A DNA stretch of 35,825 nucleotides from a virus: IMG/VR virus record IMGVR_UViG_3300012926_000012, positions 1 through 35,825 of that record, one strand, 5' to 3'. The position numbers and the translations under genes are program-made. Under the pieces are notes generated by a model that made no database searches, had not been told where the DNA came from, and saw only the letters and a list, made by a program, of their open reading frames with translations. This document shows, in pieces, positions 1 to 35,825 of the stretch (its first letter is position 1; every line of letters starts with the position of its first letter).

Positions 1-1572
1 CGCGGCGGGGACAAGAGCGGATGTATCCAGAGGATCATGCTGGCCCGGCGCATCATGAATCCAGGCACCATCGGCGTCATCGGGATGCGCAACTCCGATC
101 AGGTGAGACGCTACCACGAAGACGTAATGCTTAGGGCATACCCGCAGCTCATGCCCTACTACCATAAGACAGAACGCAAGATTGTTCTCCCCTGCTTGCA
201 AAACTCTCCCCCCTCAGAAATCCATTTCACCTACGCCGAGAGCCTGGACGACGTTATCCGGCGCTTCCGGTCGGCCAACTACTTCGACATCTTCATAGAT
301 CAGGCTGAACAGTTCTCAGAGCAAGAGCTGCGCGAGATCAAGCAGGCTGTACGCTGGCCCGGCGTTCCAATGGGAACATGCAAGTTCATGCTCGCCTTCA
401 ATATGGGCGGTGTTGGCATCGGATTCCTGCGTAAGAAATTCCATGACCACGAGTACAACCAGCGCGAGCGTGCGGAAGACTACGCCTTCATCCACGTTGG
501 ACCATATGACAATGTTGAGTGGGTACGTCCGGCACTGATCGACGATGGCCTAACTCCCGAAGACTTCTACGGTTGGTCTGAAGCAAAGCGGAAAGAGTAC
601 TGTGCCACCCGCAGCGACTACGGAATGTCGCTGGTGAGCCAAGATGACGCGCTCATCAAGCGGGATTTTGAAGGGTCGTGGGACTCACTAGAAGGAGCGT
701 TCTTTAGCCGATCCTATGACCGAGACGCGACAGTGCTTTCTCCAGAGAAAGTATCGGAGTTGATTAGGCCGTGGTGGGAGAAATGGCTTGCTCAGGACTG
801 GGGCCGTGGTCACTACTGCCCTACTTACTGGACGGCGCGCGGTGAAATCTCACCGCAGGAAGCAAAAAGCATTCTTGGATGGGACATCAAAACATCTCTC
901 AAGGTTGCCATCATCTACAGAGAGCACATCGCTGGTGGTGAGGCTGTTGCAGATGGTGGTGGAAATAGGGAATTGTCTGAGAAAGATATCGCTCGCAAGA
1001 TCATTGAACGAACTCCTGCGGGAGAGCGCAACTCATTGCAAGACTTCTTTCTATCGCCAGACGCCTTTGCCAAACGTAGCAGCCATCACACTATCGCCGA
1101 AGAGATGGGCGAGATCATGGACGCCAGCGGATTTCCCTATCCGAGAAGTGCAGACAATGATCGCATAGGCGGATGGGCTTTGATATCCAACCTTCTCCTT
1201 GGAACAAAGCGCCGTGGTATCAAGGGAGACGATGTATTGTTCATCTCCGCTAATTGTCCAGAGCTAATATCCGCGCTTCCTCTGGCAATGCGCGATCCAT
1301 CAAACTTGGACGATGTACTGAAGACCGACAAAGGGTCGGCAAAGATTGAGCAGGACGTCATCGATTCTGCACGCTATGCCCTAAAAAGCATGCTTCAGCC
1401 TGGCCGCAAGCCGCAAGAAGAAAAGGTCAAAGAGCGCATGCGCGAGCTGGAAGACACTGGACTTGATGAGCACAGTCTACACATCTACCGCTGGCGCTTA
1501 AACCAAGAGATGCAGAAGGAAGAAGCACCCATCACGCTGGGTCGAACCCGCAGCCAAATCATTAAACGCTGA
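1..1572 (+). CDS. terL: Phage terminase large subunit (5' truncated by window)
   Basis: Probable large terminase, the ATPase/nuclease motor that packages phage DNA into proheads. The frame is open from base 1, so the N-terminus lies upstream of the window; the first codons read RGGDKSG, possibly the end of a deviant P-loop. Counting from the internal Met at 37, FIDQAEQFSE at about residues 86-95 resembles a Walker B segment. The C-terminal part, with an ISANCPELISALP stretch and a later D-x-x-D-x-x-RYAL pattern, resembles the terminase nuclease-domain end. The small basic repeat gene starts 1 base after the stop. No small terminase or portal gene is visible because the left side is cut. Family assignment is by recognition, without a search. 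Confidence 0.75.
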   Translation, partial: RGGDKSGCIQRIMLARRIMNPGTIGVIGMRNSDQVRRYHEDVMLRAYPQLMPYYHKTERKIVLPCLQNSPPSEIHFTYAESLDDVIRRFRSANYFDIFIDQAEQFSEQELREIKQAVRWPGVPMGTCKFMLAFNMGGVGIGFLRKKFHDHEYNQRERAEDYAFIHVGPYDNVEWVRPALIDDGLTPEDFYGWSEAKRKEYCATRSDYGMSLVSQDDALIKRDFEGSWDSLEGAFFSRSYDRDATVLSPEKVSELIRPWWEKWLAQDWGRGHYCPTYWTARGEISPQEAKSILGWDIKTSLKVAIIYREHIAGGEAVADGGGNRELSEKDIARKIIERTPAGERNSLQDFFLSPDAFAKRSSHHTIAEEMGEIMDASGFPYPRSADNDRIGGWALISNLLLGTKRRGIKGDDVLFISANCPELISALPLAMRDPSNLDDVLKTDKGSAKIEQDVIDSARYALKSMLQPGRKPQEEKVKERMRELEDTGLDEHSLHIYRWRLNQEMQKEEAPITLGRTRSQIIKR

Positions 1573-1573
1573 C

Positions 1574-1900
1574 ATGTCAAAAATAGAAAGTCGGCGCAGA
1601 TATCAAAAATCTGCGAAGGGGAAAGCTGCGCAGCAAAGATATTGGCAAGGCGAAAAAGGGAAAGCTGCACGCGCTCGCTACAAGCAGAGCGATAAAGGTC
1701 TTGAAACACAGAGACGATATGGGAAAACTCCTGGCGGCAAGCTTACCCAGAAAAAATATGACAGCACGGACAAAGGTAGAGAAAAATCACAACGCTACCG
1801 TCAATCTGAGCTGGGCAGAATCACGTGCAAACTTATAGCTCAATCCCCCACAACCAAGCTCATGCAACGGCTCTATCAACAAAGGAGGCGCGATGGCTGA
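1574..1900 (+). CDS. Small basic protein of six ~13-residue repeats
   Basis: A 108-residue, very Lys/Arg/Gln-rich protein built from about six tandem repeats of 13-14 residues with the pattern R-Y-x-x-S-x-K-G-K-x-x-Q. The first copies (for example RYKQSDKGLETQ) are clearest and the last is degenerate. Similar basic repeat proteins occur in phage genomes without a known function. Charge and repetition suggest nucleic-acid or virion binding, which is inference. It begins one base after the terminase stop and its end overlaps the start of the phosphoesterase gene, so the three are probably co-transcribed. No Cys, no signal peptide and no membrane segment are visible. Confidence 0.7.
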   Translation: MSKIESRRRYQKSAKGKAAQQRYWQGEKGKAARARYKQSDKGLETQRRYGKTPGGKLTQKKYDSTDKGREKSQRYRQSELGRITCKLIAQSPTTKLMQRLYQQRRRDG

Positions 1901-2741
1901 ATTTCGTGCAGCAGTAATCAATGACCTTCAAATACCGTTCGAGGATAGGGATGCGGTAGATGTAGCGCAGCAAATCATCCGCGATTTCAAACCAGAAGTC
2001 CTAGTACTCAACGGTGACATCTGGGACTTGCTCAACCTCAGCGCTCATCCCACGGTGAAGACTCAGATCAATGAGCGATCTATCGTTGAGCTTGAAAGCG
2101 AGATAGACCGCGGCGTAACTCTCCTCAAGAGGTTAGTCAAAGAGACGAAGCCAGAACGCATTCTCATCACCGCCGGCAACCATGAATTCCGCGTTATGAG
2201 GGCTATAGCCAATGCAGACACCAACGCCAAAAAACTGCTTGAGCTTAAAGTGATACGTGATGCCTATAGGTATGAGTCTATCTTCCGGTTCAACGAGTTG
2301 GGAGTTCCATTCAAGCATGCTGGAGAGTATCCGCGTGGCCTGTGGCTGCACCCATCTTTACCGCCAGAGAAGAATTTCTGGATAGAGCATGGCTACATAG
2401 CCCGCAAGAAGACAGGATTCACCGCCAATGCGCTGCTTGAAGATCGAATGAGCAACGTGCTTACCGGACACTGTGAGCGCCTATGTATGTTATGGCGCAG
2501 CGTGAATGGAGATAGACACTTCTGTGCCCTGGAAAATGGAAATCTGTCTATGCTTGGCGTGCCCGGAAAGGGAGATGGAATCTACTTCGGAGTGCCCCTC
2601 AGCGTCCCAGACTACCGTAACTCAGAACAGGGTCTAACGCTGCTTACCCATGTTTCCGATAAGTGGTTTCCCCAGGTAATACGCATCTCGCAGGGAACCT
2701 CGTTCTGGGGAAAGAAGCTCTATAAGACGAGGCTGAAATGA
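1893..2741 (+). CDS. Calcineurin-like metallophosphoesterase
   Basis: A 282-residue metallophosphoesterase of the calcineurin-like superfamily, which hydrolyses phosphomono- or diesters with two metal ions. The metal-binding motifs appear in order: D11-L-Q13 (Gln where most members have His), G41-D42, G95-N-H-E98, H166 and G192-H193. The protein ends soon after the last motif, so it is a single-domain enzyme. The start has a strong AAAGGAGG ribosome-binding site and overlaps the end of the repeat gene by 8 bases. The substrate is not predictable; phage members next to terminase genes have been suggested to act on nucleic acids or nucleotides, without proof here. The DxQ variant of motif I is the only oddity. 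Confidence 0.9.
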   Translation: MAEFRAAVINDLQIPFEDRDAVDVAQQIIRDFKPEVLVLNGDIWDLLNLSAHPTVKTQINERSIVELESEIDRGVTLLKRLVKETKPERILITAGNHEFRVMRAIANADTNAKKLLELKVIRDAYRYESIFRFNELGVPFKHAGEYPRGLWLHPSLPPEKNFWIEHGYIARKKTGFTANALLEDRMSNVLTGHCERLCMLWRSVNGDRHFCALENGNLSMLGVPGKGDGIYFGVPLSVPDYRNSEQGLTLLTHVSDKWFPQVIRISQGTSFWGKKLYKTRLK

Positions 2742-3052
2742 TATTCCAAGGAACTTACTTAAGGAGATGGTATCGCGATGACAATCTTAAGTATTTCGGA
2801 GGTTCGCTTCCAGACGATACGGACATCATTTATGCCCCGCATAAAGGATGTATTGGAACATCTGACGAGGAAGATGTAGGGCCGTTCATTTTGATTAGCC
2901 CAGAATATGCCATCGAGGGACGCATGACCCACATGGCATTGTTGCATGAAATGGTTCATCTAAAACTCCTTCCCTATAAGAGGCATGGAGAAAGATTTCA
3001 AGTCGAGATGCTGCGACTCGCCAAGCTAGGCGCGTTTAAGAATCTGTGGTAA
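2738..3052 (+). CDS. SprT-like zinc metalloprotease
   Basis: A 104-residue SprT-family protein. The zinc-protease motif H70-E-M-V-H74 is followed by H83 as the likely third ligand, and the N-terminal NLKYFGGSLPDDTDIIYAP segment fits the family's entry region. SprT/Spartan proteins cleave DNA-bound or DNA-crosslinked proteins; phage copies are common but their targets are unknown. There is no C-terminal zinc ribbon, so this is the minimal catalytic core. The start overlaps the phosphoesterase stop by 4 bases (ATGA), which implies translational coupling. Confidence 0.85.
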   Translation: MIFQGTYLRRWYRDDNLKYFGGSLPDDTDIIYAPHKGCIGTSDEEDVGPFILISPEYAIEGRMTHMALLHEMVHLKLLPYKRHGERFQVEMLRLAKLGAFKNLW

Positions 3053-3065
3053 AGGAGAAACGTCA

Positions 3066-3473
3066 ATGCTATCCGTCTATCTAGCAAGCAGATATTCTCG
3101 AAGAAATGAACTTCGCGAGCACGCTCGGATATTAGAGAAAGCGAGGATACATGTCACCAGCCGATGGCTCCATGAAGACGAACCGCTACAGTGCAAGCTT
3201 GGAGATCATAGCCCAGAGTTTTATCAAGAGACGGCCCTGATCGACCTTGAGGATGTTAGGCAGGCAGATGTCATCGTCTTCTTCTCCGAAGACCCACTCG
3301 TGGGCACACCGCGCGGAGGCCGGCATGTAGAGTTTGGATATGCTCTTGCGTTAGGTAAAAAACCAATTGTGATTGGCGGGGAAGAAAACATATTCCATTA
3401 CTTGCCGTGGGTTGAGGTCTATTCATCGCTCGAATTATTCGTCGAAAGGTATGCGCATGCCGAAGCTGTCTGA
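3066..3473 (+). CDS. Nucleoside 2-deoxyribosyltransferase-like enzyme
   Basis: A 135-residue protein of the nucleoside 2-deoxyribosyltransferase/DNPH1 superfamily, whose members cleave or transfer the N-glycosidic bond of deoxynucleosides or deoxynucleotides. Family features seen are the N-terminal VYLASRYSRR segment, a D60-L-E-D-V-x-x-A-D68 pattern, the GTPRGGRHVEFG loop whose E89 is the expected nucleophile, and the following ALGKKPIVIG strand. A good SD (AAAGGAGAAACGTC) precedes the ATG. The next gene starts inside its 3' end and also acts on deoxynucleotides by family, which suggests a two-gene deoxynucleotide pool cassette. Which base or sugar is used cannot be read from the sequence. 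Confidence 0.82.
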   Translation: MLSVYLASRYSRRNELREHARILEKARIHVTSRWLHEDEPLQCKLGDHSPEFYQETALIDLEDVRQADVIVFFSEDPLVGTPRGGRHVEFGYALALGKKPIVIGGEENIFHYLPWVEVYSSLELFVERYAHAEAV

Positions 3474-3798
3474 AGGTGTAAAGTATGACGAAGGAAAACC
3501 ACGCTATGACTTGCTTCCTCCATACGCCTTAAGCCAGCTTGTCGCTGTCTATACGTTCGGGGCCAAGAAATACGATGATGATAATTGGCGGTTAGGCATG
3601 AAGTGGCGCAGAGTATTTGGAGCCATCTTAAGACACCTGTGGGCATTCTGGGGAGGAGAAGAGACGGACCCGGAAAGCAACGTACCACACTTGGCGCATG
3701 CGGCCTGGGGATGCTTTACGCTTCTGGATTACATGAGATATCGACGCGAGTTTGATGATCGGCCATCAGCCGATGAAACTCCTCGTACTTCCCGGTGA
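3457..3798 (+). CDS. DUF5664 / dATP-dGTP diphosphohydrolase-like protein
   Basis: A 113-residue protein matching the phage DUF5664 family (dATP/dGTP diphosphohydrolase N-terminal domain, related to MazZ). Seen are a YDEGKPRYDLLPPYAL start, VYTFGAKKYDDDNW, and LRHLWAFWGGEETDPES followed by PHLAHAAWGCF, the acidic and His residues expected for metal-dependent pyrophosphate release. The ATG at 3457 is preferred because AAAGG lies 7 bases upstream; 3451 is an alternative. Its first 17 bases overlap the deoxyribosyltransferase gene and its last 83 bases lie antisense to a small minus-strand gene. No PurZ-like gene is in the window, so 2-aminoadenine DNA cannot be inferred; salvage or removal of purine dNTPs is the safer reading. 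Confidence 0.78.
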   Translation: MPKLSEGVKYDEGKPRYDLLPPYALSQLVAVYTFGAKKYDDDNWRLGMKWRRVFGAILRHLWAFWGGEETDPESNVPHLAHAAWGCFTLLDYMRYRREFDDRPSADETPRTSR

Positions 3799-3895
3799 AT
3801 CGATAGTCTACCCATGCACCGCATAAAGTGCAGACTTTGGTTGCAATATCTGATGCAAACCAGAAGCCATTCTGCCACCCTATTTCATCTGCCAT
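3716..3895 (-). CDS. Small zinc-finger-like protein, last gene of the early operon
   Basis: A 59-residue protein not recognised by name. It contains V-C-T-L-C-G-A-W-V and, about 20 residues later, F-H-R-L-M-A-D-H, a C-x2-C ... H-x5-H arrangement that could bind one zinc. The ATG at 3895 has an AAGGTGATTTT ribosome-binding site and lies 5 bases after the stop of the upstream Cys-rich gene, so it closes the leftward operon. Its 3' half runs antisense through the last 83 bases of the DUF5664 gene, a convergent coding overlap. Codon structure and Cys/His pairing support a real gene despite its size. Confidence 0.6.
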   Translation of the reverse strand: MADEIGWQNGFWFASDIATKVCTLCGAWVDYRFTGKYEEFHRLMADHQTRVDISCNPEA

Positions 3896-3899
3896 AAAA

Positions 3900-4169
3900 T
3901 CACCTTCCGCCAGATAGATCTATTTGCTCGTATTCGCTATAGCTTTTGGCCAGCATGCGATCTTCCTTTGACTCCCCGCGTAAATTATCTATCACCAGGT
4001 CACCTTCTTCAATGGAAGCATAATCTTCGGAAAATATAAAAGTATCATGCCCCTCGTGCTCGGATTGCGGAGCCTTTTTCACTCTTTCTTCCACGCATCC
4101 ATAGCTACCATATCCACAATAGTATGACTTACGGCATGTAATGCAGACGAAATTAGTGTTGCATCCCAT
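3900..4169 (-). CDS. Cys-rich hypothetical protein (GYGSY type)
   Basis: An 89-residue protein with an N-terminal Cys cluster, F-V-C-I-T-C-R-K-S-Y-Y-C-G-Y-G-S-Y-G-C, followed by an acidic, hydrophilic C-terminal half. Such CxxC-x5-C-GYGSY modules occur in small phage proteins of unknown role; zinc binding is likely but not shown. It is coupled to the preceding gene by a 17-base overlap and belongs to the DnaB operon. There is no membrane segment or signal peptide. Confidence 0.7.
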   Translation of the reverse strand: MGCNTNFVCITCRKSYYCGYGSYGCVEERVKKAPQSEHEGHDTFIFSEDYASIEEGDLVIDNLRGESKEDRMLAKSYSEYEQIDLSGGR

Positions 4170-4371
4170 TACGCACCCCCGTTATCACGGTGTTTGTTCT
4201 GGGATCATCCTTGTGAAGCTCGATGACTTTCTTCGTAAACCAGAATGGATCAGCCCTGTATAGTTCATCCTGGAACATTTCGGCTGTCCTGCGATGATAT
4301 TCGAGTAAACCCTTAAGCCACTCTATCTCAGACCATGGCCAGATTCGATTGCGTAGAAATTTAATTACCAT
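4153..4371 (-). CDS. Hypothetical protein downstream of dnaB
   Basis: A 72-residue protein, not recognised. The ATG at 4371 is chosen because GAGAGGAAGT sits just upstream, and it gives a compact 11-base overlap with the dnaB stop; a Met 39 bases further upstream has no comparable site. The sequence is amphipathic with many aromatic residues (RIWPWSEIEWLKG) and a helical EYHRRTAEMFQDELYRA segment. Tight coupling to dnaB suggests a replication-associated accessory role, but this is context only. Confidence 0.65.
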   Translation of the reverse strand: MVIKFLRNRIWPWSEIEWLKGLLEYHRRTAEMFQDELYRADPFWFTKKVIELHKDDPRTNTVITGVRNGMQH

Positions 4372-5710
4372 ACTTCCTCTCTCCATCCCAAAATCTACAC
4401 TGCTCGGCAATGTATTCGCAACTAGCCCGGCCTATCGGACCTTGCCGTTGTTTCGCAACGATAAAGACTGCTTTACCCCTTAATTCTTCGTTAGTTGGCT
4501 CGTAGTATTCTGGCCGATGTGGAAAGATCACCAAGTCGGAATCCTGCTCAACGTCACCAGACTCGCGAAGGTCAGACAAGACTGGTTCATGGTCTGTACG
4601 CTTGGCAGTCTCACGGCTAAGCTGGTGCAGGATGATGACTGGAATATCCAAGCTCTTTGCCATAGCCTTTGCGCCGCGCGTTATCATGCCAACCTCTTGT
4701 ACGCGATTGCCGTAGCGCCGTGATCCTTCTGGCGGAGTGATGTGGTTGAGCTGATCGATGATAATGAGATCAAGTCCGGCTCTATTCTTTAGAACCATAG
4801 ACTTTGATCGTATCTGCTGAATGCTCTGGCCCGGAGCATCATCGATATAGATTGGAGCCTCGGCAATCTCTCCCAGGGCCGTGCTTACACGCAGCCTGGA
4901 GGTATCCGTGGTGCGGCCTTCCTGAATCTCCCACAGCGGCACTCCAGCGCGTGCGGCAAGCATCCTATTTAAGATAGCGCGCTTCGCCATTTCAAGAGAG
5001 AAGAATGCGACTTTCTTATTAAGAACTACTCCCGCTTCTAACGCTATGCAGCACGCCGCACTCGTCTTGCCCATTGCAGGGCGAGCTGCTATCACAATCA
5101 AATCCTGCCTCTGAAATCCACACGTCAGCCTATCAAGCTCGCGTAGCCCGGATCGTATTCCATCTGCTCTGGCATTTTGCTCAAAGATTGCGTCGATTCT
5201 GGGGTATTGTTGCTTGACGTACTCCCCAAAGCTTTGCAGTCCAGATGCGATATTCTGTTCGGCCAGAGTTTGGAATGTTGTCTGTGCCTCAGCTACTATT
5301 TCATCGGCGTCGGTAGACTGGTCTGCGGCTGCGGTGATGATGCGCGAAGCTTGTGTGATGGTCTGCCGTAGAACAGACTTATCTTTGATAATCTCAATAT
5401 ATTCGGTGATGCTGATGCGGTATGGAAGTCCTTCCATAAGGCTGGCGACGTAGGCCACGCCGCCTACCGCCTCAATTTCTTTCTTCTTGGACAGACTCTC
5501 GGCCAGCGTCACGATATCTATGGCGTGACCGGATGAAATGAGGTCTGACATACGCGCGAAGATACGTTGATGGCTTGATAAATGAAAGTCTTCAGAGGCT
5601 AGCTTTTCCGAGGCCTCATAGAACGCCGCATTATCGAGCAGAATTGCCCCGAGTACAGACCTCTCCGAATCGAGACTGGCCGGCAGAACTCCCTCGAAAT
5701 CCGAACTCAC
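4361..5710 (-). CDS. dnaB: Replicative DNA helicase, DnaB family
   Basis: A 449-residue DnaB-type helicase, the ring helicase that unwinds the phage replication fork 5' to 3'. The N-terminal domain (about 8-110) has the classic SERSVLGAILLDN start; the linker is about 130-180; the RecA-like domain carries Walker A A209-R-P-A-M-G-K-T-S217, F-S-L-E-M around 237-241, Walker B L-I-I-I-D-Q around 315-320, and a C-terminal IFPHRPEYYEP ... VAKQRQGPIG segment with the arginine-finger region. Length is typical. It starts at a GTG that overlaps the stop of the upstream zinc-ribbon gene (GTGA) with GGAGACGGAT as ribosome-binding site. The initiator and probable loader are on the opposite arm at 18046-19408. 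Confidence 0.96.
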   Translation of the reverse strand: MSSDFEGVLPASLDSERSVLGAILLDNAAFYEASEKLASEDFHLSSHQRIFARMSDLISSGHAIDIVTLAESLSKKKEIEAVGGVAYVASLMEGLPYRISITEYIEIIKDKSVLRQTITQASRIITAAADQSTDADEIVAEAQTTFQTLAEQNIASGLQSFGEYVKQQYPRIDAIFEQNARADGIRSGLRELDRLTCGFQRQDLIVIAARPAMGKTSAACCIALEAGVVLNKKVAFFSLEMAKRAILNRMLAARAGVPLWEIQEGRTTDTSRLRVSTALGEIAEAPIYIDDAPGQSIQQIRSKSMVLKNRAGLDLIIIDQLNHITPPEGSRRYGNRVQEVGMITRGAKAMAKSLDIPVIILHQLSRETAKRTDHEPVLSDLRESGDVEQDSDLVIFPHRPEYYEPTNEELRGKAVFIVAKQRQGPIGRASCEYIAEQCRFWDGERKYGN

Positions 5711-5895
5711 TTATCCGTCTCCGGGATACTGGTCTGTCCGACTAGCTTCGTATCTCGGCAGTTTTGATGCCGCGCCTCTATGATCCGGTAGCGGTCGTGG
5801 CGGTGAATGGGAGTACCGCAATCTGAGCAGTGTAGCTTGCCTTTCGGCAAAGTTTTAGACTTGCGGAATCTTTGGAACCATGTAGGTAGTTTCAT
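5707..5895 (-). CDS. Small zinc-ribbon protein upstream of dnaB
   Basis: A 62-residue basic protein with K-L-H-C-S-D-C-G-T-P-I-H-R-H followed by E-A-R-H-Q-N-C, a plausible zinc ribbon. The ATG at 5895 is preferred over 5928 because GGAAGGTG lies upstream and the Met-Lys-Leu-Pro start is compact. It overlaps the HNH gene by 4 bases and its TGA stop overlaps the dnaB GTG start. Function unknown; a helicase-associated or transcription role is conceivable from context only. Confidence 0.65.
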   Translation of the reverse strand: MKLPTWFQRFRKSKTLPKGKLHCSDCGTPIHRHDRYRIIEARHQNCRDTKLVGQTSIPETDK

Positions 5896-6218
5896 GCAAC
5901 ACCTTCCATCTTTGGTTTTGGGGGACAAGGCTTAGGATTGTGCAATTCTACGAGGTGGCAATGCGCACATCCCCAAGCCAAGTTATCTAGGCCCCAGCCA
6001 TATCTGCGCTTTGCCTTGAGGTGTACAAGATGTCCGTGACTCCACGGGTCTGGGCCATCCCACGCGAGAGGAATATCCTTGCAGGACGAAGATAGCTTCA
6101 ACTCACATCGTCCACGTGCCCGCTCGTAAACTGCTAACCTTAAGGCTTCCTTCTCATCCGCATTCGGCTGACCGCGCCGCAGCTTTTTGCGTATGGGGAT
6201 AATGTAGGGGCGCTTCAT
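5892..6218 (-). CDS. HNH-type endonuclease
   Basis: A 108-residue HNH family nuclease. The zinc-binding half is G-R-C38-E-L ... C46 and G-C84-A-H-C87, and the catalytic beta-beta-alpha part is H63-L-V-H66 ... N79 ... H88 ... H93. HNH enzymes nick or cleave DNA; near helicase genes they can act in recombination, packaging or as free-standing homing enzymes. Its ATG overlaps the methyltransferase stop (ATGA) and AAGGTG is the ribosome-binding site. The short length, with no extra DNA-recognition domain, argues for an integral phage gene and against a homing invader. Confidence 0.8.
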   Translation of the reverse strand: MKRPYIIPIRKKLRRGQPNADEKEALRLAVYERARGRCELKLSSSCKDIPLAWDGPDPWSHGHLVHLKAKRRYGWGLDNLAWGCAHCHLVELHNPKPCPPKPKMEGVA

Positions 6219-6832
6219 GCGAGCACCTTCATTCCGATCAACTGTTCCGCATATTCAGCAATGCAGCTTGCTAATTCGGAATGGATGGTAGCCAGTGCGG
6301 CAGCCCTGATCTTCTTATCCATATACATGAGATGGTCGATACCAGCGCGTGATGGGTATCGACCATCCCGGCGCATTTGACTGTATCCTTTACTAATCCC
6401 TTGTGGGAGAATCGGAGACACAGCATTGCCCCAAAGGTAGAAAGAACCGCAATGATGCACTGCATTGCCCACAAACTGCTGTGCGGCTCTGACATTTTCC
6501 ATCACATAGGGAACGCCGCTGGCTTCGCATATCGAGCGCGTGTGATTGAAGAGTGCGATCCCCATTTCTGGATGCTTTGGATTGGGATGGAAGTGCTTCA
6601 TGCCGTGCACGCTGAATTCTCCGCAAGGCGAGCTGGCGCAGATGAAATCGACGTTGAAAAATTTGATCGTATCGATGTTCATCTGCAAGACGTCCCGTTG
6701 CTCAAATTCACAACCCATTGGAATTTCTAGAGGTCGTACTAAGTCGACTCCGATACATTCCCATCCCCGCGCAGCGAATGCCTTGCTCCATCCAAATCGC
6801 CCGCAAAAGAGATCGAGAAGGCGCAGCTTCAC
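6215..6832 (-). CDS. C5-cytosine DNA methyltransferase-like protein (short)
   Basis: A 205-residue protein with the core motifs of C5-cytosine methyltransferases: motif I L-D-L-F-C-G-R-F-G-W-S (6-16), motif IV S-S-P-C70-G with the catalytic Cys, and motif VI M-E-N-V (111-114). Full-length enzymes usually exceed 300 residues, so the target-recognition region is very short here. It may need a partner, methylate with loose specificity, or have another role. The start is a GTG that overlaps the TGA of the upstream 54-residue gene, and the stop overlaps the HNH start. Protection of phage DNA from host restriction is the family-based expectation. No cognate restriction enzyme is recognised. Confidence 0.8.
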   Translation of the reverse strand: MKLRLLDLFCGRFGWSKAFAARGWECIGVDLVRPLEIPMGCEFEQRDVLQMNIDTIKFFNVDFICASSPCGEFSVHGMKHFHPNPKHPEMGIALFNHTRSICEASGVPYVMENVRAAQQFVGNAVHHCGSFYLWGNAVSPILPQGISKGYSQMRRDGRYPSRAGIDHLMYMDKKIRAAALATIHSELASCIAEYAEQLIGMKVLA

Positions 6833-6993
6833 TCTTCTTCACCATTACGCGCGCGCGACATTCTGCAATCGTGGGCGTGGCGGTTCTCAACATAGCCGCA
6901 TCCTGGACATGGAAGCATATTGGGACAGTTGAGATAATGCCTGTCATCACCCAGGCAGCATACTTCTTCTTCGGCGCTGTGCTCGTGTGTCAT
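6829..6993 (-). CDS. Small zinc-ribbon protein (54 aa)
   Basis: A 54-residue protein with an acidic N-terminus and L-P-C-P-G-C-G-Y preceded by V-C-C and followed by H-x-C, consistent with a single zinc ribbon. It starts with ATG inside the stop of the upstream 46-residue gene (ATGA) and ends on a TGA overlapping the GTG start of the methyltransferase gene. These two exact overlaps are the main evidence that it is a gene. Function unknown. Confidence 0.55.
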   Translation of the reverse strand: MTHEHSAEEEVCCLGDDRHYLNCPNMLPCPGCGYVENRHAHDCRMSRARNGEEE

Positions 6994-7130
6994 ACCGCGT
7001 TTACCTCCATTGGCTTACCGCAACGGCAACGCAATAGATACTCTGCGCCGGAGCGGGTGAGATAGATGCCCCACTGCGTATCGAAGCGGCACTTGTGAAA
7101 CGGATTGAGTAAGTGGAATATCTTTTTCAT
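6990..7130 (-). CDS. Small basic Cys-containing protein (46 aa)
   Basis: A 46-residue protein with a basic, aromatic N-terminal half and a terminal L-R-C-R-C-G-K-P motif. It starts on an ATG overlapping the stop of the preceding 120-residue gene (ATGA) and ends overlapping the next start, so it fits the coupled operon exactly. No function is recognised; the C-x-C-G-K-P tail could be half of a metal site. Confidence 0.5.
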   Translation of the reverse strand: MKKIFHLLNPFHKCRFDTQWGIYLTRSGAEYLLRCRCGKPMEVNAV

Positions 7131-7489
7131 GCCGCACCCCTGGCCCGGTTACGCAGCTTGGCCCGCTCAAGAATCCGGCCACGATTCTTTTCGTAGTAGC
7201 TCTGGTAATACGCCCGATCCTGTATGGCGGCACCAAATGGCTGCCGCTTTTCGGTCAGCGTCGATGCTGGTTTGGTGCCGCGTGGTCTCATGCCAATGAT
7301 GGGCGAGCAGTCGCAATGGCTATCGAGGCGGGCAAATATAATCTCTTGCGTGCTGTTCTCAAGTAACCACTCAAAACATCCTTCGCATAGAGGCTCGTGC
7401 ATCTTGTGCCGCGATATGATGAACATCGCTCCGGCCCCACATACATTGCAGTGGCTGCGCTGGCAAATTCTTTTTGGTCCCTGTCCCAT
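7127..7489 (-). CDS. Zinc-finger hypothetical protein
   Basis: A 120-residue protein, not recognised by family. It has H-C-N-V-C-G ... L-C-E-G-C, a four-Cys zinc site within the first 45 residues, and a basic C-terminal helix rich in Tyr, Lys and Arg (YYQSYYEKNRGRILERAK) that could contact DNA or RNA. The ATG at 7489 is chosen because AGGATG lies about 8 bases upstream. It is the first gene after an intrinsic terminator at 7502-7535, so it may head a separate transcription unit or depend on read-through from the LexA-like promoter. Confidence 0.65.
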   Translation of the reverse strand: MGQGPKRICQRSHCNVCGAGAMFIISRHKMHEPLCEGCFEWLLENSTQEIIFARLDSHCDCSPIIGMRPRGTKPASTLTEKRQPFGAAIQDRAYYQSYYEKNRGRILERAKLRNRARGAA

Positions 7490-7501
7490 AGATTCATCCT
7501 G

Positions 7502-7535
7502 AAAAAGGCCGGCGGATGTGACGAGCACCCGCCGG
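7502..7535 (-). terminator. Rho-independent terminator after the DUF1064 gene
   Basis: On the minus strand a GC-rich stem (CCGGCGG paired with CCGCCGG, extended by GTG/CAC-type pairs to about 10 bp with a 7-base loop) is followed by CC and five T residues at 7506-7502. This is a standard intrinsic terminator located between the DUF1064 nuclease and the next minus-strand gene. It splits the leftward operon, so the downstream genes need antitermination, leakage or their own promoter. Confidence 0.75.
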
Positions 7536-7551
7536 GTTAATGGAGGACAAC

Positions 7552-7923
7552 TCAGTTGAATTGTTCGTACTTCCAACCCTCGCGGCTATCCCATGACACG
7601 CCGATAAAACGAAACTCTGGATATATTTCTGCGGCAATTTTCACCTTTACCCGAGCATCATCCTCCCAATGGGCACGATCCTCTTTCTTCCACCTAGCCT
7701 TAACCTCGTGTAACTCTACCGACCCATCGGCCAACACGACGAGAAAGTCAGGAGTTAGGAATGTGTTATTCGCCAAGCGAAGCTTGATCGATTCAAAGCG
7801 CCAGGAATGTATCTCGCCGACCATTTTGCGATCATTCAACAAGGAGGCGTACTTAGTCTCAAGACCATTCATGCGTCCTGGAACGTGCTGCGTGCGGCCA
7901 CGTGCGCGAAAGGGATTGGCCAT
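7552..7923 (-). CDS. DUF1064-type PD-(D/E)XK nuclease
   Basis: A 123-residue protein of the DUF1064 family, phage proteins related to Holliday-junction-resolvase-like PD-(D/E)XK nucleases. The active-site pattern is P-D59-F-L-V ... E73-V-K75, with an upstream Glu at about 22 and the family's WRFE ... KLRLANNTFLTPDF block. It would process branched or broken DNA during replication and recombination. It starts at an ATG overlapping the stop of the LexA-like gene (TAATG) and is followed by an intrinsic terminator, so these two genes form the promoter-proximal unit. Confidence 0.85.
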   Translation of the reverse strand: MANPFRARGRTQHVPGRMNGLETKYASLLNDRKMVGEIHSWRFESIKLRLANNTFLTPDFLVVLADGSVELHEVKARWKKEDRAHWEDDARVKVKIAAEIYPEFRFIGVSWDSREGWKYEQFN

Positions 7924-8138
7924 TACAGCACCCTCAGCGAGCGGCTCTTCTTGTCCGCGCGTCCGATATAGCCCTTGGCCTCAAGGCGTAGCACAAGCTT
8001 CCGTGCGGCCACAGCCTGTATGCCAAGCTCGCCGCCGATCTCGCGATAGCTGGGGGAATAGCCAAGTTGCCGGATCAGGTTTTTGATTTTTATGAAGGTG
8101 GCTTTCTGTGATGCGGTGAGTGGATCGCGCCTTACCAT
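7923..8138 (-). CDS. LexA-type DNA-binding protein without peptidase domain
   Basis: A 71-residue winged-helix protein equivalent to the N-terminal DNA-binding domain of LexA: L-T-A-S-Q-K-A at the start, Y-S-P-S-Y-R-E-I-G-G-E-L-G-I as the first helix-turn-helix segment, and a wing near G-Y-I-G-R-A-D. The Ser/Lys autopeptidase domain of LexA is absent, so RecA-triggered self-cleavage is not expected. It is divergent from xis-int and its promoter lies in an operator-rich 170-bp gap, which makes it the best candidate for the lysogeny-control repressor in the window. The ATG lies only a few bases after the predicted transcription start and has no SD. Confidence 0.8.
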   Translation of the reverse strand: MVRRDPLTASQKATFIKIKNLIRQLGYSPSYREIGGELGIQAVAARKLVLRLEAKGYIGRADKKSRSLRVL

Positions 8139-8148
8139 GTTCGAGAGC

Positions 8149-8175
8149 GTAGTACGGATCAGGATATTTTGTCAA
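8149..8175 (-). promoter_or_regulatory. Promoter of the LexA-like gene
   Basis: On the minus strand TTGACA (8175-8170) is followed after 15 bases by TACTAC (8154-8149). The -35 box overlaps a copy of the TTTGTGTTGA element. The predicted start of transcription is about 4 bases before the ATG at 8138, so the mRNA would be nearly leaderless. Spacing is short, which lowers confidence in the -10 choice. Confidence 0.5.
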
Positions 8176-8281
8176 CACAAAATGCAATTAGTGATAAGAA
8201 AATTATATTCGGGATATCAAATGAGTACTATCTTCCGATTTCCACAATGATTTATGTTGCCAAACGTAACTTTTGTGTTGA
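8172..8281. promoter_or_regulatory. Divergent operator pair (11-bp inverted repeat)
   Basis: TCAACACAAAA at 8172-8182 and its exact reverse complement TTTTGTGTTGA at 8271-8281 face outward in the gap between the LexA-like gene and xis. Each arm overlaps the -35 region of the promoter on its side. The same element recurs at 20028-20037 in another phage promoter, so it is likely a regulator-binding site. The bound protein is not known; the LexA-like product is the obvious candidate. Confidence 0.55.
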
Positions 8282-8307
8282 GTATAACGAGTACGGACGT
8301 GTACCGA
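8278..8307 (+). promoter_or_regulatory. Promoter of xis-int
   Basis: TTGAGT at 8278-8283 is followed by GTGTACCGAT immediately before the xis ATG at 8309. TACCGA at 8302-8307 is 18 bases from the -35 box; a TGTACC reading gives 16. Either way the transcript would begin at or next to the ATG. No SD sequence precedes the start codon, which fits a leaderless message. The -35 overlaps the TTTTGTGTTGA operator arm. Confidence 0.45.
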
Positions 8308-8308
8308 T

Positions 8309-8551
8309 ATGGATCCACAAGAGTGCCTTTTGACAGAAGTAGAGATGGCAGAGTTCTTAAAAACAAGCATTAAGACGCTGCAACGTGAGCGGTGCCAAGG
8401 AATCGGTTTCCCCTACCTAAAACTCGGGCATGGGCGCAACGCCAGGGTGCGGTATTATTTGCCGCATGTGCTTGAACACTTGGACAAGTGCAAGCGAGTA
8501 CCCTCCGTGCGGGCACACTTCGAGGACACCTATGCTAAGAAAACGCGGTAA
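8309..8551 (+). CDS. Excisionase-like helix-turn-helix protein
   Basis: An 80-residue protein with a MerR/AlpA-like winged helix-turn-helix: L-L-T-E-V-E-M-A-E-F-L-K-T-S-I-K-T-L-Q-R (7-26), then G-F-P-Y-L-K-L-G and V-R-Y-Y-L-P-H-V-L-E. This architecture is typical of excisionases and small directionality factors. It lies directly upstream of the integrase, whose start overlaps its last 20 bases, so the two are co-translated. It probably binds attP to steer excision; it could also regulate its own promoter. There is no SD, in line with a leaderless transcript. Confidence 0.75.
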   Translation: MDPQECLLTEVEMAEFLKTSIKTLQRERCQGIGFPYLKLGHGRNARVRYYLPHVLEHLDKCKRVPSVRAHFEDTYAKKTR

Positions 8552-9608
8552 ATACTGGCACTACCAATTTGAAGTTGACGGCGTAGCCTACTGGGGATCG
8601 ACGCGGGAAGCCGTGAAGACCAGGGCCGAAATGTTTGAGTCTATCAGGAAGACTGAGATCAGACAGCAAGGCGGCAACGTGTTTCTGCGCAAAGCTCCTA
8701 CGCTCATGGAATTCTCTAAGCGGTTCCTTGAGTTCAATCAACAACAACTCCAGGCCGGGTCCATCGATAAGGATACCGAGCTTTATTACAGGAACGGCTG
8801 GCGTTTGCTAAAAGTTACGGACGTGATCGGCATGCGCATGGATCAGATTGGTACGCCGGATGCCGCAGTGCTGAGCTTTCCGGGCGGGCCATCAAACGCC
8901 AACACTGCTCTTCGTACCCTACGGCGCATGCTGTCCTATGCCGCCGAGCTTGGGGTCATACGCGCCGCGCCAAAGATCAAGCTGCGCGAGGAGCACGGAA
9001 GGGAGGGGACTATCGAGCCGTGGATGGAACGCTTGCTGCTAAAGGAAGCTCCAGACCCATTGGCGGACGTGTTGATTCTCATGCTTGATTGTGGGATGCG
9101 GCCCGAAGAAGTCCTGCGCATGCGCTGGGAGCATATCTCGTGGGAGCGTGATCGCGCTCTGGTGCCCCATGGCAAGTCCCTGCGCTCCAGACGATACGTG
9201 CCCATGTCTAACCGTGTCCGGTCACGCCTACGGGCACGCCAGGCTGCGGGCGAGTGGGTATTCCCGGCTGATTCGACTCCCGGCTACCGCACTACCGTCT
9301 CAAAACAGTGGTTGGCTACTCTCAAGGCGGCCAATGTACGGGCGCGCGAAGAGGGATTGCCGGGCCTGCCCGAAAACATAGTGCTGTACTCAGCCCGCCA
9401 CACCTACGCTACCCGGTACCTTGAGGGTGGCGGGAATGTGGCATCGCTGATGCGGTTACTAGGTCACTCCAGTTTGAGTACTACGCAGAAGTATTTGCAC
9501 CCTGGGATTGCCGAATCAGCCGAAATCGTTAACCGCAACAATTGTAAAACTGTGGTGATGCCTGACATATTGCCTGACATTGCTACGCAACAGGACTGGG
9601 TAAATTGA
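8532..9608 (+). CDS. int: Tyrosine recombinase (phage integrase)
   Basis: A 358-residue integrase that recombines attP with a chromosomal tRNA-Arg gene. An N-terminal arm-binding-like region (1-55) precedes the SAM-like core-binding domain (about 56-155) and the catalytic domain. Active-site residues are R190 (GMRPEEV), K215 (HGKSLRS), R289 (YSARHTYAT), H312 (LLGHSS) and the nucleophile Y321 (TTQKYLHP); the usual His three residues before R289 is Tyr. The ATG at 8532 is chosen because GAGGA lies upstream and it overlaps xis by 20 bases. Its 3' end contains two of the repeated CCTGACA arm-type sites, and the att core follows 21 bases after the stop. Confidence 0.95.
   Translation: MLRKRGKYWHYQFEVDGVAYWGSTREAVKTRAEMFESIRKTEIRQQGGNVFLRKAPTLMEFSKRFLEFNQQQLQAGSIDKDTELYYRNGWRLLKVTDVIGMRMDQIGTPDAAVLSFPGGPSNANTALRTLRRMLSYAAELGVIRAAPKIKLREEHGREGTIEPWMERLLLKEAPDPLADVLILMLDCGMRPEEVLRMRWEHISWERDRALVPHGKSLRSRRYVPMSNRVRSRLRARQAAGEWVFPADSTPGYRTTVSKQWLATLKAANVRAREEGLPGLPENIVLYSARHTYATRYLEGGGNVASLMRLLGHSSLSTTQKYLHPGIAESAEIVNRNNCKTVVMPDILPDIATQQDWVN
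9561..9579 (+). promoter_or_regulatory. attP left arm: two CCTGACA direct repeats
   Basis: TGCCTGACAT occurs at 9559-9568 and again at 9571-9580, a 12-base spacing, inside the last codons of int. The same heptamer CCTGACA occurs as a pair with 11-base spacing on the other side of the tRNA core (9820 and 9831). Paired direct repeats flanking a core are the usual form of integrase arm-binding sites. Confidence 0.6.
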
Positions 9609-9629
9609 CCTTAACTCTATGATTCTAAA

Positions 9630-9675
9630 TGGTGCGCCCAGAAGGATTCGAACCTCCGGCCTACTGATTCGTAGT
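9630..9675 (-). other. attP: attP core: 3' half of tRNA-Arg(ACG)
   Basis: Read on the minus strand, 46 bases match the 3' part of a tRNA-Arg(ACG) exactly in layout: anticodon loop CTACGAA, stem TCAGT, variable AGGCC, T arm GGAGG-TTCGAAT-CCTTC, acceptor TGGGCGC, discriminator A and encoded CCA. The complementary 5' anticodon stem and the rest of the tRNA are absent, so it is not a functional tRNA gene. Tyrosine integrases commonly exchange strands at the anticodon loop and their phages carry the 3' half to restore the tRNA. The position next to int and the flanking repeats make this the attP core. Confidence 0.85.
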
Positions 9676-10130
9676 TCACGGATGTTTTGTCTCCGCAACA
9701 TTGGATTGTCATCGTTTAATCATTCCATATCAACGACTTACAATTCGTCGCCCGCACGGATGTATCTCCCGACAAAACCCTGCAATTCCCAATGTTTACT
9801 CACCGTTTTTCAAGTCGTGCCTGACAAAATCCTGACATCAAATAGATTTCCACACATATACCACTTCGGTACCATTGTCCGGTTACTAAGGTTGATGGCA
9901 ATCTCATCGCATCCACCCAACAGCCACGGACCTCGATGCAAGGATATGCGGGATTCAAAAGGGATTTTGGGCCAAACCCTGCAAGGAGCCTTCACATGGT
10001 AATTTCTGCCACCTCAACCCCTGGAAATTCAACCCTAATCCTATCCGCATCACTCTTTATTGGAGCCTGCGAATGGTACAAACTCGGACTCAGCCTGCTC
10101 AAGCACCTGCCCAGCCAGGAAGTCCCCATT
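9676..10130. other. Gene-poor attP right flank
   Basis: No convincing gene is seen here. Open frames run through the tRNA fragment or lack conserved features. The stretch holds the right pair of CCTGACA repeats at 9820-9826 and 9831-9837. An ATG at 9996 has a good AAGGAG site, so a short peptide cannot be excluded. Confidence 0.5.
9820..9837 (+). promoter_or_regulatory. attP right arm: two CCTGACA direct repeats
   Basis: CCTGACA at 9820-9826 and 9831-9837, 11 bases apart and in the same orientation as the pair at the left of the core. Together they give a P-core-P' layout of about 280 bp. Having both arms around one core implies an intact attP. Confidence 0.6.
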
Positions 10131-10379
10131 ATGAGAAAGAGGCTAAGAAAATCTTATTGGCGGACAGTAAAATTATCGCTCCTCGCATCTCTTTTCTTGA
10201 CACTAGGACGGTACACGCATGTACACTTGGAATACCAGAAAATGGCGGAAGACGAATACGACACGTTCAAGGATTTAGTGTACTATCTATGTACCAACCA
10301 TAGGCCCGCTGTGCCAAGCGCTATAGGAAATACAAATGACAAACGGACCATTAGACCTGATAAACAAGAGAATTGCTGA
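10131..10379 (+). CDS. Possible small membrane protein
   Basis: An 82-codon frame with a basic N-terminus (MRKRLRKSYWR) and one hydrophobic segment (VKLSLLASLFLTLG), preceded by CCAGGAAG about 10 bases from the ATG. Its 3' end overlaps the next gene by 44 bases and the second half has no recognisable feature. It may be a real single-span membrane protein or a chance frame; I give it less than even odds. Confidence 0.35.
   Translation: MRKRLRKSYWRTVKLSLLASLFLTLGRYTHVHLEYQKMAEDEYDTFKDLVYYLCTNHRPAVPSAIGNTNDKRTIRPDKQENC
10197..10227 (+). promoter_or_regulatory. Possible promoter upstream of the winged-helix gene
   Basis: TTGACA at 10197-10202 with TACACT at 10222-10227, a long 19-base spacer. 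The spacer and -10 contain GTACAC and TGTACA, the hexamer also seen near other promoters in this genome. It would give a leader of about 100 bases for the gene at 10336. Confidence 0.3.
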
Positions 10380-10767
10380 TATCGAGAAGGAACTCATCAC
10401 CTACAAAGAGGCGCGCGCGGAACTAGAGCGCGCCTCGGGTATGGAGCCGACAGATGAGTACCCAAGCCTGCAACGCTTGGACTACGTGAACATGGCCCCT
10501 ATCGAGGCAGTAGAGAAGCTGCTGGATCGATCAAGAGAGCCGATGCGTCCTCAGGACATCGTGAAGGAATTGTCTGCCGGTGGCGCTACGCTTAACAAGA
10601 AGCGCGGAGAGAACAACATCCGCATTGCTATCGAAAACAGCATCGTCAACAATCGGCTTATGCTACGCGGATCGTCAATCAAGAAGCGCGATCTGAAGGG
10701 CGTCCAGGAAGCCGTAGCCAAGAATGATGGGATGATTGAGCGAAACAAGTTGTGGGTTGAGAAGTGA
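10336..10767 (+). CDS. Winged-helix (HARE-HTH-like) protein with N-terminal coiled coil
   Basis: A 143-residue protein. Residues 5-35 form a charged helix (INKRIADIEKELITYKEARAELER) likely to be a coiled coil. Residues 52-112 (APIEAVEKLLDRSREPMRPQDIVKEL ... NNIRIAIENSIVNNRLML) have the helix-turn-wing pattern of HARE-HTH or similar winged-helix domains, which read modified or bent DNA or act in regulation. AGGAAAT precedes the ATG. It stands alone between attP and the convergent recombination operon, 1 base from the stop of the opposing gene, a typical place for a regulator or an accessory gene. The family assignment is tentative. Confidence 0.65.
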   Translation: MTNGPLDLINKRIADIEKELITYKEARAELERASGMEPTDEYPSLQRLDYVNMAPIEAVEKLLDRSREPMRPQDIVKELSAGGATLNKKRGENNIRIAIENSIVNNRLMLRGSSIKKRDLKGVQEAVAKNDGMIERNKLWVEK

Positions 10768-10768
10768 G

Positions 10769-10948
10769 CTATTGGTATCCGTGCCCGCCGCGGGTCATAT
10801 GGCATGAAACTAAAGACCCACCTAAAACAATGCAAACAATGTGCGACGTCGTAACGACTGGTTGGTGGAGATATTGATATCGGATCGTAAGTCTCACGAT
10901 CAATACGGATATAGCTATCAAAATCAGCATCTTTGTGCGGAGAGTCAT
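10769..10948 (-). CDS. Small membrane protein (59 aa)
   Basis: A 59-residue protein with two hydrophobic stretches, KMLILIAISVLIVRLTI and IVCIVLGGSLVSC, so one or two membrane passes. The ATG at 10948 has GGAAAGGAC upstream and overlaps the stop of the preceding gene (ATGA). It is the last gene of the leftward recombination operon and ends 1 base from the stop of the facing winged-helix gene. No family recognised. Confidence 0.6.
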   Translation of the reverse strand: MTLRTKMLILIAISVLIVRLTIRYQYLHQPVVTTSHIVCIVLGGSLVSCHMTRGGHGYQ

Positions 10949-11232
10949 AATGTCCTTTCCCCAGACTTCATCCTTGTAATCACCCCGCGCAGTGCAGATA
11001 CAGAACGGCCATAGTGTTCCGCGCGATCTCTCCACTCCACGTACCATTTCTCATACATATCGCGATCAGCGATGAGTTGTGCGTGATTTCTAGCTATAAG
11101 TTCGCAGGCATCGGCGATTCTTTGAAAACTTCCAGTGTTGACCTCCCCTAAATCCCACTCGTAGCCAGTATCATTACTAGTCACATTGAAGGTGCCACGA
11201 CTCAAATCTCTTGTTTGCTTTTTTGTCTTCAT
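10945..11232 (-). CDS. Hypothetical helical protein
   Basis: A 95-residue, mostly alpha-helical, hydrophilic protein; residues about 35-90 (QRIADACELIARNHAQLIADRDMYEKWYVEWRDRAEHY) look like a long amphipathic helix or coiled coil. The ATG at 11232 has AAGAAGGCGGT upstream and shares the ATGA with the stop of the previous gene. Not recognised; an accessory role in the RecT operon is possible. Confidence 0.65.
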   Translation of the reverse strand: MKTKKQTRDLSRGTFNVTSNDTGYEWDLGEVNTGSFQRIADACELIARNHAQLIADRDMYEKWYVEWRDRAEHYGRSVSALRGVITRMKSGERTL

Positions 11233-11375
11233 ACCGCCTTCTTTCCAGTAGAACTGCAATCTTTACATGGCTTGGCGTAGCGATGAATTATGCCAGGGCC
11301 GTACATCTTGGCGCGCCGGAAGACGAAAATAAATCCCAGGCCACTACACTTCAAGCAATCTGGCCGCTTTTTCAT
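11229..11375 (-). CDS. DnaJ-type zinc-ribbon miniprotein
   Basis: A 48-residue protein consisting of two Cys pairs, C-L-K-C-S-G-L-G near the start and C-K-D-C-S-S-T-G near the end. This is the CxxCxGxG arrangement of the DnaJ central zinc domain. Stand-alone copies are common in phages and have no fixed role. AGGAGTG precedes the ATG at 11375, which overlaps the stop of the upstream gene. Confidence 0.65.
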   Translation of the reverse strand: MKKRPDCLKCSGLGFIFVFRRAKMYGPGIIHRYAKPCKDCSSTGKKAV

Positions 11376-11584
11376 GATCCACTCCTGAACAAGTCGGCAT
11401 CTGGACATGTAGACCAGTGTGTGATTGCTGGAGAGATGCCGCGCTCCATCGTATCCATTGGGATTAGCTTGCCCCTGGGGGTTCGCCACCACTCCAGCTC
11501 CGCCTGGCACGAGCGACATATGCCGTAGTCGCTAAATACATAGCCAGCGGTTTTCAACTCCTCAAGATTTTTTGGAAATGGCAT
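11372..11584 (-). CDS. Zinc-finger hypothetical protein
   Basis: A 70-residue protein with I-C-R-S-C-Q-A-E-L-E-W-W-R-T-P-R-G-K and, further on, H-W-S-T-C-P. This resembles a frequent phage family in which C-x2-C pairs with H-x3-C to hold zinc and the middle reads W-x-x-T-x-x-G-K-x-x-P. AGAGGA precedes the ATG. It overlaps both neighbours. Function unknown. Confidence 0.7.
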   Translation of the reverse strand: MPFPKNLEELKTAGYVFSDYGICRSCQAELEWWRTPRGKLIPMDTMERGISPAITHWSTCPDADLFRSGS

Positions 11585-11822
11585 GGCGCGTCCTCTTTAC
11601 CCTGCTGGTTTTTTCGATGATCTCGACAGCCATGACGAACGGTAGATATCTGCTATATTCCGAACGACTCTTGGCAGCAGAAACTGCCGCTATACGGCTT
11701 GGATATAGCGGCATCGTATTGACTTTAATAGAGCGATTGTCGCCATCCACTAGCCTGTTAGATTTTGGTCTGCGAAAGATTCCCGTAGACGGAACGTTCA
11801 TCACTACATACATTTTCTTCAT
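11562..11822 (-). CDS. Basic hypothetical protein
   Basis: An 86-residue, strongly basic protein with no Cys or membrane segment; the C-terminal KTSRVKRTRHAISKKS tail could bind nucleic acid. AAGGAGACGCC precedes the ATG, which overlaps the upstream stop by ATGA. The 3' end overlaps the next gene by 23 bases. Not recognised. Confidence 0.6.
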   Translation of the reverse strand: MKKMYVVMNVPSTGIFRRPKSNRLVDGDNRSIKVNTMPLYPSRIAAVSAAKSRSEYSRYLPFVMAVEIIEKTSRVKRTRHAISKKS

Positions 11823-12031
11823 GGCGTCTCCTTATAGTTCAACCACTGACTAGCAAGTTTGATTGCGCATCTCTCGCCGCAAATGTGCTTCGCGTAACTC
11901 CCCATTGCCATCCCTGCATCCCACTTCATGAGCTTGAAAGTATGCCTCATTGGAATGCAGAGAAACCAGTGGTTCGCTATGCCCTTTTCGGCCCCGCAGA
12001 CATCGCAGGCAAATCGGATGGATTGGCTCAC
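11819..12031 (-). CDS. Cys-rich hypothetical protein
   Basis: A 70-residue protein with F-A-C-D-V-C-G-A-E-K near the start and H-I-C-G-E-R-C near the end, two Cys pairs that could form one zinc site. It begins with GTG overlapping the RecT stop (GTGA), so translation depends on RecT synthesis. A role next to RecT is possible but unproven. Confidence 0.65.
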   Translation of the reverse strand: MSQSIRFACDVCGAEKGIANHWFLCIPMRHTFKLMKWDAGMAMGSYAKHICGERCAIKLASQWLNYKETP

Positions 12032-12993
12032 GCGTCCACCCCAACCTGCTTGGAAGCTAGGATGCTGGCCTCAGCTCGAATTTTCGACCAGTCCGAGTTG
12101 TACTGCTCGACGAAGCGTTGTATCTGCTTTTCATCCCAACCGATCACGTCGAATGCGGCTCTGGCCTCCTTCTCATCCTGAGATGTTTCATGGCTACCTT
12201 CAAGCGTGGGAGCTTCGTCTTGATATCCTGCCGGGATAAAGGTTCCCTCGATAGCTTCCTTCACGCTGATCGTCTGTCCGCCAACATCTGCTGAATAGTC
12301 CAGGTTGGCTGCCGTAGCAACCTCAATGGACTTTGGCATGTATTTGATAACCTGCAAAAGCGCGACCTTGCGACCATACATCTCAAGATTGTTTTCGTTC
12401 TGTAGGGCATAATGCCTTTTCCCAACCTTGTTGTAGCGGTTGAGATGCCTGTTCACCTTGCTGCGCGACCACACTTCAATTGCTGGCCACTGTGAGTTGC
12501 GTACCCATCCCACCGCATAGACATGCGTGAATGGCGTATCGTCGTCAGATTCCATTCCGGGTACATGCTTCAAATCTGGCCTAGTCCCCATCTGGTAGCT
12601 GAACTCATCACCCACGTGGACGGCTCCGGTCCACACGCTGGCGCGGCCTGAGCGCGATACAAGATCCACATATCCTTGCCAGCCTGGAACCAGTGAGCAG
12701 GTCCCGCCATATGGAATCAGGTAAGCCTGCCCCATGACGCCAGGCTCAAGGCCTAGCTGTGCGGCAATGATGATGCTCGCAAATACTGAGCGAGGATCAC
12801 ACTTACCAAGCTCGGGATTTTTCCTGAATTCCGTAAGGGCGATGCGCGCCATGCGGTCAGGATTGAGATGCTTTGGAAGGGCAAGAGCAATTTGTTGCTT
12901 GTACTCTTCCAGCATCTCTGGGAAGGTGAACGACTTGGTTTTGGACGCGAGCTCCGATGTTCCGGTAGCCTTCTTCAATTCAGCGACTGACAT
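12028..12993 (-). CDS. recT: RecT-family single-strand annealing protein
   Basis: A 321-residue RecT/Bet-like protein that anneals complementary single strands during phage recombination. Family features include P-D-R-M-A-R-I-A-L-T-E-F-R-K-N-P, the S-V-F-A-S-I-I-I-A-A-Q-L-G-L-E-P segment, the A-Y-L-I-P-Y-G-G ... W-Q-G-Y-V-D-L block (about 85-115) and W-S-R-S-K-V-N-R-H. Length is slightly above the norm because of an acidic C-terminal tail (about 245-321). It follows the YqaJ exonuclease by 16 bases and has GGAGGAAAC before its ATG. Exonuclease plus annealer is the classic two-gene recombination unit. Confidence 0.95.
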   Translation of the reverse strand: MSVAELKKATGTSELASKTKSFTFPEMLEEYKQQIALALPKHLNPDRMARIALTEFRKNPELGKCDPRSVFASIIIAAQLGLEPGVMGQAYLIPYGGTCSLVPGWQGYVDLVSRSGRASVWTGAVHVGDEFSYQMGTRPDLKHVPGMESDDDTPFTHVYAVGWVRNSQWPAIEVWSRSKVNRHLNRYNKVGKRHYALQNENNLEMYGRKVALLQVIKYMPKSIEVATAANLDYSADVGGQTISVKEAIEGTFIPAGYQDEAPTLEGSHETSQDEKEARAAFDVIGWDEKQIQRFVEQYNSDWSKIRAEASILASKQVGVDA

Positions 12994-13009
12994 TGTTTCC
13001 TCCGTATAT

Positions 13010-13867
13010 CTATGCGGCGCGGAACACGCGGAACTTGACAGGCTCTACCGTGTATCCCTTCCGCTCTTGTAGTTTTCGTGTAGCCAGCTTCTTACCATTT
13101 GAATCAACTATTTCGGTGTGATCTTTCATGAACTTGAATATGTCCAGCTCCATGAGTTCACACTTGGCCTCGTCACCCGCCAAGCCCTTCTTGAAAAGCT
13201 TGTACCGCTCGATAATCTCCACGATCTCCGATGTAGCCTCAATCGAGTTACCGCTATCTTTTGGCCAAGCAAGGTTCACATCTGCGAGGCTGGTGATGGG
13301 CGGCGCTACATGCTTGTCAACCATCTCCCAGAAGTCAATGCAGCGTTGCCGGATCAGCGAGATCATTTCCTCGTCACGCTCAGTGCGATAGATACGCAGA
13401 TCGTCGGCCCCAATCATTGCCGAGCAGAGTGTGCGCTCACAGCCGCGTATCATCTGGCCGAAGAGAAACTGGACTGTGTAGTGGAGTGGAATCTCGTCTG
13501 TGCCCTGTTCGCCCCACTGATAGGCCACGCGTGGATGGACGGTTTTAACGTCGGCGTTCTGGACTCCATTTACATCCATCCATTCAAAGTCAATCTCGCA
13601 AGAGAGAAATGACAGTTCGGGATCGCAAAATCTTTGATTCCTGGAGACGATCTCGATTCCATATTCCTCGCGCGTCATTTCGATGACGTAAGGCTCAAGC
13701 ATCTTCCCTCGCCGCAGTACCTTATCGCGGGATACATCGAAATCGTCCTCCACCTGCCCAGTCTTCTCCATCCAAAGCTGGTAAGGGGTTTTATAGGGCG
13801 ATACGCCAAGGATCGCAGCGGCATCGCTTCCTCCGATAAATTTTGTGCGGTCCAGTACAGCTTCCAT
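13010..13867 (-). CDS. YqaJ/lambda-exonuclease-like nuclease
   Basis: A 285-residue YqaJ-type viral recombinase exonuclease that resects double-strand ends to feed RecT. I see I-G-G-S-D-A-A-A-I-L-G at 11-21 with the following S-P-Y-K-T-P-Y-Q-L-W, E58 in KMLEPYV, C-E-I-D93, and A-D106-V-K108-T as the catalytic D...(D/E)xK set (Val between Asp and Lys). The Q-F-L-F-G-Q-M segment follows as expected. The ATG at 13867 is chosen over upstream Met codons because GGAGGGAAAC precedes it and the conserved domain begins right there. Active together with RecT. Confidence 0.92.
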   Translation of the reverse strand: MEAVLDRTKFIGGSDAAAILGVSPYKTPYQLWMEKTGQVEDDFDVSRDKVLRRGKMLEPYVIEMTREEYGIEIVSRNQRFCDPELSFLSCEIDFEWMDVNGVQNADVKTVHPRVAYQWGEQGTDEIPLHYTVQFLFGQMIRGCERTLCSAMIGADDLRIYRTERDEEMISLIRQRCIDFWEMVDKHVAPPITSLADVNLAWPKDSGNSIEATSEIVEIIERYKLFKKGLAGDEAKCELMELDIFKFMKDHTEIVDSNGKKLATRKLQERKGYTVEPVKFRVFRAA

Positions 13868-13884
13868 GTTTCCCTCCGTATTAC

Positions 13885-13916
13885 ATGCGCCGCGCCTAGT
13901 TAAGAATGCGGCGCAT
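13885..13916 (-). other. 9-bp hairpin upstream of the exonuclease start
   Basis: ATGCGCCGC (13885-13893) and GCGGCGCAT (13908-13916) are perfect inverted repeats with a 14-base loop. The hairpin sits between the stop of the upstream gene and the SD of the exonuclease. No T run follows, so it is more likely an mRNA processing or translation-control element than a terminator. Confidence 0.45.
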
Positions 13917-13923
13917 ATTGGTA

Positions 13924-14193
13924 TTAGTCTCTTACCGGAGCCCTGCCCCAATCGTTCACTTCTTCTGCGATGATGACTTCGCCCTCTGCATTAGAGGGGC
14001 ATAGGTGTGGTTTGTGTTCCTGATGTTGAAGTGGAGTATCGTCGAGCACGCGAACAAAAATCTGCCCATCCCTCTCGTACATCTCCACGGCATCAGCTTC
14101 ATCGGTACAGAGAGAGTGGTGATGTCCAGACTGTTCACCTAGAGCCAACGGGCGAGTGAGAATGCGTTTTGCTTTTTGTGGAATGCGATCCAT
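13924..14193 (-). CDS. Small protein with GHHH and EH motifs, partner of the DUF6745-like gene
   Basis: An 89-residue protein with L-A-L-G-E-Q-S-G-H-H-H near residue 20, a beta-rich V-E-M-Y-E-R-D-G-Q-I-F-V-R-V-L, then P-L-Q-H-Q-E-H and E-G-E-V-I-I-A-E-E-V. I recognise this layout (GHxH, strand, HxEH, strand) from small uncharacterised proteins found in phages and bacteria, sometimes beside DUF6745-type genes. The conserved His residues suggest metal binding or chemistry. AAGAGGTTC precedes the ATG at 14193. It follows the repeat-containing gene by 62 bases. Confidence 0.65.
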   Translation of the reverse strand: MDRIPQKAKRILTRPLALGEQSGHHHSLCTDEADAVEMYERDGQIFVRVLDDTPLQHQEHKPHLCPSNAEGEVIIAEEVNDWGRAPVRD

Positions 14194-14255
14194 ATATGAA
14201 CCTCTTTGGGTTAGTGTTGTGGTTGTACGCTGGCGTCCCAGCGCAGGAAAATCCG

Positions 14256-15554
14256 TCAACTGTGCTGCTGTACAAGCCGCGCGTCTGATTGATCTAGCCA
14301 CCAGACCAAGACATCTCCCTGCCTGATGTATTTGCCCGACTTGTACTCTGCCTCAGTTTTCTTGAATGCCCGTCCTACGGCCTCATAAACCCGAGTTTCG
14401 TTGTGGGCAACACGCTGGATATACATTTTCCCAGTACTGGGGCAAACAAGCCGCACGAATCGCAGTGGGCGATCTTCAAAATCGCGCAAGATAGAACTCT
14501 CAAGCAGTTCGGCTTGCTCTTCGCCTTCGATATACTCCATTGCTTCTGGATTGCGATTATCGACAAGCGCCGATGGTTCTAATTTGGGGAAGCGCGAATG
14601 TAGAGTATCCGAATGGATAACCAGGACTTTAGACTCCTGTACGAATCTATGCCATCCCATCCGCTCAACCATGACGCGCCGAACTTCGGCATTTTCTTCT
14701 TTCGATATCTGCTCGACAGTGATTGCATCGGGATTTTCAATTACGATCTGCGGTACTCGTGTCCCATGCCATGCCCAAATAGAAAACCTATCTGGGTATC
14801 CCAAAGCTGGTCCATCTTCACAATGCAGGCGGCCTTCTTCATCGCGATGTAAGATGCTATGCCGCTCAGAAACCCAGCATATTTTTTCATGAGGAAGGAA
14901 CCATCCCGCATGCTGTGCAAGTAGCGTCAATCCCTCTAATAACCTAGTTTGATCGCGAAAGCCGCATACTTCGCGGAAATAATCGTAGAAGGCCAGCCAC
15001 CCGGCGTCATGTTGTCCATATCCGCTGTCCCAGACGCTGTCCCTGACGCTGTCCCTGACGCTGTCCCTGACGCTGTCCCCGACGCTGTCCCTGACGCTGT
15101 CCCTGACGCTGGCCCTGACGCTGTTCCCGACGCTGTTCCCGACGCTGTCCCAGACGCTGTCCCAGACGCTGTTCCCGACGCTGGCCCTGACGCTGTCCCA
15201 GACGCTGGCCCAGACGCTGTTCCCGACGCTGTCCCTGACGCTGGCCCCGACGCTGTCCCTGACGCTGGCCCCGACGCTGTCCCTGACGCTGTCCCTGACG
15301 CTGGCCCCGACGCTGGCCCCGACGCTGGCCGGAAGATTGAGGACAATTGCTCTCGTCAAACCTTGGGATAGCGGGGATTCACACCATACAATGCGTGGAT
15401 GCGCCTTGCCTGCGGACTCATAGGCCAGATTGATGGCCCGCTCCGCCTCAACTCGATTAGCTGGCTCTGTAGATAGACCAATAGACGTCCACTTGTCACA
15501 CCATTCGTTAAGGCGCTGAGTTTGTTCCGCAGTAAGATTTTCGATCTTAACCAT
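14256..15554 (-). CDS. DUF6745-like protein with a central SVxx tetrapeptide repeat domain
   Basis: A 432-residue protein in three parts. Residues 1-77 form a helical N-terminal region. Residues 78-177 are about 25 copies of a four-residue unit S-V-[RGW]-[DAN]. Residues 178-432 form a conserved-looking domain with F-Y-D-Y-F-R-E-V-C-G, L-H-C-E-D-G-P-A-L-G-Y-P-D and a terminal W-L-D-Q-S-D. The C-terminal part and the repeat resemble uncharacterised DUF6745 proteins; no enzymatic function is known to me. GGAGAAAGT precedes the ATG, which overlaps the previous stop (TAATG). The 12-bp DNA repeat makes the gene prone to copy-number change. Confidence 0.7.
   Translation of the reverse strand: MVKIENLTAEQTQRLNEWCDKWTSIGLSTEPANRVEAERAINLAYESAGKAHPRIVWCESPLSQGLTRAIVLNLPASVGASVGASVRDSVRDSVGASVRDSVGASVRDSVGNSVWASVWDSVRASVGNSVWDSVWDSVGNSVGNSVRASVRDSVRDSVGDSVRDSVRDSVRDSVWDSGYGQHDAGWLAFYDYFREVCGFRDQTRLLEGLTLLAQHAGWFLPHEKICWVSERHSILHRDEEGRLHCEDGPALGYPDRFSIWAWHGTRVPQIVIENPDAITVEQISKEENAEVRRVMVERMGWHRFVQESKVLVIHSDTLHSRFPKLEPSALVDNRNPEAMEYIEGEEQAELLESSILRDFEDRPLRFVRLVCPSTGKMYIQRVAHNETRVYEAVGRAFKKTEAEYKSGKYIRQGDVLVWWLDQSDARLVQQHS
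15024..15323. repeat. Tandem 12-bp repeat, 25 units
   Basis: Twenty-five uninterrupted 12-bp units of the form GCT-G[TG][TC]-CC[TCA]-GAC on the plus strand. On the coding (minus) strand each unit is GTC-NGG-[GAC/GCC/AAC]-AGC. Variation is confined to three nucleotide positions and never breaks the period. The array lies inside the DUF6745-like gene and keeps several other frames open by chance. Confidence 0.95.
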
Positions 15555-15943
15555 TACTTTCTCCGTGGTTTTTCGTAGCTAAAGTTGAAGTCGACACGCA
15601 TGATTACAGGAATAATCTTTGCCAAATGGTGATGCCCACACGCATGGAACCAATCTGCCGAGCCGAGTTCGGGCTTATTGGTCGCCGGCAGATGTGCCAC
15701 GGTTGGTTTACTGATCGAATAGGCTATGAAGGTGTTAGGCAGTTGTGGGCGATGCGGAGTACCTGGTAGCTCCTGGCTGGATGCGGCTACTGTACACAAA
15801 ATCAGAAAAATCCATACAATCACTCGCCAGAGTCCGTACCCCAGAGCCGCAAGGATTGAGGATACCCAAACCGCATTCATCAAGCCTTTCCAAAGACCAG
15901 CGGAATTTGCATAGAGACGCTCAAAGTGTTGATCTTGTACCAT
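15554..15943 (-). CDS. Membrane-anchored hypothetical protein
   Basis: A 129-residue protein with one or two membrane segments at about 28-56 (WVSSILAALGYGLW and VIVWIFLILCTVAASS) followed by a Pro-rich external or cytoplasmic region and a C-terminal W-F-H-A-C-G-H-H-H-L motif. The ATG at 15943 overlaps the stop of the 33-residue membrane gene (TGATG). The His/Cys cluster may bind metal. Not recognised. Confidence 0.6.
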   Translation of the reverse strand: MVQDQHFERLYANSAGLWKGLMNAVWVSSILAALGYGLWRVIVWIFLILCTVAASSQELPGTPHRPQLPNTFIAYSISKPTVAHLPATNKPELGSADWFHACGHHHLAKIIPVIMRVDFNFSYEKPRRK

Positions 15944-16044
15944 CACTTCACCCCCAACAGCCAGACGGCAGCGTATTCGATAGCCACAGCCAGAATCACC
16001 AGCGTACCCATAACCACCACAAAGATGATGCCGAAAAGATTCAC
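15943..16044 (-). CDS. Single-span membrane miniprotein (33 aa)
   Basis: A 33-residue, almost entirely hydrophobic peptide (MNLFGIIFVVVMGTLVILA and onward) that would cross the membrane once. It starts with GTG overlapping the stop of the zinc protein (GTGA) and ends overlapping the next ATG, so it is precisely fitted between two genes. Such miniproteins often modulate membrane partners; no partner is known here. Confidence 0.6.
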   Translation of the reverse strand: MNLFGIIFVVVMGTLVILAVAIEYAAVWLLGVK

Positions 16045-16541
16045 TCCCCCTCCTCTGCGTCGTACATCCATGTTGGTTGCTCGATATCGGCGCTGCCGTG
16101 AAGATTGTGATATGCGGCATCCCCAGCCTTTAAAAGGGCGCGCAGTTTGAACTCGTTGAATCCCCAAGCGTAGAGTGGGTGTTCTATCGGCACTTCCCAT
16201 TGGCACAGGTCGTGGTCGTAGCTCATTCCAATCTGCTTTGCCAGAGCAACCAGTCTGGATAGCGAGTAGACTAGCTCTTTCATCGCCGCCTGTTGCTCTG
16301 CGGTAAGCGTTTGAAACATTGCCTGCGAGCGGCAAGAGTCCGAGCAGTACCAGACCCCATTTGGCCCTTCACCCGCATCGCCCAAGTACAGGCCAGATGC
16401 GTGCCACTCCCTATCCCCATCGTCGCCGCGATTCTCGCATTCGCGTAGACAAATCGGGCAGGTTCGATAATCGGAGATCGCGTAGCCAGAGCCAAACTCC
16501 AGCGTCACTGATCGATCTCCGTAGGGTACATAAGTGCTCAT
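16041..16541 (-). CDS. Zinc-ribbon hypothetical protein, first gene of the recombination operon
   Basis: A 166-residue protein with C28-P-I-C31-L-R-E-C35 and C66-S-D-S-C70, likely a treble-clef or ribbon zinc site, then a helical region (about 78-105) and an aromatic C-terminus. GAGGTAGCC precedes the ATG at 16541. It is the first gene after the promoter at 16576-16602, so it leads the operon that contains the membrane proteins, the DUF6745-like protein, the exonuclease and RecT. Function unknown. Confidence 0.7.
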   Translation of the reverse strand: MSTYVPYGDRSVTLEFGSGYAISDYRTCPICLRECENRGDDGDREWHASGLYLGDAGEGPNGVWYCSDSCRSQAMFQTLTAEQQAAMKELVYSLSRLVALAKQIGMSYDHDLCQWEVPIEHPLYAWGFNEFKLRALLKAGDAAYHNLHGSADIEQPTWMYDAEEGE

Positions 16542-16575
16542 TTGCGGCTACCTCATTTGTGGTACTGTAATGCAG

Positions 16576-16602
16576 TTTGTACACACAAACGAGCTTTGTC
16601 AA
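16576..16602 (-). promoter_or_regulatory. Promoter of the recombination operon
   Basis: On the minus strand TTGACA (16602-16597), a 15-base spacer containing GTTTGTGTG, and TACAAA (16581-16576). A TGTACAAACTGC element overlaps the -10 box, similar to sites at 17449 and 20054. The predicted leader of about 28 bases carries the SD of the first gene. Confidence 0.55.
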
Positions 16603-16610
16603 GAGAAAAA

Positions 16611-16802
16611 TTAATTAGTCACGATATTTTTTGCAAGCGTGTCAGTTTCACGGCCAGGCGCGTAATCTTCGAGCAACTGTCGAACATAGCTGCCGATAGG
16701 CATTTTGGCGTGTTTGGCTCTGCGCGCCAGCTCTTTTTTGGTGGAGGCAGCAATGCGGATCATGACCACTTCGGATTTGAGCGACGGCTTATTTTTTTCC
16801 AT
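16611..16802 (-). CDS. Ribbon-helix-helix DNA-binding protein
   Basis: A 63-residue protein with the Arc/CopG/MetJ layout: a short strand E-V-V-M-I-R-I-A, helix T-K-K-E-L-A-R-R-A-K-H-A, turn K-M-P-I-G, helix S-Y-V-R-Q-L-L-E-D-Y. RHH proteins bind operators as dimers. It ends just 9 bases before the promoter of the recombination operon, transcribed in the same direction, and is a good candidate to regulate that promoter. The SD is weak (GAGAGATACTCCT). Confidence 0.75.
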   Translation of the reverse strand: MEKNKPSLKSEVVMIRIAASTKKELARRAKHAKMPIGSYVRQLLEDYAPGRETDTLAKNIVTN

Positions 16803-16852
16803 AGGAGTATCTCTCGGGGAACCGGGGCCGCATGAGACACGGCCCGCCTTAG

Positions 16853-17215
16853 CTACTTCTTTTCTGCCGACTTGACTGTTTGCTTCCAGACGTTATGCTC
16901 GCGGTCGTAGGAATAGTCGTCTCCCCAGCCATTTGCTTTCTTGACTTCGGCCATCCACTCAGCCAGCTTCTTTTCTTGCTCTGCGTATTGCGTCTGCAAT
17001 GGCTGCATCTGGGCTGTGGCGTCTTTCTGGATAATTGTGGCCTGGAGCTGAAGATTTTTCTCTGTCTCGACATAAAGCCGCGCGCCAGTAGCGTCATATG
17101 GTGCTTTGGGCGCAACCTCAACTTGAATAGGCTGGATAAGAGCTGGTGTAGCGGGTGGATTCTGCGCAAAGGCTGCGGAGCCTAGCGCGAGGATGAGTAT
17201 TGCGGCAAGTCTCAT
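16853..17215 (-). CDS. Secreted coiled-coil protein
   Basis: A 120-residue protein with a clear Sec signal peptide (MRLAAILILALGSAAFA then Q-N-P-P), a Pro-rich stretch, and a helical region from about 50 to 100 rich in Glu, Gln and Lys (YVETEKNLQLQATIIQKDA and onward) that should form a coiled coil. The mature protein would be periplasmic. A spanin-like or envelope-modifying role is possible but there is no lysis gene next to it. AGGAGAAACC precedes the ATG. Confidence 0.65.
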   Translation of the reverse strand: MRLAAILILALGSAAFAQNPPATPALIQPIQVEVAPKAPYDATGARLYVETEKNLQLQATIIQKDATAQMQPLQTQYAEQEKKLAEWMAEVKKANGWGDDYSYDREHNVWKQTVKSAEKK

Positions 17216-17240
17216 GGTACGGTTTCTCCTGGTAAAACTT

Positions 17241-17428
17241 TGTCTGTGGGTAGGATTCGATACCTACTATCCGGGTGCTCGAATCGAACGAGCCCTCTTT
17301 ACTTTTGCATTCAAGAGCGACACCATGTTCCCAGTCCTTGTTGGAAGATTTGCGGTCATACCAACTTGTTAGCGTGTCCTTGGATTTTCAGCCCTCGCAA
17401 GCCACCGATTTCCACGCCGCCACAGACA
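17241..17428 (-). ncRNA. Candidate structured RNA with tRNA-like arms
   Basis: No protein gene is visible between 17216 and 17480. A perfect 9-bp helix (TGTCTGTGG with CCACAGACA) closes a 188-base region. Inside, on the minus strand, are GCGTG/CACGC, GTTGG/CCAAC, CTCTT/AAGAG, GCTCG-TTCGATT-CGAGC and GTAGG-TATCGAAT-CCTAC; the last two look like T arms. It is not a normal tRNA, because the acceptor partner is about 180 bases away and no anticodon arm fits. It may be a degenerate tRNA cluster, a tRNA-like RNA or the leader of the periplasmic gene at 17215. Confidence 0.3.
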
Positions 17429-17448
17429 TTAAGATGCTGCCATAACCG

Positions 17449-17467
17449 TGTACAAAATGCAATAAGC
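17449..17467 (+). promoter_or_regulatory. Solitary TGTACAAAATGC element
   Basis: TGTACAAAATGCAATAAG matches, over most of its length, sites near the promoters at 8176 (ACAAAATGCAATTAG), 16581 (minus strand) and 20054. No good -35 box is placed for it here, so it looks like an isolated regulator site just downstream of the 17481-17750 gene. Confidence 0.35.
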
Positions 17468-17480
17468 GGTGAGAAAATAG

Positions 17481-17750
17481 TTAGGAGAAGAGGTCATACA
17501 GGAAGGTAGCTGCAAAATAACCTGCGAGCGCGCACATGAGAAGCGCGAACTGCTCAAGCAGGATCACATGAAAGTCTGGGTAAGCATTCCGCCCCATCCA
17601 GTTCAGCGGCCCGTGCCACAACCAGGCATAGCCCTTAGATACTCGATAGACCGCACCCAACCTATATGTCCACGGCACATAGGCTGCCAGTAGGAACGCT
17701 AGGGAGAGATAGGGTATAGCCACCAGCGGCAAGATGTGACGGCGCAGCAT
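17481..17750 (-). CDS. Membrane protein with two or three spans
   Basis: An 89-residue protein with hydrophobic segments at about 6-24 (ILPLVAIPYLSLAFLLAAY) and 65-87 (LLEQFALLMCALAGYFAATFL) and an aromatic middle. The ATG at 17750 lies 7 bases after a strong TTGACA/TATCCT promoter and has no SD, so a leaderless transcript is predicted; the frame upstream of it has no coding character. Size and topology would fit a holin, but no endolysin is nearby, so the role is left open. Confidence 0.6.
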   Translation of the reverse strand: MLRRHILPLVAIPYLSLAFLLAAYVPWTYRLGAVYRVSKGYAWLWHGPLNWMGRNAYPDFHVILLEQFALLMCALAGYFAATFLYDLFS

Positions 17751-17757
17751 GACCCCA

Positions 17758-17785
17758 AGGATAGCGCGAGAATCTAAATTGTCAA
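17758..17785 (-). promoter_or_regulatory. Promoter of the 89-residue membrane protein gene
   Basis: TTGACA (17785-17780), a 16-base spacer and TATCCT (17763-17758) on the minus strand. Transcription should start at or within 1-2 bases of the ATG at 17750. It is one of the best consensus promoters in the window. Confidence 0.65.
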
Positions 17786-17813
17786 TCCCGTAAAAGTTTT
17801 CATAGATCGCGCC

Positions 17814-17842
17814 TTGACAGATTTGTGGAGACAAAATACAGT
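17814..17842 (+). promoter_or_regulatory. Promoter of the replication/accessory operon
   Basis: TTGACA at 17814-17819, a 17-base spacer with GATTTGTGG, and TACAGT at 17837-17842, divergent from the membrane-protein promoter 30 bases away. It would give a leader of nearly 200 bases before the initiator gene at 18046. Confidence 0.6.
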
Positions 17843-18045
17843 TTGTGGTATCCAGCCTGATCCCTGGATGCCTCCGTTCGCGTGGTAGGGGTGAGAGGCC
17901 GATCCCAAATCGGCCCCATCCGTCCTTATCTAATGCCAAACGAAGGTCACGCGAACATTTCCGCACGCCAAGAAGTCAGTTTGACGCGATGGGATTCGTC
18001 TGCTTTGGAGATTTTATATGGATATGGCAGGAGGCTCTTGTTTAA
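17843..18045 (+). other. Long leader of the initiator gene with a 7-bp hairpin
   Basis: No gene is supported here. The leader includes GGCCGAT (17897-17903), a 5-base loop and ATCGGCC (17909-17915), a stable hairpin without a T run. AGGAGG lies 11 bases before the initiator ATG. An 11-codon frame beginning near 18018 overlaps that SD and could act as a small leader peptide, but this is speculative. Confidence 0.4.
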
Positions 18046-19035
18046 ATGGCTAATACTTGGTTCCGTTTTTATTCCGAGTTTTCGCACGATCCCAAAGTCC
18101 AAATGATGACGGAGGCTATGCAGCGCCGTCTCGTGATGCTTTTTTGTGATAAATGCAGTGACGTTCTTGTGACGTTAAGCGAACAGGAGCTAGCGTTTCG
18201 TTGGCGCATCAGTGACGAAGAGTTAGGTAAAACAAAGAGTGTTTTTATCGACAAAGGCTTTATAGATGATGGCTGGAACATCCTTAATTGGAACAGGAGA
18301 CAGTTTATATCTGACAGTAGTACGGAGCGGACGAGGAGATATCGGGAACGGAAGAGAACGTCACATAAGAGTCACAGTGACGGCGATGAAACAAAGAGTG
18401 ACGCCCTAGATACAGATACAGATACAGATACAGAACAGATACAGAACAGAGAAGAGCTTACGCTCTTGTCGTCTGAGTCGACCAGCGATCATCTCGCGGT
18501 TTTTCCCGAAACGTGGAATCGGTTGTCAGGATTTTTGCCAAAGGTGGAAAAATTTACAAGCTCCAGGCGTAAGAAATTAGCTAGCCGAGTACACGAAGGA
18601 CTAACCCTGAGTAGGTTTATAGAGGCAATCAAATGGTGCACCGTAAAACCTCATCTTCGCGGAGACAATGATCGAGGCTGGACCGCAACTTTCGATTGGC
18701 TCATAGAAAACGACAAGAATCTTGAAAAGGCAATGACCAACAGCTACGGATTGGTACCAGGAGAAAACAATGGCAAACGAAATAGAAATACCCCAACAAC
18801 CGAGCACAACTCAAATGCGCTACAGGAAGCTGTTCAACTCGCCGGACTCAAGGAGGGTCCAGCTATTGGCAGCGGAAGCACGTCTGATGACAGTTCTACA
18901 GACGAAAATAGACGCTCAATTATTGCACATATGGGCAGACAACCTGGAACAATTTTCCCCAGAACAATTGACGCAAGCCTTCACGAGGGCGGAGATGGAG
19001 ATCAAGGCATGGCCGTCCGTGGCGCAAATCGTTGA
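18046..19035 (+). CDS. Phage replication initiator (O-like), N-terminal winged helix
   Basis: A 329-residue protein whose N-terminal 90 residues (W-F-R-F-Y-S-E-F-S-H-D-P-K-V-Q-M ... RWRISDEELGKTK ... FIDDGWNILNWNRRQ) match phage replisome-organiser N-terminal domains. A basic R-R-Y-R-E-R-K-R and an acidic linker of Asp-Thr repeats follow (about 120-130), then a second domain (about 150-235, PETWNRLSGFLPKVEKFTSSRRKKL). It would bind the phage origin and recruit DnaB. The last 88 residues lie in a different frame over the next gene and look low-complexity. AGGAGG precedes the ATG. Confidence 0.8.
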   Translation: MANTWFRFYSEFSHDPKVQMMTEAMQRRLVMLFCDKCSDVLVTLSEQELAFRWRISDEELGKTKSVFIDKGFIDDGWNILNWNRRQFISDSSTERTRRYRERKRTSHKSHSDGDETKSDALDTDTDTDTEQIQNREELTLLSSESTSDHLAVFPETWNRLSGFLPKVEKFTSSRRKKLASRVHEGLTLSRFIEAIKWCTVKPHLRGDNDRGWTATFDWLIENDKNLEKAMTNSYGLVPGENNGKRNRNTPTTEHNSNALQEAVQLAGLKEGPAIGSGSTSDDSSTDENRRSIIAHMGRQPGTIFPRTIDASLHEGGDGDQGMAVRGANR

Positions 19036-19408
19036 GTACATCTACGTAAATCAGTTTGATGAAGAGTGGAATATGCTTCTTGCCGGCCTTCCACGGCACA
19101 CTGTCGAATGGAAAGACAGGCAATCGCGCAAGGTGCCAGGATCGTGGGAATTCCAAGGATCAGATCGTGTTTGGGTTGAGGGAGAATTACTCCCTGAGAT
19201 TCCAGCGCCTGTATTACCCGCATACCTGGAGCGCGCCCTGCAAACCTTCGGCCACGGCAAATGCGAGGATGGGCTGAGACGCATCAAGGAAAATCATCCA
19301 CACTTCTGGAGCCGGGAAACCGAGAGCCTCCAGGGACAGCACAACAGGGACATGGAAGCCCTCAAGGGCAAGTTTTGGGTGGAATGGGTCAAGGCGCGGC
19401 AGCGGTAA
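18770..19408 (+). CDS. Probable helicase loader / P-like replication protein
   Basis: A 212-residue protein. Residues 30-92 (L-L-A-A-E-A-R-L-M-T-V-L ... W-A-D-N-L-E-Q-F-S-P-E-Q-L-T-Q-A-F ... W-P-S-V-A-Q-I-V-E) have the helical pattern of phage helicase loader/inhibitor proteins (G39P/P-like), in which one domain samples the helicase and W-P-S-x-x-x-I marks the end. No Walker motif is visible, so it is not a DnaC-type AAA+ loader. AGGAGAAAACA precedes the ATG. It begins 266 bases before the initiator ends, an unusually long out-of-phase overlap. Confidence 0.65.
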   Translation: MANEIEIPQQPSTTQMRYRKLFNSPDSRRVQLLAAEARLMTVLQTKIDAQLLHIWADNLEQFSPEQLTQAFTRAEMEIKAWPSVAQIVEYIYVNQFDEEWNMLLAGLPRHTVEWKDRQSRKVPGSWEFQGSDRVWVEGELLPEIPAPVLPAYLERALQTFGHGKCEDGLRRIKENHPHFWSRETESLQGQHNRDMEALKGKFWVEWVKARQR

Positions 19409-19564
19409 GCGGTTGGTGACAGGTAAAGTGATTTACCGGATACAAAAATCTAGTAATCGGAGATGAGAAGTGCAAAGAGTCGAATCTGATTCATTTTCCC
19501 TACACCACCGAGATATTCATGTTCATGCAGAACTAAACAAAAATATGCAACTCCTGGGGGAAAT
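19409..19564. other. Intergenic gap with short hairpin
   Basis: No gene is visible. GGTAAA-GTGA-TTTACC at 19422-19437 forms a 6-bp hairpin with a GTGA tetraloop, without a T run. The stretch ends in the GGGGGAAAT ribosome-binding site of the next gene. Confidence 0.4.
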
Positions 19565-20011
19565 ATGGAAAGAAAGCTAGTAGTGCCAGAGGGAATGATT
19601 AAAGCGATCAGCGATAGACAATGCAAAATATGGGGTGCAAGCCAGGGAGATGACTTTATTCGCGATTTACTATTGCCAGCCGTCGAATGGCTTACCGACA
19701 ATCCAGCCATTACAGCCCCATCCATCGTGGATTGCAAGAAGCTCTATGTAAATTTTCTTGCGGCCAAACGAACCATAAAGGATAGCGGTATATTTCAGGA
19801 GAAAGATATCGATGCAATAGCGCTAGGTACGCCCATAGCCGAATGGCGGGGCCTCATGTTCCTTGCGCCAGAGCTAGAATTGCCGAATGAAATAAAAGGC
19901 CTTCTCTGGCCAATTACCTACCGCAATTCTACGACTATAGAACACAATAAGGCAGTCATCGCCGCTTTTGAGGCAGGCAAGGAATTCGCCGCGTCAGGCA
20001 GCACAAAATAA
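19565..20011 (+). CDS. Hypothetical protein
   Basis: A 148-residue soluble protein, not recognised. It is predicted to be mixed alpha/beta with no Cys cluster, signal peptide or membrane segment. Notable segments are W-G-A-S-Q-G-D-D-F-I-R-D-L-L-L-P-A-V and a C-terminal helix (EHNKAVIAAFEAGKEFAAS). GGGGGAAAT precedes the ATG. It follows the replication genes and precedes a new promoter at 20034, so it may be the last gene of the replication transcript. Confidence 0.6.
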   Translation: MERKLVVPEGMIKAISDRQCKIWGASQGDDFIRDLLLPAVEWLTDNPAITAPSIVDCKKLYVNFLAAKRTIKDSGIFQEKDIDAIALGTPIAEWRGLMFLAPELELPNEIKGLLWPITYRNSTTIEHNKAVIAAFEAGKEFAASGSTK

Positions 20012-20027
20012 TTCATCAGCTACGCGA

Positions 20028-20071
20028 TTTGTGTTGACAAACATATTCTTCCGTGTACAAAATGCTGTACA
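20028..20071 (+). promoter_or_regulatory. Promoter of the small-gene array with two operator motifs
   Basis: TTGACA (20034-20039), a 16-base spacer and TACAAA (20056-20061). TTTGTGTTGA (20028-20037) covers the -35 exactly as at the xis and LexA-like promoters. TGTACA occurs twice with a 6-base gap (20054-20059 and 20066-20071), forming a symmetric dyad over the -10 box. This is the best view of both control motifs at one promoter. Confidence 0.6.
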
Positions 20072-20154
20072 GTAAAAGTGAAGAAAGATGATCCAAGTCA
20101 ATGCGGACTTCAAAGACAAGCGCGAGAATCAGTCTGAAAGTGGAGGATAGCCAA

Positions 20155-20364
20155 ATGTTAGACCCCAGCAGATTGATTGACCCAAGACAGATTACGCAAT
20201 TTGCGCCTGCAACTTGGAACGGTATGCCAGTTCTACCAATAGCGTGGATTGACATAGACATAACCGACGTAGAAACCACGTTAGCCGTAATCGAAGAATT
20301 AGGCCAAATGTGGGTACTCGAACCAGAGTTCGATGCTTGCGGATATCCAGTAGTGGTCCTGTAG
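20155..20364 (+). CDS. Hypothetical protein
   Basis: A 69-residue protein, not recognised; mixed strand/helix with W-N-G-M-P-V-L-P-I-A-W-I-D-I-D. The ATG at 20155 is chosen for its GGAGGATAG site. An in-frame ATG at 20101 is possible: it begins with the same 12 bases (ATGCGGACTTCA) as the gene at 20382, a small direct repeat. First gene of the long rightward array. Confidence 0.55.
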   Translation: MLDPSRLIDPRQITQFAPATWNGMPVLPIAWIDIDITDVETTLAVIEELGQMWVLEPEFDACGYPVVVL

Positions 20365-20381
20365 GTTGATAGGAGATTGAG

Positions 20382-20600
20382 ATGCGGACTTCATCACTTG
20401 ACGTGAAGTATGCGATTGCCGCTTCGATAGACGGCATAGAAGAAACCCTTCATGTATTTGATTCCCTTAGCGATGCCAGATTAAGAATTCGCACGCTTCG
20501 CCACATGGAAACGCATTGCACAGAAGGGAATGGCTACACAGGACGAAGCTATGCCATCATGCGCGGTACTTCATCATGCGGCTGGAAGCAGGTCAGGTAA
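20382..20600 (+). CDS. Hypothetical protein
   Basis: A 72-residue protein, not recognised. The pattern of a strand (KYAIAASIDGI), an acidic turn and a helix (SLSDARLRIRTLRHME) followed by Y-T-G-R-S-Y-A-I-M suggests a small alpha/beta fold. AGGAGATTGAG precedes the ATG. Confidence 0.55.
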   Translation: MRTSSLDVKYAIAASIDGIEETLHVFDSLSDARLRIRTLRHMETHCTEGNGYTGRSYAIMRGTSSCGWKQVR

Positions 20601-20635
20601 CCGCCCGCACCGGGCACGCACAGGAGAAAAAGAAA

Positions 20636-20728
20636 ATGACACAAGCGAAACATACGCAGGGACCATGGGAATTAGGCTCGCCGGGATTCGCGATGAACGA
20701 TGGCTCCACGCTCAGAAATGACGACTAG
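20636..20728 (+). CDS. 30-residue peptide resembling the start of HTPGPW-type phage proteins
   Basis: The peptide begins M-T-Q-A-K-H-T-Q-G-P-W-E-L, close to the K-H-T-P-G-P-W opening common to longer phage proteins of unknown role, then stops after 30 residues. CAGGAGAAA precedes the ATG. It is either a remnant truncated by a TAG codon or a functional mini-version. No continuation in another frame was found. Confidence 0.45.
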   Translation: MTQAKHTQGPWELGSPGFAMNDGSTLRNDD

Positions 20729-20762
20729 CAGCTACAGGAGTACATCGGAGGGGGAATTGAAT

Positions 20763-21203
20763 ATGAAACTAAGTGAAGCAATGATGTTAGGTGCGGCAAC
20801 CTGCAAAATGGTTCCCGGAGATTGGAACTCATGCGCACTCGGAGCCGCCGGCAATGCTGTTGGGATACCACAGAGTACGATTGGCATATTGAATATCATG
20901 GATGATCTACGAGATCGCGCCGCCTGGATATCCGATTATTGGCCGTGGCTTGAATCGAAGAATTCCTTTGGCGATCGCTGGATGACTATTATCTACACGC
21001 GATTTGATTTCTCTGTGTGCCCCGGTTATGAAACCTTGGAGCAACTAGCCGATTACATCCGAAGCATAGAGCCAAGCTGTGGGGAGTGCAATCGATTTGC
21101 ATGTATCTGCTGCGCAAAACTGCCGGATCGCGTGGTTGACTGCATAGAGATGGAGCAAAAGGCTGTGCATCCTGTTCCGCTGGTTGAAGGGATTGAGCAA
21201 TGA
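20763..21203 (+). CDS. Hypothetical protein with C-terminal Cys cluster
   Basis: A 146-residue protein. The N-terminus M-K-L-S-E-A-M-M-L-G-A-A-T-C-K-M resembles a family of phage proteins beginning MKLSEAxxLG, with C-A-L-G-A-A following. The C-terminal part has C-G-E-C-N-R-F-A-C-I-C-C, a likely metal site. GGAGGGGGAATT precedes the ATG at 20763. Function unknown. Confidence 0.65.
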   Translation: MKLSEAMMLGAATCKMVPGDWNSCALGAAGNAVGIPQSTIGILNIMDDLRDRAAWISDYWPWLESKNSFGDRWMTIIYTRFDFSVCPGYETLEQLADYIRSIEPSCGECNRFACICCAKLPDRVVDCIEMEQKAVHPVPLVEGIEQ

Positions 21204-21304
21204 GGATACGCAGGGAGTTTCTACCTTGGGCACTTCTTTTAGGTTTGTTGACGGGAGCGATATTAAACTTCTTCTTTGATCCTTCTTGGAATTGGAAGTG
21301 GTAA
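21200..21304 (+). CDS. Single-span membrane miniprotein (34 aa)
   Basis: A 34-residue peptide with a basic start (MRIRREF), one hydrophobic span (LPWALLLGLLTGAILNFFF) and a Trp-rich end. Its ATG overlaps the previous stop (ATGA). No homologue recognised. Confidence 0.6.
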   Translation: MRIRREFLPWALLLGLLTGAILNFFFDPSWNWKW

Positions 21305-21326
21305 ACGGGAAAGTTGCGGAGAAGCC

Positions 21327-21677
21327 ATGAGCATTAGCGAGCTAGAGTTGGATGCGTGGAAATTCAGAATATTAAAACTAGGCAAAGGATTGACTGGTAG
21401 AGAATCTCTGCGTCTCATCCGCGAAGTGAGAGAGTTACAGGAACAATTGAAAGCCATGACCACTGGTAGATCAGAATTGATGTTAAATACGCTGAAGCCC
21501 AAGCTGGCAGATTGCGAGAAATCGCTAATCGCAGCCGAGCACCGCGAGAAGGTGGCGATGAGGGCGCTGGTGCTGTCAATAGGGACATCGTGTGCCGGAT
21601 ATCCCCTAACGGAAAAAGGAATTATACATCTGAAAAATGTTTGGCTGGAGCAGGCCGGGAAGGAGTTGCAACCATGA
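21327..21677 (+). CDS. Coiled-coil hypothetical protein
   Basis: A 116-residue helical protein; residues 1-75 are charged and heptad-like (LRLIREVRELQEQLKAM and LADCEKSLIAAEHREKV), suggesting a coiled coil. The C-terminus ends G-I-I-H-L-K-N-V-W-L-E-Q. GGAGAAGCC precedes the ATG at 21327. Not recognised. Confidence 0.6.
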   Translation: MSISELELDAWKFRILKLGKGLTGRESLRLIREVRELQEQLKAMTTGRSELMLNTLKPKLADCEKSLIAAEHREKVAMRALVLSIGTSCAGYPLTEKGIIHLKNVWLEQAGKELQP

Positions 21678-21766
21678 GCGCCAATACTAAAGAAGTAGTT
21701 GAAATGGCTATGGCGTTTATCTTCGCCTATTTTTTAGGGCGATTGATCCTGAAAGGTTGGAAGTGA
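21674..21766 (+). CDS. Single-span membrane miniprotein (30 aa)
   Basis: A 30-residue peptide with one membrane span (MAMAFIFAYFLGRLIL). Its ATG overlaps the preceding stop and its TGA overlaps the next ATG (TGATG), so the fit in the operon is exact. Function unknown. Confidence 0.55.
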   Translation: MSANTKEVVEMAMAFIFAYFLGRLILKGWK

Positions 21767-21990
21767 TGCGGAACGAACTTAGCTTAGAGCAGAGAGCGGA
21801 GAAACGGTATAGCTCCCTATATTGCGATGCCGATACAGCTCCTAACTTGTGCACGGCGATAGAGATGTTGCGGGATGCGCTATTGCAGTCTCCGTGTAAT
21901 TGCTTGTATAGGCCGGTATCCGGGAAGAGAGAACGGGAAATAATTTTATGCAGGCGCTGTGAGGCCCTAGCCAAGACGGAGGTTCTATGA
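21766..21990 (+). CDS. Cys-containing hypothetical protein
   Basis: A 74-residue protein with S-P-C-N-C-L-Y-R and I-L-C-R-R-C near the C-terminus, a possible zinc site, and a helical N-terminus (LSLEQRAEKRYSSLY). The ATG at 21766 overlaps the previous TGA. Not recognised. Confidence 0.55.
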   Translation: MRNELSLEQRAEKRYSSLYCDADTAPNLCTAIEMLRDALLQSPCNCLYRPVSGKREREIILCRRCEALAKTEVL

Positions 21991-22190
21991 GCGAAACAAC
22001 GGAAGTATTCGAAATTCATGACGGTGCTACCGCCAGAGGCCATGGGGTGGATACTTGGGTATGTAAATCCATCCAAGAGGCTATCGACACGCTGTATATG
22101 GATTTGGATTCTATGGAAGAAAACGATGAAATCAAAATCGTATTCAAGCGCTATACGCAGGCAGAAATGGTTGAAATCATCTATGACTGA
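21987..22190 (+). CDS. Hypothetical protein
   Basis: A 67-residue acidic protein, small alpha/beta: strand V-F-E-I-H-D-G, helix S-I-Q-E-A-I-D-T-L-Y, acidic M-E-E-N-D-E, strand I-K-I-V-F-K-R-Y. It is coupled to both neighbours by overlaps. Not recognised. Confidence 0.55.
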   Translation: MSETTEVFEIHDGATARGHGVDTWVCKSIQEAIDTLYMDLDSMEENDEIKIVFKRYTQAEMVEIIYD

Positions 22191-22449
22191 ATTTCGGAAG
22201 CAGGCAATTCTGGACGTAGCCGATGTTTTAGAGATTGATCTGGTAGATTACGCCCGTACCCAGCGCGAACGCGTCCTAGAATTAGAGCATGCGCTGCGTA
22301 ATTGCAGGATCACTTTTCAAGGGATATTTACGGCTAAATGGCGCGAAGAGTTTACAGCATGGGCCAAGAATAGGGCATTTAGCGAGCTAGGCGCTATAGA
22401 AGCAATTCTGGCGCGAGAGAAGAAAGAGGAGAGTCATGGAAAAGCATAA
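22183..22449 (+). CDS. Hypothetical helical protein
   Basis: An 88-residue, mainly helical protein (DVLEIDLVDYARTQRERVLELEH then AWAKNRAFSELGAIEAILA). The ATG at 22183 overlaps the previous gene by 8 bases. Not recognised. Confidence 0.55.
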   Translation: MTEFRKQAILDVADVLEIDLVDYARTQRERVLELEHALRNCRITFQGIFTAKWREEFTAWAKNRAFSELGAIEAILAREKKEESHGKA

Positions 22450-23188
22450 GTTTATATCTAGCGGGAATGGTTATGGAAGTGTCATCTGTGCTCGATACAC
22501 TCCCAGCACAAGAAGTTTTTGCAATCGCTTTGAAGGCGATCCCATCCACGATGTAAAGTCTGTTGCACCAAAACATGACGGAAGCGAACACTATTACGCA
22601 GAAAGCTTCGGCCTGAAAGTAGGCCCTAAGGAAACACGCGAAGAAAAAGCAGACCGCTTTAAGCAGGAGAGCGGTAAGGAGTTTCATACTTCCGACTGTT
22701 CTACTAGCATAGCTCCTGCGGAAGAGCCGGGGCCATGTGATTGTGATGCAGATGATCCCGCTATCGGCTGGATAAATATGGTGATGGGTTGGGCACGTAT
22801 AAATCATCTCGAATCTGACGCCGTTATATCGGCATTGTGCCATGCAAAAGATTTTGTAATTGACTATAAAGCGCGAATACGGGAACTTGAACAACAGTTG
22901 AACAAATTCCAGAATACGGTGTGGAGCGAGCAGGCTGATGTACAGGAATCCGTGCTGCAAAAATTCGATGTGCGGAACAAGATGGCGCTGCTTGAACAAC
23001 AGTTGGAAGAGCGGGATGCGGTAATAGCCGATTGGAAATCCAAATACGAAGGCGCGAAGATAGCCTTCAACAGCGCCTGCAATGCAGAGGCTGGCATGTC
23101 TGCCTATTCTGGCCAAGTGGATGTGATGATTAACCATGCGAATCGACTATATACACTCGCCAATTCAGAAACAGAGAAGAAGGGATGA
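22436..23188 (+). CDS. Coiled-coil hypothetical protein
   Basis: A 250-residue protein. The N-terminal half is hydrophilic with a C-D-C-D-A-D-D-P cluster near residue 100; residues about 130-220 form a long helix with heptads (ARIRELEQQLNKFQ and MALLEQQLEERDAVIADW). The largest protein of the small-gene array. It overlaps the preceding gene by 14 bases. No family recognised; a scaffold or adaptor role is possible from the coiled coil alone. Confidence 0.6.
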   Translation: MEKHKFISSGNGYGSVICARYTPSTRSFCNRFEGDPIHDVKSVAPKHDGSEHYYAESFGLKVGPKETREEKADRFKQESGKEFHTSDCSTSIAPAEEPGPCDCDADDPAIGWINMVMGWARINHLESDAVISALCHAKDFVIDYKARIRELEQQLNKFQNTVWSEQADVQESVLQKFDVRNKMALLEQQLEERDAVIADWKSKYEGAKIAFNSACNAEAGMSAYSGQVDVMINHANRLYTLANSETEKKG

Positions 23189-23280
23189 ATAAGCCCTGTC
23201 ATTGCTATTGGGAGGCAATCACTAATGCTGCGCGGCATATCGAGGGGAAAAATGATAGCTATATTTGCAATTACATGTAG
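23185..23280 (+). CDS. Small Cys-containing peptide (31 aa)
   Basis: A 31-residue peptide, M-N-K-P-C-H-C-Y-W-E at the start and Y-I-C-N-Y-M at the end, beginning on the ATG that overlaps the coiled-coil stop (ATGA). Its 3' end overlaps the next gene's start. Small size limits confidence; the Cys pattern suggests a metal-binding peptide. Confidence 0.4.
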   Translation: MNKPCHCYWEAITNAARHIEGKNDSYICNYM

Positions 23281-23473
23281 ATGTTTCGCATTCCTACTTA
23301 TCGTAGAGATGATGCAATGTTTTATGGAGGGAAGAATTCCCTATGGTTCTTGGGGGCCAAAGTTACTCGCTGTAGCTAGCGCATGCTTTTGGACGCTTGC
23401 TAACTATGCTGAACATGTGGAATTTAAAAAAGAAGATGCTAGCGCTCAGTCAAAGCCGGGGAGAGAGAAATGA
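23252..23473 (+). CDS. Membrane protein
   Basis: A 73-residue protein with one span near the start (IAIFAITCRCFAFLLIVEMM) and a second hydrophobic stretch (LLAVASACFWTLANY). GAGGGGAAAA precedes the ATG at 23252; an earlier Met has no site. Function unknown. Confidence 0.55.
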   Translation: MIAIFAITCRCFAFLLIVEMMQCFMEGRIPYGSWGPKLLAVASACFWTLANYAEHVEFKKEDASAQSKPGREK

Positions 23474-23670
23474 AACACTGCTGGCACGAAAAGATCAAAG
23501 CTGGGACTGGGCTAATCAAGTTATATGGCGTCGAAGTATGCTGCTTCTGCGGGCTTGAACACAATCCCTATGCGCTTATTCCCGCAAAGACCACGGAAGC
23601 TTTGATCCAGATAAAATTCCACCGTCTAAACCTGATGGAGAATGTATCCGGGAAAGGGGATAAACCATGA
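23470..23670 (+). CDS. Zinc-finger-like hypothetical protein
   Basis: A 66-residue protein with K-H-C-W-H-E-K at the start and V-C-C-F-C-G-L-E-H, so Cys and His are placed for one zinc. Its ATG overlaps the previous stop (ATGA) and its stop overlaps the next start. Not recognised. Confidence 0.55.
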   Translation: MKHCWHEKIKAGTGLIKLYGVEVCCFCGLEHNPYALIPAKTTEALIQIKFHRLNLMENVSGKGDKP

Positions 23671-23924
23671 ATATCAGAATACAACGTTGCGATGACAGAA
23701 TCGAAACCATTGTTCTAACTGAACCTATAACTATCCATCGTGGCACAGAATTAGATTGCCTGAAAACTTCAACTGGAATGTCTCATTTTTTCACGAAAGA
23801 AGGAAAATATGATGGATGGGAAATAGCAATAGATGAAGTGAGTGGTATTGGAATCCCACTTGAAGATGCAGTTCCATTCGCCCTCCGAATTGACGCCGAA
23901 AGAGAAATAGAGGATCAACCATGA
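23667..23924 (+). CDS. Hypothetical protein
   Basis: An 85-residue, beta-rich protein (IRIQRCDDRIETIVLTEPITIHRG) with an acidic C-terminus. Coupled to both neighbours by ATGA overlaps. Not recognised. Confidence 0.55.
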   Translation: MNIRIQRCDDRIETIVLTEPITIHRGTELDCLKTSTGMSHFFTKEGKYDGWEIAIDEVSGIGIPLEDAVPFALRIDAEREIEDQP

Positions 23925-24031
23925 AAGAAAAATTACTTCCTGGATTATATGTTTGCTGCAAATGCTGGCATCGCGGACGCCTGCTTATTTGCCGCAAGTG
24001 TGACCATCACATTTGTATAAGTTGCAAATGA
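23921..24031 (+). CDS. Zinc-finger miniprotein (36 aa)
   Basis: A 36-residue peptide with three closely spaced Cys groups, V-C-C-K-C-W-H, I-C-R-K-C-D-H-H and I-C-I-S-C-K, enough for two zinc ions in a cross-brace or RING-like arrangement. It starts on an ATG overlapping the previous stop and ends 16 bases before the lipoprotein gene. Role unknown. Confidence 0.5.
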   Translation: MKEKLLPGLYVCCKCWHRGRLLICRKCDHHICISCK

Positions 24032-24047
24032 AGAAAGAGGATCAATC

Positions 24048-24500
24048 ATGAAACCAATCATCATCGCACTGCTGCTGGCTGGCACGATAGGATGTGCATC
24101 GCCAAAAATGGAGAAAAGCTCCACTCCGAATCCTAGTGGGATTTGGCAGATTCCTGTTCAGGAAGACGCGCAGTGGTGCGATCCCAAAACAACGGGAGGA
24201 TCGACTAACGGACTTCAATACTTTTATTGCAAGCCGAACGATAACGGACCGGAAGACCGCAAGGGACGGTGGGAAGAAGACGTTGAATCGGAACAAGACT
24301 TGTATGCCCAGGAGCAACACAAATCTGAATTGGCTGATGCTCTTGTTACGCGAGTTTTAACTCCCAAAGAAATGAAAGAAGTTTTGAACTACAGATCATC
24401 GCTATTCGTTCGGAACATGCAACCTTATCGGCAAGAGGAAGTGGATCAGGAGTATTTGATGGCGCTTAAAATTCAAGCTCAACTTCGGGAGATGAAATGA
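24048..24500 (+). CDS. Phage-encoded lipoprotein
   Basis: A 150-residue protein with a type II signal peptide: MKPIIIALLLAGTIGC, with L-A-G-T-I-G-C as lipobox and Cys16 as the acylation site. The mature part has two more Cys and a helical C-terminal region (EQDLYAQEQHKSELADAL and EYLMALKIQAQLREM). It would be anchored in a membrane facing the periplasm. GAGGATCAATC precedes the ATG. Possible roles are superinfection exclusion or envelope function; nothing specific is recognised. Confidence 0.65.
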   Translation: MKPIIIALLLAGTIGCASPKMEKSSTPNPSGIWQIPVQEDAQWCDPKTTGGSTNGLQYFYCKPNDNGPEDRKGRWEEDVESEQDLYAQEQHKSELADALVTRVLTPKEMKEVLNYRSSLFVRNMQPYRQEEVDQEYLMALKIQAQLREMK

Positions 24501-25141
24501 GAATACTACTATCGGTATTGCTGCTGGCGGGCACAGCGTGGGGACAGCAACTACCTGTATGTCCCGGAGCAAACAACAAAACAGCTAATTGCGTCCTTGT
24601 AGGCCCGGAGGTTCCGTGGGATCAGTATTCCCCGGACCCTCATCATCCCGGATATTACTGCGCTTTTAAACGCGGTAAATTATTGGCGTGCGAGCTGCCT
24701 ACACTTGTGCCAATTACGCCGCATCCAGACCCGGATATCATAGTTTACGATCTGCCAGCGGCTCCATTCCTTCCTCCAGTCAATACCTGCCGCGCACCTG
24801 AACCATCTGCGAACTATGGCTGCAAATTCTGGGACGCTGGACCGATTGGACTCACGCGCTATGAGTATTTCGAAGCCCAGGAAGCTATTGTCAATGTCCT
24901 CGACCATGTTCAGCTCAACAATGCCGAATGGGAGAATCTGGACGCACTCGCGCATGCCGTCAACAATGTCTATCTCTTCCTCGGAACAAGCAAAGCTACC
25001 GAGACGGATGCGGTGAAGGCTAAGCTGGAACTCGACGCGCTTCATATAGGAGAGAAGCTGGCCAAGCACCACATCCCTACGCACGAAGAAGACATGGACG
25101 AGCTTCTGCGCAAGATGGATGGCTGGGGGAAGAAGCTGTGA
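24497..25141 (+). CDS. Secreted hypothetical protein
   Basis: A 214-residue protein with a Sec signal peptide (MRILLSVLLLAGTAWG then Q-Q-L), six or so Cys in the first 110 mature residues (probable disulfides), a Pro-rich middle, and a helical C-terminus (AKLELDALHIGEKLAKHHIP, DELLRKMDGWGKK). It is translated from an ATG overlapping the lipoprotein stop, so the two envelope proteins are made together and may interact. Not recognised. Confidence 0.6.
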   Translation: MRILLSVLLLAGTAWGQQLPVCPGANNKTANCVLVGPEVPWDQYSPDPHHPGYYCAFKRGKLLACELPTLVPITPHPDPDIIVYDLPAAPFLPPVNTCRAPEPSANYGCKFWDAGPIGLTRYEYFEAQEAIVNVLDHVQLNNAEWENLDALAHAVNNVYLFLGTSKATETDAVKAKLELDALHIGEKLAKHHIPTHEEDMDELLRKMDGWGKKL

Positions 25142-25275
25142 TCTGGCAGGATGTAATGCTGTATGTGTGTATCGGAATTGGGTTGGGATTATTCGTGGGT
25201 GCCCTATTATGGATTCCAGAAGATTCAAGATTTTGGGTATTTAGTAGGAAAAGTAAACAGAGGAAGAAGCCATGA
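25138..25275 (+). CDS. Single-span membrane miniprotein (45 aa)
   Basis: A 45-residue peptide with one span (VMLYVCIGIGLGLFVGALLW) and a basic tail (SRKSKQRKKP). It starts with GTG overlapping the secreted protein stop (GTGA) and ends on a TGA overlapping the next ATG. Positively charged C-terminus predicts an N-out, C-in orientation. Confidence 0.55.
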   Translation: MIWQDVMLYVCIGIGLGLFVGALLWIPEDSRFWVFSRKSKQRKKP

Positions 25276-25637
25276 TGCTGAAACGAAAGCTCTGGATATG
25301 GGTCCACGATAAGCTTGAAGACGCCTGGGACTGGGTGTACTGGCACAAGCTTTACGAGAAGCCGGCAAGCATGTACGGAGATGATGGGATATCCGTCGTC
25401 GAGACTAAGTATGGAAGCGGCGCTACTGCCGCCATTACCCACGGCAAGATTACGAGTGTCACGATGCCGGTTGGCGACCGTATTCAGGCTCTTCGCAAGA
25501 GCATGGATGAGGCGGCAAAAACAGTTGATAACTGGTCAGCAGCGAAGCGGGAAAGCGCTGATGTGGCGATGCAAACACGAAGCCTAGCCTCGCTTTACGA
25601 GTCTCAGATCGGAATCAAGAAAAATCCCTGGCAATAA
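25272..25637 (+). CDS. Hypothetical protein
   Basis: A 121-residue protein with a Trp-rich amphipathic start (LWIWVHDKLEDAWDWVYW), a small-residue middle and a helical C-terminal half (DRIQALRKSMDEAAKTVDNW). The N-terminal region may lie on the membrane surface. AGAGGAAGAAGCC precedes the ATG. Last gene of the coupled array before a new promoter. Not recognised. Confidence 0.55.
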   Translation: MMLKRKLWIWVHDKLEDAWDWVYWHKLYEKPASMYGDDGISVVETKYGSGATAAITHGKITSVTMPVGDRIQALRKSMDEAAKTVDNWSAAKRESADVAMQTRSLASLYESQIGIKKNPWQ

Positions 25638-25665
25638 ATTTCTCACCACAAATTCATCTGTTGAG

Positions 25666-25694
25666 TAGACAAACCTCGCGCCTAATGCTATAAA
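25666..25694 (+). promoter_or_regulatory. Promoter of the PD-(D/E)XK-like gene
   Basis: TAGACA at 25666-25671, a 17-base spacer and TATAAA at 25689-25694. Transcription should start about 25701, on the GTG start codon itself. This is the best -10 match in the window. Confidence 0.65.
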
Positions 25695-25700
25695 TTTTTG

Positions 25701-26123
25701 GTGGATTTCCTTCCAGTAATCGGCCCTCGGCGGCTTGAAGAATCTACAGGAATACCAACGCTGGACGAGATTTGTGCCGCCGTTGAATCCACACGGTTTG
25801 ATGATGATGTGGGCTCCGTACATTCCAAAATACACAGAGCGTTGATAGCAAAAGGGTTTAGAGCCAGAAGAGAATATGGACCGATTCTCTATACGCGTAA
25901 CAACGGAAAACTGTGCTCGCGAGGCAGAGTCGATCTATTTGCTTGGAAACAAGGAGTTTCCATCGCAATAGAGATCGACAATAGAAGTCCCAGAAAGAAT
26001 TCGATCCTCAAGCTGCGCGCCGTAGCCGCAATCTACAAAATTATCGTGATTCGTAAGGGATCATGGAAAAAAAGTGTGCCAGGCATCGATTTGGTCTTGA
26101 CAATTGCCCAAGAGATCGATTAA
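25701..26123 (+). CDS. PD-(D/E)XK-superfamily nuclease-like protein, leaderless
   Basis: A 140-residue protein with R-G-R-V-D78-L-F followed by I-A-I-E91-I-D93-N-R-S-P-R and K104-L-R-A-V, a PD-(D/E)XK nuclease-like pattern (Asp where Lys is common in the E-x-K position). The GTG at 25701 (or the TTG before it) is the only start that covers the domain; there is no internal Met and no SD. A -10 TATAAA lies 6 bases upstream, so the mRNA is probably leaderless. It stands alone between two gap regions. Repair, recombination or anti-host DNA cleavage are all possible. Confidence 0.6.
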   Translation: MDFLPVIGPRRLEESTGIPTLDEICAAVESTRFDDDVGSVHSKIHRALIAKGFRARREYGPILYTRNNGKLCSRGRVDLFAWKQGVSIAIEIDNRSPRKNSILKLRAVAAIYKIIVIRKGSWKKSVPGIDLVLTIAQEID

Positions 26124-26416
26124 AAGAAAGAAGGGTTGGGAAAATAGTTTTTGTGGATAGTAAATTCTCTCGACTGAAGTCGCGTGAAGTACTCATAAGG
26201 ACAAGTAGTAAGAAGAAGTAGAGAATTAGTAGAACGGCAAGTATTTAGATTACTAGATACGCGAGAACTAGAGAAATTGCCAGATTTGGTTCAATCCACC
26301 GAATCCTGGTAGCGAAACTGGCCGCCGAAATAGCCAGTTGAGGATTGAGAGACTAGCCCATAGTCTCTGCCCACTACCTGCAAGACTTCCGACGAAATAC
26401 AAATTCAAGAGCGCCG
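26124..26416 (+). other. Gene-free region, purine-rich then structured
   Basis: No gene is seen. The first part (26180-26280) is purine-rich with repeated AGTAG/AGAAG/AGAGAA words. The second part holds the candidate structured RNA at 26291-26367. A CGACT-GA-AGTCG inverted repeat lies near 26170-26181. Confidence 0.5.
26291..26367 (+). ncRNA. Candidate structured RNA (three helices)
   Basis: TCAATCC (26291-26297) pairs with GGATTGA (26342-26348), enclosing AACTGGC (26316-26322) with GCCAGTT (26333-26339); GAGACTA (26349-26355) with TAGTCTC (26361-26367) stacks immediately after. All three stems are 7 bp and perfect. No T run follows, so it is not a plain terminator. It lies in the gap between the nuclease gene and the next operon and could be a leader element or a small RNA. 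It matches no class I recognise. Confidence 0.4.
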
Positions 26417-26728
26417 ATGCCAACAGCCAACGCTTCTACGCCTATCCGTCGTAGTCCTGAGACATTCGAGCGCCGCACGGTATGTGTGGTTGACCGTGAG
26501 AATGCCGGACACCTTGAGGGCCAGCATATCCGCTCATGTGTGGGATGTTGCAGAACACACTTCACGCGCAGCAAGGCGCTAGAACTTGTAGCTACCGGAG
26601 CGGTGGAGTGGATTGGCAAAGGCAAGAACGCTATCAGGTGGCGCGATCCGCGAACCTGGCAGAAGAAGATGTGCGGCGCATGGGGCGGACCAACGATGCA
26701 GCTTGTGCCTGGAGTTGGCCGGCGATGA
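26417..26728 (+). CDS. Basic Cys-containing hypothetical protein
   Basis: A 103-residue basic protein with S-C-V-G-C-C-R-T-H-F-T-R-S-K-A-L-E-L and G-A-V-E-W-I, a pattern seen in small phage proteins of unknown function (Cys cluster, F-x-x-S-K-A, then W). It ends with a Trp/Gly-rich tail. The SD is poor (CAAGAG), so initiation may depend on the structured leader just upstream. Confidence 0.55.
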   Translation: MPTANASTPIRRSPETFERRTVCVVDRENAGHLEGQHIRSCVGCCRTHFTRSKALELVATGAVEWIGKGKNAIRWRDPRTWQKKMCGAWGGPTMQLVPGVGRR

Positions 26729-26880
26729 GAGATTGGCTGGTGAATGCGATCCTGAACAATTGCTGCCGCATCCTGCCGTACTCGTGGTGCTGCTTTGTGG
26801 CTGGATGGCTACTCATTGATTTTGAGGGTGGAGTACGAAGCTACCGCAAGGCGCTACACCGGATTGGTGGTGAACTGTGA
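26725..26880 (+). CDS. Membrane miniprotein (51 aa)
   Basis: A 51-residue protein with a Cys-rich hydrophobic centre (ILPYSWCCFVAGWLLIDF) and a basic tail. The ATG overlaps the previous stop (ATGA) and its end overlaps the GTG of the lipoprotein-like gene. Not recognised. Confidence 0.5.
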   Translation: MRDWLVNAILNNCCRILPYSWCCFVAGWLLIDFEGGVRSYRKALHRIGGEL

Positions 26881-27224
26881 AGCACAAGATAGTCCTGTTA
26901 CCGGCACTACTGATTGCATCCAGCCTGATGCTTTCCTGCCATCATGTAGCGAGCAGGGCTGAAGTAGAAGCCATTGCGCCTTCGGCTGAGTTGAAGCATG
27001 CAGTAGCCGAAGTAGAAGATATACGCGGTCGCATCGATGCGTACTCCGATGACTCCCTGGGACAGTATGAACAGAAAGAGATCAAGCTGGTCCGCGGAGA
27101 CTTGATCGCTTTGGACGATACGCGGAACGAGGAAGAGTATCTTGCGGTCGTTCGCGACTTGGAAGTCAATTGGCAAGCACTTGTTGCCGAAGACGAGTAT
27201 TTGACCACGATGTATATTCTCTGA
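26877..27224 (+). CDS. Putative lipoprotein
   Basis: A 115-residue protein starting with GTG inside the previous stop (GTGA). The N-terminus MKHKIVLLPALLIASSLMLSC is a type II signal peptide (L-M-L-S-C lipobox). The mature part is helical and acidic (ELKHAVAEVEDIRGRIDAY). It is the second phage lipoprotein of the window. Function unknown. Confidence 0.6.
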   Translation: MKHKIVLLPALLIASSLMLSCHHVASRAEVEAIAPSAELKHAVAEVEDIRGRIDAYSDDSLGQYEQKEIKLVRGDLIALDDTRNEEEYLAVVRDLEVNWQALVAEDEYLTTMYIL

Positions 27225-27302
27225 CAAAAGTCAGGTGCTATGGGTTATCCGAGTACCTGCGAACGCCTCATAAGTCATCGTAGAGCTTCAATTTAGACCA
27301 AA

Positions 27303-27581
27303 ATGGCCACAAATCAGCAAGTACCCATAAAGTGCCCGATGTACCATCACGAGCGGTTGAACGCTTTCGAGTGTCTCGGTTGCATGGAGATGATTGAGAT
27401 TCCGCAGCGCATCATGACTGACCCGGAAGCATTCACTGAGTTCAGGGAGCTGCTTGAGTTGGACCATTCATCTTGCGCATACTACGGCGATGTGAAGGAA
27501 GCGCGGATGGCGCGCGAGCATCGCAAAGAGGCGGACCGGCGCAAGCTGTTGCGCGGCAAGAGCCCGAGTTTTGCCGTATGA
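27303..27581 (+). CDS. Zinc-binding hypothetical protein
   Basis: A 92-residue protein with K-C-P-M-Y-H-H and F-E-C-L-G-C-M-E-M-I near the start and D-H-S-S-C further on, which could bind one zinc; the rest is charged and helical. No clear SD lies before the ATG. A short CTGAC-AAAA-GTCAG hairpin lies upstream near the previous stop (27222-27235). Confidence 0.55.
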   Translation: MATNQQVPIKCPMYHHERLNAFECLGCMEMIEIPQRIMTDPEAFTEFRELLELDHSSCAYYGDVKEARMAREHRKEADRRKLLRGKSPSFAV

Positions 27582-27712
27582 AGACATTGAAAGACCTGTT
27601 TTATTGCCTGCTATTGGTCTGGATAAAACTTGTTAAGGCCCAACGCGTTTTTGGTGAATTTCAGATAAAGATGATCGAGTCAGTGACCGAACGGGTAAGC
27701 CGGAACTCGTAA
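27578..27712 (+). CDS. Membrane-associated miniprotein (44 aa)
   Basis: A 44-residue peptide with a hydrophobic start (DLFYCLLLVWIKLV) and a helical charged tail. The ATG overlaps the previous stop (ATGA) and its TAA overlaps the next ATG (TAATG). Confidence 0.5.
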   Translation: MKTLKDLFYCLLLVWIKLVKAQRVFGEFQIKMIESVTERVSRNS

Positions 27713-28128
27713 TGCCTACTACCTGGAAGAAGACGCAACGCTCAGAGCGTATTCGTATTCGTAAAGAGAAGCGTGAACGGGGCATCAAGACCGCTCGACG
27801 CACCTTTGCATACTGCGTGATGACAACCGAGCTGGCTATACCCGAGTGGGCTTACGAGCACTCGATTCGCGAGATGTCAGCCTCGGAAGATCATGTATGG
27901 CTGCAAGCTGGCCTGGCGCGCATACTGGCGCGGATGGATGTGGAGTCGGGCGGCTTCCCACAAATTACGAAAGTTGAGTATCGCCGCTGTGGTCAATGCG
28001 GGCGCATGAACCTGAACTTGCTGGCCGAGCACCGTCGCAAGCTTGATGAGAGTTGCACGGATGGCCGGAAGCTTAGATGTGGGCCGGAGTGCTCGTTCAG
28101 GGCTTGGGAGAATCGGGGAGAGCTATGA
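27712..28128 (+). CDS. Zinc-ribbon basic hypothetical protein
   Basis: A 138-residue protein with a very basic N-terminus (WKKTQRSERIRIRKEKRERG), a helical middle, and C-G-Q-C-G-R ... C-G-P-E-C near the end (zinc ribbon). The basic region could bind RNA or DNA. Not recognised by family. Confidence 0.6.
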   Translation: MPTTWKKTQRSERIRIRKEKRERGIKTARRTFAYCVMTTELAIPEWAYEHSIREMSASEDHVWLQAGLARILARMDVESGGFPQITKVEYRRCGQCGRMNLNLLAEHRRKLDESCTDGRKLRCGPECSFRAWENRGEL

Positions 28129-28253
28129 CCATCGCCGACTGCATCTTCATCGGACTGATCGCGATCCTGGCCTCAATCGTTGTAACTGCAAACTTGGCGC
28201 TGGACTGGCTAGAAGCTTACGAGAACCGCAAGGGACATGAAGACCATGACTGA
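28125..28253 (+). CDS. Single-span membrane miniprotein (42 aa)
   Basis: A 42-residue peptide with one span (IFIGLIAILASIVVTANLAL) and an acidic, His-containing tail. The ATG overlaps the previous stop (ATGA) and the 3' end overlaps the next gene by 17 bases. Confidence 0.55.
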   Translation: MTIADCIFIGLIAILASIVVTANLALDWLEAYENRKGHEDHD

Positions 28254-28674
28254 AACATCTGAAACATCTGAAACACTGATATACCCGCGAGATGCCGTCA
28301 AGATACGAGAGGCTATAGATGCAGCTTTGCCGTCTGGAGCTTACGTAGTAGACGGCAATCTTCCTGGTGGATTCTGGGAGCGGAGCAACCATAAGTCAAT
28401 AGATCGAGACCTGATGGTCTACTACCCAACTGGAATCAATCGGCCAGATGGCAAGCCGGATGCTATGCAGGTAGTTACTGGTTTCATCGGAAACTCCTTT
28501 ATGCCACAAGATATTAGAGATCGTGCCATTGCAAACTCTAATTGGCGGGGACTACGGCTAGTAGATTTCGCAAGAAGTGATGCTGCCCCAAAAACAATGG
28601 AAGGCCGCGCCGCCTTCAATGTGGCGATGGCTAAGGATTTAGATGCCGACCCAAGGATGGTTAAGTATGAGTGA
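28237..28674 (+). CDS. Hypothetical protein
   Basis: A 145-residue soluble protein, not recognised. The N-terminus has a short tandem repeat (TETSETSET, from three near-identical 9-base units). The body contains G-G-F-W-E-R-S-N-H-K-S-I and V-D-F-A-R-S-D-A-A-P-K-T. AAGGGAC precedes the ATG at 28237; an in-frame ATG at 28246 is the alternative. Confidence 0.55.
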   Translation: MKTMTETSETSETLIYPRDAVKIREAIDAALPSGAYVVDGNLPGGFWERSNHKSIDRDLMVYYPTGINRPDGKPDAMQVVTGFIGNSFMPQDIRDRAIANSNWRGLRLVDFARSDAAPKTMEGRAAFNVAMAKDLDADPRMVKYE

Positions 28675-28909
28675 AACACCGGACAGCAGCACACTCTTTG
28701 GCGTTGCCAAGAAGCTCACAAAAGAGCTTGAGGAATTGCCTCTGCATACCCACGCCGCAGTTATCTCGCTGATGAATAGCGCGCTACAGCACAGGCAGAT
28801 AGCTCTTCAGGCTGACATGCAGCAAAAGCAAGCTGACGCGCAGCGCGAGGTTTACGAGCAGGCTGAAAGACGGCAAGCGTTGAAGGAGTCGGGGCTGGTG
28901 CTGGCATGA
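28667..28909 (+). CDS. Hypothetical helical protein
   Basis: An 80-residue protein ending in a long Gln/Ala/Glu-rich helix (ALQADMQQKQADAQREVYE), likely a coiled coil. The ATG at 28667 overlaps the previous gene by 8 bases. Not recognised. Confidence 0.55.
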   Translation: MSETPDSSTLFGVAKKLTKELEELPLHTHAAVISLMNSALQHRQIALQADMQQKQADAQREVYEQAERRQALKESGLVLA

Positions 28910-29169
28910 CGTGCGAGCACAGGGAAACGCGCAGGATTATGCCCCTTCTCGAGAAAGACTACCGCAAATGTCTAGCGTGTGATGCCAGATTAGAGCTTAG
29001 CCGCGAAGAGAAGGATGCAACTCTTCAATACGCATGGGATCACGGCCTCCTGTCTAAGGGATCACTGCCTTTCGCAGGCGATACCGCAGATTGGGCAAGA
29101 CGCAATGGAATCAATTTGAAAGACGCTCCAACGTTTGCCGAATCTAGAGAAAGAATACTGAGCATTTGA
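28906..29169 (+). CDS. Zinc-binding hypothetical protein
   Basis: An 87-residue protein with M-T-C-E-H-R-E-T-R-R and K-C-L-A-C-D-A-R-L near the start, consistent with one zinc site. The remainder is helical. The ATG overlaps the previous stop (ATGA). It is the last gene before the structured gap at 29171-29261. Confidence 0.55.
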   Translation: MTCEHRETRRIMPLLEKDYRKCLACDARLELSREEKDATLQYAWDHGLLSKGSLPFAGDTADWARRNGINLKDAPTFAESRERILSI

Positions 29170-29170
29170 G

Positions 29171-29261
29171 TTTGCGGTAAAGGGGTGGCCACCCTGGGGT
29201 TGTTACCTTATATCGGGTAACGTAATCGAGCGAATTAACGCCTACTTGTCCTCACCGCAAA
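29171..29261 (+). ncRNA. Candidate structured leader between array and tail genes
   Basis: TTTGCGGT (29171-29178) pairs with ACCGCAAA (29254-29261), enclosing the palindrome GGGTGGCCACCC (29183-29194) and the hairpin GTTACC-TTATATCG-GGTAAC (29202-29221). The SD of the next gene (TAGGAG) begins 3 bases after the outer stem, so folding could control translation of the tail-gene transcript. There is no T run. It is not a riboswitch class I can name. Confidence 0.4.
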
Positions 29262-29275
29262 ACTAGGAGTACGGC

Positions 29276-29344
29276 ATGATCTCTTTTCTGCTTCTCGGTG
29301 CCGCAATTGGTTTTGCCATCGCGTGGTATGAGAAACGTAAATGA
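29276..29344 (+). CDS. Membrane miniprotein (22 aa)
   Basis: A 22-residue peptide that is mostly one hydrophobic span (MISFLLLGAAIGFAIAWY) with a basic end. TAGGAGTACGGC precedes the ATG and its TGA overlaps the next ATG. Very short, so real but uncertain. Confidence 0.4.
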   Translation: MISFLLLGAAIGFAIAWYEKRK

Positions 29345-29574
29345 CAGTAGAAGCTAGGGTCGAAGCCTTTGTTCAATCTGTCATTGAGGAATATGGACTG
29401 AGCGCAATCTTCGCCTCTTACAGTCGGCCAGTTGGAGATAGCAACATCGAGGTTGGCTACTCGGCGCTGGGCAATGAATTTGAGCTTGGCGTGGCCATCT
29501 CTGCTGGCGTGCAAGCGTATCAGGGAAAAGTGGCCGACAACATTTTAGGTAATGGAGACGTGCTTGATTCGTAA
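29341..29574 (+). CDS. Hypothetical protein
   Basis: A 77-residue protein, not recognised, with a helical N-terminus (EARVEAFVQSVIEEYG) and a strand-rich C-terminal half. It is coupled to the 22-residue peptide by ATGA, and the fibre gene starts inside its 3' end. It may be a small accessory of the tail-fibre region. Confidence 0.5.
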   Translation: MTVEARVEAFVQSVIEEYGLSAIFASYSRPVGDSNIEVGYSALGNEFELGVAISAGVQAYQGKVADNILGNGDVLDS

Positions 29575-31075
29575 GCTCTTGCTAGCCATGCTAGCGCTCA
29601 CCGCACCAGTCTATGCACAGTACGCAACTCTTACCGGAAATCTCCAAGCTTCGAACGGCCTACCCGCCTCGAACTACACCATCAGCTTTACCCCATCCCA
29701 AATCTTCTTTGTGGCCGGTACGGGAGTAGCCGTAAATACAGCCACATTCTGCGCTACAAGCGTGGATGGATCAGTGGTTGGCATCCCAAATCCACTCCAG
29801 CAAAGTGTAGTTACTCCAGGGTTTAGTGGTACACTGACCCCTGGAAACTACTATGTCCGGTACACGTTCTACATCGCCTCGTCCGAGACGCTTCCAAGCC
29901 CTGAGACAGTCGCTCAGCTTACCAGTACGGGCCAACTCTCGGTCGCCGATCCCATCGCCGGACTGCCTAGCGGCGTACTGGGTATACGAGTCTACATTGG
30001 AACGGTATCGGGCGGAGAATCCCTTCAGGGGTCTACAGTTGGAACCAGTCCGTATGTACAATCAGTACCCCTCGTCAGCGGAGCCAGTCTTCCTACCTCC
30101 AACAACTCAGTCTGCAAGCAAATAGCCAACGATGCCGGCTGGCCTACGGGCACTGGCTACAACGTTGCGCTTAGCGATCCATCGGGAAACACGCTGCCTG
30201 GCTACCCTATGCTGTGGCAGTTGCTGGGGCCGAACACGACGATCAACCTGTCAAACGGCCTGCCTTACTATCACGGCGTAGTCACCTATCCTGTCCCAAT
30301 CCTTGCTTCGCCGCTCAACCATGCCACGCAAAGCATTTCTGGTTCGCTTAACCTGACGGGCTATAGCCTGCTCAATACAAGCTCTATCGGTGTAGGCACA
30401 GCGCTGCCCGCATATCCCGTCGACGTGCGCAACGGCTTCATCAACTCCAACCTTGGGTATTTGGTGAATGGCACATCGGGCACGGCGGGACAGTGCTTGG
30501 CATCAGGTGGGGCAAGCGGGCCAGATACATGGATCAATTGCCTAACCTCGGTAGCCAGCTTCTATCAAACGGTTGCATCGAATGGCACGGCGCAGACACA
30601 GCGGCCTACACTAAACTTTACGCCACGATTCACGCTGAGTGATTCGGCTAGTCCGGCGCAGACCACCGTGGATTTGGCTAACTCCGGCGTAACCGCAGGA
30701 AGCTATACCAGTCCATCATCTATGTCCGTGGATGTATTTGGGCGTGTAACGGCTATAGCTAGCGGAATAGGAAGTCCGCATGTTGTTGTAGCCGTGACGG
30801 GCACCTTCACCACCTGTACGATGATCGGACATTCATCTACCGATATCTCTTGTATAGGAACTCAGAATTGGGACCGCACCATCGTAGGCTCCTATCTAGC
30901 CTTTTGTATGCCATATCAAGCTGGATTCTCTGGGGGCGCAGATAGCACGGGCATGACTCGGGCGGTAATGGGAATTAGCAGCATGACATCCACTCAAGTT
31001 ACATACTGGACCTCCGCCCTACAGGGCGGAGCCACCGGAAATACCGAACAGGCCTATTGTCAGGCAATTCAATAA
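29564..31075 (+). CDS. Tail-fibre-like protein with signal peptide
   Basis: About 503 residues, rich in Ser, Thr, Gly and Asn with few charged residues, as in phage fibres. A Sec-type signal (RKLLLAMLALTAPVYA then Q) begins the protein, followed by strand-rich domains; one segment (VGTALPAYPVDVRNGFINS) and another (QTVASNGTAQTQRPTLNF) are typical of tail-fibre or receptor-binding C-termini. The TTG at 29564 is favoured because GGAG lies 7 bases upstream; ATG at 29552 is the alternative. A signal peptide on a virion protein is unexpected. It may instead be an exported surface protein. Confidence 0.6.
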   Translation: MIRKLLLAMLALTAPVYAQYATLTGNLQASNGLPASNYTISFTPSQIFFVAGTGVAVNTATFCATSVDGSVVGIPNPLQQSVVTPGFSGTLTPGNYYVRYTFYIASSETLPSPETVAQLTSTGQLSVADPIAGLPSGVLGIRVYIGTVSGGESLQGSTVGTSPYVQSVPLVSGASLPTSNNSVCKQIANDAGWPTGTGYNVALSDPSGNTLPGYPMLWQLLGPNTTINLSNGLPYYHGVVTYPVPILASPLNHATQSISGSLNLTGYSLLNTSSIGVGTALPAYPVDVRNGFINSNLGYLVNGTSGTAGQCLASGGASGPDTWINCLTSVASFYQTVASNGTAQTQRPTLNFTPRFTLSDSASPAQTTVDLANSGVTAGSYTSPSSMSVDVFGRVTAIASGIGSPHVVVAVTGTFTTCTMIGHSSTDISCIGTQNWDRTIVGSYLAFCMPYQAGFSGGADSTGMTRAVMGISSMTSTQVTYWTSALQGGATGNTEQAYCQAIQ

Positions 31076-31115
31076 ACAAGATAGTCCATCAAGCCTTCAG
31101 GAAACAGGGAGAAAT

Positions 31116-31439
31116 ATGTCAGCAAGCGTTCCAACTATAGTGGCCAGCCAGAGTTTTGTAGGTGAAACAACGTCGATCTCGCAGGATATATACACACCGC
31201 AAAACGACGAACTGTTACAGGTCAACGTCTACAGAGAAACAACCTCTGGATCAGGAAATGCAAGCCCGACAGTTTCGTGGACCGACGATATTGGATCGAA
31301 ATCGTTCAGCCTTAGCAATGAGAACTATGCGTTCACAATTAAGGCGAAGGCTGGACACGCTGTACATTTAGCTATCTCTCCAGCCGTTGGCATTACCTAC
31401 AGCTATTACATCGCGATCGCTTCGCTGATCGAACTATAA
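31116..31439 (+). CDS. Small virion-type beta-rich protein
   Basis: A 107-residue protein of alternating strands (VSWTDDIGSKSFSLSN, YAFTIKAKAGHAVHLAIS) with no Cys, signal peptide or membrane segment, as in small fibre-associated or decoration proteins. CAGGGAG precedes the ATG. Placed between the fibre and the second signal-peptide gene. Confidence 0.55.
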   Translation: MSASVPTIVASQSFVGETTSISQDIYTPQNDELLQVNVYRETTSGSGNASPTVSWTDDIGSKSFSLSNENYAFTIKAKAGHAVHLAISPAVGITYSYYIAIASLIEL

Positions 31440-31468
31440 ATACCCCAAAGCCACTCAAGGAGAACAAA

Positions 31469-32407
31469 ATGAAATTCCGCAAAGCTATCCTTGCGATGGC
31501 GGTGCTCGCTTTGAGCGTGCTTCCGGCATTCGCGCAGACCACATCGCAAACCTTTCCGCAGAAATGGTATTACGCTTCCGATTATGGCCAGTGGGCAGTG
31601 CAGAGCCAGACAGCCAATACGTACAGCTTCTACCCCGGAACAATCTGCCAGGTCCCCAGCCCCAGCCCGGCTACCTTCTTCGCCTTCAACATTAATGCTC
31701 CCATCCTGATCCTTGATGCCACACCTGCCAACAGCGAGCGCGTGACACCATCTGCGGTACAGCAGACGGGCAGCCTGTGCAGCGTAACCGTAGCACCTGC
31801 TAACCAGCATTATAGTTTCAGGCTGGTATCGGGCACCGCAGGCCTTCAGGAAGTTCTGAACCAGATTCCCTCAAGCACTGCCTATGCAGCCGTGGTCTGG
31901 CTTGATCGCAACTGGTATACAGCGGCAGCAAGCATTCCTGGAACCACACCAGCAGCTATCATTGCCGCCGCAAAGGGCAACGCTGCGGCCTATTTGGTAG
32001 ACAACACCACGTCACCATTCACTTATTACAGGTGGAATGGCACTAGCTACACTTCGCAGTCTGTGGGTGGACCAGCACCAACAGTTGCACCTGGAGCTGG
32101 GGCAGGTACAGGTGGAACAGCAACCGTATTGGCTGGCAGTACAGGCGCAAGCGGGCTTATTAGCGTAAGCACGGGCACTACCCCAACCGCAAGTGCAGTT
32201 GTGTATACGGCAACATTCGCATCTGTTGCTAATGGAGGATTCCAATATGCCCCAAGTTGCACAACTACTTCAGTGGGCACCCCGACCTATACGGGTGGAG
32301 CAACCACGTCGACAGCCGGACCGCCAGCAACTTATGTCTATACGGCATCGGCAACCGCGCTAGCTGCCTCTACAACCACCTACGTATTTCAATATAACTG
32401 CCGATAG
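31469..32407 (+). CDS. Secreted tail-like protein sharing an N-terminal domain with the spike
   Basis: A 312-residue protein with a Sec signal (KFRKAILAMAVLALSVLPAFA then Q), a strand-rich domain to about residue 190, and a Gly/Ala/Thr-rich C-terminal region. Residues about 90-190 (CSVTVAPANQHYSFRLVSG, TAGLQEVLNQ) are clearly similar to residues about 95-200 of the spike gene at 33182, so the two N-termini are paralogous. AAGGAGAACA precedes the ATG. Either a virion protein with an unusual signal or an exported phage protein. Confidence 0.6.
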   Translation: MKFRKAILAMAVLALSVLPAFAQTTSQTFPQKWYYASDYGQWAVQSQTANTYSFYPGTICQVPSPSPATFFAFNINAPILILDATPANSERVTPSAVQQTGSLCSVTVAPANQHYSFRLVSGTAGLQEVLNQIPSSTAYAAVVWLDRNWYTAAASIPGTTPAAIIAAAKGNAAAYLVDNTTSPFTYYRWNGTSYTSQSVGGPAPTVAPGAGAGTGGTATVLAGSTGASGLISVSTGTTPTASAVVYTATFASVANGGFQYAPSCTTTSVGTPTYTGGATTSTAGPPATYVYTASATALAASTTTYVFQYNCR

Positions 32408-32421
32408 GAACAAAAGAACAA

Positions 32422-32979
32422 ATGTGTTCACTTGCCGAAATAGATCGTTCACAACTGGCCACGCTTTCGGAGTTTACTTCGGGAGCGTGGAAAACCCTCC
32501 AGCTATCTTCCGGTGGGGTCGCCGTACTTCAGGTGCCATCAGCGGAACTTGTTGACGGCAAGCTCCTAAAGATAATTGTTTCAGGTCGCGTACAGTTCAT
32601 TTCGGAACTTGCATCGATCAATGCGCAAGTTGCTTTAACCAGCAATGGATCAACCACAGTAGTTCCCGCTCTAGCCGTATCCGATGGCTTTAATGGGGAT
32701 TATTCATTCGCTATAGAGTTCAATGCAATATGGGACTCTGTAGTCGGCGAATTATTCATAGGATATAGGGCACATCCAGCGGGCGGAGCATCGCCGTGGA
32801 CAGAGCTTGGTATTGTATCCTCCCCGACAGCTAATCCCGGCATCGCAACAGGTTATGCTGCCACTAACCAATCAGATATTAAAGTCAACCTCGAAGTTGC
32901 GCTAACCAATGTTAGCGGCGGAGCAGTCAGTTCTAGCGATGCCGTAATCATTACGCAGTTCAAATTGGGATTGGCTTAA
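32422..32979 (+). CDS. Beta-rich virion-type protein
   Basis: A 185-residue protein with repeated strands (VLQVPSAELVDGKLLKIIVS, YSFAIEFNAIWDSVVGELFI), no signal peptide and low charge, consistent with a jelly-roll or lectin-like phage surface protein. Not recognised by name. Lies between two signal-peptide-bearing genes. Confidence 0.55.
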   Translation: MCSLAEIDRSQLATLSEFTSGAWKTLQLSSGGVAVLQVPSAELVDGKLLKIIVSGRVQFISELASINAQVALTSNGSTTVVPALAVSDGFNGDYSFAIEFNAIWDSVVGELFIGYRAHPAGGASPWTELGIVSSPTANPGIATGYAATNQSDIKVNLEVALTNVSGGAVSSSDAVIITQFKLGLA

Positions 32980-32981
32980 TC

Positions 32982-33170
32982 ATGACCGACCGAGCACTGG
33001 AAGTTGCCAAGCAAATCTGCGATCTGATGATTGAAGAGCTGTATAGCAACTTCCAACCAGATATACGCAAGCTGCCCGAAGTGATTGCGGCGGAACTTAG
33101 AAAGCATCCCGAGTTTCGTCGCAATCCATTCTCGGAGCACTGGCAAGATACGCCTGTAGCACACGTATAA
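32982..33170 (+). CDS. Small helical protein
   Basis: A 62-residue charged helical protein (LEVAKQICDLMIEELYSNF, KLPEVIAAELRKHPEFRR) beginning 2 bases after the previous stop. Not recognised. It resembles small chaperone- or assembly-type phage proteins in size and composition only. Confidence 0.5.
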   Translation: MTDRALEVAKQICDLMIEELYSNFQPDIRKLPEVIAAELRKHPEFRRNPFSEHWQDTPVAHV

Positions 33171-33181
33171 ACCCCTCTCAA

Positions 33182-35825
33182 ATGAAACTCTTCTCCCGAT
33201 TGCTGTTGATTGCCGCGGTCGTCCTGGGTATGGCCGGAAACGTCCATGCTCAGGGCGCAAATTATGCTGGCACACTCTATGCCAGCCAGTTCGCTACGTG
33301 GACTGTACCGCAAGGCAACAACGGACCATTCTCGTGGTCACCTAGCCAATGCCGCATTGGAGCTAACGGTGTCACGTTCAATGCGTTTACGGTTGGAACT
33401 CCCGTAACGATTGTTGATGCCAATCCGTCGCTAAATGAGACGGTAACGCCAACCAGCGTATCGAATACGGGCAGTGGGTGCTCGATTGCCGTCACTCCAG
33501 TCAACACGCACTACAGCTTTTCGTTGAAGTCGGCCACTGCTGGGTTGCAAGAGGCAATCAACTACGCAAACGCTTCGGCAATCCATGCTGTTATAGTGCT
33601 TACCCCGGACTGGGCCACCTACGGTGGCGTGACGGGAATGATTACCGCAGCACAGGGCAATATCAACGTCACGATCCTGGATGAGCGTACTGCCGTCATC
33701 CTTCCTTATGTGTGGGATGTCGGGTCATCGCAGTACATTCCGGTACCGTTTGGCGGTGCTACCCCGCACCTGCCGAACTATTCGGTGCAAGCTTATGGTC
33801 CGGGCGGCTTCCTGACCTCTGACCCAAACATCACCATCAATCCAACCACTCATAACCTGAACGCACTTGGTGTCAATGGCAGCGTGTGGGCATTCCTTGA
33901 GCCCGGTACGGATCAGGGTCAGCAGATGTTCAATGCTATCGCAGCCGCTGGTCCGGGGCAGGTAGTAAGGACACAGGGGTTAACGGGAAACTGGACGACA
34001 CAGCTTCAAGTTACCCAGAACAACGTAACCATCGATTGCTCGGGAACGACATTCAACTTCACCGGACAGGACCAAGGCCAGGTTGCTGGTGTCATTGATG
34101 TTCAGGCTACCAACTTCAACATTTTCGGCGGAGTCAATGGGCAGCCATGCAACTTCTTCCGCGGCACAGGCACAAACATCCAGACGCTGCTGTATCTGCG
34201 TCAGCCATCGAAGTACATCAACATCCATGACATCTACTTCGACGGTAACCGTTCCGGGCAAAACTGTCCTGAGTTGACTTGCTTCTATGCTGAGGTAAAG
34301 AGCGATCCTACCGGAGCGTCCACAAGCGACATTCGCATGTGGAACGTGACGTTTGAGAATGGCATGAGCAGGCCGTTCGACTTCAGGTCGGTCAATAATC
34401 TATGGGTACATGACTTCAAGGTTGAGCACTGCGATACGGTTAACCCGAATTTTGGCTGCGAAGCTGGGTCAATCGATGAAGGCGGTGTTTATGCCAACGG
34501 CATCGGTGGAACCTCGATTGCCAATGGTGGTACTGCATATCCAACCAACGGTTCAGCAGTTCTAACCTTCTCTGCGCCGCATGCAGGCGGAATACAGGCT
34601 ACAGGCACACCCATCATCGCGAACGGCGTGCCGAACAATTTGACCCTGTTGACTACGGCGCATGATTTCACTGGTCCGCCTTGGATAAAGATTTCCGATT
34701 CTACAGGTAAGAACACAACTGCCTCGGCAACCATCTCTGGCCAAGGCACTTCGGTCCTCGTTCAGAACGGTGGCTCGTTTACGGGGTCTCCTGTTGGCAC
34801 TCTGATATGGAACAACCAGCCCGGCGTTGGCGGAACGCTTATCGGAACATATAGCGGTGGCGGACTTGTTTCCTGCTCGTTTACTGGCGGAAATAGTTAT
34901 CGCCCTGGCTATGTGACTGGTATACCAAGCTCTGCTACAGGTACAGGAGCCTTTGTAGTTCTAAGCGTCGATCCGGTAACCGGAGCAGGAGCAGGATGCA
35001 GCGTCAAGAATGTTGGTGAGAACTATGCCAACACCGACACCCTTACCCTGACACAGGTGGGTGGTACTGGGGCTACTTGCCCAGCGCAGTTTGCTGCGGG
35101 TGCTCTTACCGGATGCCAGGTGGGAACATTGGTAGGTGGCGATGGCTACTTCGCATCGCAGACAACTTATCAGCTTACTCTAACTTCTGGAGTGCAAGTC
35201 ACCGCACCGCAGTTAACCTTAGTCGTAACTTTCTATGTCAATTCTATTCAATTTACAAGGGTGACATCGGGCTATACCGCGCCAACATGCACAATGGGCG
35301 GCGGCGGCTCGATTACTGTCCCCCCTGCCACATGCTCAGTCGGAATCGGTAACGGTGTATGGATTGGCACGACGATGACGAACAAAGGGACTGGCTACTA
35401 TGTGGGTGGTGATCCTGCTCCTACTGTCGCGCTGAGCGCTGGAACAGGTTCAGGGGCAAGCGGAATACCGCAACAGCAGATCATCCTCAATCCGACTACG
35501 AACGTTTTTGTCTCAGACGGCCTGATTTCTGACTACTCAGATTCATTCGCGATGGGCCGCTGCGTGAATTGCCACATGTCGCGCATGACGCTGCTAGGCC
35601 GTCCCTATTGGGGCCATACACCGCGCGCTACGGCTGGCGGAATCGATATGGCGGATTGCATAAGCTGCGATGCTGACCAGATCATTATCAAGGGCGCAAA
35701 CGGACCCCAGTTCGGCTTTATCGGATTCGACATTGTAGGCGTGACTACAGTCATGCCGCAACACAACCAACTGACCAATTTTACTTTCGATCCTACTGCT
35801 ACCGCGCCGGGAGTGACACCGCAAG
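33182..35825 (+). CDS. Parallel beta-helix tail-spike-like protein with signal peptide (3' truncated by window)
   Basis: The frame stays open to the last base, so at least 881 residues; the C-terminus is outside the window. The N-terminus is a Sec signal (LLLIAAVVLGMAGNVHA then Q), followed by the domain shared with the 31469 gene (VNTHYSFSLKSATAGLQEA). From about residue 250 come short repeats ending in N/D/G turns (NVTIDCSGTTFNFTG, INIHDIYFDGNRSG, IRMWNVTFENGM), the pattern of a parallel beta-helix as in pectate-lyase-fold tail spikes and depolymerases. No SD is obvious before the ATG. It may cleave or bind host surface polysaccharide; active-site residues cannot be assigned. Confidence 0.7.
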   Translation, partial: MKLFSRLLLIAAVVLGMAGNVHAQGANYAGTLYASQFATWTVPQGNNGPFSWSPSQCRIGANGVTFNAFTVGTPVTIVDANPSLNETVTPTSVSNTGSGCSIAVTPVNTHYSFSLKSATAGLQEAINYANASAIHAVIVLTPDWATYGGVTGMITAAQGNINVTILDERTAVILPYVWDVGSSQYIPVPFGGATPHLPNYSVQAYGPGGFLTSDPNITINPTTHNLNALGVNGSVWAFLEPGTDQGQQMFNAIAAAGPGQVVRTQGLTGNWTTQLQVTQNNVTIDCSGTTFNFTGQDQGQVAGVIDVQATNFNIFGGVNGQPCNFFRGTGTNIQTLLYLRQPSKYINIHDIYFDGNRSGQNCPELTCFYAEVKSDPTGASTSDIRMWNVTFENGMSRPFDFRSVNNLWVHDFKVEHCDTVNPNFGCEAGSIDEGGVYANGIGGTSIANGGTAYPTNGSAVLTFSAPHAGGIQATGTPIIANGVPNNLTLLTTAHDFTGPPWIKISDSTGKNTTASATISGQGTSVLVQNGGSFTGSPVGTLIWNNQPGVGGTLIGTYSGGGLVSCSFTGGNSYRPGYVTGIPSSATGTGAFVVLSVDPVTGAGAGCSVKNVGENYANTDTLTLTQVGGTGATCPAQFAAGALTGCQVGTLVGGDGYFASQTTYQLTLTSGVQVTAPQLTLVVTFYVNSIQFTRVTSGYTAPTCTMGGGGSITVPPATCSVGIGNGVWIGTTMTNKGTGYYVGGDPAPTVALSAGTGSGASGIPQQQIILNPTTNVFVSDGLISDYSDSFAMGRCVNCHMSRMTLLGRPYWGHTPRATAGGIDMADCISCDADQIIIKGANGPQFGFIGFDIVGVTTVMPQHNQLTNFTFDPTATAPGVTPQ

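Follow-up and report, generated by a model that had tools for sequence, protein, structure and literature searches.

The locus at positions 9559-9838 raises the question of whether an environmental phage carries a working attachment site (attP) and, if so, into which host and which gene it integrates. The 35,825 bases analyzed here (the window) are a linear, metagenome-derived fragment recorded as a virus in IMG/VR; an initial annotation had described a complete attP, with half of a tRNA-Arg(ACG) gene as its core and paired CCTGACA arm sites on either side. We put the probability at about 0.93 that 9559-9838 is the attP of a temperate Acidobacteriota phage that uses a lambda-like integrase (Int) to target tRNA-Arg(ACG), and it is very likely that this soil-bacterium phage integrates into a host tRNA-Arg gene at this position. 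What was observed is the sequence itself, the host target, a layout shared across the family and genuine attL/attR pairs from relatives; the exact crossover point is predicted.

Table 1. Predicted elements of the attachment site and landmark genes of the window
Feature	Position	Strand	Remarks
Terminase large subunit	37-1572		
DnaB helicase	4361-5710		
Candidate excisionase / recombination directionality factor	8309-8551	+	80-aa helix-turn-helix (HTH) protein; overlaps int start
int, tyrosine recombinase	8532-9608	+	358 aa; PF00589, E 6.8e-24; start most likely at 8532
Predicted P-arm site P1	9561-9567	+	CCTGACA, inside int; 10-bp repeat TGCCTGACAT starts at 9559
Predicted P-arm site P2	9573-9579	+	CCTGACA; 12 bp after P1, 50 bp before core
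attP core	9630-9675	- (tRNA sense)	46-bp tRNA-Arg(ACG) 3' half, anticodon loop through CCA; exact match G160:C2, G447:C10
Possible extra arm site	9768-9774	+	CCCGACA, one mismatch
Predicted P'-arm site P'1	9820-9826	+	CCTGACA, intergenic; 144 bp after core
Predicted P'-arm site P'2	9831-9837	+	CCTGACA; 11 bp after P'1
RecT	12028-12993		
YqaJ exonuclease	13010-13951		

The gene adjoining the core encodes the tyrosine recombinase residue set R-K-(H/Y)xxR-H-Y. Alignment places the catalytic residues at R190, K215, Y286xxR289, H290, H312 and Y321; K215 is nearly invariant across the integrase family alignment, and the others (R190, Y286, R289, H290, H312 and Y321) are invariant. A PDB profile search matched int to XerA, XerD and HP1 integrase, and a Pfam search of its N-terminus, where the segment reads GKYWHYQFEVDGVAYWGST, gave no arm-binding domain match. 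Beginning 21 bp beyond the int stop codon, the core is the reverse complement of a tRNA-Arg(ACG) 3' half that starts at nucleotide 31, takes in the entire anticodon loop and finishes with the encoded CCA, the extent that had been claimed for it. ARAGORN detected no tRNA anywhere in the window, and the 5' half of the gene is absent. Because the core is flanked by phage genes left and right and this 5' half is missing, the site is an attP of the free phage form rather than an attL or attR; the shared 46 bp, which cover the anticodon loop and everything 3' of it, are what would restore the tRNA upon integration.

An exact scan of IMG/VR and genome_contigs with the 46-mer returned zero matches. 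A degenerate version of the pattern identified tRNA-Arg(ACG) genes in Acidobacteriaceae and Thalassospira, and genes that differ by one base occur in Paracidobacterium acidisoli, a Silvibacterium MAG and another MAG (Acidobacteriaceae). Thalassospira was set aside as a host because its anticodon stem differs (A for T at nucleotide 43) and all int relatives used came from Acidobacteriota. In a sample of 396 Acidobacteriota genomes, the exact core was present in G160, where identity extends one base further (47 bp, 9629-9675). We also searched 300 genomes of G160's family, which includes the Paracidobacterium genome G019: two of them (G160 and G447) carry the exact 46-mer in an intact tRNA-Arg(ACG) gene, thus providing the host gene with an identical 3' end that the initial annotation had proposed to look for, and 15 more carry the core within two mismatches. 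No integrase was present in the 19.5 kb fetched around the G160 site. The core's tRNA match thereby points to Acidobacteriota, and within it to the family of Paracidobacterium, as the likely host group.

Re-checking left the coordinates of the core and its four repeats unchanged, together with the reported spacings and common orientation of the repeats, all of which are on the plus strand. The left pair lies within int's last codons and is identical over 10 bp, TGCCTGACAT occurring at 9559 and again at 9571. CCTGACA by itself is not rare (7 occurrences in the window versus 4 expected). However, when the flanks were dinucleotide-shuffled 20,000 times, no 7-mer ever formed pairs at 10-13 bp spacing to the left and right of the core, and elsewhere in the window such a paired layout occurs only in a 12-bp minisatellite at 15023-15327. 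The four repeats are predicted arm sites that Int would bind. The CCCGACA at 9768 was considered as a third P' site and rejected, as relatives give it no support.

Relatives of the window int (E<=1e-40) were found in 48 of the 300 genomes of G160's family, and none was found in IMG/VR. In those genomes the products are 36-50% identical to it; the best identity in the viral and genome collections is 46-50%, and no lysogen of the window phage was found there. Among integrases of 30-50% identity, most are encoded by genes that end shortly ahead of an oppositely oriented tRNA gene, with Glu, Met, Lys, Gln, Thr, Leu, Arg-CCG and Arg-ACG among the targets. A tandem pair lies near the int stop at a spacing of 12 bp in 28 of 47 int ends and of 11 bp in another 10 (exact runs of 6 or more were counted, and the rows are not fully independent), versus an expectation of about 1.5 ends at each spacing and 0-5 seen at spacings other than 11-12 bp. 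The pairs read mostly GNCACA in the relatives (GTCACA, GGCACA, GCCACA, GACACA, also GTCATA) and CTGACA in the window; no close relative with the CCTGACA letters exists in the collections searched. Since the letters differ at the same spacing, the register is conserved and the letters are not. The comparison with close relatives that the initial annotation called for thus had distant ones to draw on, in which the register of the pair is kept and its letters differ. In many relatives (e.g. L036, L072, L080, L089 and L110) the pair, at 11 or 12 bp, follows the int stop codon, and because pairs occur both before and after this codon, coding constraint does not explain them.

For six integrated elements (in G286, G565, G105, G380, G391 and G601), both ends could be located by the duplicated tRNA half. 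In all six, the motif of the int-side pair is present again at the other end, 99-141 bp inward of the core with 11-12 bp spacing, and the arm copies share one orientation, as they do in the window. The element in tRNA-Glu of G286 has GTCACA twice at 12 bp on the P side and CGTCACA twice at 11 bp on the P' side, 134 bp from the core; that in tRNA-Lys of G565 has AGCCACA twice at both ends (12 bp; 121 bp). The P pairs of G105 (Leu), G380 (Thr) and G391 (Lys) are GGGCACA, CGGCACA and GGTCACA, each present twice, with P' counterparts GGCACG/GGCACA (12 bp, about 130 bp), AGGCACA/CGGCACA (12 bp, 141 bp) and GGTCACA/GGGCACA (11-12 bp, 99 bp). In G601, which is occupied at tRNA-Arg(ACG), TACGACA/TCCGACA at 12 bp precede the core by 51 bp, compared to 50 bp in the window, and TCCGACA then TACGGCA at 11 bp, read by eye, follow about 129 bp after it. 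In the integrated relatives, duplication of the tRNA extends as far as the anticodon loop. This common plan, the host 3' half and the flanking phage genes together support the P-core-P' arrangement originally proposed.

G447, which has the identical core, contains a relative's int adjoining a regenerated tRNA-Arg(ACG), with the displaced copy about 62 kb away; its P pair is present, and a P' copy of its P motif is not recognizable. In this element (G447:C10:106115-168012), the displaced tRNA half reads CTACTAA for CTACGAA, and the regenerated tRNA is intact. At L039 (G391:C1 700844-701893), the tRNA-Lys 3' half and int share one reading direction, unlike in most other relatives, and the arm-pair layout is nevertheless that of the other relatives.

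In a maximum-likelihood tree of 50 integrases, the window int groups with L078 (from G601) and L084 (support 99/94). Among supported relatives that have an att site L078 is thus the closest, and it sits in tRNA-Arg(ACG). The next supported group (98/85) adds L114, L083 and L085 (tRNA-Arg(ACG)) and L081, L073 and L076 (tRNA-Gln). Because groups in the tree share tRNA targets, target choice follows integrase lineage. L084, from G577 and in the same supported clade as the window, has no adjoining tRNA and no arm pair. At two N-terminal positions where arginine is nearly invariant in the family, 19 and 21, the window int has A and W, respectively; R21 is kept by most of the family, and W21 occurs only in the window int and L078 among the sampled integrases. 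These two also share GACA-type arms (CNGACA in the window and CGACA-type in L078, versus the family's GNCACA), and the L078 tRNA-Arg core is nearly identical to the window's. Residue 21 might conceivably be a natural switch of arm specificity, and arms that can be read from sequence would then make an Int arm-recognition code testable, an idea about which we are more doubtful than confident. A comparison of arm letters with integrase columns revealed no excess covariation in the N-terminal over the catalytic domain, as phylogeny swamps the signal; given this lack of a special N-terminal signal, the association between W21 and arm letters is a lead and not a result.

If Int acts like its counterparts in lambda and the mycobacteriophages, it would bridge the arm sites and the core, its N-terminal domain binding P1, P2, P'1 and P'2 and its central and catalytic domains exchanging strands in the anticodon-loop part of the core. 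Integration into tRNA-Arg(ACG) would part the host gene's 5' half from its 3' half, which would be displaced and mark the other prophage end. Since the phage copy would supply an identical 3' half, the tRNA would be regenerated beside int. Against the attP reading weigh the lack of a recognizable P' pair in the G447 element, of the CCTGACA letters in any close relative, of an arm-binding Pfam match and of excess N-terminal covariation, and the presence of the exact 46-mer in no more than 2 of the 300 family genomes.

The repeats might instead belong to an attP in which an excisionase, repressor or nucleoid protein, rather than Int, is their main ligand. An HTH protein is encoded beside int in the window and in many relatives: the 80-aa product matches HTH_17 weakly (E 0.003, below the cut-off), and tblastn located homologues (~30-42% identity) at some 25 loci of int relatives, where they precede int wherever positions were compared. 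The protein is a candidate excisionase. Direct repeats one helical turn apart would also suit MerR-like factors, and a LexA-like protein is encoded nearby at 7923-8138. However, in mycobacteriophages Int arm sites are arranged as pairs of one orientation flanking the core (PMC3706429, PMC3203893, PMC10865867). Arm pairs are also present at L044 and L105, where no HTH match was seen, and recombination directionality factors usually act on one arm. We consider it improbable that another protein is the principal ligand.

Still less probable is that an earlier integration or an imprecise excision left the core behind as a decayed attL/attR or a tRNA fragment, so that it is not part of a working attP. 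The record is a linear metagenome fragment with no known lysogen, as such a remnant might be, but the core lies between phage genes, lacks the tRNA 5' half, and is undamaged and identical to two host tRNAs; moreover, the int reading frame is intact and encodes every catalytic residue, and neither arm pair contains a mismatch. Finally, that the core alone functions, the left pair being a coding repeat (it encodes an MPDI-LPDI peptide repeat, and 12 bp equal four codons) and the right pair a coincidence, is hardly credible, since the right pair is intergenic, the layout is absent from the shuffles, in six relatives the P-side motif is found again at the opposite prophage end, and pairs beyond the int stop codon refute such an origin in the relatives.

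With a tyrosine recombinase beside the core, a core equal to a host attB and arm repeats on both sides, the site is a lambda-type attP; its plan is nearly identical to that of mycobacteriophage Omega, and the design is therefore already known. Lambda is the prototype, a tyrosine recombinase whose N-terminal domain recognizes arm-type sites (P1, P2 and P'1-P'3) flanking the core, with additional IHF and Xis sites. The window shares the recombinase and the flanked core, whereas lambda's attB is not a tRNA gene and its core is 15 bp, compared to 46 bp of tRNA-Arg here. In Omega and Cluster J, for which plasmid integration by int-attP has been shown, attP likewise lies on the 3' side of int and direct-repeat pairs flank the core (PMC3706429). 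Omega's 44-bp core is the 3' part of a tRNA-Leu gene with its left end in the anticodon loop, its P1/P2 and P3/P4 repeats (~10 bp) read TGCATACg/tPuPy rather than CCTGACA, its core lies ~100 bp from the int 3' end rather than 21 bp with P1/P2 inside int, and its host is actinobacterial, in contrast to the likely acidobacterial host of the window phage (PMC3706429).

Two pairs of ~11-bp arm-type repeats also flank the core in CrimD and Pixie (Cluster K), Giles and L5; they are in direct orientation in Giles and L5, as in the window, and their letters differ between phages with related integrases (PMC3203893). Unlike the window, CrimD has an inverted P3/P4 pair and a tmRNA target, and Pixie and L5 have extra arm sites (PMC3203893). 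The window core fits Islander class A, in which a 3' tRNA fragment is duplicated up to the anticodon loop and the tRNA is regenerated, although that class comprises integrated islands and the window is a free phage form (PMC4383910); we observed the class A pattern in relatives G286, G447, G565, G601, G105 and G380. In tRNA-dependent lysogeny, by contrast, a short core destroys the tRNA and the phage encodes a replacement (PMC10865867); the window core is 46 bp and restores the tRNA, and the window has no tRNA gene. A literature text search covering Acidobacteria prophage integrases and tRNA-Arg retrieved no publication.

To this known design, the relatives usefully add an arm register shared across a family in Acidobacteriota. 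A likely host group and an exact integration site can be named for an unclassified environmental phage, and arm motif, pair spacing and tRNA target are all readable from sequence for dozens of integrases. Such a collection could reveal the rules by which N-terminal domains select their arm sites, and it could serve in constructing integration vectors for Acidobacteriota, a phylum with few genetic tools.

Elsewhere, phages sharing DnaB or RecT with the window had no related int, except for two weak fragments, and annotated phages showed no DNA match to the window and int identities below 32%. The LexA-like product at 7923-8138 (minus strand; 71 aa), which adjoins the integration module, consists of the LexA DNA-binding domain alone (PF01726, E 2.6e-13), the protease half being absent, and is a candidate lysogeny regulator. 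A gene at 3373-3798 (plus strand) encodes a dATP/dGTP diphosphohydrolase N-terminal domain (PF18909, E 1e-35) and adjoins a deoxyribosyltransferase-like gene (3066-3473); together they might reflect a modified or depleted nucleotide pool. The minisatellite mentioned above comprises 25 copies within an ORF at 14256-15554 (minus strand), where it encodes a short tetrapeptide-type repeat (SVRDSVGDSV-like) fused to DUF6745 (PF20530, E 1.4e-36), and other frames are also open as long ORFs through the repeat.
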